NCBI GenBank assembly: GCA_003161615.1
Contig: PMOB01000002.1
Location: forward strand, 1 to 52,455
From: Actinomycetota bacterium
GTDB lineage: Bacteria; Actinomycetota; Thermoleophilia; Gaiellales; Gaiellaceae
Direction of reading: 5' to 3'
DNA length: 52,455 nucleotides
The translations under genes and the position numbers were made by a program. Positions 1-52,455 of the stretch are shown here, in pieces; position 1 is the first letter of the stretch; each line of letters opens with the position of its first letter. The notes under the pieces were generated by a model. It searched no databases, was not told the DNA's origin, and saw only the letters and a program-made list of their open reading frames with translations.

Positions 1-65
1 GGAAACCACGCTTTCCGGCCCGCGGAGTTCCGTCTCCCAGCGAGCGAGTCTGCAGCACTCGCGAG

Positions 66-680
66 CTAGACCGGGAGGATCGCCTTCGCCTGCTCGACGA
101 GCTCGTCGAGGTCGAAGCCCTTGCCGACGAAGGCGCGGGCGCCGCTCGACGCCGCTAGCCGCTCGCCTTCGGCGTCCACCTGCCCGCTGAACATCAGGAC
201 GGGGATCGCGCCGGCGCCGTAGCGCTCCTGAATCCGCCGCAGCATCTCCCAGCCGTCGACGTGGGGCATCATCACGTCGAGGAGGACGAGGTCAGGCTTG
301 CGGGCCTCGATCGCGGCCATCCCCTCGTCGGCGCTCGCCGCCTCCTGCACGTCGTAGCCCTCGCGCTCGAGCTCGAGCCGGACGACCTCGCGCATCCGCT
401 CGTCGTCGTCGACGAGGAGGACGGGCGGGCCGGCCTGCTGGCGGCCCTGACCGGAGCGGACGAGGAACGCCTCGAGGTCTCCGCGGCGATAGCGCCGGTG
501 ACCGCCAGGCGTGTAGAAGGTCGGGACGCGGCCGTGATCCGACCACTTGCGGATCGTGCTCTGGGCGACTCCGAGGAATCGTGCCGCCTGACCGAGGGTC
601 AGCCATTCCGGCTCGCGCCGCGCGGTGTCCTCCCGGTAGTTCATCGGAGGGAAGTTGTCCAAATCTCCCTCTTTGTACAC
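66..680 (-). CDS. MerR/BldC-like helix-turn-helix fused to response-regulator receiver domain
   Basis: The 204-residue protein has an N-terminal excisionase/MerR-type winged helix-turn-helix (about residues 26-72, with LTLGQAARFLGVAQSTIRKW and a GGHRRYRR wing). A CheY-like receiver domain follows (about 85-203). Receiver residues are visible: the DDD acidic cluster after VLLV, the phospho-acceptor Asp in VLLDVMMP, the Ser of MFSG and the Lys of VGKGF. DNA-binding plus phosphoacceptor suggests a regulator controlled by a histidine kinase, but none is adjacent. The domain order is the reverse of classic response regulators, where the receiver comes first. A GTG start at 680 is used; an internal ATG 12 codons later (MNYRED) is also plausible, and a short hairpin (GAGGGA/TCCCTC) lies just before it. 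It lies downstream of the DUF501 gene group. Confidence 0.85.
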   Translation of the reverse strand: MYKEGDLDNFPPMNYREDTARREPEWLTLGQAARFLGVAQSTIRKWSDHGRVPTFYTPGGHRRYRRGDLEAFLVRSGQGRQQAGPPVLLVDDDERMREVVRLELEREGYDVQEAASADEGMAAIEARKPDLVLLDVMMPHVDGWEMLRRIQERYGAGAIPVLMFSGQVDAEGERLAASSGARAFVGKGFDLDELVEQAKAILPV

Positions 681-702
681 GTCACTGCCGTGTTTTGCTT
701 AT

Positions 703-1014
703 TTACGGCTCGTAATCGACGGCGCCGCGCTGGTAGGCGTCGAACGCCGCGGCGAGCACGGTCGTGAGGTCGCGATGCCAGCCGGAGAATTGCGCGCGCT
801 CGTCGAGCACCTCCCGCGCCCAGCGTTCCGCGTCGCCGTAGACGGTCGCGAGCTCGCCGAGCGAGTACGTCTGGCCGACTTGTTTCCGCAGCTCGTCGTA
901 GACGAGCTCGAGCAGCTCGACGAGCTGCCGGTAGCGGTGGGGATCGTCGCGGGACGCCTCGAGCCGGCGCGTTCCCTGCTCCCACTCCTGCCGGGCGACG
1001 ACTACGGACGTCAC
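703..1014 (-). CDS. Conserved hypothetical small protein (103 aa)
   Basis: I do not recognise a family. The protein is soluble, charged and apparently helical, with no signal peptide or membrane segment. Its GTG start overlaps the TGA stop of the DUF501 gene (GTGA), so it is almost certainly translationally coupled to it. It ends 22 bases before the HTH-receiver gene. The role is unknown; position suggests it belongs to the same transcript as divIC and DUF501. Confidence 0.65.
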   Translation of the reverse strand: MTSVVVARQEWEQGTRRLEASRDDPHRYRQLVELLELVYDELRKQVGQTYSLGELATVYGDAERWAREVLDERAQFSGWHRDLTTVLAAAFDAYQRGAVDYEP

Positions 1015-1538
1015 TCGCCGAGTGTGCAGCAGCGGTCGGGCCAGAGCGGTTCGAGCTCGGCGAGGATCCGTTCCCCGAGCTCGTAGCCGGGACGGGCGAG
1101 GGCGTACGCCGTGTGCGCGTGCAGGCATTTGAGGCTGCCGCTGCGACGGGAACCGCCGACGCCGTAGTCGAGTGAGGCGCCGCCGTCGGCCCCCTCCTCC
1201 CCGCCGGCGAGCTCGCGCCGGATGCGGCGCTGCTCGTCGTCGGCGGCGGCGAGACTCGCGGCGAGCTCTGGCTCGGCACGCGCCGCATCGCTCCAGCGCT
1301 CGACGCCGCCCGCTGCCTCGAGCCGCGACACCGCGGCGACGAGGTGGCGGCACGTGAGGTAGTACGTCGTCGGGAACGGCTCGCCGCCGGGCGCGTACGG
1401 GCTCTGCTCCGTGACCGCGGGCGCGCCGAAAGGACAGCGGACGACGACGCGGCGAAACGCGCGCGGCTCCCGCCCGAGCTGGCGCGCTACGAGGGCTCGG
1501 TCGGCCTCAGGGTCAGTGGGCACGGCGCGAGGCATCAT
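1011..1538 (-). CDS. DUF501 family protein
   Basis: The 175-residue protein matches DUF501 as I know it from actinobacteria: an early RCPFG block, a PTTYYLTCRHLVAAVSRLE block, and a late SLKCLHAHTAYALA block with Cys and two His that look like metal-ligand candidates. Function is unknown in the family. In actinobacteria the gene typically follows eno and the FtsB/DivIC-like gene, exactly as here. The first of two consecutive Met codons is taken as start; this overlaps the divIC 3' end by 26 bases. It overlaps the next gene by 4 bases. Confidence 0.9.
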   Translation of the reverse strand: MMPRAVPTDPEADRALVARQLGREPRAFRRVVVRCPFGAPAVTEQSPYAPGGEPFPTTYYLTCRHLVAAVSRLEAAGGVERWSDAARAEPELAASLAAADDEQRRIRRELAGGEEGADGGASLDYGVGGSRRSGSLKCLHAHTAYALARPGYELGERILAELEPLWPDRCCTLGE

Positions 1539-1848
1539 GCCTGCGCCGCCACTGCGGGATGTCCTTGACGATGAACAGGTGCTCGCCCGGCCGGATGTAC
1601 CCGAGCGCGCGAGCCTCGCGGGCGAGGACGGCGGGAGACGACGCCTCGCGGAGCGACCGCTCGAGGGCGGTCTGCTCTCGGTTGAGCTTGCGGACGGCCG
1701 CCACCCGCCCCGCGCGCTGTCCGCGCGCATCGAGGTAATCGTGCAGCGGCCGGTAATACAGGAGGCCGACGAGGACGAGAACGCCCAGCGCGAACCAACG
1801 CCGCGCAATGCGGCCACGGAGGCGGCGGCTTTCCTTCTTCGCGGGCAT
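1513..1848 (-). CDS. divIC: Septum formation initiator, FtsB/DivIC family
   Basis: The 111-residue protein has a basic cytoplasmic N-terminus, one membrane segment (about residues 17-32, WFALGVLVLVGLLYYR), a short coiled-coil-prone stretch (about 45-70), and the C-terminal block ALGYIRPGEHLFIV typical of FtsB/DivIC. Family members join FtsL and FtsQ at the division septum. The ATG at 1848 sits one base after a 22-bp perfect palindrome, so ribosome access or transcription may be controlled there. The 3' end overlaps DUF501. Placement after eno and pyk is the usual actinobacterial arrangement. Confidence 0.88.
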   Translation of the reverse strand: MPAKKESRRLRGRIARRWFALGVLVLVGLLYYRPLHDYLDARGQRAGRVAAVRKLNREQTALERSLREASSPAVLAREARALGYIRPGEHLFIVKDIPQWRRRHDASRRAH

Positions 1849-1870
1849 CCGGTCCGAGTTCTCGGACCGG
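1849..1870. repeat. 22-bp palindrome abutting the divIC start codon
   Basis: Ten-base arms CCGGTCCGAG / CTCGGACCGG flank a 2-base centre. The element ends directly at the divIC ATG (1848) and occupies the place of a ribosome-binding site. It could be a repressor operator or, as RNA, an initiation-blocking hairpin. Function is inferred only from position. Confidence 0.6.
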
Positions 1871-2051
1871 GGCGGCTTCCCTCCTTGCCCGCTCCTGGGG
1901 CGTCGCTCGCAAGGGAGGCAAACGCGCGCCGCGAAGGGCAGTACAGGTAGTACGACCGAGCGGCGCGCGTGCAGCATCCCGCCGCGAGCGGCGTCAGGCG
2001 GCGGCGGAGCCGGGCTCGGCCCGGCGGGAGCCGTCGCCGGCCAGGGGCGGG

Positions 2052-3461
2052 CTACGCGATGTCGACCTTGATCACGTTGGTGGAGCCGGGGATGTTCACC
2101 GCGGTGCCCGCCGTGATCACGACGCGGTCGCCCGGATCGACCAGCCCTGCGTCGCGCGCCGCCTCCACCGCGAGCCGCCAGAGATCCTCGACGCTGCCGG
2201 TCTCCGTGATCAGCACCGGGGTCACGCCCCACTCGAGCGCGAGCTGCCGCATCGCCCAGTCGACGTGCGTGAGCGCGACGATCGGGCGGCGGGGACGAAG
2301 CCGCGCCACAGCGCTCGCCGTCCGGCCGGAGAAGGTCGGGACGAGAATCGCCTTCGCCTGCAGCGCCTCCGCGAGGTCGCACGCGGCGTTCGACATCGCC
2401 TGGCCGATGGTCGGGTTCTCTGCCGCCGCGGGCAGCTCGTGCCGGTAGTCGAGGCTCGGCTCGACCGCGCGCGCAATCCGGTCCATGTACGCGACCGCCT
2501 CGACCGGGTACTCGCCCACGGCCGTCTCGCCGGACAGCATCACTGCGGACGTCCCGTCGAGGATCGCGTTCGCGACGTCGCTCGCCTCGGCGCGCGTCGG
2601 CTCGGGCGAGTGCACCATCGTCTCGAGCATCTGCGTCGCCGTGATCACCGGCTTCCCGTACTCGAGCGCCTTCTGGATGATCCGCTTCTGGACGAGCGGC
2701 ACGACCGCCGGCCCGATCTCCACGCCGAGATCGCCGCGCGCGACCATCACTGCGTCGGTCGCCTCGAGCACCTCGTCGAGGACGTCGACCGCTTCCGCCT
2801 TCTCGATCTTCGCGATCACGTGCGCGTGCGAGCCTGCCTGCTCGAGCAGCGTGCGCAGCTCGCGGACGTCCGCCGGCGAGCGGACGAAGGAGAGCGCGAC
2901 GAAGTCGACGCCGGTCTCGAGCGCCCAGCTGAGGTCGGCGGCGTCCTTGCGGGTCAGGGAGGGAATCGGGATCGGGACGCCGGGGAGGTTGACGCCCTTG
3001 TGCGAGCTGACGAGCCCGCCGACGACCACAGCGCAACGCGCCCGGCCGCGCTTCACCTCGTTGACGCGCAGCCGGACCAAGCCGTCGTCGATGAGGACGT
3101 CGTGGCCCGCCTCGAGCACATCGCCGATCACTGCCGGTGCTATCGGCAGCTCGCCGTCGGACGCTGACTCCTCTGCGCAAACGGTGATCTCGTCGCCTTT
3201 GTGGAGGACAATCGGCTTCTCGAGCTTGCCGATGCGCAGCTTCGGCCCCTGCAGGTCGCCGATCAGCGCGATCGGGCGGCCGACCTCGGCCGCGATCTCA
3301 CGGACGAGCCAGGCGCGCGCGGAATGCTCGGCGTGCGTGCCGTGCGAAAGGTTGAACCGGACGGCGTCCACGCCCGCCTCGATGAGCGCGCGCAGCCGCT
3401 CACGCGAGTCGGACGCAGGCCCGAGCGTCGCGACGATCTTCGTCCGGCGATCCACCACCAT
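2052..3461 (-). CDS. pyk: Pyruvate kinase
   Basis: Catalyses phosphoenolpyruvate + ADP to pyruvate + ATP, the last step of glycolysis. The 469-residue protein shows TKIVATLGPAS at the N-terminus, the catalytic VIAKIEKAEAV lysine segment, MVARGDLGVEI (metal binding), ITATQMLETM and DGTSAVMLSGETAVGEYP, then a C-terminal allosteric domain. There is no extra PEP-utiliser domain. An open frame continues upstream to 3593, but the ATG at 3461 is preferred because it aligns with the usual N-terminus and a TATCTT hexamer lies 7 bases before it, consistent with a leaderless transcript. It follows eno, so lower glycolysis is grouped. Confidence 0.96.
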   Translation of the reverse strand: MVVDRRTKIVATLGPASDSRERLRALIEAGVDAVRFNLSHGTHAEHSARAWLVREIAAEVGRPIALIGDLQGPKLRIGKLEKPIVLHKGDEITVCAEESASDGELPIAPAVIGDVLEAGHDVLIDDGLVRLRVNEVKRGRARCAVVVGGLVSSHKGVNLPGVPIPIPSLTRKDAADLSWALETGVDFVALSFVRSPADVRELRTLLEQAGSHAHVIAKIEKAEAVDVLDEVLEATDAVMVARGDLGVEIGPAVVPLVQKRIIQKALEYGKPVITATQMLETMVHSPEPTRAEASDVANAILDGTSAVMLSGETAVGEYPVEAVAYMDRIARAVEPSLDYRHELPAAAENPTIGQAMSNAACDLAEALQAKAILVPTFSGRTASAVARLRPRRPIVALTHVDWAMRQLALEWGVTPVLITETGSVEDLWRLAVEAARDAGLVDPGDRVVITAGTAVNIPGSTNVIKVDIA

Positions 3462-3468
3462 GTCTTCC

Positions 3469-3474
3469 AAGATA
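3469..3474 (-). promoter_or_regulatory. -10 element of pyk (TATCTT)
   Basis: TATCTT lies 7 bases before the pyk ATG. Spacing predicts transcription starting at or next to the start codon. Confidence 0.55.
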
Positions 3475-3515
3475 TCTAGCGCTTCGCTCTCGGAAACGCG
3501 CCCCAGCCCGGAAAG

Positions 3516-3542
3516 CACGGGGGAAACCATGTTTCCCCCGTG
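3516..3542. repeat. Perfect hairpin between eno and pyk
   Basis: Twelve-base arms CACGGGGGAAAC / GTTTCCCCCGTG enclose a 3-base loop. It lies about 80 bases past the eno stop and about 40 bases upstream of the pyk -10 element. It could end eno transcription (no T-run follows on the minus strand) or act as an operator for pyk. Confidence 0.6.
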
Positions 3543-3619
3543 GGCCCCCTTCTTCCGCGTGCTGGCGACCGCCTGCGGGTCGCGCCCGCGCATGTCGGTC
3601 GCGACGACGAGCTCGAGTC

Positions 3620-5703
<2,084 letters not shown>

Positions 5704-5704
5704 G

Positions 5705-6709
5705 CTAGGTCGTCGTCGGCGCCGCGGTGCTCGCCGTCGTCGCCGGCGCGTAACCGGTCTGGTAGGCGATCTTGCCCTTGTACTGCTTCTGCAGGTTCGT
5801 CAGCCAGGTCCCCCACGCCGTGCTCTGCGCCTGCGAGACGAGGTTCTGCTGGATCGCGCCCTGCACCTGCTTGAACGTCTGGGTGTGGGCCGGCTTGATC
5901 GGCCCGAGCGCCTGGATGACGTGCCAGCCGTACGGGCTGCGCACCGGCTGCGAGATCGCATTCGTCTTCAGGGCGAAGGCTGCCTTGTCGAAGGCCGGCA
6001 CGTCCTGGCCCTGGATGGCGGTGTACTTGCCGCCCACGGCCGCGGTGCCGGTGTCCTTCGAGTACTTCTTCGCGAGTGCCGCGAAGCTGGCGCCGTTCTT
6101 CAGCTTGGTCTCGATCTGCTCCGCCAGCTTCTTGGTGCTGACGAGGATGTGCCGAACGCTACGGCTCGTGTTCTGGTGGTAACCGGCCTTGTTCTTGTTG
6201 TAGTACGCGAGCTCCTGAGCGGTCGTGACCTTCGCGGCCGACGTCACCTTCGTCTTGAGCTTCTGCTCGAGGAGATTGACCATCACCTCGAACTTCGCCT
6301 CGGCCAGCGTCAAGCCGCTCTTCGCGATCGCCTGCTCGAGCTTCTTCTCGCTGCCGCCGTAGTGGAGCTTCACGATGGACTGGATGTAGGCGTTGATGTC
6401 GCCGTTCGTGACCTTGACGCCGAGCTTCGTCGCCTCCTGCTGCAACTCCGAGACCTGCACGAGGTACCCGATCGCGCGGTCGCGCAGGGAGGTGTACTGC
6501 GGCGTGCCGATCGTCGGCGGCGTCTGACCGGAGGCCTTGGCCTGCGCGGCAGCCTGCGTCATCAGATTGTCGAGCTGAATCTTCGTGATCGGCTGCGAGC
6601 CGACGAGAGCGACGGCGTCGCCGGGAACGCTCTTCGAGCCGCCGCCGCAGGCGGCGAGAGCGGCAACGGCCGCGATCAACAGGGGCATGAGCAAGAGACG
6701 AGTCTTCAT
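5705..6709 (-). CDS. Lipoprotein peptidyl-prolyl isomerase, parvulin/PrsA-SurA type
   Basis: A lipoprotein signal (hydrophobic segment followed by the lipobox ALAAC, Cys at residue 21) precedes a SurA-like N-terminal helical region. A parvulin rotamase domain spans about residues 190-290 (SVRHILVSTKKLAEQIETKL, FAALAKKYSKD, SPYGWHVIQ). The C-terminus is low-complexity Ala/Thr. It should act outside the membrane in folding of exported proteins. The start is ATG 6709; an ATG two codons upstream is equally possible. It lies between mfd and mazG in one transcription direction. Confidence 0.9.
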   Translation of the reverse strand: MKTRLLLMPLLIAAVAALAACGGGSKSVPGDAVALVGSQPITKIQLDNLMTQAAAQAKASGQTPPTIGTPQYTSLRDRAIGYLVQVSELQQEATKLGVKVTNGDINAYIQSIVKLHYGGSEKKLEQAIAKSGLTLAEAKFEVMVNLLEQKLKTKVTSAAKVTTAQELAYYNKNKAGYHQNTSRSVRHILVSTKKLAEQIETKLKNGASFAALAKKYSKDTGTAAVGGKYTAIQGQDVPAFDKAAFALKTNAISQPVRSPYGWHVIQALGPIKPAHTQTFKQVQGAIQQNLVSQAQSTAWGTWLTNLQKQYKGKIAYQTGYAPATTASTAAPTTT

Positions 6710-6760
6710 TTCCATCCAGTGAGGTCGAGGTCCGAGGGAGCGCCGCAGCGGCAAAAGTGG

Positions 6761-9700
6761 CTAGGCGGCCCGGCGCGCGTCCAAGATAGCATCGACCAGC
6801 GCGACTGCCTGGGTGATGTTCTCCTGGTCGCGAATGCTTATCTCCTGCTTAGCCGAGGCGTAGATCGCGGTCTTCGCGCGATCGCGCAGCTCGCGTAGCT
6901 CGCCCGACCCCAACACGAGCCTTCCGACGGTCGCCTTGCCGCCCTGGAAGACGAGGTAGTCGGCGCCGAGGAGCGCGACCTTGATCTTCGCCTCCTGGAT
7001 GGAGAAGAGGTTCTCCACGGGCTCCGGTAGCGGGCCGTAGCGATCCTCGAGCGTCGCCTGCAGCTCGCGCAGCTCGTCCTCGGTCTCGGCGAGCGCCAGG
7101 CGGCGGTGGACGTCGATCCGCAGCGCCTCCGAATCGACGTACGGCGCCGGGACATAGGCGTCGACGCGCGCGTCGACCCGCACCGGCCGGGCCGCGATCC
7201 GCTTCTGTCCCTGCAGCTCGGCGACCGCCTCGTTGAGGAGCTCGACGTAGAGCTCGAAGCCGACCGCGGCGACGTGGCCGGACTGCTCTCCGCCGAGCAG
7301 CTCGCCTGCGCCGCGGATCTCCAGATCGCGCATCGCGATCGCGAAGCCGGCCCCGAGCTCGGTGTGGTCGGCGAGCGTCGACAGCCGCGCCCGCGCCTCG
7401 GGGGTCAGCTCCCGCGCGTCGGGATAGAAGAGGTACGCGTAGGCGGTGGCGTCGGAGCGGCCGACGCGGCCCCGGATTTGGTAGAGCTGGGAGAGCCCGA
7501 GCGTGTCGGAGCGCTCCACGATCAGGGTGTTCGCCTGCGGGATGTCGATCCCCGACTCGATGATCGTCGTCGAGACGAGCACGTCCGCATCGCCGCGGAG
7601 GAAGGCGTGCATGCGCTCCTCGAGCTCCTTCTCCTTCATCTGCCCGTGCGCGACGAGGAAGCGGAGCTTCGGACAGAGCTGCTGCAGCTGCGCCGCGCGC
7701 TCCTCGATCGACTCGACCCGGTTGTGGAGGAAGAAAGCCTGCCCCTCGCGCTCGGCCTCCCGCTCGAGCGCGAGCTTGACGAGCTCCTCGTCGTACTCGC
7801 CCACAGTCGTGCGGATCGGCCGGCGTCCCTCCGGCGGCGTCTCGATGATCGAGATATCGCGCATGCCCGCGAGCGAGAGGTGGAGCGTCCGCGGGATCGG
7901 CGTCGCGCTGAGCGTGAGCACGTCCACCTCGAGGCGGAGCGACTTGAGGAGCTCCTTCTGCGCGACGCCGAAACGCTGCTCCTCGTCGAGGATCACGAGC
8001 CCGAGCTCCTTCGGGATCACGTCGCGGCTGAGGATCCGGTGCGTCCCGATCAGAATGTCGACCTTGCCGGCGGTGAAGTCGGCGAGGATCCGCTTCGTCT
8101 CCTTCGGAGGCACGAAGCGCGAGACCATCTCGACGCGGACAGGGAAGTCGCGGTAGCGCTCGCGGAACGTGTTGAAGTGCTGCTCGGTGAGGATCGTCGT
8201 CGGCGCGAGGAAGAGCACCTGCCGCCCGTTCACCGCGACCGCGAACGCCGCGCGGACGGCGACCTCCGTCTTGCCGAAGCCGACGTCGCCGCAGACGAGC
8301 CTGTCCATCGGGCGCGGCGTCTCGAGGTCCTCCTTCACCGCCTCGATCGCCGTCTCCTGGTCGGGCGTCTCACGGAACGGGAAGGACGCCTCGAGCCGCG
8401 GCAGCCATTCGTGTGAGAGGTCGTAGGCGATCCCCTCACGCGTCTGGCGCTGCGCGTAGAGGCTGATCAGCTCGCCGGCGAGCTCGTGGACGGACTCGCG
8501 GGCGCGCGACTTGAGCGTCTGCCACGCCTTGCCGCCGAGCTTCGAGAGCGCCGGCGCCGAGGCATCCGCGCCGACATAGCGCGACACCTTGCCGAGCTGC
8601 TCGTGCGGGACGTAGAGCCGGTCGTCGCCCTTGAAGGCAAGGAGGAGATAGTCGCGTGTAACGCCGGCGACGGTCTTCGTCTCGAAGCCGAGGAGCTTCC
8701 CGACGCCGTGGTCCTCGTGGACGACGTAGTCGCCGGTGCGCAGGTCGGCGAAGGACTGCAGCGCGCGGCCGCCGAGGCGGCGCTCGCGCGGCGCGCGGCG
8801 ACGGAAGACCTGGTGGTCGGGCAGGAGGACGAGGCCGAGGTCGCGCCAGACGAAGCCGCGCCGCGCCGGCGAGATGGCGAAGAGCAGCTCCGGCTCTCCC
8901 GGCAGCTCCTCCCCAGGCTCGAGCACGCGCGCCTCGACGCGGCGCAGGAGGTTCTGGGTGCGGAGCGCCTCGCCGCGGTGCGCGAACGCGACCACGACGC
9001 GCTGGCCCGAGCGGAGGAGCGCCGCGAGCTCGCTCTCGGCTTCCGCGAGGCCGCGCGCGGCGATCGCGGGGCGTTGCGCCTCGAAGGCGAGTGGCTGCGC
9101 CTGTGGGAACGGGTCGAGCTCCGTCGCCCCGGCGAGCGACGGCGGGTTGCGGATGCCGTCCTCCTCCCAGACGCGCCGCACGTCGTCGGGCTGGAAGACG
9201 AGATCCGGCGGGCCGGCGAGAACAGGGACGAGGTCCTCGGGGACCCCTTCCAGCTCGAGATCGACAAGGTCGGCTCGCCGCTCGGCCGCCGGGTAGAGCG
9301 TCGCCTCGGCGACCGGATGGAGCGCCCGCTGCGTGAAGGGCGAGAAGGCGCGGATCGACTCGATCTCATCACCGAAGAACTCGACGCGGAACGGCTCCCG
9401 GCCTGTGGTCGGGAAGACGTCGACGATGCCTCCGCGCACCGCGAACTGCCCGCGGTCGTCCACTCGCTCGACGCGCTCGTAGCCGGAGAGCGCGAGCGAC
9501 TCCGAGAACTCCTCGACGCCGGGCTCGAGCCCGGGCCGCAGCTCGAGCGGCTCGGGACGCAACGCGGCGGGCGGCATCCCTTCCCCGAGGGCGCGCGCCG
9601 AGACGCAGACGAGGCCGCCGCGCTCGAGCACGTCCAGCGCCCGTGCCCGCTCCCCGACTAGATGCGGTGGCGGCGCGAGGCCGGAGTCCCACGAGACGCC

Positions 9701-9952
9701 GCGACTCGGCAACAACCCGACAGCGTCCTCCCCGATGAACCAGGCTGCCCCCTCGGCGGCGTCGCGCGCGTCGGCGTCCTCCGGGAGAACGACAACGACT
9801 GCGCGCTCCAGCTTCTCGTGCAGAGTCGCCAGCAGCAGTGGCAGCGCGGACTCCGAGACGCGAGCACGAGTCGGCAGCGCGTCAGCGAATTCGGCGACGC
9901 GCTCGCTCTCGACGAGCTCGCGGACGATGGCGTGGAGTACCGGACGGTCCAT
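6761..9952 (-). CDS. mfd: Transcription-repair coupling factor Mfd
   Basis: A superfamily 2 DNA translocase that removes RNA polymerase stalled at lesions and recruits the UvrABC excision system. In the 1063-residue protein, the UvrB-homology region comes first (FAVRGGIVDVFP). Next comes the CarD-like RNA-polymerase-interacting domain (LRTGDYVVHEDHGVGKLLGF), then the helicase core with Walker A CGDVGFGKTEVA, the DEEQ box (LVILDEEQRFGV), and LSATPIPRTLHLSL. The C-terminal domain carries YGPLPEPVENLF. It is a little shorter than E. coli Mfd. The mRNA probably starts about 30 bases upstream and begins with a hairpin (9961-9979). Confidence 0.97.
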   Translation of the reverse strand: MDRPVLHAIVRELVESERVAEFADALPTRARVSESALPLLLATLHEKLERAVVVVLPEDADARDAAEGAAWFIGEDAVGLLPSRGVSWDSGLAPPPHLVGERARALDVLERGGLVCVSARALGEGMPPAALRPEPLELRPGLEPGVEEFSESLALSGYERVERVDDRGQFAVRGGIVDVFPTTGREPFRVEFFGDEIESIRAFSPFTQRALHPVAEATLYPAAERRADLVDLELEGVPEDLVPVLAGPPDLVFQPDDVRRVWEEDGIRNPPSLAGATELDPFPQAQPLAFEAQRPAIAARGLAEAESELAALLRSGQRVVVAFAHRGEALRTQNLLRRVEARVLEPGEELPGEPELLFAISPARRGFVWRDLGLVLLPDHQVFRRRAPRERRLGGRALQSFADLRTGDYVVHEDHGVGKLLGFETKTVAGVTRDYLLLAFKGDDRLYVPHEQLGKVSRYVGADASAPALSKLGGKAWQTLKSRARESVHELAGELISLYAQRQTREGIAYDLSHEWLPRLEASFPFRETPDQETAIEAVKEDLETPRPMDRLVCGDVGFGKTEVAVRAAFAVAVNGRQVLFLAPTTILTEQHFNTFRERYRDFPVRVEMVSRFVPPKETKRILADFTAGKVDILIGTHRILSRDVIPKELGLVILDEEQRFGVAQKELLKSLRLEVDVLTLSATPIPRTLHLSLAGMRDISIIETPPEGRRPIRTTVGEYDEELVKLALEREAEREGQAFFLHNRVESIEERAAQLQQLCPKLRFLVAHGQMKEKELEERMHAFLRGDADVLVSTTIIESGIDIPQANTLIVERSDTLGLSQLYQIRGRVGRSDATAYAYLFYPDARELTPEARARLSTLADHTELGAGFAIAMRDLEIRGAGELLGGEQSGHVAAVGFELYVELLNEAVAELQGQKRIAARPVRVDARVDAYVPAPYVDSEALRIDVHRRLALAETEDELRELQATLEDRYGPLPEPVENLFSIQEAKIKVALLGADYLVFQGGKATVGRLVLGSGELRELRDRAKTAIYASAKQEISIRDQENITQAVALVDAILDARRAA

Positions 9953-9960
9953 GACGAAGG

Positions 9961-9979
9961 GCGGAACCGGCGGTTCCGC
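9961..9979. repeat. Inverted repeat in the mfd leader
   Basis: Eight-base arms GCGGAACC / GGTTCCGC with a 3-base spacer, 8 bases upstream of the mfd ATG and downstream of its likely -10 element. It would form a hairpin in the short leader. Confidence 0.55.
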
Positions 9980-9987
9980 TGGGGTCG

Positions 9988-9993
9988 ATGGTA
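9988..9993 (-). promoter_or_regulatory. Putative -10 element of mfd (TACCAT)
   Basis: TACCAT on the minus strand, 35 bases before the mfd ATG, would give a short leader containing the 9961-9979 hairpin. No convincing -35 is visible. Confidence 0.35.
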
Positions 9994-10012
9994 ACGGCGC
10001 GGCTCAGTGGCG

Positions 10013-10018
10013 TACTCT
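10013..10018 (+). promoter_or_regulatory. -10 element of MFS gene (TACTCT)
   Basis: TACTCT lies 7 bases before the GTG at 10026; leaderless spacing. Confidence 0.55.
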
Positions 10019-10025
10019 GCGAGAT

Positions 10026-11276
10026 GTGCGTGGGGTCGCGCGTTTTGGGCCGCTGAAGGAGCGGCCCTTCCGTTTCCTCTGGCTCGGCCGAACCGGGTCG
10101 GCTGTCGGCGACTCCATGATCCCGGTCGCGCTGATCTGGACGGTGGGTCATGACTTGCGCGGCGGCGCCACCGGGCTCGGCATCGTCCTCGCCTCGAACC
10201 TCGTGGGCGGCGGCGCAGTCACGCTCGCCGGGGGAGTCTGGGCCGACCGGCTGCCACGGCGACTCGTGATGATCGGTGCCGATCTCGCGCGCCTCGCCAC
10301 GCAAAGCGCGACGGCGGCACTTCTCTTCACCGGAACAGCGCATGTCTGGGAGCTCGCGATCCTGCAGGGGACAGCGGGAGCAGCCGCCGGTTTCTTCAAC
10401 CCGGCCTCAATGGCGCTCATCCCCCAGACCGTCAGCGCCGGCCGGCTGCAGGAAGCGAACGCACTCGTGGCGTTCTCGCAAAGCGGGACGCGGATCTTCG
10501 GCCCGAGCCTGGCGGGCGTGATCATCGCCGTCGCCGGAGCCGGCTGGGTGTTCTCGATCGACGCCGGCAGCTTCCTCTTCAGCGTCGTCTTCATCGCGGC
10601 GATGCGCGTCGCGCCGTACGCGCGCCCTGCGGCGCAGCGGTTCTGGACAGACCTCGCAGACGGTTGGCGCGAGGTACGCAGCCACCGCTGGCTGACCGCC
10701 GGCTTCCTCGGCTACGCCCTCGGCAACATCGGGATCGGCGCCTACATCGTCGTCGGCGGACTCGTCGTGATTCACCACCTTGGCGGCGCGTGGGCCTGGG
10801 GACTGATCGCCGGCGCGGCCGCAGTCGGCGGCACGCTCGGCGGCGTCCTCGCCTACCGGTTCAAGCCACGCCACCCGGTCGCCGCAGCCTTCGCGATCTG
10901 GACGCTGACCGCCCTCCCGCCACTCGCGCTCATCCGCCCCCTGCCTCTCCCCGTTGTAATGGCCGCGGCGCTCGCGTTCGGCGGCTCGATCCTCGTCGGC
11001 AACACGCTCTGGGAGACCGCGATGCAGCAGGAGGTGCGTCCCGACCGGCTCGCGCGCGTGGCATCGATCGACGCGCTGCTGTCGATCTGCCTGATGCCAC
11101 TCGGACAGGTCCTCGCGGGATCGCTCGAGGCGGGAATTGGCGTACGGGCCACGCTCCTCCTTGCGGCGCTGCTGATGGCGGTGCCGAACCTCGCGGTCGT
11201 CGCCTTCGTCCGCGAGGTGCGAGCAGTGGAGCGCAGGGACGACCGCGAGGCCGCCCCGGCGCTGTCGCCGTCCTAG
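10026..11276 (+). CDS. Major facilitator superfamily transporter (MFS_3/enterobactin exporter-like)
   Basis: The 416-residue protein has a dozen hydrophobic segments and the MFS loop motif WADRLPRRLVMIGADLARL after helix 2, plus FNPASMALIPQTV, characteristic of the MFS_3 group of drug or siderophore exporters. The substrate cannot be told from sequence. The GTG start at 10026 is chosen because TACTCT lies 7 bases upstream and the protein then starts directly with the family's RPFRFLWLGRTGSAVGD segment. It is divergent from mfd. Its stop codon shares a CTAG with the stop of an MMPL transporter fossil on the other strand. Confidence 0.9.
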   Translation: MRGVARFGPLKERPFRFLWLGRTGSAVGDSMIPVALIWTVGHDLRGGATGLGIVLASNLVGGGAVTLAGGVWADRLPRRLVMIGADLARLATQSATAALLFTGTAHVWELAILQGTAGAAAGFFNPASMALIPQTVSAGRLQEANALVAFSQSGTRIFGPSLAGVIIAVAGAGWVFSIDAGSFLFSVVFIAAMRVAPYARPAAQRFWTDLADGWREVRSHRWLTAGFLGYALGNIGIGAYIVVGGLVVIHHLGGAWAWGLIAGAAAVGGTLGGVLAYRFKPRHPVAAAFAIWTLTALPPLALIRPLPLPVVMAAALAFGGSILVGNTLWETAMQQEVRPDRLARVASIDALLSICLMPLGQVLAGSLEAGIGVRATLLLAALLMAVPNLAVVAFVREVRAVERRDDREAAPALSPS

Positions 11277-11506
11277 TCCAATGCCGGCTGCGTCGGGACT
11301 TCGCGCTCAGCCGGGATAAAGAGCGCCCGCCGCGCCCATTCCGGCAGCCACCAGTTCGCCGGTCCGAGCAGGCGCATCAGGGCCGGGACGAGCAGGGCGC
11401 GGATCACGGTCGCGTCGAAGATGATCCCGGCCGCGAGGCCGATCGCGAACTCCTTGATCTCGAAGCCCGGGCTCGAGCCCGGCGCGGCGCACAGCGCACT
11501 TCGCGA
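11273..11506 (-). pseudogene. C-terminal fossil of an MMPL-family (RND) transporter
   Basis: The minus-strand frame from just after the pth stop reads EIKEFAIGLAAGIIFDATVI, then the segment RALLVPALMRLLGPANWW and LPEWARR, ending at a TAG at 11273-11275. This is the last transmembrane helix and tail of MMPL transporters. Roughly 65 codons survive; the rest of the gene and any start codon are missing, and pth occupies the space where it would be. The fragment still shows clean family residues, so the loss looks recent. A 16-bp palindrome (11467-11482) lies within it and could serve as a pth terminator stem. Confidence 0.75.
11467..11482. repeat. 16-bp perfect palindrome after pth
   Basis: CCGGGCTCGAGCCCGG lies about 30 bases downstream of the pth stop. 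As RNA it gives a 6-bp stem with a TCGA loop; no T-run follows, so terminator function is uncertain. Confidence 0.4.
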
Positions 11507-11512
11507 GCCCGG

Positions 11513-12109
11513 CTAGCGGCGGTTGACCTGGATCTGGGCGCGCTCGACGCCGTCGGCGTCCAGCGTCTCGACAGCGTCCGCGGCCCGGTCGACAAGCGAC
11601 TCCGCGTCGTCGTGCGGCTCGAAGTCGGCGAGCACCCAGTCGGCAAGCGGGCGTGGGTCGCCGCGCTCGGGCCTCCCCACTCCGACCCGCAGCCGTAGGA
11701 AGTCCTGCGTCTTCAGGTGCTGCGCAATCGAGCGCAGGCCGTTGTGGCCGGCGAGCCCGCCGCCGAGCCGGAGCTGAAGCCGGCCGAGCTCGAGGTCGCT
11801 GTCGTCGTGGACGACGAGCACCGATTCCGGCGCGACCTTGAAGAACTGCGCGGCGGCGCCGGCCGAGCGGCCCGACTCGTTCATGTACGTCTCCGGCTTC
11901 AGGAGGGCGAGCTTGTGCCCCTCGAGCCGGATCTCCGCGATCCGCCCCGAGAACTTGGAGCGCCAGGAGCCGTCGTGCCGGCGCGCGAGCTCGTCCGCGA
12001 CCATCGCGCCGACGTTGTGGCGGTTCCGTTCGTACTCGCGGCCCGGATTGCCGAGCCCCACGACGAGCAGGTCGAGCGAGGATCCCTGACGCCGCGGCCA
12101 GAGCCGCAT
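11513..12109 (-). CDS. pth: Peptidyl-tRNA hydrolase
   Basis: Releases peptides from peptidyl-tRNAs dropped by the ribosome. The 198-residue protein carries the family motifs VGLGNPGREYERNRHNVG (with catalytic His), LLKPETYMNESG, VHDDSDLELGRLQLR and GHNGLRSIAQHL. It begins 3 bases after the stop of rplY, so the two form an operon, a common pairing. The segment before GHNGL reads GGGLA rather than the usual GGSAG, a small deviation. A transporter fossil lies directly behind its stop. Confidence 0.95.
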   Translation of the reverse strand: MRLWPRRQGSSLDLLVVGLGNPGREYERNRHNVGAMVADELARRHDGSWRSKFSGRIAEIRLEGHKLALLKPETYMNESGRSAGAAAQFFKVAPESVLVVHDDSDLELGRLQLRLGGGLAGHNGLRSIAQHLKTQDFLRLRVGVGRPERGDPRPLADWVLADFEPHDDAESLVDRAADAVETLDADGVERAQIQVNRR

Positions 12110-12112
12110 GAC

Positions 12113-12856
12113 TCAGCCTTCGTCGGTCTTGTCGCCGGAAGCGTCCGCGTCCGGCTCGGCCGAGTCGCCGGCACCACCCTCGGCCGCCTCGCCCTCGGCA
12201 GCCTCGCCTTCCTCGCCCTCCTCGCCCTCGGCGGCTTCCGCCTCCAGTGCGGCGAGCTCCTCCTCGGTGGGCTCGGGCACGACTTCCTTCGTCGGCGCGG
12301 TGATCGTGGCGACGACCATCTCCGGGTCGTCGAGGAGCGTGGAGCCCTCGGGCGCGGTGAGGTCGGAGATGCGCAGCGTGGCGCCGATCTCCAGGCCGGA
12401 GACGTCGACCTCGATGTGCTCCGGAACCTCGAGCGGCAGCGCCTCGACGTTGACCTCGCGCAGCGGCTGCGAGAGCACGCCGCCCTCGCGCACGCCCGGC
12501 GCGTCCTCCCCGCCGAGGAGATGGACCGAGACCGCCGCCGTGATCGCCCGGTCGAGCCGCACCTCCTGCAGGTCGACGTGGGTCACGCCGCCCCGCACGG
12601 GATCGACCTGGTACTCCTTGAGGATCGAGGCGTGCGTGGAGCCCTTGCCGTCGATCTCGACGTCGAGGATTGCGTGGAGACCGGCCGAGCCTGTCAGTGC
12701 CCGGCGCAGCTCGCGCTCGGCGATGGAGATCGCGACCGGCTCGCCGCTGCCGTAGAGGACGCCCGGAACGAGGCCCTGGCTGCGCAGGCGCCGCGTCTCG
12801 GCGGAGCCGAGCTTGTCGCGCTGGGCGACGAGAAGTTTGGTGCGCTCTCCAGCCAT
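12113..12856 (-). CDS. rplY: 50S ribosomal protein L25 / general stress protein Ctc
   Basis: Binds 5S rRNA in the large ribosomal subunit. The 247-residue protein is the long Ctc type: an N-terminal L25 beta-barrel (QRDKLGSAETRRLRSQGLVP, VLYGSGEPVAISIAERELR), a TL5/Ctc C-terminal domain (about residues 95-190), and a tail of about 50 residues very rich in Glu and Ala. The ATG at 12856 has TACACT 11 bases upstream. It is transcribed with pth and divergent from the amino-acid dehydrogenase across 47 bases. Confidence 0.94.
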   Translation of the reverse strand: MAGERTKLLVAQRDKLGSAETRRLRSQGLVPGVLYGSGEPVAISIAERELRRALTGSAGLHAILDVEIDGKGSTHASILKEYQVDPVRGGVTHVDLQEVRLDRAITAAVSVHLLGGEDAPGVREGGVLSQPLREVNVEALPLEVPEHIEVDVSGLEIGATLRISDLTAPEGSTLLDDPEMVVATITAPTKEVVPEPTEEELAALEAEAAEGEEGEEGEAAEGEAAEGGAGDSAEPDADASGDKTDEG

Positions 12857-12867
12857 TCCGGCGGCGG

Positions 12868-12873
12868 AGTGTA
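12868..12873 (-). promoter_or_regulatory. -10 element of rplY-pth (TACACT)
   Basis: TACACT lies 11 bases before the rplY ATG, back to back with the promoter of the divergent dehydrogenase. Confidence 0.45.
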
Positions 12874-12890
12874 GCCAAGAGGCGCTCCGG

Positions 12891-12896
12891 TACCGT
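12891..12896 (+). promoter_or_regulatory. -10 element of amino-acid dehydrogenase (TACCGT)
   Basis: TACCGT lies 7 bases before the ATG at 12904; leaderless spacing. Confidence 0.55.
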
Positions 12897-12903
12897 CCGG
12901 CCA

Positions 12904-13932
12904 ATGGACTTCGGCAGCCTCCTCGCGGACTGGAGCGGCGAGCACGCGGTCGTCCGCTATGACGCCGAGAGCGGCGCGTGGATGTTCGTCTGCGTCCACT
13001 CGACCCGGCTCGGGCCGGCGGGCGGCGGCACGCGGATGCGCGTCTATGCCGAGCCGGCGGACGGGCTCGCCGACGCGATGCGCCTCTCCGGCGCGATGAC
13101 GCGGAAGATGGCGGCGGCCGGGGTGCCGCGCGGTGGCGGGAAGGCGGTGCTCGCGGTTCCCGAGCTGCCGAGCGGCGAGGCGCGGCGCCGGCTGCTCCTC
13201 CGTTACGGGAAGCTCGTCGACTCGCTCGGCGGCAGCTACCGCACCGCCGGAGACATGAACATCTCCCCCACCGACCTGGACGTCGTAGCCGAGACCTGTC
13301 GCTGGGTCTACGGGACGAACCAGGGCGGCGGAGACAGCGGCCGCGGCACCGCCCGGGGCGTCCTGCACGCGATCCGCGCGACGGTCGAGCACGCGTTCGG
13401 CTCACCCGAGCTCGCGGGCCGGAGCGTCCTCGTTCAAGGCGTCGGCGCCGTCGGCGCGACTCTCGCGCGCGAGCTCGCGGAAGGCGGCGCGCGGGTCCTC
13501 GTGAGCGACGTCGACGAGGCGCGAGCGGCTGCGACGGGCTACGAGACGGTTCCGATCGAGCGCGCGCTCGAGACCGAGGTGGACGTCTATTCCCCGTGCG
13601 CCGTCGGCGGGACGCTCAACGCGGAGTCCATCCCGCACCTCGCCTGCCGCGCCGTCGCCGGCTGCGCGAACAACCAGCTTGCGGAGGACGACGACGCGCT
13701 CGGCCTACACGAGCACGGCATCCTCTACGCGCCCGACTACGTCGTCAACGCGGGCGGGATCATCCAGCTGATCGGGCTCGAGGACGAAGGCTGGGACGAG
13801 GCACAGCTAGAGACGGCGCTCGCCGGGATCGGCGGCACGCTGCGCGAGATGTTCGCGGAGGCCGAGGCGGACGGGATCACGCCCGCGGAGGCCGCAGACC
13901 GGCTCGTGCAGCGGCGCCTAGCAGTGGCGTAG
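12904..13932 (+). CDS. Glu/Leu/Phe/Val dehydrogenase family protein (leucine/valine dehydrogenase-like)
   Basis: Probably NAD-dependent oxidative deamination of a branched-chain or aromatic amino acid. The 342-residue length fits the Leu/Val/Phe dehydrogenases rather than the longer glutamate enzymes. Motifs are RLGPAGGGTRMR, the catalytic-lysine loop GVPRGGGKAV, the Asp-containing AGDMNISPTDLDVV, and the Rossmann motif VLVQGVGAVGATLARELA with acidic SDVD. The C-terminal APDYVVNAGGIIQ is also typical. Substrate specificity cannot be fixed by eye. Its 3' end overlaps the convergent gene by 15 bases. Confidence 0.9.
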   Translation: MDFGSLLADWSGEHAVVRYDAESGAWMFVCVHSTRLGPAGGGTRMRVYAEPADGLADAMRLSGAMTRKMAAAGVPRGGGKAVLAVPELPSGEARRRLLLRYGKLVDSLGGSYRTAGDMNISPTDLDVVAETCRWVYGTNQGGGDSGRGTARGVLHAIRATVEHAFGSPELAGRSVLVQGVGAVGATLARELAEGGARVLVSDVDEARAAATGYETVPIERALETEVDVYSPCAVGGTLNAESIPHLACRAVAGCANNQLAEDDDALGLHEHGILYAPDYVVNAGGIIQLIGLEDEGWDEAQLETALAGIGGTLREMFAEAEADGITPAEAADRLVQRRLAVA

Positions 13933-14979
13933 GAGCGTCGCCTTCGAGCCGTTGGCGTGCGCGCGCCACAGCGTGGAGCACTTCGAGCCCTGCGCCACCT
14001 TGACGGCGAGAAGCGTCTTCGAGTCGGGCGCCCACGTGACGGTCGCAAAGGTGACCTGCAGCACCTGACGCACCTTCGTCGTCGCGACGTCGACGACGTC
14101 GAGCTTGCCGCTGCCGGCCTCGAAGGCGAAGTGCTTCCCGTCCGGCGACCAGCCGACGACGGCCGACACTCCCTGCCTGACGAGGGTCTTGGCCTTGCCG
14201 CCCTGCGCCCCGACGAGGCGCAGGCCGCTCGAGGAGGTTTCGGACGTGATGTACGCGATCTTGTTTCCGACCGGCGACCAGAGCGGCTGGAAACCCTTGG
14301 TCTCAAGTTGGCGCAGGCCGGTTCCGTCGGCATTTGCGGTCCAGATGCCGAGCGTCTTCCCCGAGTCGTTGGCCGGCTGGCGATCGAGCACGACCCGGCT
14401 GCCGTCGGGCGACAGGCTCGGGTCGAGGTTGTCCAGCTTCTTCCCGCCGACATCGCCGACGAGGGCTCCCGTGGAGACATCGAAGACAGTGACCGGCCCA
14501 GCGCACGTCACACACCCGGGGAAGTTCGCGCCGCTTGCCAACCTGTCGCCAGCGGCGTCGAGAGCGAAAGAGGGAGCGTTCACAGAAATGCCGGTCTTCT
14601 TCGGCTTGCTGCCCGGAGTGATGCTGAGGACAGGCCCGTCCGCCACATAGAGCAACTCGTTCGTGCTCACCCAGGTGATCTGGTACGGGAAATCGGGGCA
14701 CTTCTCGCTGCAAACCGTGTAGCGGAGCGGCTGGGCGTTCTTGCCGTTCGCATTCGCGACGCAGAACGCCTGGAGGATGGAGTTCGGGTTGCCGTGGCTG
14801 GCCGGGCGAGGCCAGCGCGTGCCGTAGTACGCAATCTGCGTCCCATCCGGCGACGCGACCGCCTCCGTCCTCAGGGCGGTGCACGGCGAAAAGGTCGTCG
14901 ACGAGGCGCGGCTGCACGTGGCGGCAGCCCCGACGAGCGCGAGGAGAACAACGATCCCTACTGCGAGGCGTCGTCTCAT
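13918..14979 (-). CDS. Exported TolB-like beta-propeller protein
   Basis: An N-terminal signal or anchor segment (RRRLAVGIVVLLALVGAAAT) is followed by repeated WD40-like/PD40 blades: VASPDGTQIAYYG, SLSPDGSRVVLD, PLWSPVGNKIAYI, VGWSPDGKHFAFEA and VTWAPDSKTLLAVK. This is the TolB propeller pattern without a TolB partner domain. Several Cys pairs occur in the mature part. Role is unknown, probably extracytoplasmic binding. Start ATG 14979 has TACCCT 7 bases upstream. Confidence 0.82.
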   Translation of the reverse strand: MRRRLAVGIVVLLALVGAAATCSRASSTTFSPCTALRTEAVASPDGTQIAYYGTRWPRPASHGNPNSILQAFCVANANGKNAQPLRYTVCSEKCPDFPYQITWVSTNELLYVADGPVLSITPGSKPKKTGISVNAPSFALDAAGDRLASGANFPGCVTCAGPVTVFDVSTGALVGDVGGKKLDNLDPSLSPDGSRVVLDRQPANDSGKTLGIWTANADGTGLRQLETKGFQPLWSPVGNKIAYITSETSSSGLRLVGAQGGKAKTLVRQGVSAVVGWSPDGKHFAFEAGSGKLDVVDVATTKVRQVLQVTFATVTWAPDSKTLLAVKVAQGSKCSTLWRAHANGSKATLLRHC

Positions 14980-14986
14980 GTGGACA

Positions 14987-14992
14987 AGGGTA
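14987..14992 (-). promoter_or_regulatory. -10 element of TolB-like gene (TACCCT)
   Basis: TACCCT lies 7 bases before the ATG at 14979; leaderless spacing. Confidence 0.55.
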
Positions 14993-15013
14993 CGCCGCGC
15001 CGCCAACGGCTGG

Positions 15014-15694
15014 CTAACGGGAAGCGAGGTATTCCGCCTGCGCGCGGCGATGGCGCGCGCGCACGCGCAGCGCGATCCCGAGCGGGATCGCCAGGAAGAT
15101 GCCGACGAGCGCGAGGACACCGATCAGGAACCAGCGCGTACCGATTCGCGCCGAGCCGCCGAGCGCGCTGCCACCCGTCGGCGACGGCGCGTAGTCGTTC
15201 AGGCCGGTCACCTTGCATTTCGCCGAGGCGCAGCTGCCGCTGTGGCCCTTGCCGAGCCGGAAGATCCCGTTCGGATAGAAGGCGTTGACGAGCCAGTGGC
15301 CGTTGCGCAGAACGAGGCCGGTCTGCTCCTGGACCATCTGCGCGTTCTTGCCGCGCCCGGACCGAAGCGCCACGACGAGGCCCATCGCAGTCGGCGTCTT
15401 CCACTGGACGTACCAGGCCTTGCGGAAGTCCGTCCCGACGAGCGGGAAGTGCTGGACGGGAAGCGAGCGTCCTGCGATCCACGCCTGCCGCGTCGTGCCG
15501 CCGCGCAGCTGGCGGCCGGCGATTGTCCAGCCGTCCGCGAGGTTCTTGCGGAGGACGACGTCATTCACCCAACGATTGACGAGCGTCGAGATCTGGCGCG
15601 TCTGCCCATCGCTCAGGTGCGGTACTGCGAGCGCGCTCGACGCGACGGCGAGCGCGCAAGAGAGCGCGGCGACGAGGACGCAAACCCGGCGCAT
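15014..15694 (-). CDS. Exported membrane-anchored protein of unknown function
   Basis: The protein (226 residues from ATG 15694; an ATG three codons earlier is possible) has an N-terminal signal peptide ending near SALAVPHLS, an extracytoplasmic domain of about 150 residues, and one C-terminal membrane helix (about 190-212, WFLIGVLALVGIFLAIPLGI) followed by a basic tail. Two Cys near the membrane may form a disulfide. I do not recognise the family. It lies 22 bases after prs and could share its transcript. Confidence 0.75.
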   Translation of the reverse strand: MRRVCVLVAALSCALAVASSALAVPHLSDGQTRQISTLVNRWVNDVVLRKNLADGWTIAGRQLRGGTTRQAWIAGRSLPVQHFPLVGTDFRKAWYVQWKTPTAMGLVVALRSGRGKNAQMVQEQTGLVLRNGHWLVNAFYPNGIFRLGKGHSGSCASAKCKVTGLNDYAPSPTGGSALGGSARIGTRWFLIGVLALVGIFLAIPLGIALRVRARHRRAQAEYLASR

Positions 15695-15716
15695 CGCCTG
15701 CATAGACGATTTCTCG

Positions 15717-16775
15717 CTAGAAGAGTTGGTTCTCGCCGCCGAAGATCGCCGAGACGGAGTCGTCGGCGAAGACGTTCATGATCGCCTCGGCGAGGAGGCC
15801 TGACACGCTGAGGACGGTCATGTTGTCCGGCCGGGTGCGCGCGTCGATCGGCACCGAGTCGGTGACGACGATCCGGTCGATCTCGGAGTTGCCAAGCAGC
15901 TCGAGCGCCTTCTCGGAGAACAGCGCGTGCGTGACGAAGACGTTGACCTCGGTCACGCCGTGCTCCTTCAGCGCCTGCGCACCGGCGACGAGCGTGCCAC
16001 CGGTCGTCGAGACGTCGTCGCCGATGATCGCGATCTTGTCGCGCACCCGGCCGGTCACCTCGGTCACCTCCACCTTTTCGGCGGAGACGCGCATCTTGTG
16101 CATGATCGCGAAGCTCGCCTCGATCATCTCCGCGAAGCGCACCGCGTGCCTCGCGCGTCCGGCGTCCGGCGCGACTGCCACGACGCCGTCGCCGGTGAGG
16201 CCAAGGTCGCGGAAGTGCGTGGCGAAGAGCTGCAGCGCCGTCATGTGGTCGACGGGAATCGTGAAAAACCCCTGGATCTGCCCCGCGTGGAGATCCATCG
16301 TCAGAACGCGGTCGACGCCGGCGAGCTGGAGCATGTCCGCGACGAGGCGCGCCGAGATCGGCTCGCGCGGCTTCGCTTTGCGGTCCTGGCGCGAGTACGG
16401 GAACCACGGGATGACCGCGGTGATCCGCTTCGCGGACGCGAGCTTCGCCGCCTGGATCATCAGGACGAGCTCCATCAGGTTCTTGTCCACGGGTGGAGCG
16501 CCGGTCTGGACGATGAAGACGTCGGCGCCGCGGATCGACTCGAGATAGCGGCAGTAGGTCTCGTCGTTCGGGAAGGTGCTGAGCTCGACATCGCCGAGCT
16601 CCACCCCGAGCTTCTCCGCCATCGACCTCGCGAGCTCGGGATGCGAGCGGCCGGAGAAGACCATCAGCCGCTTCTGCGGCCCACGGACGATGAAGTGCTC
16701 GGGCGCGGGCTCGCTCGTCACGACGCTCCCCTCGAGCCCGGGCAGGGCCAGCTCAATCGCTGTCGGGGTTTCCAT
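15717..16775 (-). CDS. prs: Ribose-phosphate pyrophosphokinase
   Basis: Makes PRPP from ribose 5-phosphate and ATP for nucleotide, His and Trp synthesis. Motifs are VFSGRSHPELA, LSTFPNDETYCR, FIVQTGAPPVDKNLMEL, WFPYSRQDRKAKPREPISA, LTMDLHAGQIQGFF and the PRPP loop IIGDDVSTTGGTL. Compared with typical bacterial enzymes the flexible-loop segment reads PYSRQDRK rather than YARQDRK, and PDAGRARHAVRF replaces PDVGGVVRA, so this is a divergent branch. The ATG at 16775 overlaps the glmU end by 23 bases. The start gives a protein of 352 residues, longer than usual by an N-terminal extension. Confidence 0.94.
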   Translation of the reverse strand: METPTAIELALPGLEGSVVTSEPAPEHFIVRGPQKRLMVFSGRSHPELARSMAEKLGVELGDVELSTFPNDETYCRYLESIRGADVFIVQTGAPPVDKNLMELVLMIQAAKLASAKRITAVIPWFPYSRQDRKAKPREPISARLVADMLQLAGVDRVLTMDLHAGQIQGFFTIPVDHMTALQLFATHFRDLGLTGDGVVAVAPDAGRARHAVRFAEMIEASFAIMHKMRVSAEKVEVTEVTGRVRDKIAIIGDDVSTTGGTLVAGAQALKEHGVTEVNVFVTHALFSEKALELLGNSEIDRIVVTDSVPIDARTRPDNMTVLSVSGLLAEAIMNVFADDSVSAIFGGENQLF

Positions 16776-18036
16776 GCTTCTCGTAAACCCAGCCTTCCTT
16801 GGTCTCTTGCCGAGGGGCGAATCCCGCAAGCGAGCCGGGAGGAACATTCTCCGTGATCACTGCTCCGGGCGCAATCCACGCGTCGTCCCCTATCTCGACT
16901 GGCGCATCGAAGACATTGTCAACACCGGTCCTGACGTTGCGGCCGATCTTCGTCCGCGCCTTGGGCTGGCCGGGCTCATGCTTGAAGTTCGCGGTGATGT
17001 TGCCGGCGGCGACATTCGTTCCGTCGCCGACCTCCGCGTCGCCGATGTAGGAAAGGTGCGGGATCTTCGCGCCGGCGCCGACGACCGCGTTCTTGAGCTC
17101 GACGAAGGTGCCGACCTTCGCGCCAGGGCCGAGCTCGGTGATCGGACGGATGTAGGCGAAGGGGCCGATCTCCACGCCCGTCGCGATGCGGACCTCGCCG
17201 CGGATCACGACGAACGGATGAATGACGACGTCCGGCTCGATCTCGACGCCGGCCTCGATCCACGTCGACGACGGATCGACGATCGTCACGCCCGCGAGCA
17301 TGTGGGTCTCGTTGATGCGGTCGCGCAGGCGGGCGGCGACCTCGGCCAGCTCGGCGCGCGTGTTCACACCATCAGCCTCGAGCGGATCGGCGGCAAGTTG
17401 GACGGCACAGGTCTCCCCGTCGCCGGAGAGGATCCCGAGCGTGTCCGTGATGTAGAGCTCGCCCTGCGCGTTGTGCGGCTCGAGCCGCTCGAGCGCGGGC
17501 CAGAGCTTCTCCGCGCTGAAGACGTAGATGCCGGAGTTCACCTCGCCCAGCGCGAGCTCCTCCGGCGAAGCGTCGACGGCCTCGACGATCCGCGCCAGGC
17601 GGCCGTCGCCGTCGCGGACGATCCGGCCGTAGGCGCCCGCGTCCGCCGGCTCGAAGGAGAGGACGGTCGCGGCCGCCGCTGCAGCGCGATGCGTCTCGAC
17701 GAGCGCGGCGATCGTCTCCGGCCGCAGCGCCGGCACGTCGCCGTTGAGGACGAGGACGTCGCCCGTGAATCCGGCGAGTGCCTCCCGCGCGCAGCGGACG
17801 GCGTCGCCGGTTCCCAGCGGCTTCTCCTGTACGACAACCTCGACTCCCTCGAGCAGGTCGCTCGACTGGGGCGAGGCGGTGACCACCACGCGCTCGACGC
17901 CCGCGCCCCGGGCTGCCTCGACGACCCAGTCCACCATCCTCCGGCCCAGCAGCGGGTGCAGGTGCTTCGGTGTCGCGCTCTTCATGCGCGTGCCGATGCC
18001 GCCGGCCATCACGACTGCTGCGAGCTTGTTCGCCAT
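16753..18036 (-). CDS. glmU: Bifunctional UDP-GlcNAc pyrophosphorylase / GlcN-1-P acetyltransferase
   Basis: Supplies UDP-GlcNAc for peptidoglycan. The 427-residue protein has an N-terminal nucleotidyltransferase domain (AAVVMAGGIGTRMKS, QEKPLGTGDAV, VLNGDVPAL) and a C-terminal left-handed beta-helix of hexapeptide repeats (about 235-410, with the acetyltransferase segment PHLSYIGDAEVGDGTNVAAG). It is somewhat shorter than many GlmU proteins. It begins 12 bases after tRNA-Gln and overlaps prs, the classical glmU-prs pair. Confidence 0.95.
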   Translation of the reverse strand: MANKLAAVVMAGGIGTRMKSATPKHLHPLLGRRMVDWVVEAARGAGVERVVVTASPQSSDLLEGVEVVVQEKPLGTGDAVRCAREALAGFTGDVLVLNGDVPALRPETIAALVETHRAAAAAATVLSFEPADAGAYGRIVRDGDGRLARIVEAVDASPEELALGEVNSGIYVFSAEKLWPALERLEPHNAQGELYITDTLGILSGDGETCAVQLAADPLEADGVNTRAELAEVAARLRDRINETHMLAGVTIVDPSSTWIEAGVEIEPDVVIHPFVVIRGEVRIATGVEIGPFAYIRPITELGPGAKVGTFVELKNAVVGAGAKIPHLSYIGDAEVGDGTNVAAGNITANFKHEPGQPKARTKIGRNVRTGVDNVFDAPVEIGDDAWIAPGAVITENVPPGSLAGFAPRQETKEGWVYEKHGNPDSD

Positions 18037-18048
18037 ATCAGGAAGAAG

Positions 18049-18122
18049 TGGCTGGGGCGCCAGGATTCGAACCTGGGATCACGGGACCAAAACCCGTTGC
18101 CTTACCACTTGGCTACGCCCCA
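18049..18122 (-). tRNA. tRNA-Gln (anticodon TTG)
   Basis: A complete cloverleaf on the minus strand: acceptor TGGGGCG paired with CGCCCCA, a D arm containing AGTGGTAAGG, anticodon stem ACGGG/CCCGT around loop TTTTGGT (anticodon TTG), and T arm CCAGGTTCGAATCCTGG. The 3' CCA is encoded. It lies immediately upstream of glmU. Confidence 0.96.
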
Positions 18123-18133
18123 GGGCGCCCACA

Positions 18134-18139
18134 ACTCTA
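18134..18139 (-). promoter_or_regulatory. -10 element of tRNA-Gln (TAGAGT)
   Basis: TAGAGT lies 11 bases upstream of the mature tRNA 5' end and overlaps the stop codon of the upstream membrane-protein gene. Confidence 0.45.
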
Positions 18140-18499
18140 CCGGCGTTCGAGCAGAAGTAGGCCGAGGGCGACGAGCGCAAAGATCACGAGAAGCACGATC
18201 AGCGCGCCGATGATGATGTAGCCGGCGGCGACGAGGATCGTGGCTCCCAGCTGGGACGCCGCGAGCAGCCAGACGAACTCGTGCAGGAACGACGAGCGCG
18301 TCCTCTCCGTCGTGAAGAGGTAGAGCATCAGGCTCGCGAACGCGATCGCGGCGACCACCACGATCGTCGCGATGTGGAGCCCATGTGTGGCCCAGACGAC
18401 GATCGCCTCGGCCACTGCGATCCAGAGGACGATCCGGAAACGGTGGCGGTGGAGCCAGCCGGTCGGCCCGCGCGAGCCCTCGATCGCGTGCGAGGCCAT
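18137..18499 (-). CDS. Small three-helix membrane protein
   Basis: The 120-residue protein has three hydrophobic helices (about residues 22-40, 43-62 and 82-115, the last long) and a basic N-terminus. No catalytic motif is visible and I do not recognise the family. The start ATG 18499 is supported by TACGGT 6 bases upstream, which falls inside the last codons of ispE. Confidence 0.7.
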   Translation of the reverse strand: MASHAIEGSRGPTGWLHRHRFRIVLWIAVAEAIVVWATHGLHIATIVVVAAIAFASLMLYLFTTERTRSSFLHEFVWLLAASQLGATILVAAGYIIIGALIVLLVIFALVALGLLLLERR

Positions 18500-18502
18500 C
18501 CG

Positions 18503-19321
18503 TCAACCGTACCAGGCTGGTGCCGCGAGCCAGGTCTGTCCGAGACGGCTCAGGGAGCGGCGTGCAGCCTCGGCTGCGCGACGTTGGGCGAAGAGCCCGT
18601 AGAGCGCGGGCCCGGCTCCGGAGACGTCGGCGCGGAAGGCTCCTGCGGCCCTGAGCTCGTCGGCGAGCGGCGAGCTCGCGAGGTCGTTCGACGGCAGCGC
18701 GGCGAGGTCGCGCGCGCGGTCGAGCGAGGAGAGCGCGCCGAGGACCGCACGTCGCCGCTCATCCCAGCCGGCGGCGCCGTCGCGCGCGTCGAACGCCGCG
18801 TAGACGTCGGCGGTCGAGCTCTTTGTCGCGCCGCTCGGGAGGAGGACGACGACCCAGAAGTCCTGCGGCAGGTTGAAGAGCTCGAGCTCACTCCCGTCAC
18901 CTGAACCGAGCTGCGGCCCGTCGGCGAGGAAGAACGGGACGTCCGCGCCGATCGTGGCGGCGATGCGATGGAGCGCGTCGGGCGCCAGCGGCTGGTCGAG
19001 GGTCTCGTTGGCGAGCCGGAGGGCGGTCGCGGCGTCGGAGCTGCCGCCGCCGAGGCCCGCCGCGACCGGGATCGTCTTCTCGATCCGAACCCGCCAGCGG
19101 GGCTCGATCTCCGCCGCGCGCGCCAGCGCCTCGAGCGCGGCGCGAACGAGAGTGTCCCCAGGGAAGCCCTCGACCGTGAGCGTCGCGGCCTCGTGGAACT
19201 CGATCCGGTCGACGAAGTCGATGCGCTGCAGGACGGTCAGCACCTCGTGCTTGCCGTCGTCGCGGGTCGGGCCGACGACGAGCGCAAGGTTGACTTTCGC
19301 GGGGGCCGGCGCGCGCTTCAC
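18503..19321 (-). CDS. ispE: 4-diphosphocytidyl-2-C-methyl-D-erythritol kinase
   Basis: GHMP kinase of the MEP isoprenoid pathway, phosphorylating CDP-methylerythritol at the 2-hydroxyl. The 272-residue protein shows APAKVNLALVV, the ATP loop IPVAAGLGGGSSDAATAL, IGADVPFFLADGP and the C-terminal SGAGPALYGLF. Its ATG overlaps the rsmA stop (ATGA). The rsmA-ispE order is conserved in actinobacteria. Confidence 0.95.
   Translation of the reverse strand: MKRAPAPAKVNLALVVGPTRDDGKHEVLTVLQRIDFVDRIEFHEAATLTVEGFPGDTLVRAALEALARAAEIEPRWRVRIEKTIPVAAGLGGGSSDAATALRLANETLDQPLAPDALHRIAATIGADVPFFLADGPQLGSGDGSELELFNLPQDFWVVVLLPSGATKSSTADVYAAFDARDGAAGWDERRRAVLGALSSLDRARDLAALPSNDLASSPLADELRAAGAFRADVSGAGPALYGLFAQRRAAEAARRSLSRLGQTWLAAPAWYG
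18506..18511 (-). promoter_or_regulatory. -10 element of three-helix protein gene, inside ispE 3' end (TACGGT)
   Basis: TACGGT lies 6 bases before the ATG at 18499 and encodes the final Tyr-Gly of IspE. Confidence 0.5.
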
Positions 19322-20076
19322 GGCAGCGCCTCGGCGAGCGCGACGAAGTCCTGCGGCACGAGCGCCTCGGCCCGCGTGTCCGGCGCATGGCCGATCGCGG
19401 CGAGCGCCTCCGCGGCCTGCTCCCGCGTGGCGACATCCCTGAGGTCAAGCGAGTTCGGCAGCGTCTTGCGCCGGTGGAGGAAAGCCGAGACGACGACCTT
19501 CTTCAGGCGAGCGAAGTCCGGCGGCAGCTCGATGCGGCGAAAGGCGACGAGTGCAGAGTCGACGTTCGGCGGCGGCCGGAAGACATGGCGTGACACCGGG
19601 TGGAATCCCGTCCGCTCGGCGGCAAGCTGGACGAGGACGGAAACGGCGCCGTAGTCCTTCGTACCGGGCGACGCGAAGAGGCGGTCGGCGACCTCCCGCT
19701 GCACCATCACGCACCAGAGACCGATGTTCGGGAGACCGTCGAGGCTCTCGACGATGAGAGGCGTGGCGACGTTATACGGGAGGTTGGCGACGAGCTTGGT
19801 CGCGTCCTGCGGCAACTCGAGCTTGAGGGCGTCGCCGAAGACGACGTCGACGTTCGGGCCGAGGTTGCGCAGCTCCGGCTCGAGCTCGGGGTCGATCTCC
19901 ACTGCGTGGACGTGCCGGACGCGTTCGGCGAGGTAGCGCGTGAGGACGCCTTGTCCCGGGCCGATCTCGAGCACGACGTCGTCAGGGCCGAGCTCGGCGA
20001 GCCGGCCGATCACGTCGAGGATGTTGGGGTCGGCCAGGAAATGCTGGCCGAAGGACTTCTTCACACGCCGAAACAT
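19318..20076 (-). CDS. rsmA: 16S rRNA dimethyladenosine transferase
   Basis: Dimethylates two adjacent adenosines near the 3' end of 16S rRNA. The 252-residue protein shows KKSFGQHFLADPNIL, the SAM-binding LEIGPGQGVLTRYLA, acidic VEIDPEL, the catalytic NLPYNVATPL and the RNA-binding FRPPPNVDSALV. Overlaps of 16 bases with tatD and 4 bases with ispE indicate one transcript. Confidence 0.96.
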   Translation of the reverse strand: MFRRVKKSFGQHFLADPNILDVIGRLAELGPDDVVLEIGPGQGVLTRYLAERVRHVHAVEIDPELEPELRNLGPNVDVVFGDALKLELPQDATKLVANLPYNVATPLIVESLDGLPNIGLWCVMVQREVADRLFASPGTKDYGAVSVLVQLAAERTGFHPVSRHVFRPPPNVDSALVAFRRIELPPDFARLKKVVVSAFLHRRKTLPNSLDLRDVATREQAAEALAAIGHAPDTRAEALVPQDFVALAEALP

Positions 20077-20801
20077 GCGCTCGCGTTCGTGTCGATCTGC
20101 CGCTCGAGGTCGGCAGGCTCCTCCCCGCGCGCATTGGAGAGCGCGGCGAACGTGTGGGTGACGTAGGCGGGCTCGTTGCGCTCGCCGCGGACCGGTTGCG
20201 GCGCGAGGTACGGCGAATCGGTCTCCGCCAGGATCCGGTCGGCCGGCACCTGGGCGGCCGCGAGGCGGAGATCGACCGCCTTCGGGAAGGTCGCGTTGCC
20301 GGCGAACGAGACGTACCAGCCGCGCTCGAGCGCGGTCGGGAGCAGGTGCGGCGACGAGAAGCAGTGCAGGACAGCGACGCCCTCGTAACCACTGAGCGTG
20401 GCGAGCGTGTCCTCGTCGGCGGCGCGCGTGTGGATCACGACCGGCTTGCCGAGCTCCGCGGCGAGCTCGAGCTGCGCCGCGAACAGCCACTTCTGGGGGC
20501 CGCGCGGCGCGTAGTCGCGGAACCAGTCGAGGCCTGTCTCCCCGACCGCGACCGCCTTGGGGTGCGCGAGCAACTCGCGAAGCTCGGCGAGGTCGGCGTC
20601 CGCCGCGTTCCCCGCGTTGTGCGGGTGGATGCCGAGGATCGCCGAGACGCCCTCATGCTTCTCCGCAAGCGCGAGCGCGTTGCGGCAGTCGTCGAGGTCG
20701 GTGCCGACGGTGAGGATCCGGGTCACGCCGGCCTCCCGCGCGCGAGCGATCGCGCCCTCGGGGTCGTCGAGCGCCGTGAGGTGCGCGTGCGTGTCGATCA
20801 T
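20061..20801 (-). CDS. tatD: TatD family metal-dependent hydrolase (DNase)
   Basis: TIM-barrel hydrolase of the TatD/YcfH family. The 246-residue protein has metal ligands in MIDTHAHL, AVGETGLDWFRDYA, VIHTRAADEDT, LHCFSS and the Asp of ILAETDSPYLAPQP. The family is linked to 3'-5' DNA or RNA exonuclease activity. ATGA overlap with metG. Confidence 0.94.
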   Translation of the reverse strand: MIDTHAHLTALDDPEGAIARAREAGVTRILTVGTDLDDCRNALALAEKHEGVSAILGIHPHNAGNAADADLAELRELLAHPKAVAVGETGLDWFRDYAPRGPQKWLFAAQLELAAELGKPVVIHTRAADEDTLATLSGYEGVAVLHCFSSPHLLPTALERGWYVSFAGNATFPKAVDLRLAAAQVPADRILAETDSPYLAPQPVRGERNEPAYVTHTFAALSNARGEEPADLERQIDTNASACFGV

Positions 20802-22318
20802 GTGCCAGCAGTTGCGGGCAGCTCGATGCGCGGAAAGAGCGGCTCCGCGGCGGCGATCCCGGCCGCGTCGGCCGCGACGCCGTTGCGGATGCGCTCCCAC
20901 GAGAGGTCGTCGCCCTGGCCGACAGCGGCGAGGATGCGCGGCGCCGCGTCCGGCAGGAAGGGCGCGAGCGCGACGGCGAGCCCGGTCAGACCGTCGACGA
21001 GGTTGTAGAGGACGGCGTCGAGCCGGGCCGCGTTCGCCTCGTCCTTCGCGAGCTGCCACGGAGCTTCAACCGTGACGTACTGATTGAGCGCGCGGACTCC
21101 GACCCAGATCGCGTCGAGCGCGCCGGTGACGTCGTAGCGCTCGAGCCGTGCCGAGACGTCGGCGCCGAGGGCGTCGAGATCCAGGGCCGGCTCCACGTCG
21201 ACGCGCCTGGTGGCCCCGTCGCGGTAGCGCGCGACCATCGCCGTCGTGCGGGAGAGGAGGTTGCCGAGGTCGTTCGCGAGCTCGTTGTCGTACCGCTCCT
21301 GAATTCCGTCGACAGACGCGCTGCCGTCCTGACCGAAGGAGATCGCACGCGCCATCCAGTAGCGCACAGCGTCGGAGCCGTAGATGTCGATCAGCTCGAG
21401 CGGCTCGACGATGTTGCCGAGCGACTTCGAGATCTTCCGCTCGTCGAGCAGGAGATAGCCATGGACGAAGAGGTCCTGCGGCAGCTCGTAGCCCGCGGAG
21501 AGGAGCATCGCCGGCCAGTAGACGCAGTGGAAGCGGAGGATGTCCTTCGCGAGCAGGTGGTGGGCCGCGGGCCAGAACGTGTCGCGGAGGTCCTCGCCGG
21601 GGCGGGCGTACGTGAGGGCGCTGATGTAGTTGACGAGCGCGTCGGCCCAGACGTACGCGACCTGGCTCTCGTCCCACGGCAGCGGGATGCCCCACGGCTG
21701 GCCGGCGCGCGAGATGGAGAAGTCGCGCAGCCCACCGGCGATGAACGACCGTGCTTCGTTGTAACGGAAGTCCGGCCGCACGAACTCCGGCCGCTCGTCG
21801 TAGATCGCGAGCAGCTTCTCCTGATACGCCGAGAGCCGGAAGAAGTAGTTCTTCTCCTCGATCCACTCCGGAGCGACGAGGTGATCGGGACAGAGCCCGT
21901 CCGGCGTCAACTCCTCCTCGGTCTTGAACGCCTCGCAACCGACGCAGTACAGCCCGGCGTAGACGTCCTCGTAGACATCGCCGTTGTCGTAGATCCGCTG
22001 GAGGAACTCACGGACGAAGGCCTTGTGCCCCTCGTCGCTCGTGCGGATGAAGAAGTCGATGTTCGCGTTGATTCGCTTCGGCACCTCGCGCCACGGCACG
22101 GCGATCCGGTCGGCGTATTCCTGCGGCTCCAGCCCCTGCTCCTGCGCGACCCGCCAGACCTTCGTCGCGTGCTCGTCGACGCCCGTTAGGAAGAACGTCT
22201 CCTCGCCGCGCTGCTGGTGATAGCGGACGAGCATGTCGCCGATCGCCGTGGTGTACGCATGCCCGATGTGCGGGGTCGAGTTGACGTAGTAGATCGGCGT
22301 CGTGAGGTAGAAGCGCAT
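20798..22318 (-). CDS. metG: Methionyl-tRNA synthetase
   Basis: Charges tRNA-Met. The 506-residue protein has YYVNSTPHIGHAYTT (HIGH), GVDEHATKV, a single zinc knuckle around YCVGCEAF (second half GLCPDHL), KISKSLGN and the anticodon-binding helical domain ending near residue 490. It lacks the C-terminal EMAP/Trbp111-like tRNA-binding domain. TATCAT 6 bases before the ATG suggests a leaderless message heading metG-tatD-rsmA-ispE. Confidence 0.97.
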   Translation of the reverse strand: MRFYLTTPIYYVNSTPHIGHAYTTAIGDMLVRYHQQRGEETFFLTGVDEHATKVWRVAQEQGLEPQEYADRIAVPWREVPKRINANIDFFIRTSDEGHKAFVREFLQRIYDNGDVYEDVYAGLYCVGCEAFKTEEELTPDGLCPDHLVAPEWIEEKNYFFRLSAYQEKLLAIYDERPEFVRPDFRYNEARSFIAGGLRDFSISRAGQPWGIPLPWDESQVAYVWADALVNYISALTYARPGEDLRDTFWPAAHHLLAKDILRFHCVYWPAMLLSAGYELPQDLFVHGYLLLDERKISKSLGNIVEPLELIDIYGSDAVRYWMARAISFGQDGSASVDGIQERYDNELANDLGNLLSRTTAMVARYRDGATRRVDVEPALDLDALGADVSARLERYDVTGALDAIWVGVRALNQYVTVEAPWQLAKDEANAARLDAVLYNLVDGLTGLAVALAPFLPDAAPRILAAVGQGDDLSWERIRNGVAADAAGIAAAEPLFPRIELPATAGT

Positions 22319-22324
22319 CTACCC

Positions 22325-22330
22325 ATGATA
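22325..22330 (-). promoter_or_regulatory. -10 element of metG operon (TATCAT)
   Basis: TATCAT lies 6 bases before the metG ATG; leaderless spacing. Confidence 0.6.
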
Positions 22331-22359
22331 CGAGCCGCGTCTACGCGTTTTCCGCCATT

Positions 22360-23370
22360 TCAAGCCGCGCGACGGAGCCGGACAGCCCTCGCAAACGGGT
22401 AGGTGATGACAACCGCCGGCGGACGATCTCGCCGCCGCCGACGGCGGAGCCCGGTAGCGAGAGCGGCGAGCGTCGCGAGGATCCCCGGACCTGCGGCGAG
22501 CGCGGCTGGAAGGAACGCGGGTGCCTGCTTCGGAGCGGCTCGTACGGGCGCCGCTGCGTGGCCGGCGACAGCCGGCCCGGCAAACGCACCCTCGAACCTC
22601 CGCGGCTTGCTCGCCGTCTGCGTCGGCTTCTTCTCGGCACGGGTCGGGCGGCGCTTCGGCGCAGTGCTGCTTCGGGCCGCGCTGCTTTCGGCCGCGCGAG
22701 GAACCGTCTGCGCTGCAACGGGAGCCGATGCGCGAGCGCGGATGACGAGCCCCGCACCGCCGGAGCTCGCCGGGTGTGCCGCCGCGACGGGAGCGGGACC
22801 GGAGACCGGCGCAGGCGTCGGAGCGGGCTCGGAACTCGAGCCGCTTCCGGAGCCGGCGGGCACGCCGACGCTGCCGGACGAGCCTCCTACCTGGTCGGGC
22901 GGCGGCGAGGCAACGGCGGGAAGCAGGCCGAGCGGATCGACGTAGCCGTTCGCGTCGGCGCTGTGCCGGATGCCGAGATGGACGTAGGGAACGGAGAAGT
23001 CGGTCGTGCCGCTCGGTCCGACCGTGCCGACCACCGCACCTTCGGCCACTGTGGCGCCCTTCGCCACGCCGATCGAGCCGAGATGCGTCAGCGTCACCGA
23101 GTAGCCGTCGGCCGTCTCGATCGTCACGCACTTCCCGTTCGTGGGAACCGAGCCGGCGAAGCTGACGACTCCGCCCGCCGGCGCGACGACCGGATCGCCG
23201 GTCGCGGTGGCGCCGATGTCGATGCCGCGGTGCTGCCCGCCCGCGTACGGATGCGCAGGGTCGTAGGCGAACGTCTGGAGCACCGACCCGTGCACCGGCC
23301 AGCTCCACGCCTGCGCCACCGGCACCCACACGAGGAAGACCGCCGCCATCGTTGTCAGTCTGAGCAACAT
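22360..23370 (-). CDS. Exported M23 (LytM-like) peptidase-family protein
   Basis: The 336-residue protein has a signal peptide (cleavage near VAQA), a LytM/M23 domain (about 24-150), a long Pro/Ser/Ala-rich region (about 155-280) and a C-terminal hydrophobic helix followed by Arg-rich cytoplasmic residues. Zinc ligands in HRGIDIG are present and the catalytic His of YVHLG is present, but the second His of the usual HxH is Gly. It may be a non-catalytic regulator or a variant hydrolase. It has the best canonical promoter in the window. Confidence 0.85.
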   Translation of the reverse strand: MLLRLTTMAAVFLVWVPVAQAWSWPVHGSVLQTFAYDPAHPYAGGQHRGIDIGATATGDPVVAPAGGVVSFAGSVPTNGKCVTIETADGYSVTLTHLGSIGVAKGATVAEGAVVGTVGPSGTTDFSVPYVHLGIRHSADANGYVDPLGLLPAVASPPPDQVGGSSGSVGVPAGSGSGSSSEPAPTPAPVSGPAPVAAAHPASSGGAGLVIRARASAPVAAQTVPRAAESSAARSSTAPKRRPTRAEKKPTQTASKPRRFEGAFAGPAVAGHAAAPVRAAPKQAPAFLPAALAAGPGILATLAALATGLRRRRRRDRPPAVVITYPFARAVRLRRAA

Positions 23371-23379
23371 CGTCCGCGC

Positions 23380-23408
23380 ACGATAGCGACGGCGCCGGCT
23401 GTTGTCAA
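23380..23408 (-). promoter_or_regulatory. Sigma70-type promoter of M23 gene
   Basis: TTGACA (23403-23408) and TATCGT (23380-23385) on the minus strand are separated by exactly 17 bases. The -10 ends 9 bases before the ATG at 23370. The -35 lies 6 bases beyond the rsmI stop. Confidence 0.8.
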
Positions 23409-23414
23409 ATCTGA

Positions 23415-24221
23415 TTACAACGACGCCTTGTACAGCCGGTTCCGCGCCACGCCGGTGAGGCGGGAGACGATCTCGGCGGCCTTCTTGCGGGGGACTCCGG
23501 CCGCGACCAGCTCGGCGACCGCCTCGAGCGCGACGTCATCCCCCGGCCCGGCCGGCGCAGCTGCCGGCCCGATGACGAGCGTGATCTCGCCTTTCGGCGG
23601 CTCGGAGAAGGGCTCGGCGAGCTCCGCCGCCGTCCCGCGAGCGATCTCCTCGAAGCGCTTCGTCAGCTCGCGGCAGACCGCAACCTGTCGGCCGGGATCG
23701 GCAGCCGCGAGCGAGCGCAGCGTCGCGGGCAGCCGTTGCGGGGACTCGAACGCGACCGCCGGCCACGGCCAGCCTGCCAGCTCCTCCCACACGGAAGCCA
23801 AGGCCTTCTCGCCGCGCGGCAGGAAGCCGAGGAAGCGGTACTGCGCCGCGACCAGCCCCGACGCGATGAGCGCCGTCTCGACCGCCGACGGCCCGGGAAG
23901 GACGGTCACCTCCACTCCCGCGTCCAACGCGGCCCGCACGAGCCGCGCACCGGGATCGGACACGCCAGGCATCCCCGCATCCGACACCAGGGCGACCCGC
24001 TCCCCCGCCTCGAGTCGCGGCAGGAGCTCGGCCGTGCGCTGTGCCTCGTTGTGCTCGTGGTACGAGAGGAGCCGCGCCTCGATGCCGTGCCGCTGGAGGA
24101 GCCCGCGCGTGTGGCGTGTGTCCTCACAGAGGACGACGTTCGCCGCGGCGAGCTCGGCGAGGACGCGCAGCGTGACGTCCTCGAGGTTGCCGATCGGCGT
24201 GGCGCAGACCGCGAGCGGCAT
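23415..24221 (-). CDS. rsmI: 16S rRNA (cytidine-2'-O)-methyltransferase
   Basis: Methylates the 2'-hydroxyl of C1402 in 16S rRNA. The 268-residue protein shows VCATPIGNLEDVTLRVLAEL, CEDTRHTRGLL, LVSDAGMPGVSDPGARLV and LPGPSAVETAL, as in tetrapyrrole-methylase-fold enzymes, plus the C-terminal helical extension. The ATG shares one base with the stop of the ROK kinase (TGATG), so it is coupled to it. Confidence 0.96.
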   Translation of the reverse strand: MPLAVCATPIGNLEDVTLRVLAELAAANVVLCEDTRHTRGLLQRHGIEARLLSYHEHNEAQRTAELLPRLEAGERVALVSDAGMPGVSDPGARLVRAALDAGVEVTVLPGPSAVETALIASGLVAAQYRFLGFLPRGEKALASVWEELAGWPWPAVAFESPQRLPATLRSLAAADPGRQVAVCRELTKRFEEIARGTAAELAEPFSEPPKGEITLVIGPAAAPAGPGDDVALEAVAELVAAGVPRKKAAEIVSRLTGVARNRLYKASL

Positions 24222-25135
24222 CAGGCGGAGTCGAGCGCCTCGAAGCCGACGAACGCGGCGCCGATCAGGCCCGCCGCCGTGCCGAGCTCTGCCTTCGCGA
24301 GCCGGAAGTCGTCCCGCATCGGTTTGAGCGCCTCGCGCCGCGCGACCTCCTCCGCCGGCCCGCACAGGTAGTCGAATGCCGCAACGCCGAAGCCGCCGCC
24401 GAGCAGAACGAGCTCCGGGGCGAAGATATTGACGAAGGAGCCGATGCCGGAGCCGAGGTGGCGCGCGAGATCTTCGAGGATCTCCTTCGCCTTCGCGTCG
24501 CCCTCGTTCGCAAGCCGGATGAGCCGGTGCGCGTCGGCGGACGGCCCGAACGCCTCGCGCGCCGCGTCCGTCGCCGCCGTCCCGCTCACGTACGCCTCGA
24601 GATGACCACGCCCGGTGCACACGCCCTGGCACGGGCGGCCATCGTGAACGATCACGACGTGGCCGAGCTCGACGCCGCCGCCGTTGCCGCCGCGGAACGG
24701 CACGCCGCCAGAGACGATTCCGCCGCCGACGCCGGTCCCAAGCGTGAGCATCACGAGGTCGTCGACGCCGCGGCCCGCGCCCGCGCGCCACTCTCCGATC
24801 GCGGCCCCGTTCGCGTCGTTGTCGAGCCCGACCGGGACGCCGAACCGCTCGTGCATGTGATCCCGCAGCGGTGCGTTCTCGAGCGGGACGTTGACGCTGC
24901 GGACGACGACGCCCCGTTTTGCGTCGATCGGGGATGGCGCGCCGATGCCGATCGCGGCGACCGAGTCGTCGAGCAGCTCCGCCACGGCAGCCTCGAGCTC
25001 GGCGAGAACGTGCTCCTGGGAATCCTGCGGAGTCGCGCGCTCGTGGCGGCGAACGACGCTTCCGTCGCGGGCCACGACGCCGGCGAGGATCTTCGTGCCG
25101 CCGAGGTCGACGCCGATGGCGTGGAGGGCTTCCAC
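24221..25135 (-). CDS. ROK-family sugar kinase (probable glucokinase)
   Basis: The protein (304 residues from GTG 25135) has the ATP motif IGVDLGGTKILAGVV, the substrate/catalytic region GLDNDANGAAIGEW, LGTGVGGGI, and a zinc-site region PCQGVCTGRGHLEAY. The usual third Cys of the ROK zinc motif is replaced by His. The C-terminal LVLLGGGFG is standard. Phosphorylation of glucose is the default for stand-alone ROK kinases, but specificity is not provable here. GTG is chosen because the domain begins within 8 residues; the divergent LCP gene starts only 22 bases away. Confidence 0.88.
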   Translation of the reverse strand: MEALHAIGVDLGGTKILAGVVARDGSVVRRHERATPQDSQEHVLAELEAAVAELLDDSVAAIGIGAPSPIDAKRGVVVRSVNVPLENAPLRDHMHERFGVPVGLDNDANGAAIGEWRAGAGRGVDDLVMLTLGTGVGGGIVSGGVPFRGGNGGGVELGHVVIVHDGRPCQGVCTGRGHLEAYVSGTAATDAAREAFGPSADAHRLIRLANEGDAKAKEILEDLARHLGSGIGSFVNIFAPELVLLGGGFGVAAFDYLCGPAEEVARREALKPMRDDFRLAKAELGTAAGLIGAAFVGFEALDSA

Positions 25136-25141
25136 TGTGGG

Positions 25142-25147
25142 TACCGT
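25142..25147 (+). promoter_or_regulatory. -10 element of LCP gene (TACCGT)
   Basis: TACCGT lies 10 bases before the ATG at 25158, in the 22-base gap shared with the divergent ROK kinase gene. Confidence 0.5.
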
Positions 25148-25157
25148 AATTGGCCGG

Positions 25158-26384
25158 ATGGCCGCCCCCGAGGACAAGCCGTACCGCGTCTACCGGGGCG
25201 GGCGGTCGAAAGGGAAGGTGCCGCTCGACCGGCGCGACCGGGAAGCGCGGCGGGCGCGCCGGACCGACGGCGAAGGCCCGGACAAGGGCAGCGGCCGGAT
25301 CACGAAGAAGAGCAACCGCCGCCGGCTCTGGCTCGGCTGGACGTGGCGCCGCTGGACACTCGTCACGATCCTCGGCCTCTTCCTCCTCATCGTGATCTGG
25401 GGCGTCGCCGGCTACCTCTCCGTCGCGAGCGGGGTCAGCGCCGCGAACAAGCGGCTGCCGAAGGGCGTGCGGACGGTGCTCGCGCCCGACGCAGGGCTCA
25501 TCTACTCGAACCCGACGAACATCCTCCTCGTCGGCACCGACCACGCGACCGGGAAGGGATCGCAGGGACGGAGCGTCGACCAGCACTCCGACTCGCTCAC
25601 GCTCCTGCGCACCGAGCCGGGCCGCGGGCGCCTCGTCTACCTCTCGATCCCGCGCGACCTCGAGACGACGATCCCCGGCTACGGCGACCAGAAGATCAAC
25701 GCGGCGATGCAGCTCGGCGGCCCGAAGCTCGCGATCAAGACGATCGACCAGCTGCTCGGCAAGCAGCTCCAGATCAACCATGTCGTCTTCGTCGACTTCA
25801 ACCAGTTCGAGAAGCTCATCGACGCGATCGGCGGGATCACGGTCGACGTGCCGGAGAACATCGCCTCCAACAAGTTCGACTGCCCGTACCCGGCGAAGCG
25901 GTGCGCGACGTGGACCGGCTGGCACTTCCACAAGGGGCCGACGCACATGACCGGCCACCAGGCTCTGATCTTCTCGAGAATCCGCGAGAACCGGCTCGAC
26001 CCGTCGTGGACCGACTTCGCGCGCCAGCACGACCAGCAGCTCGTCGAGCAGGCGACGCTGTCGAAGCTGTCGAGCGCCTCGCGGTTCTTCTCCCTCCCGT
26101 TCAACGGCAGCGACCTGCTCGCGCCGATCGCGACCGACCTCTCGACATGGCAGCTGATGCAGCTCGCGTGGGTGAAGTTCCGCTCCTCGACGGCGAACGC
26201 GCTTCATTGCAGGCTCGGCGGGACGGCGGAGCAGATCGGCGGCCAGGACTTCATCGTCGGCGGCGAGCAGAACATCGCCGTCCTCGACCAGGTGCTCGGA
26301 ACCGCGGCACCTCAACGCCCGGCCGCGGGGAACCTCTACGCCCCCGGCTGCCTCGTCGGCACGGCCAGCGGCCTGCTGAAGTGA
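25158..26384 (+). CDS. LytR-CpsA-Psr (LCP) family protein
   Basis: LCP enzymes attach wall polymers such as teichoic acids or arabinogalactan to peptidoglycan. The 408-residue protein has a long basic cytoplasmic N-terminus (about 1-68), one membrane helix (about 70-92, TLVTILGLFLLIVIWGVAGY) and the extracellular LCP domain with NILLVGTDHA, SDSLTLLRTEPGRGRLVYLS with IPRD, and GGITVDVPE. The polymer is unknown. Confidence 0.92.
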   Translation: MAAPEDKPYRVYRGGRSKGKVPLDRRDREARRARRTDGEGPDKGSGRITKKSNRRRLWLGWTWRRWTLVTILGLFLLIVIWGVAGYLSVASGVSAANKRLPKGVRTVLAPDAGLIYSNPTNILLVGTDHATGKGSQGRSVDQHSDSLTLLRTEPGRGRLVYLSIPRDLETTIPGYGDQKINAAMQLGGPKLAIKTIDQLLGKQLQINHVVFVDFNQFEKLIDAIGGITVDVPENIASNKFDCPYPAKRCATWTGWHFHKGPTHMTGHQALIFSRIRENRLDPSWTDFARQHDQQLVEQATLSKLSSASRFFSLPFNGSDLLAPIATDLSTWQLMQLAWVKFRSSTANALHCRLGGTAEQIGGQDFIVGGEQNIAVLDQVLGTAAPQRPAAGNLYAPGCLVGTASGLLK

Positions 26385-26483
26385 CGATCCGCCGCCCGGC
26401 GGCGTAGCCCGCGGCGCTCAGACGACAGAGGGACTCACCCAGCCGACCGGTCTCCCAGTTGGCGCGTCGTTAGGCGACGGCGA

Positions 26484-26489
26484 TACGTT
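26484..26489 (+). promoter_or_regulatory. -10 element of lipoprotein gene (TACGTT)
   Basis: TACGTT lies 9 bases before the ATG at 26499. Confidence 0.4.
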
Positions 26490-26498
26490 CGGCTTGTC

Positions 26499-27113
26499 AT
26501 GACGATCCGCCGAACCGCTGATTCGCGGACGGGAGCGACGGCGGCGGTGGTCGGCATCCTTCTGGCGTCCGGGTGCGCGGGAGGACACCAGACTGCGACG
26601 TGTAGCCCCTATCCCTCGCGACGTCCGGCCGTCCCTTACCGGGTTCAAGCGGCAATGAAGCGATATGACCCGCGCCTCGCCTACGTCCCGACTCGCCTGC
26701 CCACCGGCACCGACGGGTACGGCTTCTACTTCGGGAAGTGGGGTGTCGGCGCTGGAGGCGAGCTCCGGCGGCCCAAAGCGGGTGATCGAGCCAGGGCCGG
26801 CTCGGGCTTTGGCATCTCCTTCAACCAGAAAGGGAACTCGGTACCGGGGTTGGTCGCGTACTGGCTAGGCAGTGGGAACTGTCAGTCGCAGGGGTCGGCG
26901 ATGCACCAGTTCAGGCTCAACGGCGCCGCCGTCAACTGGTCGGCTACCTACGAGGATCAGGAGGCGTGGAGCTGCGTCCGCCGAGGAGGTACTCGATTTG
27001 TCGTGTCCGTGACTCGGAGCGTTGCGGGCGACGACAACCTGCACAGCCGGCAGGGTCGAAAGGATGCGCTCGAACTAGCTTGCATGCTCGCCTACATCCG
27101 GCCAGCTCGCTAG
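26499..27113 (+). CDS. Putative lipoprotein of unknown function
   Basis: A signal segment (AAVVGILLASGC) with lipobox LASGC places the lipidated Cys near residue 26. The mature part of about 180 residues contains four further Cys and many Gly, Tyr and Trp residues, with no motif I recognise. No partner gene shares its transcript. Base composition is slightly lower in GC than its neighbours. Confidence 0.72.
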   Translation: MTIRRTADSRTGATAAVVGILLASGCAGGHQTATCSPYPSRRPAVPYRVQAAMKRYDPRLAYVPTRLPTGTDGYGFYFGKWGVGAGGELRRPKAGDRARAGSGFGISFNQKGNSVPGLVAYWLGSGNCQSQGSAMHQFRLNGAAVNWSATYEDQEAWSCVRRGGTRFVVSVTRSVAGDDNLHSRQGRKDALELACMLAYIRPAR

Positions 27114-27176
27114 ACAGCGCCCCCCAATCGCTCAAGTGACACTTAGACGCCGAACCCGTCTCCGAGTTAGAGGGGG

Positions 27177-27626
27177 CTACCCGCTGCGAACGCGGTGCAG
27201 CGTGCCGTTGCGCGCCCAGCCGCCCGCCCGCGGGGTGACCGAATCAATCACGTTGGCGCCGTCGCGCTGCAGGCAGTCGATATCGCCGCCGCGACAAGAC
27301 GCGCCTGAGGCCAAATGCCGGCGATAGTGGTGGTAGCCGTCGGAGATGTTGTGGAGGGTCAAGCTGCCGCGACAACTCGAACTGACCTTCCAGCTTCCGG
27401 CGGTCTGGCGTGCGTTCACGACGATCGTGATTCGTTCTCGGCGGACGCTTCCATTGACCGACCCGGTGAGCACGCCGGTCCACTTTCCGGTGAGGACGAC
27501 GCTCCCGTTCGCCCGCGTCGCGCGCGCAGTGCCGGGCGTAGCCGCGGAGCCGGCTGCCGCGGTCGCCGCGGCGAGCATCGCGATCACGAGAGAGACACGA
27601 ATCGTGCGGGCCAGAGTGAACTCCAT
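27177..27626 (-). CDS. Exported protein of unknown function
   Basis: The 149-residue protein has a signal peptide (about 1-30, SLVIAMLAAATAAAGSAA) and a mature beta-rich region with three Cys residues. I do not recognise a family. Its ATG shares one base with the stop of the FmdB-type gene (TGATG), so the two are translationally coupled. Confidence 0.7.
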   Translation of the reverse strand: MEFTLARTIRVSLVIAMLAAATAAAGSAATPGTARATRANGSVVLTGKWTGVLTGSVNGSVRRERITIVVNARQTAGSWKVSSSCRGSLTLHNISDGYHHYRRHLASGASCRGGDIDCLQRDGANVIDSVTPRAGGWARNGTLHRVRSG

Positions 27627-27910
27627 CAGTCGCCGCTCGCGGCGGTCTTCTTCTCCGCCGGCTTCGAATCGGTCTTCTTCTCCCCGCCCGACGACGAGCC
27701 GCCGTCGCCGCCGTCCGTCTTCGCCTTCTTCCCTTTGCCGTAGTCGGTCGTGTAGAAGCCGGAGCCCTTGTAGTGAATCGCGATCGGGTAGAGGACGACC
27801 TCGACAGGGGACGCGCCGCAGACGTCACAGCTCTCCGGCGGCGGCGCCGTCATCGACTGGAACCGCTCGAAAAGGTGGCCTTTCGGGCAGCGGTACTCGT
27901 AGATCGGCAC
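27626..27910 (-). CDS. FmdB-family zinc-ribbon protein
   Basis: The N-terminal half is a zinc ribbon of the FmdB/CxxC_CXXC_SSSS type: PIYEYRCPKGHLFERF and SCDVCGASPVEVVL. The usual first CxxC is CPKGH, so the first pair is Cys...His. The C-terminal half is low-complexity Lys/Asp/Gly/Ser. The family is described as a putative regulator of formamidase, but function is unproven. GTG start with TACCGT 7 bases upstream. Confidence 0.85.
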   Translation of the reverse strand: MPIYEYRCPKGHLFERFQSMTAPPPESCDVCGASPVEVVLYPIAIHYKGSGFYTTDYGKGKKAKTDGGDGGSSSGGEKKTDSKPAEKKTAASGD

Positions 27911-27917
27911 CTGTCTG

Positions 27918-27923
27918 ACGGTA
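27918..27923 (-). promoter_or_regulatory. -10 element of FmdB-family gene (TACCGT)
   Basis: TACCGT lies 7 bases before the GTG at 27910 and within the 14 bases separating it from the upstream gene. Confidence 0.55.
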
Positions 27924-27924
27924 C

Positions 27925-29562
27925 CTAGGAGGGCGGCGATTCCGCCGGAACCGCCTCGGTCTCGAGCGCCGCGCGCCTGAACACCGGGACGCGCACGCGC
28001 AGCCGCACCGGCGCGCTCGTCGGCACGAAGCGGGCGGCGGCGCCGACGACCGCGATTCCTCCCGCAAGCTCGTACGCGGCTGAGTCGTTGACCAGAAGCG
28101 AGGTGACGAGCGCGACGCCGAGGGCGAGCAGGAGGTCACGCGTCGCGCGTTGCTCCGCCCGCCGCCACACCACGGCGAACGTCGCCGCGAGCACCAGGAG
28201 GAGCGGCAGCACGAGCGTCCACGCGTGGAGCGCGGGCAGGTACGAGAGCGACCAGCGACTCTCGAGCGATGCGATCAACCCGGCGCCGTTGTTCGAAAAC
28301 GCGCTGCGCAGGTGATCCGGGCCTGCCTGCGCGAGCCCGCGCGAGACGACCCACAGGACGGTGACCGCCGCCGACGCGAGCAGGGTGAGGAAGCCAGTGA
28401 CGTTGAGCCGGAAGAGCCGCGCCCCGAGCACCGCGAGCGCGACGCCGAGGACGATCGCGCCGCCGCCGTCCGAGCCGATCCGGTTGTCCGTCATCACCAC
28501 GAGGCCGAAGATCCCGAACAGCGCGAAGCCGAGCAGGCCGAAGCGTCGGCGGGCGATAACGGCCCCGGCGAGCAGCGGCGCGAGCATCAGGGTCTCCAGC
28601 TGGTTGCCGATCCCCCAGAAGCGCGAGTTCTGGGTCGGCCCGAAGGGATTGATCGCCTGCCACTCCGGCCGCGTGACCATCACGAACGCGTACACCGCCA
28701 CGACTCCGCCGTAGAGCGCAAGGAGCGCGTTGTCATCGCGACAGAAGCGGGCGAGCGCGAACGCGAGGAGCGCCGTGCCTGCCGAGATCGCCGCGCAGAG
28801 CGCCACTTCGTTCGAGACCCCTCCGATCCCGAGCAGGAGGTTGACGACGAGAGCAGCCGGCACCGCCGTCATGGCCGCGCGCATTCCGAGCAGCGCGAGC
28901 GCGAGCAGCAGTCCCGCGAGGATGAAGAGCGCCGCGAACTTGAGCCGGTTGTTCGCTCCGATCTGCCTGTTGAGACCCGCCAAGCGCGAAAGTGGGTGAT
29001 CCGCCGCGGTCCACGAGAGCCCGTTCGGGTGGCCGGGAAGCGCAGTCGGCGCGATGTCGACGATCGAGACGAGCCCCGGGATGTCGGTCGTCGGCGACGT
29101 CAGCAGGCCGTGGAATCCCTGCCCGATCACGGCGATCCGGAACAGCCGGTCGTTCGCCGTCAGCCCACCATGCCCCGGGAGCTGGAGGACGATGCACATG
29201 CGGCAGTTGGGAACCCGCGCGCCCGTTCCCTTGTCCGTCGCAATCAGCGGCTTGCCGGGCGGCACTCCGCCAAGGCGCGCATTCACCTCCGCGCCACGGA
29301 CGAGCTCGGCGAGTGCGCGACGGCGGTTCGTCGTCGGCCCGAAGCCGGGGCGCAGGAGCCCGACCGCGCCACGCTGCGCGAGGGCGGCCCACGTGGTGTT
29401 CGTGACCCGGTCGAGCACGATGACGCGCCAGCGCGCGCCGAGCGGCTGTTGCCGCGCGGACGCGGCGCCGGGCGCGACGAGCGCCGCCACGACTGCCACA
29501 AGAATTGCGAGCAGGAGAACGAGACGTCCGGGCCGCACCATCAAGTGAGCATTCTCACGCAT
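27925..29562 (-). CDS. Polytopic membrane protein with large extracytoplasmic N-terminal domain
   Basis: The 545-residue protein has an N-terminal signal/anchor (about 12-36), an extracytoplasmic region of about 180 residues beginning RWRVIVLDRVTNTTWAALA, and roughly ten membrane helices from about 215 to 510. The N-terminal region resembles degenerate alkaline-phosphatase-like domains seen in actinobacterial membrane proteins, but catalytic metal ligands are not evident to me. Function is unknown. An alternative start is the Met seven codons later. Confidence 0.75.
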   Translation of the reverse strand: MRENAHLMVRPGRLVLLLAILVAVVAALVAPGAASARQQPLGARWRVIVLDRVTNTTWAALAQRGAVGLLRPGFGPTTNRRRALAELVRGAEVNARLGGVPPGKPLIATDKGTGARVPNCRMCIVLQLPGHGGLTANDRLFRIAVIGQGFHGLLTSPTTDIPGLVSIVDIAPTALPGHPNGLSWTAADHPLSRLAGLNRQIGANNRLKFAALFILAGLLLALALLGMRAAMTAVPAALVVNLLLGIGGVSNEVALCAAISAGTALLAFALARFCRDDNALLALYGGVVAVYAFVMVTRPEWQAINPFGPTQNSRFWGIGNQLETLMLAPLLAGAVIARRRFGLLGFALFGIFGLVVMTDNRIGSDGGGAIVLGVALAVLGARLFRLNVTGFLTLLASAAVTVLWVVSRGLAQAGPDHLRSAFSNNGAGLIASLESRWSLSYLPALHAWTLVLPLLLVLAATFAVVWRRAEQRATRDLLLALGVALVTSLLVNDSAAYELAGGIAVVGAAARFVPTSAPVRLRVRVPVFRRAALETEAVPAESPPS

Positions 29563-29583
29563 CTACGCCGCGAAACGGAAGGT

Positions 29584-29796
29584 TCACCGGTCGGCGTCTA
29601 CCGACGATTGCTCGAGCAGTTCCTCGAAGCACGGCGCTCCCTCGAAGGCGGCGAGACCCGCGGGACGGTCGAGGCGGTCTTCGCGCAGGCGCCGCAGCTT
29701 GCGCGCGCGGCGAGCGGTCGCGACCGCTGCCGAGGCGCCGACGACTCCGCCGATCAGGAAGTCCAAAGCTCTCCCGCGCTTGCCGTCTCCGTCCAT
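29584..29796 (-). CDS. Small single-helix membrane protein (70 aa)
   Basis: A short polar N-terminus precedes one hydrophobic glycine/alanine helix (FLIGGVVGASAAVATA) and a basic stretch RRARKLRRLRED. The frame is open from the ATG at 29796 and the composition is protein-like. It is 14 bases from the divergent PfkB kinase start and 21 bases before the large membrane-protein gene, which it may precede on one transcript. Confidence 0.6.
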   Translation of the reverse strand: MDGDGKRGRALDFLIGGVVGASAAVATARRARKLRRLREDRLDRPAGLAAFEGAPCFEELLEQSSVDADR

Positions 29797-29810
29797 GGGA
29801 CGATTGTGCC

Positions 29811-30641
29811 TTGCGCATCGCGACCCTCGGGGACGTATTGCTCGATGTGATCGTGCGGCTCGAGGAGCCGCTCGTTCCCGGGGCGGACGTGCGCGCTCAA
29901 ACGCGGGCCGGCGCCGGCGGTCAGGCGGCGAACGTCGCGGCGTGGGCGGCGGAGCTCGGCGCGGAGGCGCGGTGCATCGCGAAACGCGGCGACGATCCCG
30001 CGGGCGAGCTCGTCGCGCGGGAGCTCGCGTCGCACGGGGTCGAGCTCGTCGGGCCGGTGGCGGCCGGGCCAACGGGCATCGTCGTCTCAACGGTGGAGAC
30101 GAGCGAGCGCGCGCTCGCGTCCGATCGCGGCGTGGCCACGACTCTCGCGCCGGAAGAGCTCGACGCGGCCTGGCTCGCCTGCGACGTCCTCCATCTCTCG
30201 GGCTACGCGTTCGTCGAGGCGCCGATCGCCAATGCAGCGCTTCTCGCGGCGCGGCTCGCGCGCGAGGCGGGCGCGCAGGTGTCGGTCGACGTCGCGGCGT
30301 GGACGGAGATCCGCCGCTTCGGACCGGTCCGCTTCCGCGAGCTCCTCGACGAGCTCGCGCCCGACGTCCTCTTCGCGACCGAGGCGGAGTGGGAACTGCT
30401 GGGCGGCGCCTATCTCTCCGCGCCGACCGGCGTCCTGAAGCGCGGCCCGCGCGGCTGCAGCGTCTTCACCGCCGAGTCGAAGCTCGACTTCGCCGCCGTC
30501 GAGACGGAGGTCGTCGACCCGACCGGCGCCGGCGACGCGCTCGCCGCGGGCTTCCTGTTGGGAGGCTCGCTGGAGGAGGCGGCGCGGCGCGGGCTCGAGG
30601 CCGCCGCCCGCTGCGTCGCCAAAGTAGGTTCGTTCCCGTGA
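29811..30641 (+). CDS. psuK: PfkB-family kinase, probable pseudouridine kinase
   Basis: The ribokinase-fold protein (276 residues) carries the N-terminal AGAGGQAANVAAWAAELG and the C-terminal DPTGAGDALAAGFLLGG with the catalytic Asp. Specificity is inferred from context: it heads a translationally coupled operon with psuG. PsuK would phosphorylate pseudouridine to its 5'-phosphate for PsuG. The start is a TTG at 29811; no ATG or GTG fits before the conserved IATLGDVLLDV strand. Confidence 0.8.
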   Translation: MRIATLGDVLLDVIVRLEEPLVPGADVRAQTRAGAGGQAANVAAWAAELGAEARCIAKRGDDPAGELVARELASHGVELVGPVAAGPTGIVVSTVETSERALASDRGVATTLAPEELDAAWLACDVLHLSGYAFVEAPIANAALLAARLAREAGAQVSVDVAAWTEIRRFGPVRFRELLDELAPDVLFATEAEWELLGGAYLSAPTGVLKRGPRGCSVFTAESKLDFAAVETEVVDPTGAGDALAAGFLLGGSLEEAARRGLEAAARCVAKVGSFP

Positions 30642-31072
30642 ACGTCGAGCCGCTGACGGACAGGCACGCCGCGGAGATCGCCGAGTGGCGGTACGAGTTC
30701 CCGTACGAGTGGTACGACACGTCGACCGACCCGCGCCGCGTCGAGCTGTTCGCGAACCCGGCGCGCCGCACGCACCTGCGCGCGGTCGTCGACGAGGCCG
30801 GCGAGCTCGTCGGCTTCTTCAACTTCGTCCCCGAGGGACACGAGGTACGGCTCGGGCTCGGGATGCGACCGGATCTGACCGGACGCGGGCTGGCGCAGCC
30901 GTTCATCGAAGCCGCCCTCGACTACGCGCGGCGCGAGTGGCGGCCGCGGCTCTTCCGGCTCTGGGTTGCGCGCTGGAACGAGCGGGCACTGCGGGCCTAC
31001 CGGCGCGCCGGCTTCCGCGAGGTCGCTCCCGCCGAGGAGAGCCGCTTCGTCGAGATGGAGCGCCCCGCATGA
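30638..31072 (+). CDS. GNAT-family N-acetyltransferase
   Basis: The 144-residue protein is a GNAT fold with the acetyl-CoA loop RPDLTGRGLAQPFIEAAL and a late NERALRAYRRAGF. The GTG start overlaps the psuK stop (GTGA) and its stop overlaps the psuG start (ATGA). It is therefore built into the pseudouridine operon, where an acetyltransferase has no standard role. Substrate unknown. Confidence 0.87.
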   Translation: MNVEPLTDRHAAEIAEWRYEFPYEWYDTSTDPRRVELFANPARRTHLRAVVDEAGELVGFFNFVPEGHEVRLGLGMRPDLTGRGLAQPFIEAALDYARREWRPRLFRLWVARWNERALRAYRRAGFREVAPAEESRFVEMERPA

Positions 31073-31950
31073 TCCGCGTCGGCGACGAGATACGCGAGAC
31101 CCTCGCGAGCGGCGGCGCCGTCGTCGCGCTGGAGACGACGCTCGTCGCGCATGGCTTCCCGCCCGGCGAGGGCGTCGCCGTGGGGCTCGCCTCAGAGCTG
31201 CAGGTGCGCGCCGCCGGAGCCGTCCCGGCGACGGTCGGCGTCCTCGACGGCGAGGTGCGTGTCGGGCTGACGGAGGCTGAGCTCGCGCGCTTCGACGTCT
31301 CCGCCCGCAAGGCCGGGCCGCGCGACCTCGCCGCAGCTGCGGTGCAGGGAGCTGTCGGCGCGACGACGGTCGGCGCCACGCTCGCGGTCGCGCGCGCGAC
31401 CGGGATCCGCTTCATGGCAACCGGCGGCAGCGGCGGCGTCCACCGCGGCTTCCCGCATCCGCCCGACGTCTCCGCCGACCTCGGCGAGCTGGCGCGGACG
31501 CCCGCGCTCGTCGTCTCGGCCGGCGTCAAGTCGCTCCTCGACGTCCCGGCCACAGCCGAGCTGCTCGAGACGCTTGGCGTGCCGGTGCTCGGCTTCCGCG
31601 TCGACACGCTGCCGCTCTTCTACGGCGCCGCGGGAGGGCCGCCGGTGTCGGCGCGCGTCGAGTCGGCGGAGGAGGCCGCGCGCGTCGCGGCGGCGCACTG
31701 GGAGCTCGGCGGCGCGGGGCTGCTCCTCGGCCGCCCGCCCGACGAGCCGCTCGAGGACGTCGAGCCGCTGATCGAGGCTGCGCTGCGCGCAGCTGAGGCC
31801 GAAGGCGTCTCCGGCCAGGCCGTGACGCCGTTCGTCCTCTCCTATCTCCATCGGGAGAGCGGCGGCCGGACGCAGGAGGCGAACCGCGCGCTCATCGCCC
31901 AGAACGCGCGTCTTGCCGGCGAGATCGCGGTCGCCAGTACCCTCCTCTGA
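31069..31950 (+). CDS. psuG: Pseudouridine-5'-phosphate glycosidase
   Basis: Cleaves pseudouridine 5'-phosphate to uracil and ribose 5-phosphate, breaking a C-C glycosidic bond. The 293-residue protein shows VVALETTLVAHGFPPGEG, ARKAGPRDLAAAA, TTVGATLAVARATGIRFMAT, GGVHRG, SAGVKSLLDVPATAELLET and GFRVDTLPLFY, as expected for the family. Coupled at both ends (ATGA before, TGATG after). Confidence 0.95.
   Translation: MIRVGDEIRETLASGGAVVALETTLVAHGFPPGEGVAVGLASELQVRAAGAVPATVGVLDGEVRVGLTEAELARFDVSARKAGPRDLAAAAVQGAVGATTVGATLAVARATGIRFMATGGSGGVHRGFPHPPDVSADLGELARTPALVVSAGVKSLLDVPATAELLETLGVPVLGFRVDTLPLFYGAAGGPPVSARVESAEEAARVAAAHWELGGAGLLLGRPPDEPLEDVEPLIEAALRAAEAEGVSGQAVTPFVLSYLHRESGGRTQEANRALIAQNARLAGEIAVASTLL
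31938..31943 (+). promoter_or_regulatory. Internal -10 element before the 81-aa gene (TACCCT)
   Basis: TACCCT lies 6 bases before the ATG at 31950, inside the psuG 3' end. Confidence 0.4.
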
Positions 31951-32195
31951 TGGCTCGCGGCTACCTCGAAGGCCCCGCCGCCGAGGAGGCGCAAAGGCGG
32001 CTGGACGAGCTTGCGCGCGGTGTCGCCGACGAGCCCGCCGCCGACCTGCAAGCCGCCGTTTACGGCTGTACGGAGGACGATCCCGAGCCGCACTTCCTCG
32101 GCTGGCTCGGCGAGGTCGACCCGGACGAGCTGTTCGCGTCGGGCGCCGCCTGGGGCGTCACCGTCCGGCGGACGGCGACCGCCGCCGCTAGCTGA
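31950..32195 (+). CDS. Small acidic protein of unknown function (81 aa)
   Basis: A soluble acidic protein with no motif I recognise, containing a single Cys and EPHFLGWLGEVDPDELFA. Its ATG shares one base with the psuG stop. A TACCCT hexamer 6 bases before it could also drive it separately. The end overlaps the convergent GYD gene by 8 bases. Confidence 0.65.
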   Translation: MARGYLEGPAAEEAQRRLDELARGVADEPAADLQAAVYGCTEDDPEPHFLGWLGEVDPDELFASGAAWGVTVRRTATAAAS

Positions 32196-32472
32196 TCGAG
32201 GCGACGAACTCGTCGATCGAGAGCGCCGGCAACGTGTGGACGCGCGTCGAGCCGCGCGCGCCGAGTGCGACCGAGACCTTCGCGACGGTCGCCGTGTCGG
32301 GCGCCTCGACGACGTTGACGAAGTCCCACTCGCCGAGCGTCGCCCACTGGTGGAGCACCTTGGCGCCGAGCTCCTCGACGTCCCGGTTGACCTCGGTCAG
32401 CCGCCCCGGATTGCTCTGGAGTGTCTGCACGCCCTGCTGCGAGAGGCGCGAGAGAAGGATGTAGATCGGCAT
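32188..32472 (-). CDS. GYD domain protein
   Basis: The 94-residue protein begins MPIYILLSRLSQQGVQTLQS and contains WATLGEWDFVNVVEAPDTAT, the GYD-family dimeric alpha-beta barrel pattern (GYD here reads GEWD). Function of the family is unknown. TAGGCT 7 bases upstream supports the ATG at 32472. Confidence 0.85.
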   Translation of the reverse strand: MPIYILLSRLSQQGVQTLQSNPGRLTEVNRDVEELGAKVLHQWATLGEWDFVNVVEAPDTATVAKVSVALGARGSTRVHTLPALSIDEFVASIS

Positions 32473-32479
32473 GGGCCGG

Positions 32480-32485
32480 AGCCTA
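32480..32485 (-). promoter_or_regulatory. -10 element of GYD gene (TAGGCT)
   Basis: TAGGCT lies 7 bases before the ATG at 32472; its TAG is also the stop codon of the upstream membrane-protein gene. Confidence 0.5.
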
Positions 32486-33130
32486 TTCGACTCGCGCCGC
32501 TTGATCCACGTAGAGCAACGCGGCGCCGATGAAGAGGAGCGGTTGCACGACGACACTCGAGAGGAAGTACGCCACCCACTCCGTCGCGTTGCCGAAGCCG
32601 CGCAAGATGAACGCGAGCATCGCCTGCGTGAGAAAGGCGACGACGGCGAGCGTGATCAGAGAGCCGATCTGATGGACGAAGTCCGCGCGCGCCAGCCGCC
32701 AGGCGCGTGCGACGGCGCCTCGTAGCGGAACGTCCTCGACGACGAGAACCGGCACCAGGAGCGCGAGCAGAGCGAGCCAAACGAGGCCGGGCAGGATGTA
32801 CACGCGCACCGCGAGGATCGATCCGGCCGCGAAGACGACCCAGCCGGCGAGCCAGGCAACGGCGAGCCGCTCCCGCGAAGCGTGGCTGCCAAGCACGAGC
32901 ACACTGGCGTACACGTAGGCAGCGCTGAGCAGGGCGCCGAATACCGTCGGCAAGAGGATGAATTCCGTCCGCCGCGAGACCGCGGCACCAACCACTACGG
33001 TCGTCGCCGGAGCCAGCCCGAGGGCGAGCGACGCCCAGAAGTTCTCGCCGTAGAAGCGGACCGTCTCGGCGACAAGCTGTCCGATCGTCCGCTCCGCGGG
33101 CGGCAACGCGACAGGACGCGAGTCAGCCAC
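32483..33130 (-). CDS. Polytopic membrane protein of unknown function
   Basis: The 215-residue protein has about five hydrophobic helices after a cytoplasmic segment RTIGQLVAETVRFYGENFWA. This opening and the central PLRGAVARAWRLAR resemble the DUF975/glycerophosphoryl-diester-type membrane domain family, but I cannot assign it firmly. GTG start at 33130 has TACTCT 7 bases upstream, sharing bases with the divergent promoter. Confidence 0.72.
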   Translation of the reverse strand: MADSRPVALPPAERTIGQLVAETVRFYGENFWASLALGLAPATTVVVGAAVSRRTEFILLPTVFGALLSAAYVYASVLVLGSHASRERLAVAWLAGWVVFAAGSILAVRVYILPGLVWLALLALLVPVLVVEDVPLRGAVARAWRLARADFVHQIGSLITLAVVAFLTQAMLAFILRGFGNATEWVAYFLSSVVVQPLLFIGAALLYVDQAARVE

Positions 33131-33137
33131 GGCGCGG

Positions 33138-33147
33138 AGAGTACAGT
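33138..33147. promoter_or_regulatory. Overlapping divergent -10 elements
   Basis: AGAGTACAGT contains TACTCT read on the minus strand (7 bases from GTG 33130) and TACAGT on the plus strand (6 bases from GTG 33154). The two -10 hexamers share the central TA. Confidence 0.55.
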
Positions 33148-33153
33148 CGCCTC

Positions 33154-33549
33154 GTGGGCTATCACGTCGTCCAGGCGAGCGATCTGGAGTGGGAGGAGCG
33201 GCCCGGCCACGAAGGCCAGGCGCCGCGGCACGCAGCCGACCTCACAGGCCCGGCGCAGATGACGGAGTCGCGCGCACGGATGTGGCGCTATCCCGCCCAC
33301 GTGCGCGGCCACCGCCACCTCGATCCAGATCAGGAGGAGGTCTTCGTCCCGCTCAGCGGCACGCTGACGATGCTGCTCGGCGAGCCGTGGGAGCGCGTCG
33401 ACGTCGAGCCGGGTGGAGTGGTCGTCGTCCACCAGGGAACGCCGCTCCAGCCGCGCAACGAGACCAGCGAGGAGATCCTCTTCCTCGCCTACGGCGCGCC
33501 GAGCGAGCACGGCAACGCCGAGTTCCTAGAGGACGTCGAGACGCTTTAG
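33154..33549 (+). CDS. Cupin domain protein
   Basis: The 131-residue single-cupin protein shows HVRGHRHLDPDQEEVFVPLSG (His, His, Glu metal ligands) and PLQPRNETSEE in the second motif, where the ligand His is not obvious. Function is unknown; small cupins are often sensors or isomerases. GTG start with TACAGT 6 bases upstream. The end overlaps the convergent nucleosidase gene by 24 bases. Confidence 0.83.
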   Translation: MGYHVVQASDLEWEERPGHEGQAPRHAADLTGPAQMTESRARMWRYPAHVRGHRHLDPDQEEVFVPLSGTLTMLLGEPWERVDVEPGGVVVVHQGTPLQPRNETSEEILFLAYGAPSEHGNAEFLEDVETL

Positions 33550-34059
33550 CGCGTCGGCGAGCGCCGCGAAGGCGTCGTCGAACCTCCACTTCGTGCGGTC
33601 CGGCTCGGCGGGCGAGTTCGAGATCGCGCGCAGCTCGACCGCCGGAACCCCGGCGAGCTCGCAGGCGCGAAGGACGCCGAAGCCCTCCATCGCCTCGACG
33701 TCGTAGCCACTGCCGCCGCCGACCCTGCCGCAGGTCGCGATCGGAAGGACAAGCGCCTCGGGCAGCGCGGCGCGCAGCCGCTCCAGCAATGCAGCGTCGG
33801 GATGGGCGCGCTCGACGCGCGGCAGCGTCGAGCCGGGGTCGATCACGTCGCAGTAGACCGCCTCGCTGCCGAGCACGAGCGCCGGAGGCTCGATCCCGTG
33901 CGCACCGGCGATGCCGACGTGGAGGACGGCGTCGGGCCGCCGCTCTTCGATCGCCCGCGCGGTCTGGAGCGCCGCCTCGACCGGCCCGATCCCACAACAG
34001 AAGGTGTCCGCTCCGTCGAGGAGCGCGAGTTCCCGCTGCGTTGCGGCGACGACGAGCAT
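33526..34059 (-). CDS. mqnB: Nucleosidase, probable futalosine hydrolase
   Basis: A phosphorylase-superfamily protein of 177 residues with GIGPVEAALQTARAI, HVGIAGAHG, the catalytic-type VEAMEGFGVLRACEL and ELRAISNSPAEPDRTKW. The Trp after the ISN segment favours futalosine hydrolase of the menaquinone futalosine pathway over MTA/SAH nucleosidase. It is short for the family. No other mqn genes are nearby. TAGCGT 7 bases before the ATG. Confidence 0.72.
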   Translation of the reverse strand: MLVVAATQRELALLDGADTFCCGIGPVEAALQTARAIEERRPDAVLHVGIAGAHGIEPPALVLGSEAVYCDVIDPGSTLPRVERAHPDAALLERLRAALPEALVLPIATCGRVGGGSGYDVEAMEGFGVLRACELAGVPAVELRAISNSPAEPDRTKWRFDDAFAALADALKRLDVL

Positions 34060-34066
34060 CGCCGCA

Positions 34067-34072
34067 ACGCTA
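34067..34072 (-). promoter_or_regulatory. -10 element of mqnB-like gene (TAGCGT)
   Basis: TAGCGT lies 7 bases before the ATG at 34059; leaderless spacing. Confidence 0.55.
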
Positions 34073-34090
34073 ACGGGAACGGAGTTCAGC

Positions 34091-34588
34091 TCAGCTTGCC
34101 GTGACGGTGCACGTGTCGTTGCCGCCGAGCAGGTCGCCCGGCTTTACGGGACCGCCGCCGTCGACCGGCCGGAAGCCGTCCGTAATCGCATGGGTGATGT
34201 CTCCGCTCCACACGAGGGTCACCGAGTCACCCGACTGCAGCGTGATCCCTGTGGGATAGAGCCAGGTGATGATGTACCCGTCCGCCGGGTTGAAGACGGT
34301 CGTGGTGGGCGCGAGCGCGCTCCAGTAGCTCATCGGATCCGCGATCGGAGCCCCGTCTACCGACGCGTTCAGGTCAAGTGCGCTCTCGAACAGATTCTCG
34401 AGTCCTACTGTTCGCGTGATCCAGGAGATCTTGAACGAGATCGTGCTGCCGGCCGGAACCGACATTTGGCCGCCGTGCACGAGCGTACAAGCGGCGATGT
34501 TGATCGTGGTCGGTGTATCCGCCGCCGACGCGCCGGTGAAGACCGCTGCCGCGACAAGCGCGGCGCAAACCACCAACAGCTTCCGCAT
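34091..34588 (-). CDS. Exported protein of unknown function
   Basis: A clear signal peptide ([21 protein letters not shown]) precedes a 140-residue beta-rich mature part with two Cys that could pair. No family is recognised. Unlike most neighbours it has a leader with purine-rich Shine-Dalgarno-like stretches (AAAGGGGA, GGGGAA) before the ATG. It lies downstream of clpB with a 42-base gap and could be read from its operon. Confidence 0.72.
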   Translation of the reverse strand: MRKLLVVCAALVAAAVFTGASAADTPTTINIAACTLVHGGQMSVPAGSTISFKISWITRTVGLENLFESALDLNASVDGAPIADPMSYWSALAPTTTVFNPADGYIITWLYPTGITLQSGDSVTLVWSGDITHAITDGFRPVDGGGPVKPGDLLGGNDTCTVTAS

Positions 34589-34630
34589 TTCCCCAGTCCC
34601 CTTTCTCGGATCCCCCCGAGGACTGCGACC

Positions 34631-37093
34631 CTAGGACGACAAAACAATGTCAATGCGATGCATCTTGATCTCGCCGTCCTCGGCGTCGACGCGGATCGTG
34701 TCGCCGTCGCCGAAGTCGCCTTCGAGCAATCGCAGCGCGAGCGGGTTCTCGACGAGCCGCTGCAGCGCGCGCTTGAGCGGCCGCGCCCCATAAGCCGGAT
34801 CCCAGCCCGCCTCGGCGAGCGCCTCCTTCGCGGCGTCGGTCAACTCGAGCTCGATCCGCCGCTCGGTGAGCCGCTCGCGCAGCCGCGCGAGCTGGAGCTC
34901 GACGATCTCCGCGATCTGCTCACGCGTCAGCGCCTTGAACTCCACGATCTCGTCGACGCGGTTGAGGAACTCCGGCCGGAAGACGTCACGCAGCGCGTCC
35001 GCCGAGCGCAGGTTCGAGGTCATGATCAGGACGGTGTTGCGGAAGTCGACCGTGCGGCCCTGGCCGTCGGTGAGGCGCCCGTCGTCGAGCACCTGGAGGA
35101 GGACGTCGAACACCTCGGTGTGCGCCTTCTCGATCTCGTCGAGAAGGATCACGCTGTACGGCCGCCGCCGCACCGCTTCCGTGAGCTGGCCGCCCTCGTC
35201 GTAGCCGATGTAGCCGGGCGGCGCGCCGATCAGACGCGCGACCGTATGCCGCTCCTGGTACTCCGACATGTCGAGCCTGACCATCGCGTGCTCGTCGTCG
35301 AACATGAACTCGGCGAGGGCGCGCGCCAGCTCGGTCTTCCCGACGCCGGTCGGCCCGAGGAAGACGAACGAGCCGATCGGCCGGTTCGGATCCTGCAGGC
35401 CGGTCCGTGCGCGGCGCAGCGCGTTCGCGACCGCCTCGACCGCCTCTTCCTGGCCGACGATCCGCTGGTGGAGCCGATTCTCCATCTGGACGAGCTTCTC
35501 GGTCTCGCCCTCGAGGAGCCTGTCGACCGGGATGCCCGTCCAGCGCGCGACGACCGCGGCGATGTCGTCCTCGTCGACCTCCTCCTTGACCATCGACTCC
35601 GCCTGCTCGGAGTCGCGGTCCGCGAGCTCCTTCTCGAGCCCGGGCAACTCGCCGTAGCGGATCTCCGCGACGCGCTGGAGGTTGCCCGCACGCTCCTCGC
35701 GCTCGGCCTCCATCCGCAAAGCGTCGATGCGCTGCGTGATCTCGCCGATCCGGTCGAGTGCCTCCTTCTCACGCGCCCAGCGCGCGGCGAGACCGTCCCG
35801 CCGCTCCTTCGCCTCCGCGAGCTCGGACTCGACCGGCCCACGCACCGCATCCGACTCGCCGGCCATCGCCGCGAGCTCGATCTCGAGCTGCGTGACGCGG
35901 CGGTTCGCCTCGTCGAGCTCTACGGGAGACGACTCGATCTCCATCTTCAGGCGGGAGGCCGCCTCGTCGACGAGGTCGATCGCCTTGTCGGGGAGCTGCC
36001 GGTCGGCGATGTAGCGCTCGGAGAGGACCGCTGCCGCGACGAGCGCGGCGTCGCGGATCCGCACCTTGTGGTGCGCCTCGTAGCGCTCCTTCAGGCCGCG
36101 CAGAATCGCGATCGTGTCGGAGACGGACGGCTCGCCGACGAAGATGGGCTGGAAGCGCCGCTCGAGTGCCGCGTCCTTCTCGATGTGCTTGCGGTACTCG
36201 TCGAGCGTCGTCGCGCCGACGCAGCGGAGCTCGCCGCGCGCGAGCATCGGTTTGAGCATGTTCGCGGCGTCGACGGCGCCCTCGGCGGCGCCAGCGCCGA
36301 CGATCGTGTGGAGCTCGTCGATGAAGAGGATCAGCTGGCCCTCGGCGTTCTGCACTTCCTCGAGGACGGCCTTGAGCCGCTCCTCGAACTCGCCGCGGTA
36401 CTTCGAGCCGGCGAGCAGGCCGCCGATGTCGAGCGCCCAGACGCGCTTCCCCTTCAGCGACTCGGGGACGTCGCCCGCGACGATCCGCTGTGCGAGCCCT
36501 TCGACGATCGCCGTTTTGCCGACGCCGGGCTCGCCGATCAGGACGGGATTGTTCTTCGTCCGGCGCGAGAGCACCTGGATGACGCGGCGGATCTCCTCGT
36601 CGCGGCCGATGACCGGGTCGAGCTTGCCGCTCTCGGCAGCTTCCGTGAGATCGCGGCCGAACTTCGCGAGCGCCTGGTAGGTGCCCTCCGGATCCGGCGA
36701 GGTGACCCGCCGGCCGGCGGTGACCTCGGCGATCTTCGCGAGCAGCTCCTTGCGCGGGACGACGTCGAGCGCGAGCAGGAGGTGCTGGCTTGCGACGTAC
36801 TCGTCCTCGAGCTTCTTCGCCTCGTCGAAGGCGCGGTCGAGCACCTTGGAGAACGCGGCGGAGACGCCCGGCTGCTGCTGCGAGCCCTCGATGCGCGGCT
36901 TCTGCGCAAGCGTCGCCTCGGCCTGCGCGCGGAGAGCGTCGGCGTCGGGGACGAGCTCGCGCGGCAGCTCCTGGTCAAGGAGCGCGACGAGGAGATGCTC
37001 GGGATAGAGCTCGGGATTGCCCATGCGGCGCGCGAGCTCCTGCGCCGCCGCGACTGCTTCCTGGGCCTTGATCGTGAGCTTGGTGAAATCCAT
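34631..37093 (-). CDS. clpB: ATP-dependent disaggregase ClpB
   Basis: Hsp100 hexamer that extracts proteins from aggregates with DnaK. In the 820-residue protein, the Clp N domain comes first (about 1-145). AAA domain 1 has [17 protein letters not shown] and [20 protein letters not shown]. The coiled-coil middle domain spans about residues 395-520. AAA domain 2 has [18 protein letters not shown] and [12 protein letters not shown]. The middle domain looks slightly shorter than in E. coli ClpB. The ATG shares one base with the hspR stop. Confidence 0.96.
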
Positions 37094-37455
37094 CACTGCC
37101 TTTCCGGGAGCCTGTCCTCGCGGACGACCACGAGGTCGCGCCGGTACTGCTTGTGAACGTTGTCCACTTCGCGGCGCAGCTCGTGCTGCAACCGGTCGAT
37201 CTGGGAGTGCGCCTTGCGCAGCTCGTCCTCGAGCCGCAGGACGAGCTCGACGCCCGCGAGGTTGAGGCGCAGCTCGGTCGTGAGCCGCTGCACGATCCGC
37301 AGCCGCTCGATGTCGGCCTCGGAGTAGAGGCGCGTCCCGCCCGGCGTCCGCTGCGGCCGGATCAGGCCCTTGTTCTCGTACATGCGCAGCGTCTGCGGGT
37401 GCATGCCGACGAGCTCGGCCGCGACCGAGATCATGTAGATCGGCCGGTCGTTCAT
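37093..37455 (-). CDS. hspR: Heat-shock repressor HspR (MerR family)
   Basis: The 120-residue protein has an N-terminal MerR-type winged helix ([40 protein letters not shown]) and a C-terminal coiled coil. In Streptomyces and mycobacteria HspR represses dnaK and clpB through HAIR operators using DnaK as co-repressor. No clear HAIR site was found upstream of dnaK here. Coupled at both ends (TGATG). Confidence 0.93.
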
Positions 37456-37748
37456 CAGGCGTGCCTCCGCCGATAGAACAGGACGGCACCGCCGACGAGC
37501 GCGGCGACGAGAAGGATCCCGAGCCAACCGCCGATCCGTCCTGCGGTGCTGACGCCGTTCCAGAGGAAGAGCCAGAGAAAGACCTTGCCGAGCCCGCCGA
37601 TCGCGCCGACTTTGGCCGCGACGGCGCCGCCGCCGGCGACCGCGCCGCCGGCCGTCTTGAGGCCGAGCTTGCGGCTCTTCTCCTCTGCCGTCTCGGGCTC
37701 GGGCGCCTCGTGGGGGCCTTGCTTGAGCAGATCGTCGTGGTCAGACAT
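37455..37748 (-). CDS. Glycine-rich membrane protein within the chaperone operon (97 aa)
   Basis: An acidic cytoplasmic N-terminus (about 1-25) is followed by a Gly/Ala-rich segment (about 32-53), a Trp-containing hydrophobic stretch ([10 protein letters not shown]) and a final helix (about 74-92) with a basic tail. No family is recognised. Its ATG shares one base with the dnaJ stop, and its stop shares one base with the hspR start, so its synthesis is tied to the chaperones. Confidence 0.8.
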
Positions 37749-38815
37749 CAGCCGCTTACCTTCCCCAGCTCCTCGAGGAGCTCGCGTTCCTTCTTGTTGA
37801 CTCGCTTCGGCACCTGAATCCGCACCCGTGCGAGCACGTCGCCCTTGCCCGAGCCCTGCAGCCTCGGCGCGCCACGGCCCTTGATCCGCAGGAGCTTCCC
37901 GTCCTCCGAGCCGGCGGGAATCTTCAGCGAGACCGCTCCGTCCGGCGTCGGCACGTCGACCTTGCCGCCGAGCGCGGCGGTCGAGAAGGTGACCGGCACC
38001 TGAACGATCAGGTCGTCGCCGCGGCGCTCGTACGTCTCCGAGCGCGCGACGCGCGTGATGACGACGAGATCGCCGTTCGGGCCGCCGTTCGCGCCGGCCT
38101 CGCCCTTCCCCTTGAGGCGGATCTTCGTACCGTCCTTGACGCCGGGCTTGATCTTCACCGTGTAGGTTCGCCGCCGCCGCTCGCGACCGGAGCCCTTGCA
38201 CTTCGAGCACGGCTGCTCGATCACGGTGCCATTGCCGCGGCAGCGCGGACACGGCTGCGAGAGCGCGAATAGGCCCTGCGACTCGGAGATCACGCCGCGG
38301 CCGTTGCACTCTGGGCAGATGACGGGAGCCGTGCCGGGCTGCGCGCCCGTGCCGCCACACTGGGAGCAGGCGACGGTCAGCTCGACGGGAATCTTCACCT
38401 CGCTGCCGCGCAGCGCGTCCTCGAACGAGAGCCGCACCTCGGTCTCGACGTCGGCGCCGCGGACGGGCTGCGGTCGCCGCGGACCGCGCGGGCCACGCGC
38501 GTTCCCGAAGATCCCACCGAGGATGTCACCGAGATCGCCGGACCACTCGAAGTCGCGGAAGTCGACGTTGGGGCCGCCGGGGCCACCGGCCGGGCCGCGC
38601 CCGTTCGTCGAGCCGTAACGGTCGTACGCCTTGCGCTTCTCGTCGTCGGAGAGGACGTCGTACGCCGTCTGCACCTCCTTGAAGCGCTCCTCCGCGGCCT
38701 TGTCGCCGGGATTCGCGTCGGGATGGTGCTGGCGTGCAAGCTTCCGGTACGCCTTCTTGATCTCGTCCTGCGAGGCGCCCTTCTTGACCCCGAGCGTGTC
38801 GTAGAGCGAGCTCAT
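37748..38815 (-). CDS. dnaJ: Chaperone protein DnaJ
   Basis: Hsp40 co-chaperone stimulating DnaK ATPase. The 355-residue protein has a J domain (about 1-70, with the HPD of [13 protein letters not shown]), a Gly-rich linker, four zinc-finger repeats ([32 protein letters not shown]) and the C-terminal substrate-binding domain. ATGA overlap with grpE. Confidence 0.96.
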
Positions 38816-39263
38816 TCGGCGACGATCACCCGTGCGGGTCTCACCACCCTGTCGCCGAGCTTGTAGCCCTTCTGCACGACGTCGAGGACAGCGCCTGCCT
38901 CCGCCTCTTCGGACGGCTTGGCGAGCAACGCCTCGTGGACGTGCGGGTCGAACTTCCCTTCCGTGGAGATCGGCGTCACGCCGTGGCGCTCGAGCAACGC
39001 GGCGAGGGAACGGTGGACGAGGCGAACGCCCTCCTCGAGCTGCGCCTCCTCGTGCTCCTCGGCCGCCGCGAGCGCCCGCTCGAGGTCGTCGATCACCGGC
39101 AGCAACTCGGCGAGGAGCCGTGCGTTCGCGAGCGCGACGTACTCCTCCCGCTCGCGCGCGACCCGCTTCTTGTAGTTCTCGAAGTCGGCAGCGAGCCGGA
39201 GCAGGCGGTCGTCCGCCTGCTCGGGCTCCTGCGTCTGTGTCTCTTCCTGAAGAGGCTCGTCGG

Positions 39264-39267
<4 letters not shown>
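38812..39267 (-). CDS. grpE: Nucleotide exchange factor GrpE
   Basis: Exchanges ADP for ATP on DnaK. The 151-residue protein shows the long helix with [15 protein letters not shown], then [28 protein letters not shown] and [22 protein letters not shown] overlaps with both dnaK and dnaJ. Confidence 0.96.
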
Positions 39268-41183
<1,916 letters not shown>

Positions 41184-41195
41184 GATTCTGTTGTG

Positions 41196-41232
41196 CCTCC
41201 TGTGGTGAGAAAATCTAAGCGTCTTTATAGCA
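41196..41232 (-). promoter_or_regulatory. dnaK promoter (extended -10) and ribosome-binding site
   Basis: On the minus strand TGC-TATAAA (41224-41232) forms an extended -10, followed by a leader with AGGAGG (41196-41201) ahead of the dnaK ATG. The -35 region is weak and overlaps the divergent promoter. No clear HAIR or CIRCE inverted repeat is present. Confidence 0.6.
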
Positions 41233-41253
41233 GATCATGGGAACGGCTGACCC

Positions 41254-41282
41254 TTGACTTTCCACCGGGGGCGGGGAATGCT
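41254..41282 (+). promoter_or_regulatory. Promoter of exported Ig-like protein gene
   Basis: TTGACT (41254-41259) and AATGCT (41277-41282) are 17 bases apart, with the -10 ending 8 bases before GTG 41291. Confidence 0.5.
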
Positions 41283-41290
41283 CGTCGCAA

Positions 41291-42166
41291 GTGGCACGTG
41301 TTGTCGTTAGCGGCGCGGCAATCGCCAGCGCCTGCGCTCTACTCCTCCTCGGCTCGGGGCCGGGCCTCGGCGCGACCTCCGACGCACAGTTCCAGCTGAT
41401 CTCACCGAAGCAGGGATCGGTGACGACGACATCGCAGGTCAAGGTCGTCGTGAGCGTGACCTCCTCCGAGACGGTGAGGGGCGTCTCGCTGAACAACTTC
41501 CCGATGCAATCCGCCGGTGGCGACCGCTGGACCCGGACTCTCCACCTGCGCAACGACTTTGCCGGCAAGAACGTCCTCAACTTCACCGCCGACCTTGGGG
41601 GCCAGTCCGGGCCGAGCGCGACGTTCTTCTTCTACTACTACACCTCGATCGGGCTCACGACCGAGTTCGACCAGCAATCCGCCCTCGGCTGCAACCCGTG
41701 CTCGTTCCGAGATCGCACCGGCGACGCGCGCGGCGGACCGGACATCTCACACGTGCGGGCGACGGAGCGGGCCGGCAATGTCCGCATCACGATCACGACC
41801 TCGAACTCGTACGCGACAGGTGGCGGAACGACCTGCGCCTTCTTCCTCGCTCCCCAGACCTCGAACCCGCACGATCGCCGCGGCGGCAGCATCGACTGCT
41901 TCGGCCGGAAGATCAACAACGGCAACGTCGGTAGCGACCGGCCGGCCTACCTTGCCCACCCGAACGCCCACACGACGGTCGTGGGCTTCGCGCTGGCCAC
42001 GATCCGGGGAGCGCCGTACCGCATCGTCGCGCCGAAGTACCTGCTCGTCGGCGTTTGGACGCACGGGAACGCGGACTACCAGTTCGACCGCTTCCCGGCT
42101 GGAGAAGCCTCACAGACCGGCAAGTGGATCAAGCTCCAGATAGACAAGCGCGGGCTTCCGAAGTAG
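41291..42166 (+). CDS. Exported protein with Ig-like N-terminal region
   Basis: The 291-residue protein has a signal peptide (about 1-30, ACALLLLGSGPGLGA), a beta-sandwich-like segment (about 35-115, ISPKQGSVTTTSQVKVVVSV) and a longer C-terminal region with paired Cys (CNPCSFRD; C in TTCAFFL; C in IDCFGRK). No enzyme motif is visible. GTG start at 41291. Confidence 0.72.
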   Translation: MARVVVSGAAIASACALLLLGSGPGLGATSDAQFQLISPKQGSVTTTSQVKVVVSVTSSETVRGVSLNNFPMQSAGGDRWTRTLHLRNDFAGKNVLNFTADLGGQSGPSATFFFYYYTSIGLTTEFDQQSALGCNPCSFRDRTGDARGGPDISHVRATERAGNVRITITTSNSYATGGGTTCAFFLAPQTSNPHDRRGGSIDCFGRKINNGNVGSDRPAYLAHPNAHTTVVGFALATIRGAPYRIVAPKYLLVGVWTHGNADYQFDRFPAGEASQTGKWIKLQIDKRGLPK

Positions 42167-42170
42167 CTGC

Positions 42171-42204
42171 CTAGCGGAACGCGCCGATCAGTGCGCCGCC
42201 GCCG
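42171..42204 (-). pseudogene. 34-bp relic of an EamA-transporter 3' end
   Basis: The minus strand reads GGALIGAFR-stop, matching the C-terminus GGALIGAYR-stop of the intact EamA gene that ends at 42664. The two DNA segments agree at 29 of 34 positions. Upstream of this the frame loses similarity, where the OsmC region begins. It looks like the tail of a second copy. Confidence 0.55.
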
Positions 42205-42265
42205 TGACGCAAGTGCGGGGCTTTCCCGGATGCCGGGCAGGCGCCGCTGAACGAGACTCGGCGGA

Positions 42266-42667
42266 ATGAGAGCGACGGCGAAACTCGTCCCCGGCACCCT
42301 GCAGAGCGACGTGCTCGTGCGCGACCGCTTCCGGCTCCTCACCGACGAGCCCGAGAGTGTCGGCGGTGACGACACGGCCCAGACGCCGCACGAGCTGCTC
42401 GCGGCCGCGCTCGCCGCATGTATCTCGACGACGATCGGGATGTACGCACGGACGAAGGAGTGGGAACTCGGGGAGGTACGCGTCGACGTCGAGTACGACA
42501 AGAACGCGACGCCGCGCCACTTCCGCGTGGACGTCCACCTCGACGGCGACTACGACGCCGACCAGATCGCGCGGCTGGAGGCAGTCGCAGCCGCGTGCCC
42601 CGTCCGCCGCTCCCTCGAGGCCGGCTTCGCCATCGAGGAGCACGTGCACGCGTCCGTTCTCGTCTAG
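42266..42667 (+). CDS. OsmC/Ohr family protein
   Basis: The 133-residue protein has both redox Cys of the OsmC/Ohr family (AACISTTIGMYAR and VAAACPVRRSLE), which reduce organic hydroperoxides. The middle LGEVRVDVEYDKN strand is typical of the OsmC-like YhfA branch. Its stop shares CTAG with the convergent EamA transporter. Confidence 0.9.
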   Translation: MRATAKLVPGTLQSDVLVRDRFRLLTDEPESVGGDDTAQTPHELLAAALAACISTTIGMYARTKEWELGEVRVDVEYDKNATPRHFRVDVHLDGDYDADQIARLEAVAAACPVRRSLEAGFAIEEHVHASVLV

Positions 42668-43512
42668 CGGTAGGCGCCGATCAGCGCACCGCCGGCGACG
42701 ATGAGCGCTGCGCCGAGGACGAGCCTTCTCCCGACGAGCTCTGAATCGCGCAGGAGAAGGACCGACAGCGCCACCCCGACGAGCGCCTCAATCGCGACCA
42801 GCGGCGCGACGACCGTGACCCGCCCGCGGTAGTACGCCTCGAACAGCGACACGTACGAGCCGCCGAAGAGGAGCCCGGCGGGAAGGAACGGCAGCCAGCG
42901 CGTCGAGAAACCGCGCCGCCCCCACGCGAAGACCAGGCAGCCGCCACCGACGAGCGCCGCCGCCGCCGCGACGCCAGGCGGTACGGATGTCCTCCCCGCC
43001 GCGAGATGCCGAACGACGTTGTCCCGGATCGCGAACAAGACGACGCCGGCAAACGCGTAGAGGAGACCGATCCGCCGCAGGTGCGCCGGCCGCTCTCGCT
43101 CGCGGGCGAGCTCGACACCGCCCGCCACGACAAGCACCGCGCCCGCGATGAGCGGCACGCGCGCCGGCTCCCCGAGCACGACGAGCGCGATCGTCACCGA
43201 GACGAGCGGCGCTGCGCCGAAGACCATCGAGACGCGCGACGCGCCCGCCTCGCGGATCGCGACGGTGACGAGGATCTGCGCGGCGCCTGGCGAGAGAAGC
43301 CCTGCCAGCAGGAACGGCCAGGCGCCGCCGAGATGCCAGCCGCGCGACGGCGACTCGGCGGCGGCCGCGATCAGCGCGACCACGATCGCCGGGACGACGG
43401 TGCCCATCGTCCCGAGCGCGATATCGGGCTCCCGCTGCAGCGCCATCCGCAGCGCCACGCTCATCGCGCCGAAGAGCAGCGCCGACAGGAGCGCTAGGCC
43501 GACCGCGGTCAT
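42664..43512 (-). CDS. EamA/DMT-superfamily transporter
   Basis: The 282-residue protein has ten hydrophobic helices in two EamA repeats (first about 1-135, ending LGEPARVPLIAGAVLVVAGG; second about 148-282, ending RRLVLGAALIVAGGALIG). Substrate unknown. TAGCGT lies 6 bases before the ATG. A relic of the same C-terminal coding sequence lies 460 bases downstream, beyond OsmC. Confidence 0.9.
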   Translation of the reverse strand: MTAVGLALLSALLFGAMSVALRMALQREPDIALGTMGTVVPAIVVALIAAAAESPSRGWHLGGAWPFLLAGLLSPGAAQILVTVAIREAGASRVSMVFGAAPLVSVTIALVVLGEPARVPLIAGAVLVVAGGVELARERERPAHLRRIGLLYAFAGVVLFAIRDNVVRHLAAGRTSVPPGVAAAAALVGGGCLVFAWGRRGFSTRWLPFLPAGLLFGGSYVSLFEAYYRGRVTVVAPLVAIEALVGVALSVLLLRDSELVGRRLVLGAALIVAGGALIGAYR

Positions 43513-43518
43513 GGCGAG

Positions 43519-43524
43519 ACGCTA
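43519..43524 (-). promoter_or_regulatory. -10 element of EamA gene (TAGCGT)
   Basis: TAGCGT lies 6 bases before the ATG at 43512; leaderless spacing. Confidence 0.55.
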
Positions 43525-43579
43525 CTCACGCGCTTCGGACGTGGGACAATCGGCTCAACCGACCGTTGGGAGGAATTCG

Positions 43580-43858
43580 ATGTACGCGACCATCCGGGCG
43601 TATCAAGGCAACGCCGAGCTGGCCGATGCACTGATCGAGAACGAGAGCGATCTCCGGCGCGTCATCGGAGAGATCGACGGCTTCAAGGCCTACTACCTCC
43701 TCAAGCTCGCCGAAGGAACGGCGACGGTGAGCGTGTTCGACAGCCAGGAGGGTGCGGACGCGTCGACCGCGGCTGCCGCTGCGTGGCTGTCGGAGAACTT
43801 GCCGGGCATCGCATCCGCTCCCTATGTGACCGCCGGCGACGTCGTTCTGAGTTTCTAG
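43580..43858 (+). CDS. Small dimeric alpha-beta-barrel-like protein (92 aa)
   Basis: The 92-residue protein (MYATIRAYQGNAELADALIE, then DGFKAYYLLKLAEGTATVSV) has the rhythm of antibiotic-biosynthesis-monooxygenase-like ferredoxin folds; no active-site residue can be named. The ATG is preceded by GGGAGGA, a clear Shine-Dalgarno site. Stop shares CTAG with the convergent gene. Confidence 0.75.
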   Translation: MYATIRAYQGNAELADALIENESDLRRVIGEIDGFKAYYLLKLAEGTATVSVFDSQEGADASTAAAAAWLSENLPGIASAPYVTAGDVVLSF

Positions 43859-44457
43859 ACGGCTTCGAGAGCGCCCTCGGGCGGTCGGCGGCCGCGCGAG
43901 AAGAACGGGATGAAGACGTGCGCAAGCGGCCCGATCGAGAGCGCGTACGCCAGCGTTCCGATGCCGACCGTCCCCCCGAGAAGCCAACCCGTAACGAGGA
44001 CGGTCAGCTCGAGCCCTGTCCGGACGACCCGGATCGAGTGGCCGCGCGCGGCGAGCCCCGTCATCAGTCCGTCGCGTGGGCCTGGCCCGAGCCCAGCGCC
44101 GATGTACGCGCCGGTCGCAACGCCGTTGAGGAAAACACCGGCAACCAGACACGCGATCCGAACGCTCAGCGCGTGCGGCGCGTGCACGTGCCCGAGCACG
44201 ACGTCCATCGTCCCGCCGACGAGCACGACGTTGCTGACCGTCCCGATCCCCGGCTTCTGGCGCAGCGGGATCCAGAACAGGAGCACGACGACGCCGATGA
44301 GGATCGCCCACGTCCCGATCGCGAGACCGAACGTCCGGGAGAGTCCCTGGTGGAAGACGTCCCACGGGTCGAGCCCGAGCCCGGCGAGGACGAGCAGCGA
44401 CGAGCTGAAGCCGTAGAGGAGAAGACCGGCATAGAGCTGCACGAGGCGCAGGCGCAC
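43855..44457 (-). CDS. YczE/YitT-type integral membrane protein
   Basis: The 200-residue protein has five or six helices and carries GLGLDPWDVFHQGLSRTFGL and AGLGPGPRDGLMTGLAARG, the two G-x-P-W/R-D repeats characteristic of YczE-like membrane proteins. Function unknown. GTG start with TACCGT 6 bases upstream. Confidence 0.83.
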   Translation of the reverse strand: MRLRLVQLYAGLLLYGFSSSLLVLAGLGLDPWDVFHQGLSRTFGLAIGTWAILIGVVVLLFWIPLRQKPGIGTVSNVVLVGGTMDVVLGHVHAPHALSVRIACLVAGVFLNGVATGAYIGAGLGPGPRDGLMTGLAARGHSIRVVRTGLELTVLVTGWLLGGTVGIGTLAYALSIGPLAHVFIPFFSRGRRPPEGALEAV

Positions 44458-44463
44458 CGCCGC

Positions 44464-44469
44464 ACGGTA
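44464..44469 (-). promoter_or_regulatory. -10 element of YczE-like gene (TACCGT)
   Basis: TACCGT lies 6 bases before the GTG at 44457; leaderless spacing. Confidence 0.55.
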
Positions 44470-44507
44470 CGCGGCGGGTACCGGTCAGTGCGTCCGACCG
44501 CCATAGG

Positions 44508-44513
44508 TACCCT
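44508..44513 (+). promoter_or_regulatory. -10 element of pepT (TACCCT)
   Basis: TACCCT lies 8 bases before the GTG at 44522. Confidence 0.5.
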
Positions 44514-44521
44514 CGCGCCTC

Positions 44522-45778
44522 GTGGCTATCGAGGGGTCGACAATTCGTGCTGCCCAGCTTTCGGAGGACGCCGCGGAGCGGTTCCTCCGCTACGTCCGCA
44601 TCGACACGCAGTCGAACGAGGACTCGGAGACGTATCCGAGCAGCGAGGGACAGCTCGTCCTCCTGCGGCTCCTCCGCGACGAGCTGGAGGAGGCGGGCCT
44701 CGAGGACGCCTCCCTCGACGAGCACGGCTACGTCACCGGGACTCTCCCGTCGACGGTCGACCGCGACGTCCCGACGTTTGCGCTCTTCGCGCACGTCGAC
44801 ACGGCGCGCGAGGCGAGCGGCGCTGCGCGGCCGCAGCGGATCCGGTACGACGGCGGCGAGATCCGGCTCGGCGACTCCGGCGAGACGATCCGGCCCGAGG
44901 AATCGCCGGAGCTCGAGAACCACGTCGGCCACGAGCTCGTCACGACCGACGGCACGAGCCTCCTTGGCGCCGACGACAAGGCCGGCGTGGCGGAGATCCT
45001 CGCGGCAGTCGGCTACCTCGCCGCCCATCCGAAGATTCCGCACGGTCCGGTCAAAGTCGTCTTCAACCCCGACGAGGAGATCGGCCGCGGCGTCATCCAC
45101 CTCTCGATCGAGAGCCTCGGCGCGGTCGCGGCCTACACGGTCGACGGTTCGACGGTCGGCGAGATGCAGTCGGAGACATTTTCGGGCGCGCAGGTACGAA
45201 TGCGGATCAAGGGACGCGCGATCCACCCGGGCTGGGCGAAGGAGGACCTCGTCAACGCCGTCAAGGTCGCCGCCGACGTGATCGAGCGGCTGCCCAAGGA
45301 TCGCCTCTCGCCCGAGACGACGAACGACCGCGAGGGGTACGTCCATCCCGTCGCCGTCCAGGGCGACTCGTCCGAGGTCGAGATCCGCTTCATCGCGCGC
45401 GACTTCGACGACGACGCGCTCGCGAGGCATGTCGCCTTCCTGTGCGAGCTCGCCGAAGCGATCGAAGCCGAGGAGCCGCACTGCACGATCGCCGTCGAGG
45501 AGCGGATCCAGTACCGAAACCCGCGAGCCCGCATCGAGGAACGCCCCGAGATCCTCCGCAACCTCGAGGCGGCGATCCGCCGCGTCGGGATCGAGCCGCG
45601 CCAGACGGCGATCCGCGGCGGCACCGACGGCTCGGCGCTCACCGAGATGGGCCTTCCCACCGCGAACATCTTCACCGGTGGGCACGACGCGCACAGCGAG
45701 CGCGAGTGGATCTGCGTCGAGGACATGGGCCTCGCCGCGGCGACGCTCGTCGAGCTCGCGCGCGTCTGGGCCGAATAA
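44522..45778 (+). CDS. pepT: Peptidase T (tripeptide aminopeptidase)
   Basis: M20B metallopeptidase removing the N-terminal residue of tripeptides. The 418-residue protein shows FLRYVRIDTQSNEDSET, the zinc ligands in LFAHVDTA, LGADDKAGVAEI, VFNPDEEIGRG and YTVDGSTVGE, and the C-terminal NIFTGGHDAHSEREWI. GTG start supported by TACCCT 8 bases upstream. Confidence 0.95.
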   Translation: MAIEGSTIRAAQLSEDAAERFLRYVRIDTQSNEDSETYPSSEGQLVLLRLLRDELEEAGLEDASLDEHGYVTGTLPSTVDRDVPTFALFAHVDTAREASGAARPQRIRYDGGEIRLGDSGETIRPEESPELENHVGHELVTTDGTSLLGADDKAGVAEILAAVGYLAAHPKIPHGPVKVVFNPDEEIGRGVIHLSIESLGAVAAYTVDGSTVGEMQSETFSGAQVRMRIKGRAIHPGWAKEDLVNAVKVAADVIERLPKDRLSPETTNDREGYVHPVAVQGDSSEVEIRFIARDFDDDALARHVAFLCELAEAIEAEEPHCTIAVEERIQYRNPRARIEERPEILRNLEAAIRRVGIEPRQTAIRGGTDGSALTEMGLPTANIFTGGHDAHSEREWICVEDMGLAAATLVELARVWAE

Positions 45779-45789
45779 CGCCCTCGGGG

Positions 45790-45795
45790 TACTCT
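45790..45795 (+). promoter_or_regulatory. -10 element of moaA (TACTCT)
   Basis: TACTCT lies 6 bases before the GTG at 45802; leaderless spacing. Confidence 0.55.
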
Positions 45796-45801
45796 GGCGG
45801 C

Positions 45802-46821
45802 GTGGAGCCGCTGCTCGATCGGCTCGGGCGCCCGCTCGAGACACTGCGCATCTCGGTCACCGACCGCTGCAACTTCCGCTGCGTCTACTGCATGCCGAAG
45901 GAGGTCTTCGGCCGCGACTACACCTTCCTCGAGCGGCGCGAGCTGCTCTCACTGGAGGAGATCGCGCGGGCCGCCGGCGTCTTCGCGAGCCTCGGTGTCC
46001 GGACCGTGCGGATCACCGGCGGCGAGCCGCTCGTCCGGCGCAACGTCGAGCACCTGATCGAGCTCCTCGCCGCGATCGAACGGCCCGATGGGAGCAAGCT
46101 CCAGATCGCGCTGACGACGAACGGATCTCTCCTGCCGCAGAAGGCGAAGGCACTCGCCGCTGCCGGACTGAGCCGCGTCACGGTGAGCCTCGACTCACTC
46201 GACAACGCCGCCTTTCGCGCGCTGAACGACGTCGACTTCCCCGTCGAGCGGGTGCTCGAGGGGATCGACGCGGCCGCCGCGGCCGGCTTGCCGGTGAAGG
46301 TGAACGCCGTCGTCAAGCGTGGCGCCAACGACGGCGACCTCCTCTCTCTCGCGGAGCGCTTCCGCGGCAGCGGCCACGTCCTGCGCTTCATCGAGTACAT
46401 GGACGTCGGCTCGACGAACGGCTGGCGCCTCGAGGACGTCGTCTCCGCCGACGAGATCGTGGGACGGATCGGAGAGCGCTGGCCGCTCGAGCCCGTCGAG
46501 CTCGAGAGCCCGGACGCGACCGCCCGCCGCTTCCGCTACGCAGACGGCGCCGGCGAGATCGGCGTCATCGCCTCGGTGACGAAGCCGTTCTGCGGCGGCT
46601 GCTCACGCGCGCGCCTCTCGGCCGAGGGCCGCCTCTACACATGCCTCTTCGCGGCGAAGGGACACGACCTCCGCGCGCCCCTCCGGCTCGGCGCCACGGA
46701 CGAGGAGCTCGCCGAGACGGTGCGCGGGATCTGGGGTCGCCGCACCGACCGGTACTCCGAGCTGCGCACGGCCGAGACGGCGGCGCTGCCGAAGGTCGAG
46801 ATGTCGTACATCGGCGGGTAG
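45802..46821 (+). CDS. moaA: GTP 3',8-cyclase MoaA
   Basis: Radical-SAM enzyme starting molybdenum-cofactor synthesis. The 339-residue protein has the SAM cluster motif DRCNFRCVYCMP, TGGEPLVR, the C-terminal cluster FCGGCSRARLSAEGRLYTCL, and the C-terminal Gly-Gly (SYIGG) needed for activity. No other moa gene is present in the window. GTG start at 45802. Confidence 0.97.
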   Translation: MEPLLDRLGRPLETLRISVTDRCNFRCVYCMPKEVFGRDYTFLERRELLSLEEIARAAGVFASLGVRTVRITGGEPLVRRNVEHLIELLAAIERPDGSKLQIALTTNGSLLPQKAKALAAAGLSRVTVSLDSLDNAAFRALNDVDFPVERVLEGIDAAAAAGLPVKVNAVVKRGANDGDLLSLAERFRGSGHVLRFIEYMDVGSTNGWRLEDVVSADEIVGRIGERWPLEPVELESPDATARRFRYADGAGEIGVIASVTKPFCGGCSRARLSAEGRLYTCLFAAKGHDLRAPLRLGATDEELAETVRGIWGRRTDRYSELRTAETAALPKVEMSYIGG

Positions 46822-46842
46822 CCGGCTCTTAACCGGCCCGAC

Positions 46843-46848
46843 TAGAGT
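46843..46848 (+). promoter_or_regulatory. -10 element of PAP2 gene (TAGAGT)
   Basis: TAGAGT lies 7 bases before the ATG at 46856; leaderless spacing. Confidence 0.55.
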
Positions 46849-46855
46849 TCGTCAC

Positions 46856-47611
46856 ATGGAGAGGGTGGTCGCACTCGGCCATAGGGTGCTTCCGCGCGGT
46901 TGGGTTCATTTCGCGCTGCAAGTCGTCCTCTGGTTCGGCTTCTACATCACGTACCTCTTCGTGCGGAGCCTCGTCGACCACAATCCGACGGAGGCATTCG
47001 CGAACGGCCTGCGGGTGATCCACTTCGAGCGCCGCATGACGCACCACCTCTTCGAGCTGAGTGCGCAGCGGATCGCGGACTCGTCGCACTTCCTCCTCAC
47101 CGCCGCCGCGTGGACGTACTGGAACTCCGAGTTCACGGTGATCGGCCTGACGCTGCTCTGGGTCTACCTACGCCGGCACGAGCGGTTCCCGCGCTTCCGC
47201 AACACGATCCTGCTCGCCAACCTGATCGGGCTCGTCTGCTTCGCGTTGATGCCGACGGCGCCGCCGTGGATGTTCCCGAACAAGGGCTTCGTCGGCGGGG
47301 TCAACCACTCGAGCGAACTGCTGCACACACTCGGGAACCAGTACGCGGCGATGCCGAGCCTTCACGCCGCCGACGCGCTGATCGTCGGTTGCTTCCTTTC
47401 CCTCAGCTGCCGGCGCCTCTGGGCGAAGGCGCTCTGGGCGCTCTGGCCGCTCTGGGTCTGGTTCTGCGTCGTCGCCACCGCGAACCATTACGTCCTCGAC
47501 GTCCTGGCCGGAATCGGCGTCGCCCTCGTCTCGCTGGTCGCCACAGCGGCAGGCCCGCGCGTCGCCGAGCGCTTGCGGACCGTTGGGCCGGTCATCGCAA
47601 ACCTGCTATAG
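46856..47611 (+). CDS. PAP2-family membrane phosphatase (AUR1/IPC-synthase-like)
   Basis: The 251-residue protein has about six membrane helices and the late phosphatase motifs QYAAMPSLHAADALIVG (SxxH) and VATANHYVLDVLAG (HxxxD). The segment LMPTAPPWMF is typical of the inositolphosphotransferase (AUR1) branch. It heads a run with PI-phosphate synthase and ino1. Dephosphorylation of phosphatidylinositol phosphate is therefore a plausible role, inferred from context only. Confidence 0.85.
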   Translation: MERVVALGHRVLPRGWVHFALQVVLWFGFYITYLFVRSLVDHNPTEAFANGLRVIHFERRMTHHLFELSAQRIADSSHFLLTAAAWTYWNSEFTVIGLTLLWVYLRRHERFPRFRNTILLANLIGLVCFALMPTAPPWMFPNKGFVGGVNHSSELLHTLGNQYAAMPSLHAADALIVGCFLSLSCRRLWAKALWALWPLWVWFCVVATANHYVLDVLAGIGVALVSLVATAAGPRVAERLRTVGPVIANLL

Positions 47612-47612
47612 T
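47604..47612 (+). promoter_or_regulatory. Extended -10 before CDP-alcohol phosphotransferase gene
   Basis: TGC-TATAGT overlaps the PAP2 stop codon, about 20 bases before the ATG at 47632. It could give the lipid-synthesis genes their own promoter. Confidence 0.45.
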
Positions 47613-47631
47613 CAGACATAGCAGGATTGCG

Positions 47632-48297
47632 ATGTTGGAGATGAATGCGACTCCTCGGCTCCGCCGTGTCAAGCAGGGTTACACGGACGGATTCCGCTCC
47701 CTCGCCAGCCGATCGGTGTCGGGCCTCGCACGCACCCGTGTGACGCCGAACGTCCTCACCACAGCAGGCGTTTCGCTCTGTCTGGCGGCCGCCGTTCTCG
47801 TCCCCTTCGAGAACCGCAGCCCGTGGCTCGTCTACTGGCTCGCCGCGGGGATCTTCGTCATCGGCTCGCTGCTCGACATCCTCGACGGCGCGCTCGCGCG
47901 GGCCGGCGGGAAGTCGACGCCGTTCGGCGCGTTCCTCGACTCGACCACCGATCGCGTCGGCGAGGGCGCGATGCTCGCTGCGATCGCGCTCGTCTTCGCC
48001 CGTCAGGGGCGGGAGTGGGCTGTCGTGCTCGCGGTCGCCGGAGTGGCCGGGTCGTTCCTCGTCTCCTACACGCGCGCGAAAGCCGAGGCGCTCGGCCTGC
48101 GCGGCGACGTCGGCTTCGGCTCACGTGCCGAGCGCGTCGTGATGATCACCGCGGGACTCGTGTTCGCGCCCTGGGGTGGGCTGCCGTGGGCGATCGTCGT
48201 GCTCTGCGCGACGGCGTGGCTCACGGTCGTCCAGCGCATCCTGCATGTCCGCACCCAACTTTCTTCTGGAGGATCCAGTGGCATCGACCAACGGTAG
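47632..48297 (+). CDS. CDP-alcohol phosphatidyltransferase, probable phosphatidylinositol phosphate synthase
   Basis: The 221-residue membrane enzyme has the full CDP-OH-P motif [20 protein letters not shown] with LDSTTD (DG..AR...G...D...D). Joining inositol 1-phosphate to CDP-diacylglycerol is inferred from the adjacent ino1. The ATG at 47632 is used; an ATG three codons on follows TTGGAG. The 3' end overlaps ino1 by 20 bases. Confidence 0.88.
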
Positions 48298-49423
48298 GGC
48301 TCGCCTCGACGACGGCAAGGTCCGCGTCGCGCTCATCGGCGTCGGCAACTGCGCGAACTCGCTGTTGCAGGGCGTCGAGTACTACAAGGATGCGCCGGAC
48401 GACAAGTTCGTCCCCGGCCTGATGCACGTCAACCTCGGCGGCTACCACGTCAGCGACGTGGAGTTCACCGCGGCGTTCGACGTCGTCAAGGGCAAGGTTG
48501 GCGAGGACCTCGCCGACGCGATGTGGGCGCATCCGAACAACACGATCAAGTTCGCCGACGTCCCGAAGACCGGGATCAAGGTCTCGCGCGGGATGACGCA
48601 CGACGGGCTCGGCAAGTACCTCTCCGAGATCGTCGAGAAGGCGCCCGGCAAGACGGACGACATCATCGGGATCCTCAAGGAGACCCACACCGACGTCGTC
48701 GTCAACTACCTCCCGGTCGGCTCCGAGATGGCGACGAAGTGGTACGCGGAGCAGATCCTCGAAGCCGGCTGCGCGATGGTGAACTGCATGCCGGTCTTCA
48801 TCGCCCGCGAGGACTACTGGGGGCAGCGGTTCGAAGACGCCGGCGTGCCGATCATCGGCGACGACATCAAGTCGCAGGTCGGCGCGACGATCACGCACCG
48901 AGTCCTCACAAGCCTCTTCCGCGAGCGCGGCGTCCACCTCGATAAGACGATGCAGCTCAACGTCGGCGGCAACTCCGACTTCCTCAACATGCTCGAGCGG
49001 GAGCGGCTGGAGTCGAAGAAGATCTCCAAGACGAACGCCGTCACGTCGATGCTCGACTACGACCTCGGCGCCGGGAACGTCCACGTCGGGCCGTCCGACT
49101 ATGTGCCGTGGCTGACCGACCGCAAGTGGGCGTACATCCGGATGGAGGGCTCGTCGTTCGGCGACGTGCCGCTCAATCTCGAGATGAAGCTCGAGGTCTG
49201 GGACTCGCCGAACTCGGCCGGGATCGTGATCGACGCCGTCCGGATGGCGAAGCTCGCCCTGAACAACGGCGTCTCGGGCGCGCTCGTCGGCCCGAGCTCG
49301 TACCTCATGAAGTCGCCGCCGAAGCAGATCGTCGACGACGAGGCGTACGAGCTGACCGAGGAGTTCATCAAGAAGAACCGCCGCAAGGTCAAGTCGAAGG
49401 ACAAGACCGCCTCGAAGGCGTAG
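48278..49423 (+). CDS. ino1: myo-Inositol-1-phosphate synthase
   Basis: Converts glucose 6-phosphate to inositol 1-phosphate using NAD. The 381-residue protein is the short prokaryotic form: [71 protein letters not shown] and [13 protein letters not shown] start 48278 is supported by GGAGG 5 bases upstream. Overlaps at both ends indicate one transcript. Confidence 0.96.
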
Positions 49424-50205
49424 TGGCGGTCGAGCTCCGTTCCGCGCGCTTGCTCTCGCCGAGCGAGCGCGCGGCGCTCTTCAACGCAGCGTACGAGGGG
49501 TATCTCGTCCCGTTCCACGTGGACGAGGCGACGGTCGCCTTCATGGCGGATGCGTTCGATCTCGATCCCGACGCTTCGCGCATCGCCTACGGCGACGGCG
49601 AGCCGGTCGGGCTCGCGAACCTCGGCGTCCGTGGCGAGGACGGCTGGATCGGCGGCATCGGCGTCGTCACGGCTGCCCGCCGCTCCGGCGTCGGCAAGGC
49701 GCTGATGCAGGCGGTACACGAGCAGGCGCGCGAGCGCGGGATCCGCCGCGTCTGGCTCGAGGTGATAGTCGAGAACACCGGCGCGTTCGCGCTCTACGAG
49801 AAGCTCGGCTACCGGACGGTGCGCGACGTCGAGGTCTGGTCGTTGCCTCTCTCCGTCTCCGAATCGAGCGACGCGCGCGAGATCCCGGCGGAAGGGGCGC
49901 ACGCTCGGATTCGCGAGCTGAGCAGCGAGCGCGAGCCCTGGCAGCGCGCGGACGAGACGGTCGCGCATTACGACAACGTCCGCGGCCTCGCGACGGACGC
50001 AGGCGCGGCTCTCCACCGGCAGCCGGGCGAGCACGTCCAGCTCCTGCAGATCGGAGGCGAGGCGGAGCCGCTGCTTCGCGCGCTCCGCATGCTCGGCCCG
50101 GTGAGCGTGCTGAACCTGCCGGCGGACGACCCAGCCGCGCCTGTCCTCCGGGAACTTGGCGCCGCCGTCGCCGTCCGCCAGCACGAGATGCTGCTCGAGC
50201 TCTAG
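49423..50205 (+). CDS. Two-domain GNAT acetyltransferase
   Basis: The 260-residue protein has a complete N-terminal GNAT domain (GVVTAARRSGVGKALMQAV, then NTGAFALYEKLGYRTVRDVE) and a weaker C-terminal one ending APVLRELGAAVAVRQHEMLL. Two-domain GNATs include mycothiol synthase MshD, but there is not enough to claim that. The GTG shares one base with the ino1 stop; the stop shares CTAG with the convergent gene. Confidence 0.85.
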   Translation: MAVELRSARLLSPSERAALFNAAYEGYLVPFHVDEATVAFMADAFDLDPDASRIAYGDGEPVGLANLGVRGEDGWIGGIGVVTAARRSGVGKALMQAVHEQARERGIRRVWLEVIVENTGAFALYEKLGYRTVRDVEVWSLPLSVSESSDAREIPAEGAHARIRELSSEREPWQRADETVAHYDNVRGLATDAGAALHRQPGEHVQLLQIGGEAEPLLRALRMLGPVSVLNLPADDPAAPVLRELGAAVAVRQHEMLLEL

Positions 50206-50942
50206 GGCAAAGAACTCAGCCAGGTCGCCGGTGACGGCTGGTACTCCGACTCGACGCTGAACCGCGTCGCCGCCGGCCCCGCCTCCTGCCCGTGCGAGCA
50301 GAGGAGCGGATCCGACCCCGGCTCGAGGACGAGCGCGACGTGGTGGCCGGGCGGCGGACCCCAAACGACGAGGTCGCCCGGCTGTACGGCGTCGGCCGCG
50401 ATCGCCTTCATGTGCTGGAGCAGCGTCCCGGTGTACCCGGCGCCCGAATAGCCGAGCCCGTTCGGGTCAGGCGCGCCGGCCCACGCGTAACAGAGCGTCG
50501 CGAAGCCGGAGCAGTCGGTCGAGAGCGGCAGCTTGCGCGGCTCGTGCAGACCGTCGATCGGCCGGAGCTGCTCGTAGTGGATCTGCGGCTCGTTCGCGAT
50601 TCCCCAGCGGGCGTTCGCGACGATCTGGTGACGCAGCGTCAGCGTCGCCGCCGCCTGCTCCCGCCGAACTTCCTGCCGCGCAGCGAACGCGGCGGGCACC
50701 GGCGTCCCCTCGAGATACGCGACGAGCTTCGCGTCGGCGATCTCGTCGCAGCGGCGCTGCGGATATCCGAGCTCCCACTTCGCCCGCTCGACCGCCGCCG
50801 CGGTGAGCGGGCCGTACTGCCCGTCCGCCGGCCCAGGCTTGAACGGCGCGAGCAGTCTCTGCAGCGCCTTCACGTCCGGCCCCATCAGGAGCGGGTTGGC
50901 GAGGTGCAGCGCGCGCACCTCCGTCGTCGTCGTGGTGGCCAT
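50202..50942 (-). CDS. Peptidoglycan-binding and NlpC/P60-type hydrolase protein
   Basis: The 246-residue protein begins with a PG_binding_1-like helical domain (about 15-70, GPDVKALQRLLAPF, DGQYGPLTAAAVERAK). The C-terminal cysteine-hydrolase fold has STDCSGFATLCYAWAG (catalytic Cys), GYTGTLL, PGDLVVWG and GHHVALVLEPG (catalytic His). No signal peptide is evident, so it may be exported by another route or be phage/autolysin-related. The ATG is preceded by GGGGAGGA. Confidence 0.85.
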   Translation of the reverse strand: MATTTTTEVRALHLANPLLMGPDVKALQRLLAPFKPGPADGQYGPLTAAAVERAKWELGYPQRRCDEIADAKLVAYLEGTPVPAAFAARQEVRREQAAATLTLRHQIVANARWGIANEPQIHYEQLRPIDGLHEPRKLPLSTDCSGFATLCYAWAGAPDPNGLGYSGAGYTGTLLQHMKAIAADAVQPGDLVVWGPPPGHHVALVLEPGSDPLLCSHGQEAGPAATRFSVESEYQPSPATWLSSLP

Positions 50943-50991
50943 CCTCGTCCTCCCCTGTCAACCGCAGCGGAGCCGCAGGCCGCGGGGAACC

Positions 50992-50997
50992 TAACAT
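50992..50997 (+). promoter_or_regulatory. -10 element of glycosyltransferase gene (TAACAT)
   Basis: TAACAT lies 6 bases before the ATG at 51004; leaderless spacing. Confidence 0.5.
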
Positions 50998-51003
50998 GAG
51001 GCG

Positions 51004-51893
51004 ATGCGTGTGGCCCTTGTCACGCCGTTCGCCTGGTCGCAGCCGCACGACGTCAACGAGCACGTGGACGGACTGGCGCGCGAGCTGCGCCGCCGCGGCC
51101 ACGACGTCACCGTCCTCGCGCCGTCGAACCTCGCCCGGGACCTCGCCGCCGGCAGGCGTGCGCTGCTTGGCGACGACGCGCCGCTCGGCGAGTTCGTGGC
51201 GCTCGGCACGGCGGTGCCGATCTCCCGCCGCAGCCGGATGGGGGTGCCCGTCGGCGTGCGCGCCAGCCTCTCCCTCGCACTCAGGCGCGGACGGTTCGAC
51301 GTCGTGCACGGCTTCGAGCCCGCGCTCCCGAGCCTCTCCTATCTCGCGCTCCGGGACGCCGCTGCGCTCACCGCCGCGACGTTCTTCTCGCCGGAGCGGC
51401 TGAGCTACCCGCCGGGCCGCGCCCAGCGCGAGCGGCTGCTCGGGCGGATCGACGCGCTGCTCGCGACGACGCCGGCGGTGGCGGAGGCGGCGGCCGCGCG
51501 CTTCCCCGGCCGCTACGAGCTCGTGCCGCACGGGATCGACCCGCAGTTGTTCGCGCCTGCGAAGAAGCGGAAGCTCGTCGTGCTCGAATGGCGGCAGGCC
51601 GAGCGACCGCTGCTCCGAGCGCTCGTCCGGGAGCTCGAGCAGCAGGCCGAGTGGGAGCTCGTCGTCCTCCGGACGCGGACGCCAGCTTCGCGCCCGGCCG
51701 TCTCGCGCCGGTTGCGCGGCCGGATGCGCGTGCGCACAGCACGGAGCGGCGCTGCCCGCGCCGAGCTGCTGCGCTCGGCGGCGATCTTCGTCCCCGCACT
51801 CGACGGCTCGCCGCGACTCCTCGCCGAGGCGCAGACGGCGGGCGCCGCGATCGCCGCGCCGCCGGCGCGCGCCGAGCAGCCCGAGCTCGCCGA
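51004..51893 (+). CDS. PimA-like GT4 glycosyltransferase, 3' end lost at the chimeric junction
   Basis: The N-terminal half follows phosphatidylinositol mannosyltransferase PimA closely: TPFAWSQPHDVNEHVDGLAR, RRRGHDVTVLAPS, a VPISRRSR stretch, FDVVHGFEPALPSLSYLALR, and LVPHGIDPQLFAP. The His that follows the PimA AxFH segment is Phe here (ATFFSPERL), and the EX7E region is weak (LDGSPRLLAEAQTAG), so activity is doubtful. Real coding ends near EQPELA (about 51891). The frame stays open to 52098 only because it runs antisense to foreign DNA. Confidence 0.8.
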
Positions 51894-52074
51894 GCTGCGG
51901 CCACAGCTCGCGCGGAAAGCTGTTGGAGCGGTCGATCTCAGCCGCGTACGGCGCGATCTTGTTCTGGGCAAAAGCCCGCACCGTGTCGCGCAGCATGTCG
52001 ATGTCGCTGCCGAGGCCGAAATCGAGACCGGGAAAGCTGTTCTGGACCATCGGGCGCTCCGTGGCCTCGGCCAC
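51871..52074 (-). CDS. N-terminal fragment of isovaleryl-CoA dehydrogenase (alphaproteobacterial type)
   Basis: The minus-strand frame reads MVQNSFPGLDFGLGSDIDML, RDTVRAFAQNKIAPYAAEID, then FPRELWPQLGELGLLG. This is the beginning of acyl-CoA dehydrogenases of the isovaleryl type as found in Bradyrhizobium-like bacteria. After GLLG the expected continuation (usually ITVPEEYGG) is replaced by unrelated residues. The gene is truncated exactly where the actinobacterial glycosyltransferase begins. Start is either GTG 52074 or ATG 52050. Confidence 0.8.
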
Positions 52075-52116
52075 ACGAGGCGAAGGGCGATAGGGTAGCC
52101 GCTGTCGACCGGCGTG

Positions 52117-52455
52117 TCAGCGTGCCGAACCGGCCGCGAGCTTGGGGGCGGCGCGCCCATTGGCGGGCCGCACCGCGACCTTGTCGATCGCCTCGGCCGG
52201 CCGCGGCTTTGCGAACAAAAAACCCTGCATCTCGTCGCAACCGGCGAGCCGCAGCAGCACGCGCTGCTCGTCGGTCTCAACGCCTTCGGCCAAGACCTTC
52301 ATGCCGAGCGCGTGGCCGAGCGCGACGATCGATTGGATGATGGCCCCGGCATGGCCGGTGGTGCCCAGCGAACCGACGAAGGCACGGTCGATCTTGATCT
52401 GGCTGAACGGGAATTTTTGCAGGTAGCTCAAGCTCGAATAGCCGGTGCCGAAATC
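52117..52455 (-). CDS. C-terminal part of an EAL-domain (c-di-GMP phosphodiesterase) protein, runs off the window
   Basis: Read from the window edge, the frame gives [47 protein letters not shown] with ETDEQ, and [12 protein letters not shown], which are late EAL motifs. The 5' part is missing beyond 52455. Codon use (GAATTTTTGC and other AT-rich codons) and the sequence style are alphaproteobacterial. It precedes the isovaleryl-CoA dehydrogenase fragment by about 40 bases. Confidence 0.88.

Follow-up and report, generated by a model that had tools for sequence, protein, structure and literature searches.

A GNAT acetyltransferase gene coupled to a predicted pseudouridine-salvage operon in one Thermoleophilia-type lineage

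The window, a stretch of 52,455 nucleotides, is part of a 2.32-Mb genome of Thermoleophilia type. Four ORFs encoding a PfkB-family kinase, a GNAT acetyltransferase, PsuG and an 81-aa protein lie there in tandem on the forward strand (Table 1). Direct reading of the sequence gave the overlaps GTGA at 30638–30641 (kinase/GNAT), ATGA at 31069–31072 (GNAT/psuG) and TGATG at 31948–31952 (psuG/81-aa ORF), in agreement with the original prediction, in which the four ORFs were joined by these overlaps. The E-values of the Pfam matches were 1.4e-32 for the kinase (PfkB), 1.5e-11 for the GNAT (Acetyltransf_1) and 1.4e-89 for PsuG (Indigoidine_A). The 81-aa ORF encodes 16 Asp/Glu and 6 Lys/Arg residues.

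Table 1 Positions of the tandem ORFs and of the divergent upstream gene in the window.
Feature	Positions	Strand	Remarks
PfkB-family kinase, by context presumed to be psuK (pseudouridine kinase)	29811-30641	+	TTG start, 276 aa; Pfam PfkB
GNAT acetyltransferase	30638-31072	+	GTG start overlapping the kinase stop, 144 aa; Acetyltransf_1
psuG, predicted pseudouridine-5'-phosphate glycosidase	31069-31950	+	ATG start, 293 aa; Indigoidine_A
81-aa acidic protein, neighbour	31950-32195	+	ATG start; no Pfam match above cut-off
70-aa protein, divergently encoded and head to head with the kinase; a conserved neighbour	29584-29796	-	upstream in 59/66 loci

All four ORFs behave as real genes, as judged from their conservation and dN/dS in relatives from the genus. 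The median values in genus relatives are 0.217 for the kinase, 0.270 for the GNAT and 0.218 for psuG (9 sequences each), and 0.230 for the 81-aa ORF (8 sequences). The GTGA overlap into the GNAT gene is present in all 9 genus loci compared; it forms the kinase/GNAT junction in 8 of them and the junction between tandem GNAT genes in L078. The overlap into psuG, either GTGA or ATGA, is present in 8 of the 9 loci and differs in L079.

The psuG product scored 300.7 bits against PF04227 (Indigoidine_A; cut-off 25.2) over residues 7–289 and shows 40% identity with E. coli PsuG along its length. Its E22, K81, H125, D137, K154 and N272 are aligned with the identical residues E31, K93, H137, D149, K166 and N289 of E. 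coli PsuG, which we take to be the active-site residues of that enzyme, K166 presumably being the Schiff-base lysine. Because the family match is accompanied by retention of these residues, the product is strongly predicted to be pseudouridine-5'-phosphate glycosidase. This identity bears out the earlier description of the locus as a pseudouridine-degradation operon.

The kinase scored 113.6 bits against Pfam PfkB and 10.8 bits, below the cut-off of 540, against the NCBIfam pseudouridine kinase model, and a BLASTP comparison with E. coli PsuK showed little in common beyond the TGAGDA block. The ribose-side, catalytic and base-side residues of E. coli PsuK used for comparison were taken from PMC9247573, in which S30, N143 and K170 recognise the base. 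D12, G37, N41 and D242 of the window kinase match ribose-side and catalytic residues, and the base-recognising S30, N143 and K170 are aligned to D26, P138 and G171, an alignment that is unsure at such low identity. Judged by its sequence, the window kinase is a PfkB protein of a different type from E. coli PsuK. Its genomic context makes pseudouridine kinase the likeliest identity, and the substrate could differ from pseudouridine because the base-side residues of E. coli PsuK seem to be absent.

For a wider view of the phylum, 296 genomes were surveyed with PF04227, which was found in 80 of them at 84 places; 60 of these places, all outside the order, were examined. Matches of the window kinase type (E ≤ 1e-5) were present at 41 of the 60 psuG loci and matches of the E. 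coli PsuK type at 13, being strong (142–231 bits) in 5. At most of the phylum loci examined, psuG is linked to a kinase of a type other than E. coli PsuK.

Among 121 genomes (the window genome and its relatives), psuG was detected in 63, from which 66 psuG loci (L035–L100) were compared. In the window's genus, psuG was detected in 11 of 16 genomes. The GNAT gene lies directly before psuG in 10 of the 11 genus loci, and in the eleventh (G003) the contig breaks off within psuG. The contig of G001 ends inside the GNAT gene, so that its kinase is out of view. Two tandem GNAT genes lie between the kinase gene and psuG in L078 (from G004), where the first copy is at most 49% identical to the window GNAT. 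Outside the genus, an intact GNAT gene occupies the same slot at 2 of the 55 order psuG loci (G024 and G065) and a damaged one at another 2 (split over two frames in G057, truncated in G062). The remaining 51 are without it; at 4 of the 55 (L057, L061, L063 and L091) the DNA starts less than 300 bases from the psuG match, too near for a GNAT gene to show. At the 60 phylum psuG loci outside the order, the GNAT subfamily was absent within about 3 kb (less where contigs end), in a search with an HMM built from the window GNAT subfamily only, by which other GNAT subfamilies near psuG could be missed.

In a tree of the kinase and PsuG proteins together, which took the 50 of 66 loci where both were long enough, the intact-GNAT label needs 3 changes, or 5 when damaged copies are counted, and the same slot is filled in five scattered lineages. 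The 15 operon copies did not form one starred clade in the GNAT tree, yet grouping them was not rejected (p-AU 0.519). The gene may have been inserted once and lost repeatedly, or inserted several times. Within the genus, the GNAT gene is a real operon member under purifying selection. The original prediction that it is coupled to psuG stood there, in the gene order, the overlaps and the dN/dS, and a survey of actinobacterial psuG neighbourhoods, which it had proposed, recovered the co-occurrence in the genus, at 4 of the 55 other order loci (2 of them with damaged copies) and at none of the 60 phylum loci outside the order. That the GNAT would be typical of actinobacterial psuG loci was not borne out by these 60, and its scarcity in the order, its absence from the 60 phylum loci and the many relatives without a flanking psuG (see below) do not support it as a regular pathway step. 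The most fitting reading of the GNAT is that of an accessory enzyme specific to this lineage rather than a general step of the pathway.

The GNAT scored 45 bits against Acetyltransf_1 (cut-off 20.7), and its predicted model (pLDDT 92.5) matches GNAT structures. The best PDB matches are SpeG chains, both by sequence (E 3e-5) and by model (E 1.2e-8). The score against the NCBIfam spermidine acetyltransferase model was 18.9 bits, below the cut-off of 218, and no NCBIfam match came close enough to its cut-off to suggest a substrate. Relatives of the GNAT turned up at 80 loci when named genomes were scanned. The flank contains psuG at 10 of them, on contigs that match the same Thermoleophilia-type genomes, and is without psuG at the other 70, a count that concerns the flank and not the rest of the genome. 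These relatives are scattered over many phyla, and outside Thermoleophilia no neighbour recurred; the widest cluster of neighbouring ORFs, the GNAT's own aside, spanned 6 locus groups. At E ≤ 1e-8, the GNAT was found in 18 of the 121 genomes, all of which have psuG, though the GNAT gene is located elsewhere in 5. W17, Y19 and Y26 are invariant over 56 aligned members, P22 and Y23 are nearly so, and the W17/Y19/Y26 motif is common to the operon GNATs and to relatives away from psuG. This motif may form part of the acceptor site, in which case operon and non-operon GNATs would have the same type of substrate.

The 81-aa protein had been described as having no known counterpart and as belonging to the operon. 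It has many counterparts, none of known function: the family occurs in 65 of the 121 genomes, some without detected psuG (e.g., G012 and G013). At the genus loci, an opposite-strand ABC-2-type transporter pair lies between psuG and the 81-aa gene, followed by a GYD-domain gene. Only two genomes, the window genome and G003, have the 81-aa gene abutting psuG, by different junctions (TGATG and TGAATG, respectively), and no close copy of the relatives' ABC ATPase is present in the window genome (best 39% identity). Its contact with psuG follows the loss of the transporter pair. Among 30 loci examined with the 81-aa family, 15 are without ABC or psuG context, and in 14 of these, from other genera (L283, L285 and L288–L299), the gene precedes korA in the same orientation. 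Since korA encodes a 2-oxoacid:ferredoxin oxidoreductase according to Pfam, this arrangement suggests a link of the family to that enzyme, and the protein is perhaps tied to KorAB by origin. Its predicted structure (pLDDT 78) had a best PDB match of E 1.3, and no fold was assigned. Because the ABC pair intervenes in the genus and korA is the neighbour elsewhere, the 81-aa protein is a bystander; together with its family members in genomes without detected psuG, this arrangement refutes its role as an operon partner.

The divergent 70-aa protein is encoded upstream of the kinase gene or psuG at 59 of the 66 order loci, and at all 7 loci without it the upstream DNA extends for no more than 618 bases. 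The protein contains an N-terminal hydrophobic stretch as well as the motif AGLxAFEGAPC, and gave no Pfam match. Members of its family occur in 60 of the 63 genomes with psuG and in 8 of the 58 genomes without detected psuG, so that it was rejected as a psuG-specific partner. Among these 8, G008 still has the kinase gene, at a contig end, and in five (G025, G031, G051, G063 and G071) the 70-aa gene lies beside an FmdB-type zinc-ribbon gene with no psuG in the stretch. Shared gene order therefore explains much of its association with psuG, and the term conserved neighbour suits the gene better than that of a pathway member. Downstream of psuG, a cupin gene (33154–33546, + strand) and a PNP_UDP_1 phosphorylase-family gene (33529–34059, − strand) recur nearby in many relatives.

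The gene order, coupling, conservation and selection observed here are probably explained by a pseudouridine-salvage operon with an accessory GNAT whose substrate would be some generic amine, the 81-aa gene being a separate neighbour. For the two enzyme steps, we infer from context that the PfkB kinase would phosphorylate pseudouridine, and from the family and the retained residues that PsuG would split pseudouridine 5'-phosphate into uracil and ribose 5-phosphate. The GNAT, of a widespread subfamily, would be translated together with both from its position between their genes in the genus (sporadically in the family). Pseudouridine is an unlikely substrate for it because this nucleoside has no primary amine, and the GNAT most likely acetylates another amine. 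Since the conserved motif is identical in relatives away from psuG, its task is most likely the generic one that these relatives perform, such as the acetylation of a small amine. It would then have been kept for its usefulness and co-expression, not for a need of the pathway, and the 81-aa gene would have come to abut psuG when the ABC-transporter pair was lost. Several observations pull against this explanation. All 18 GNAT genomes have psuG, although the GNAT gene lies elsewhere in 5 of them. The shared slot in five lineages and the single clade that was not rejected both hint at a lasting tie between the GNAT and psuG, and a kinase that seems to lack the base-side residues of E. coli PsuK could act on a substrate other than that of the salvage pathway.

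A GNAT gene that landed in the operon as a passenger, with no tie to its neighbours, would agree with its patchy presence outside the genus, its decay in G062 and G057, and the spread of its relatives, which have no neighbour in common, over many phyla. This reading is unlikely, however, as the gene is kept in all 10 assessable genus loci and is under purifying selection, and both 4-base overlaps are kept as well. We consider it still less probable that the GNAT is a partner in the pathway, acetylating an amine-bearing modified nucleoside or a C-nucleoside antibiotic for processing or detoxification. The position and coupling of the gene between the kinase gene and psuG in the genus, its purifying selection, the tandem copy in G004 and a kinase differing in type from E. 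coli PsuK are consistent with such a role, but the GNAT is absent from most psuG loci examined, its motif is common to relatives away from psuG and no NCBIfam match comes near a substrate-naming cut-off. A similarly doubtful, broader proposal is that the kinase, GNAT and PsuG constitute a C-nucleoside module, in which the GNAT would acetylate either C-nucleoside antibiotics or pseudouridine derivatives that bear an amine, or else would silence PsuG by acetylating the presumed Schiff-base lysine, and the kinase would act on a substrate other than plain pseudouridine. Regulation of the pathway by lysine acetylation, for example of K154 of PsuG (the presumed Schiff-base lysine, aligned with K166 of E. 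coli PsuG) or of the kinase, is very improbable, since the fold matches of the GNAT are led by polyamine acetyltransferases (SpeG), although it is co-translated with both possible targets.

On the preferred reading of a salvage operon with an accessory GNAT, the pathway itself is ordinary, and what one lineage has added to it is an extra, coupled gene; a misleading gene neighbour, the 81-aa protein, has been cleared away. To our knowledge, the pseudouridine pathway needs only two enzymes; a GNAT tied to C-nucleosides, if true, would add a step to it.

The closest known counterpart is the E. coli psuK-psuG-psuT operon (MG1655 b2166-b2164). As in the window, a PfkB kinase gene lies there upstream of psuG and overlaps it, and the PsuG proteins share the identity and active-site residues described above. 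In contrast, the window kinase is of another PfkB type, no psuT-like gene is found among the ORFs adjoining the window operon, and the GNAT gene is inserted between the kinase gene and psuG. No paper describing a GNAT in a psuG operon was found among the titles and opening parts of abstracts searched. The GNAT resembles SpeG-type polyamine acetyltransferases in its fold and in its best PDB matches, whereas the identity in the structure matches is about 20% and the window GNAT falls below the SpeG family cut-off. Other kinase-psuG pairs of Actinomycetota differ from the window operon in having no window-type GNAT within about 3 kb at any of the 60 loci, but resemble it in the pairing itself, with the window-type PfkB kinase at 41 of them.
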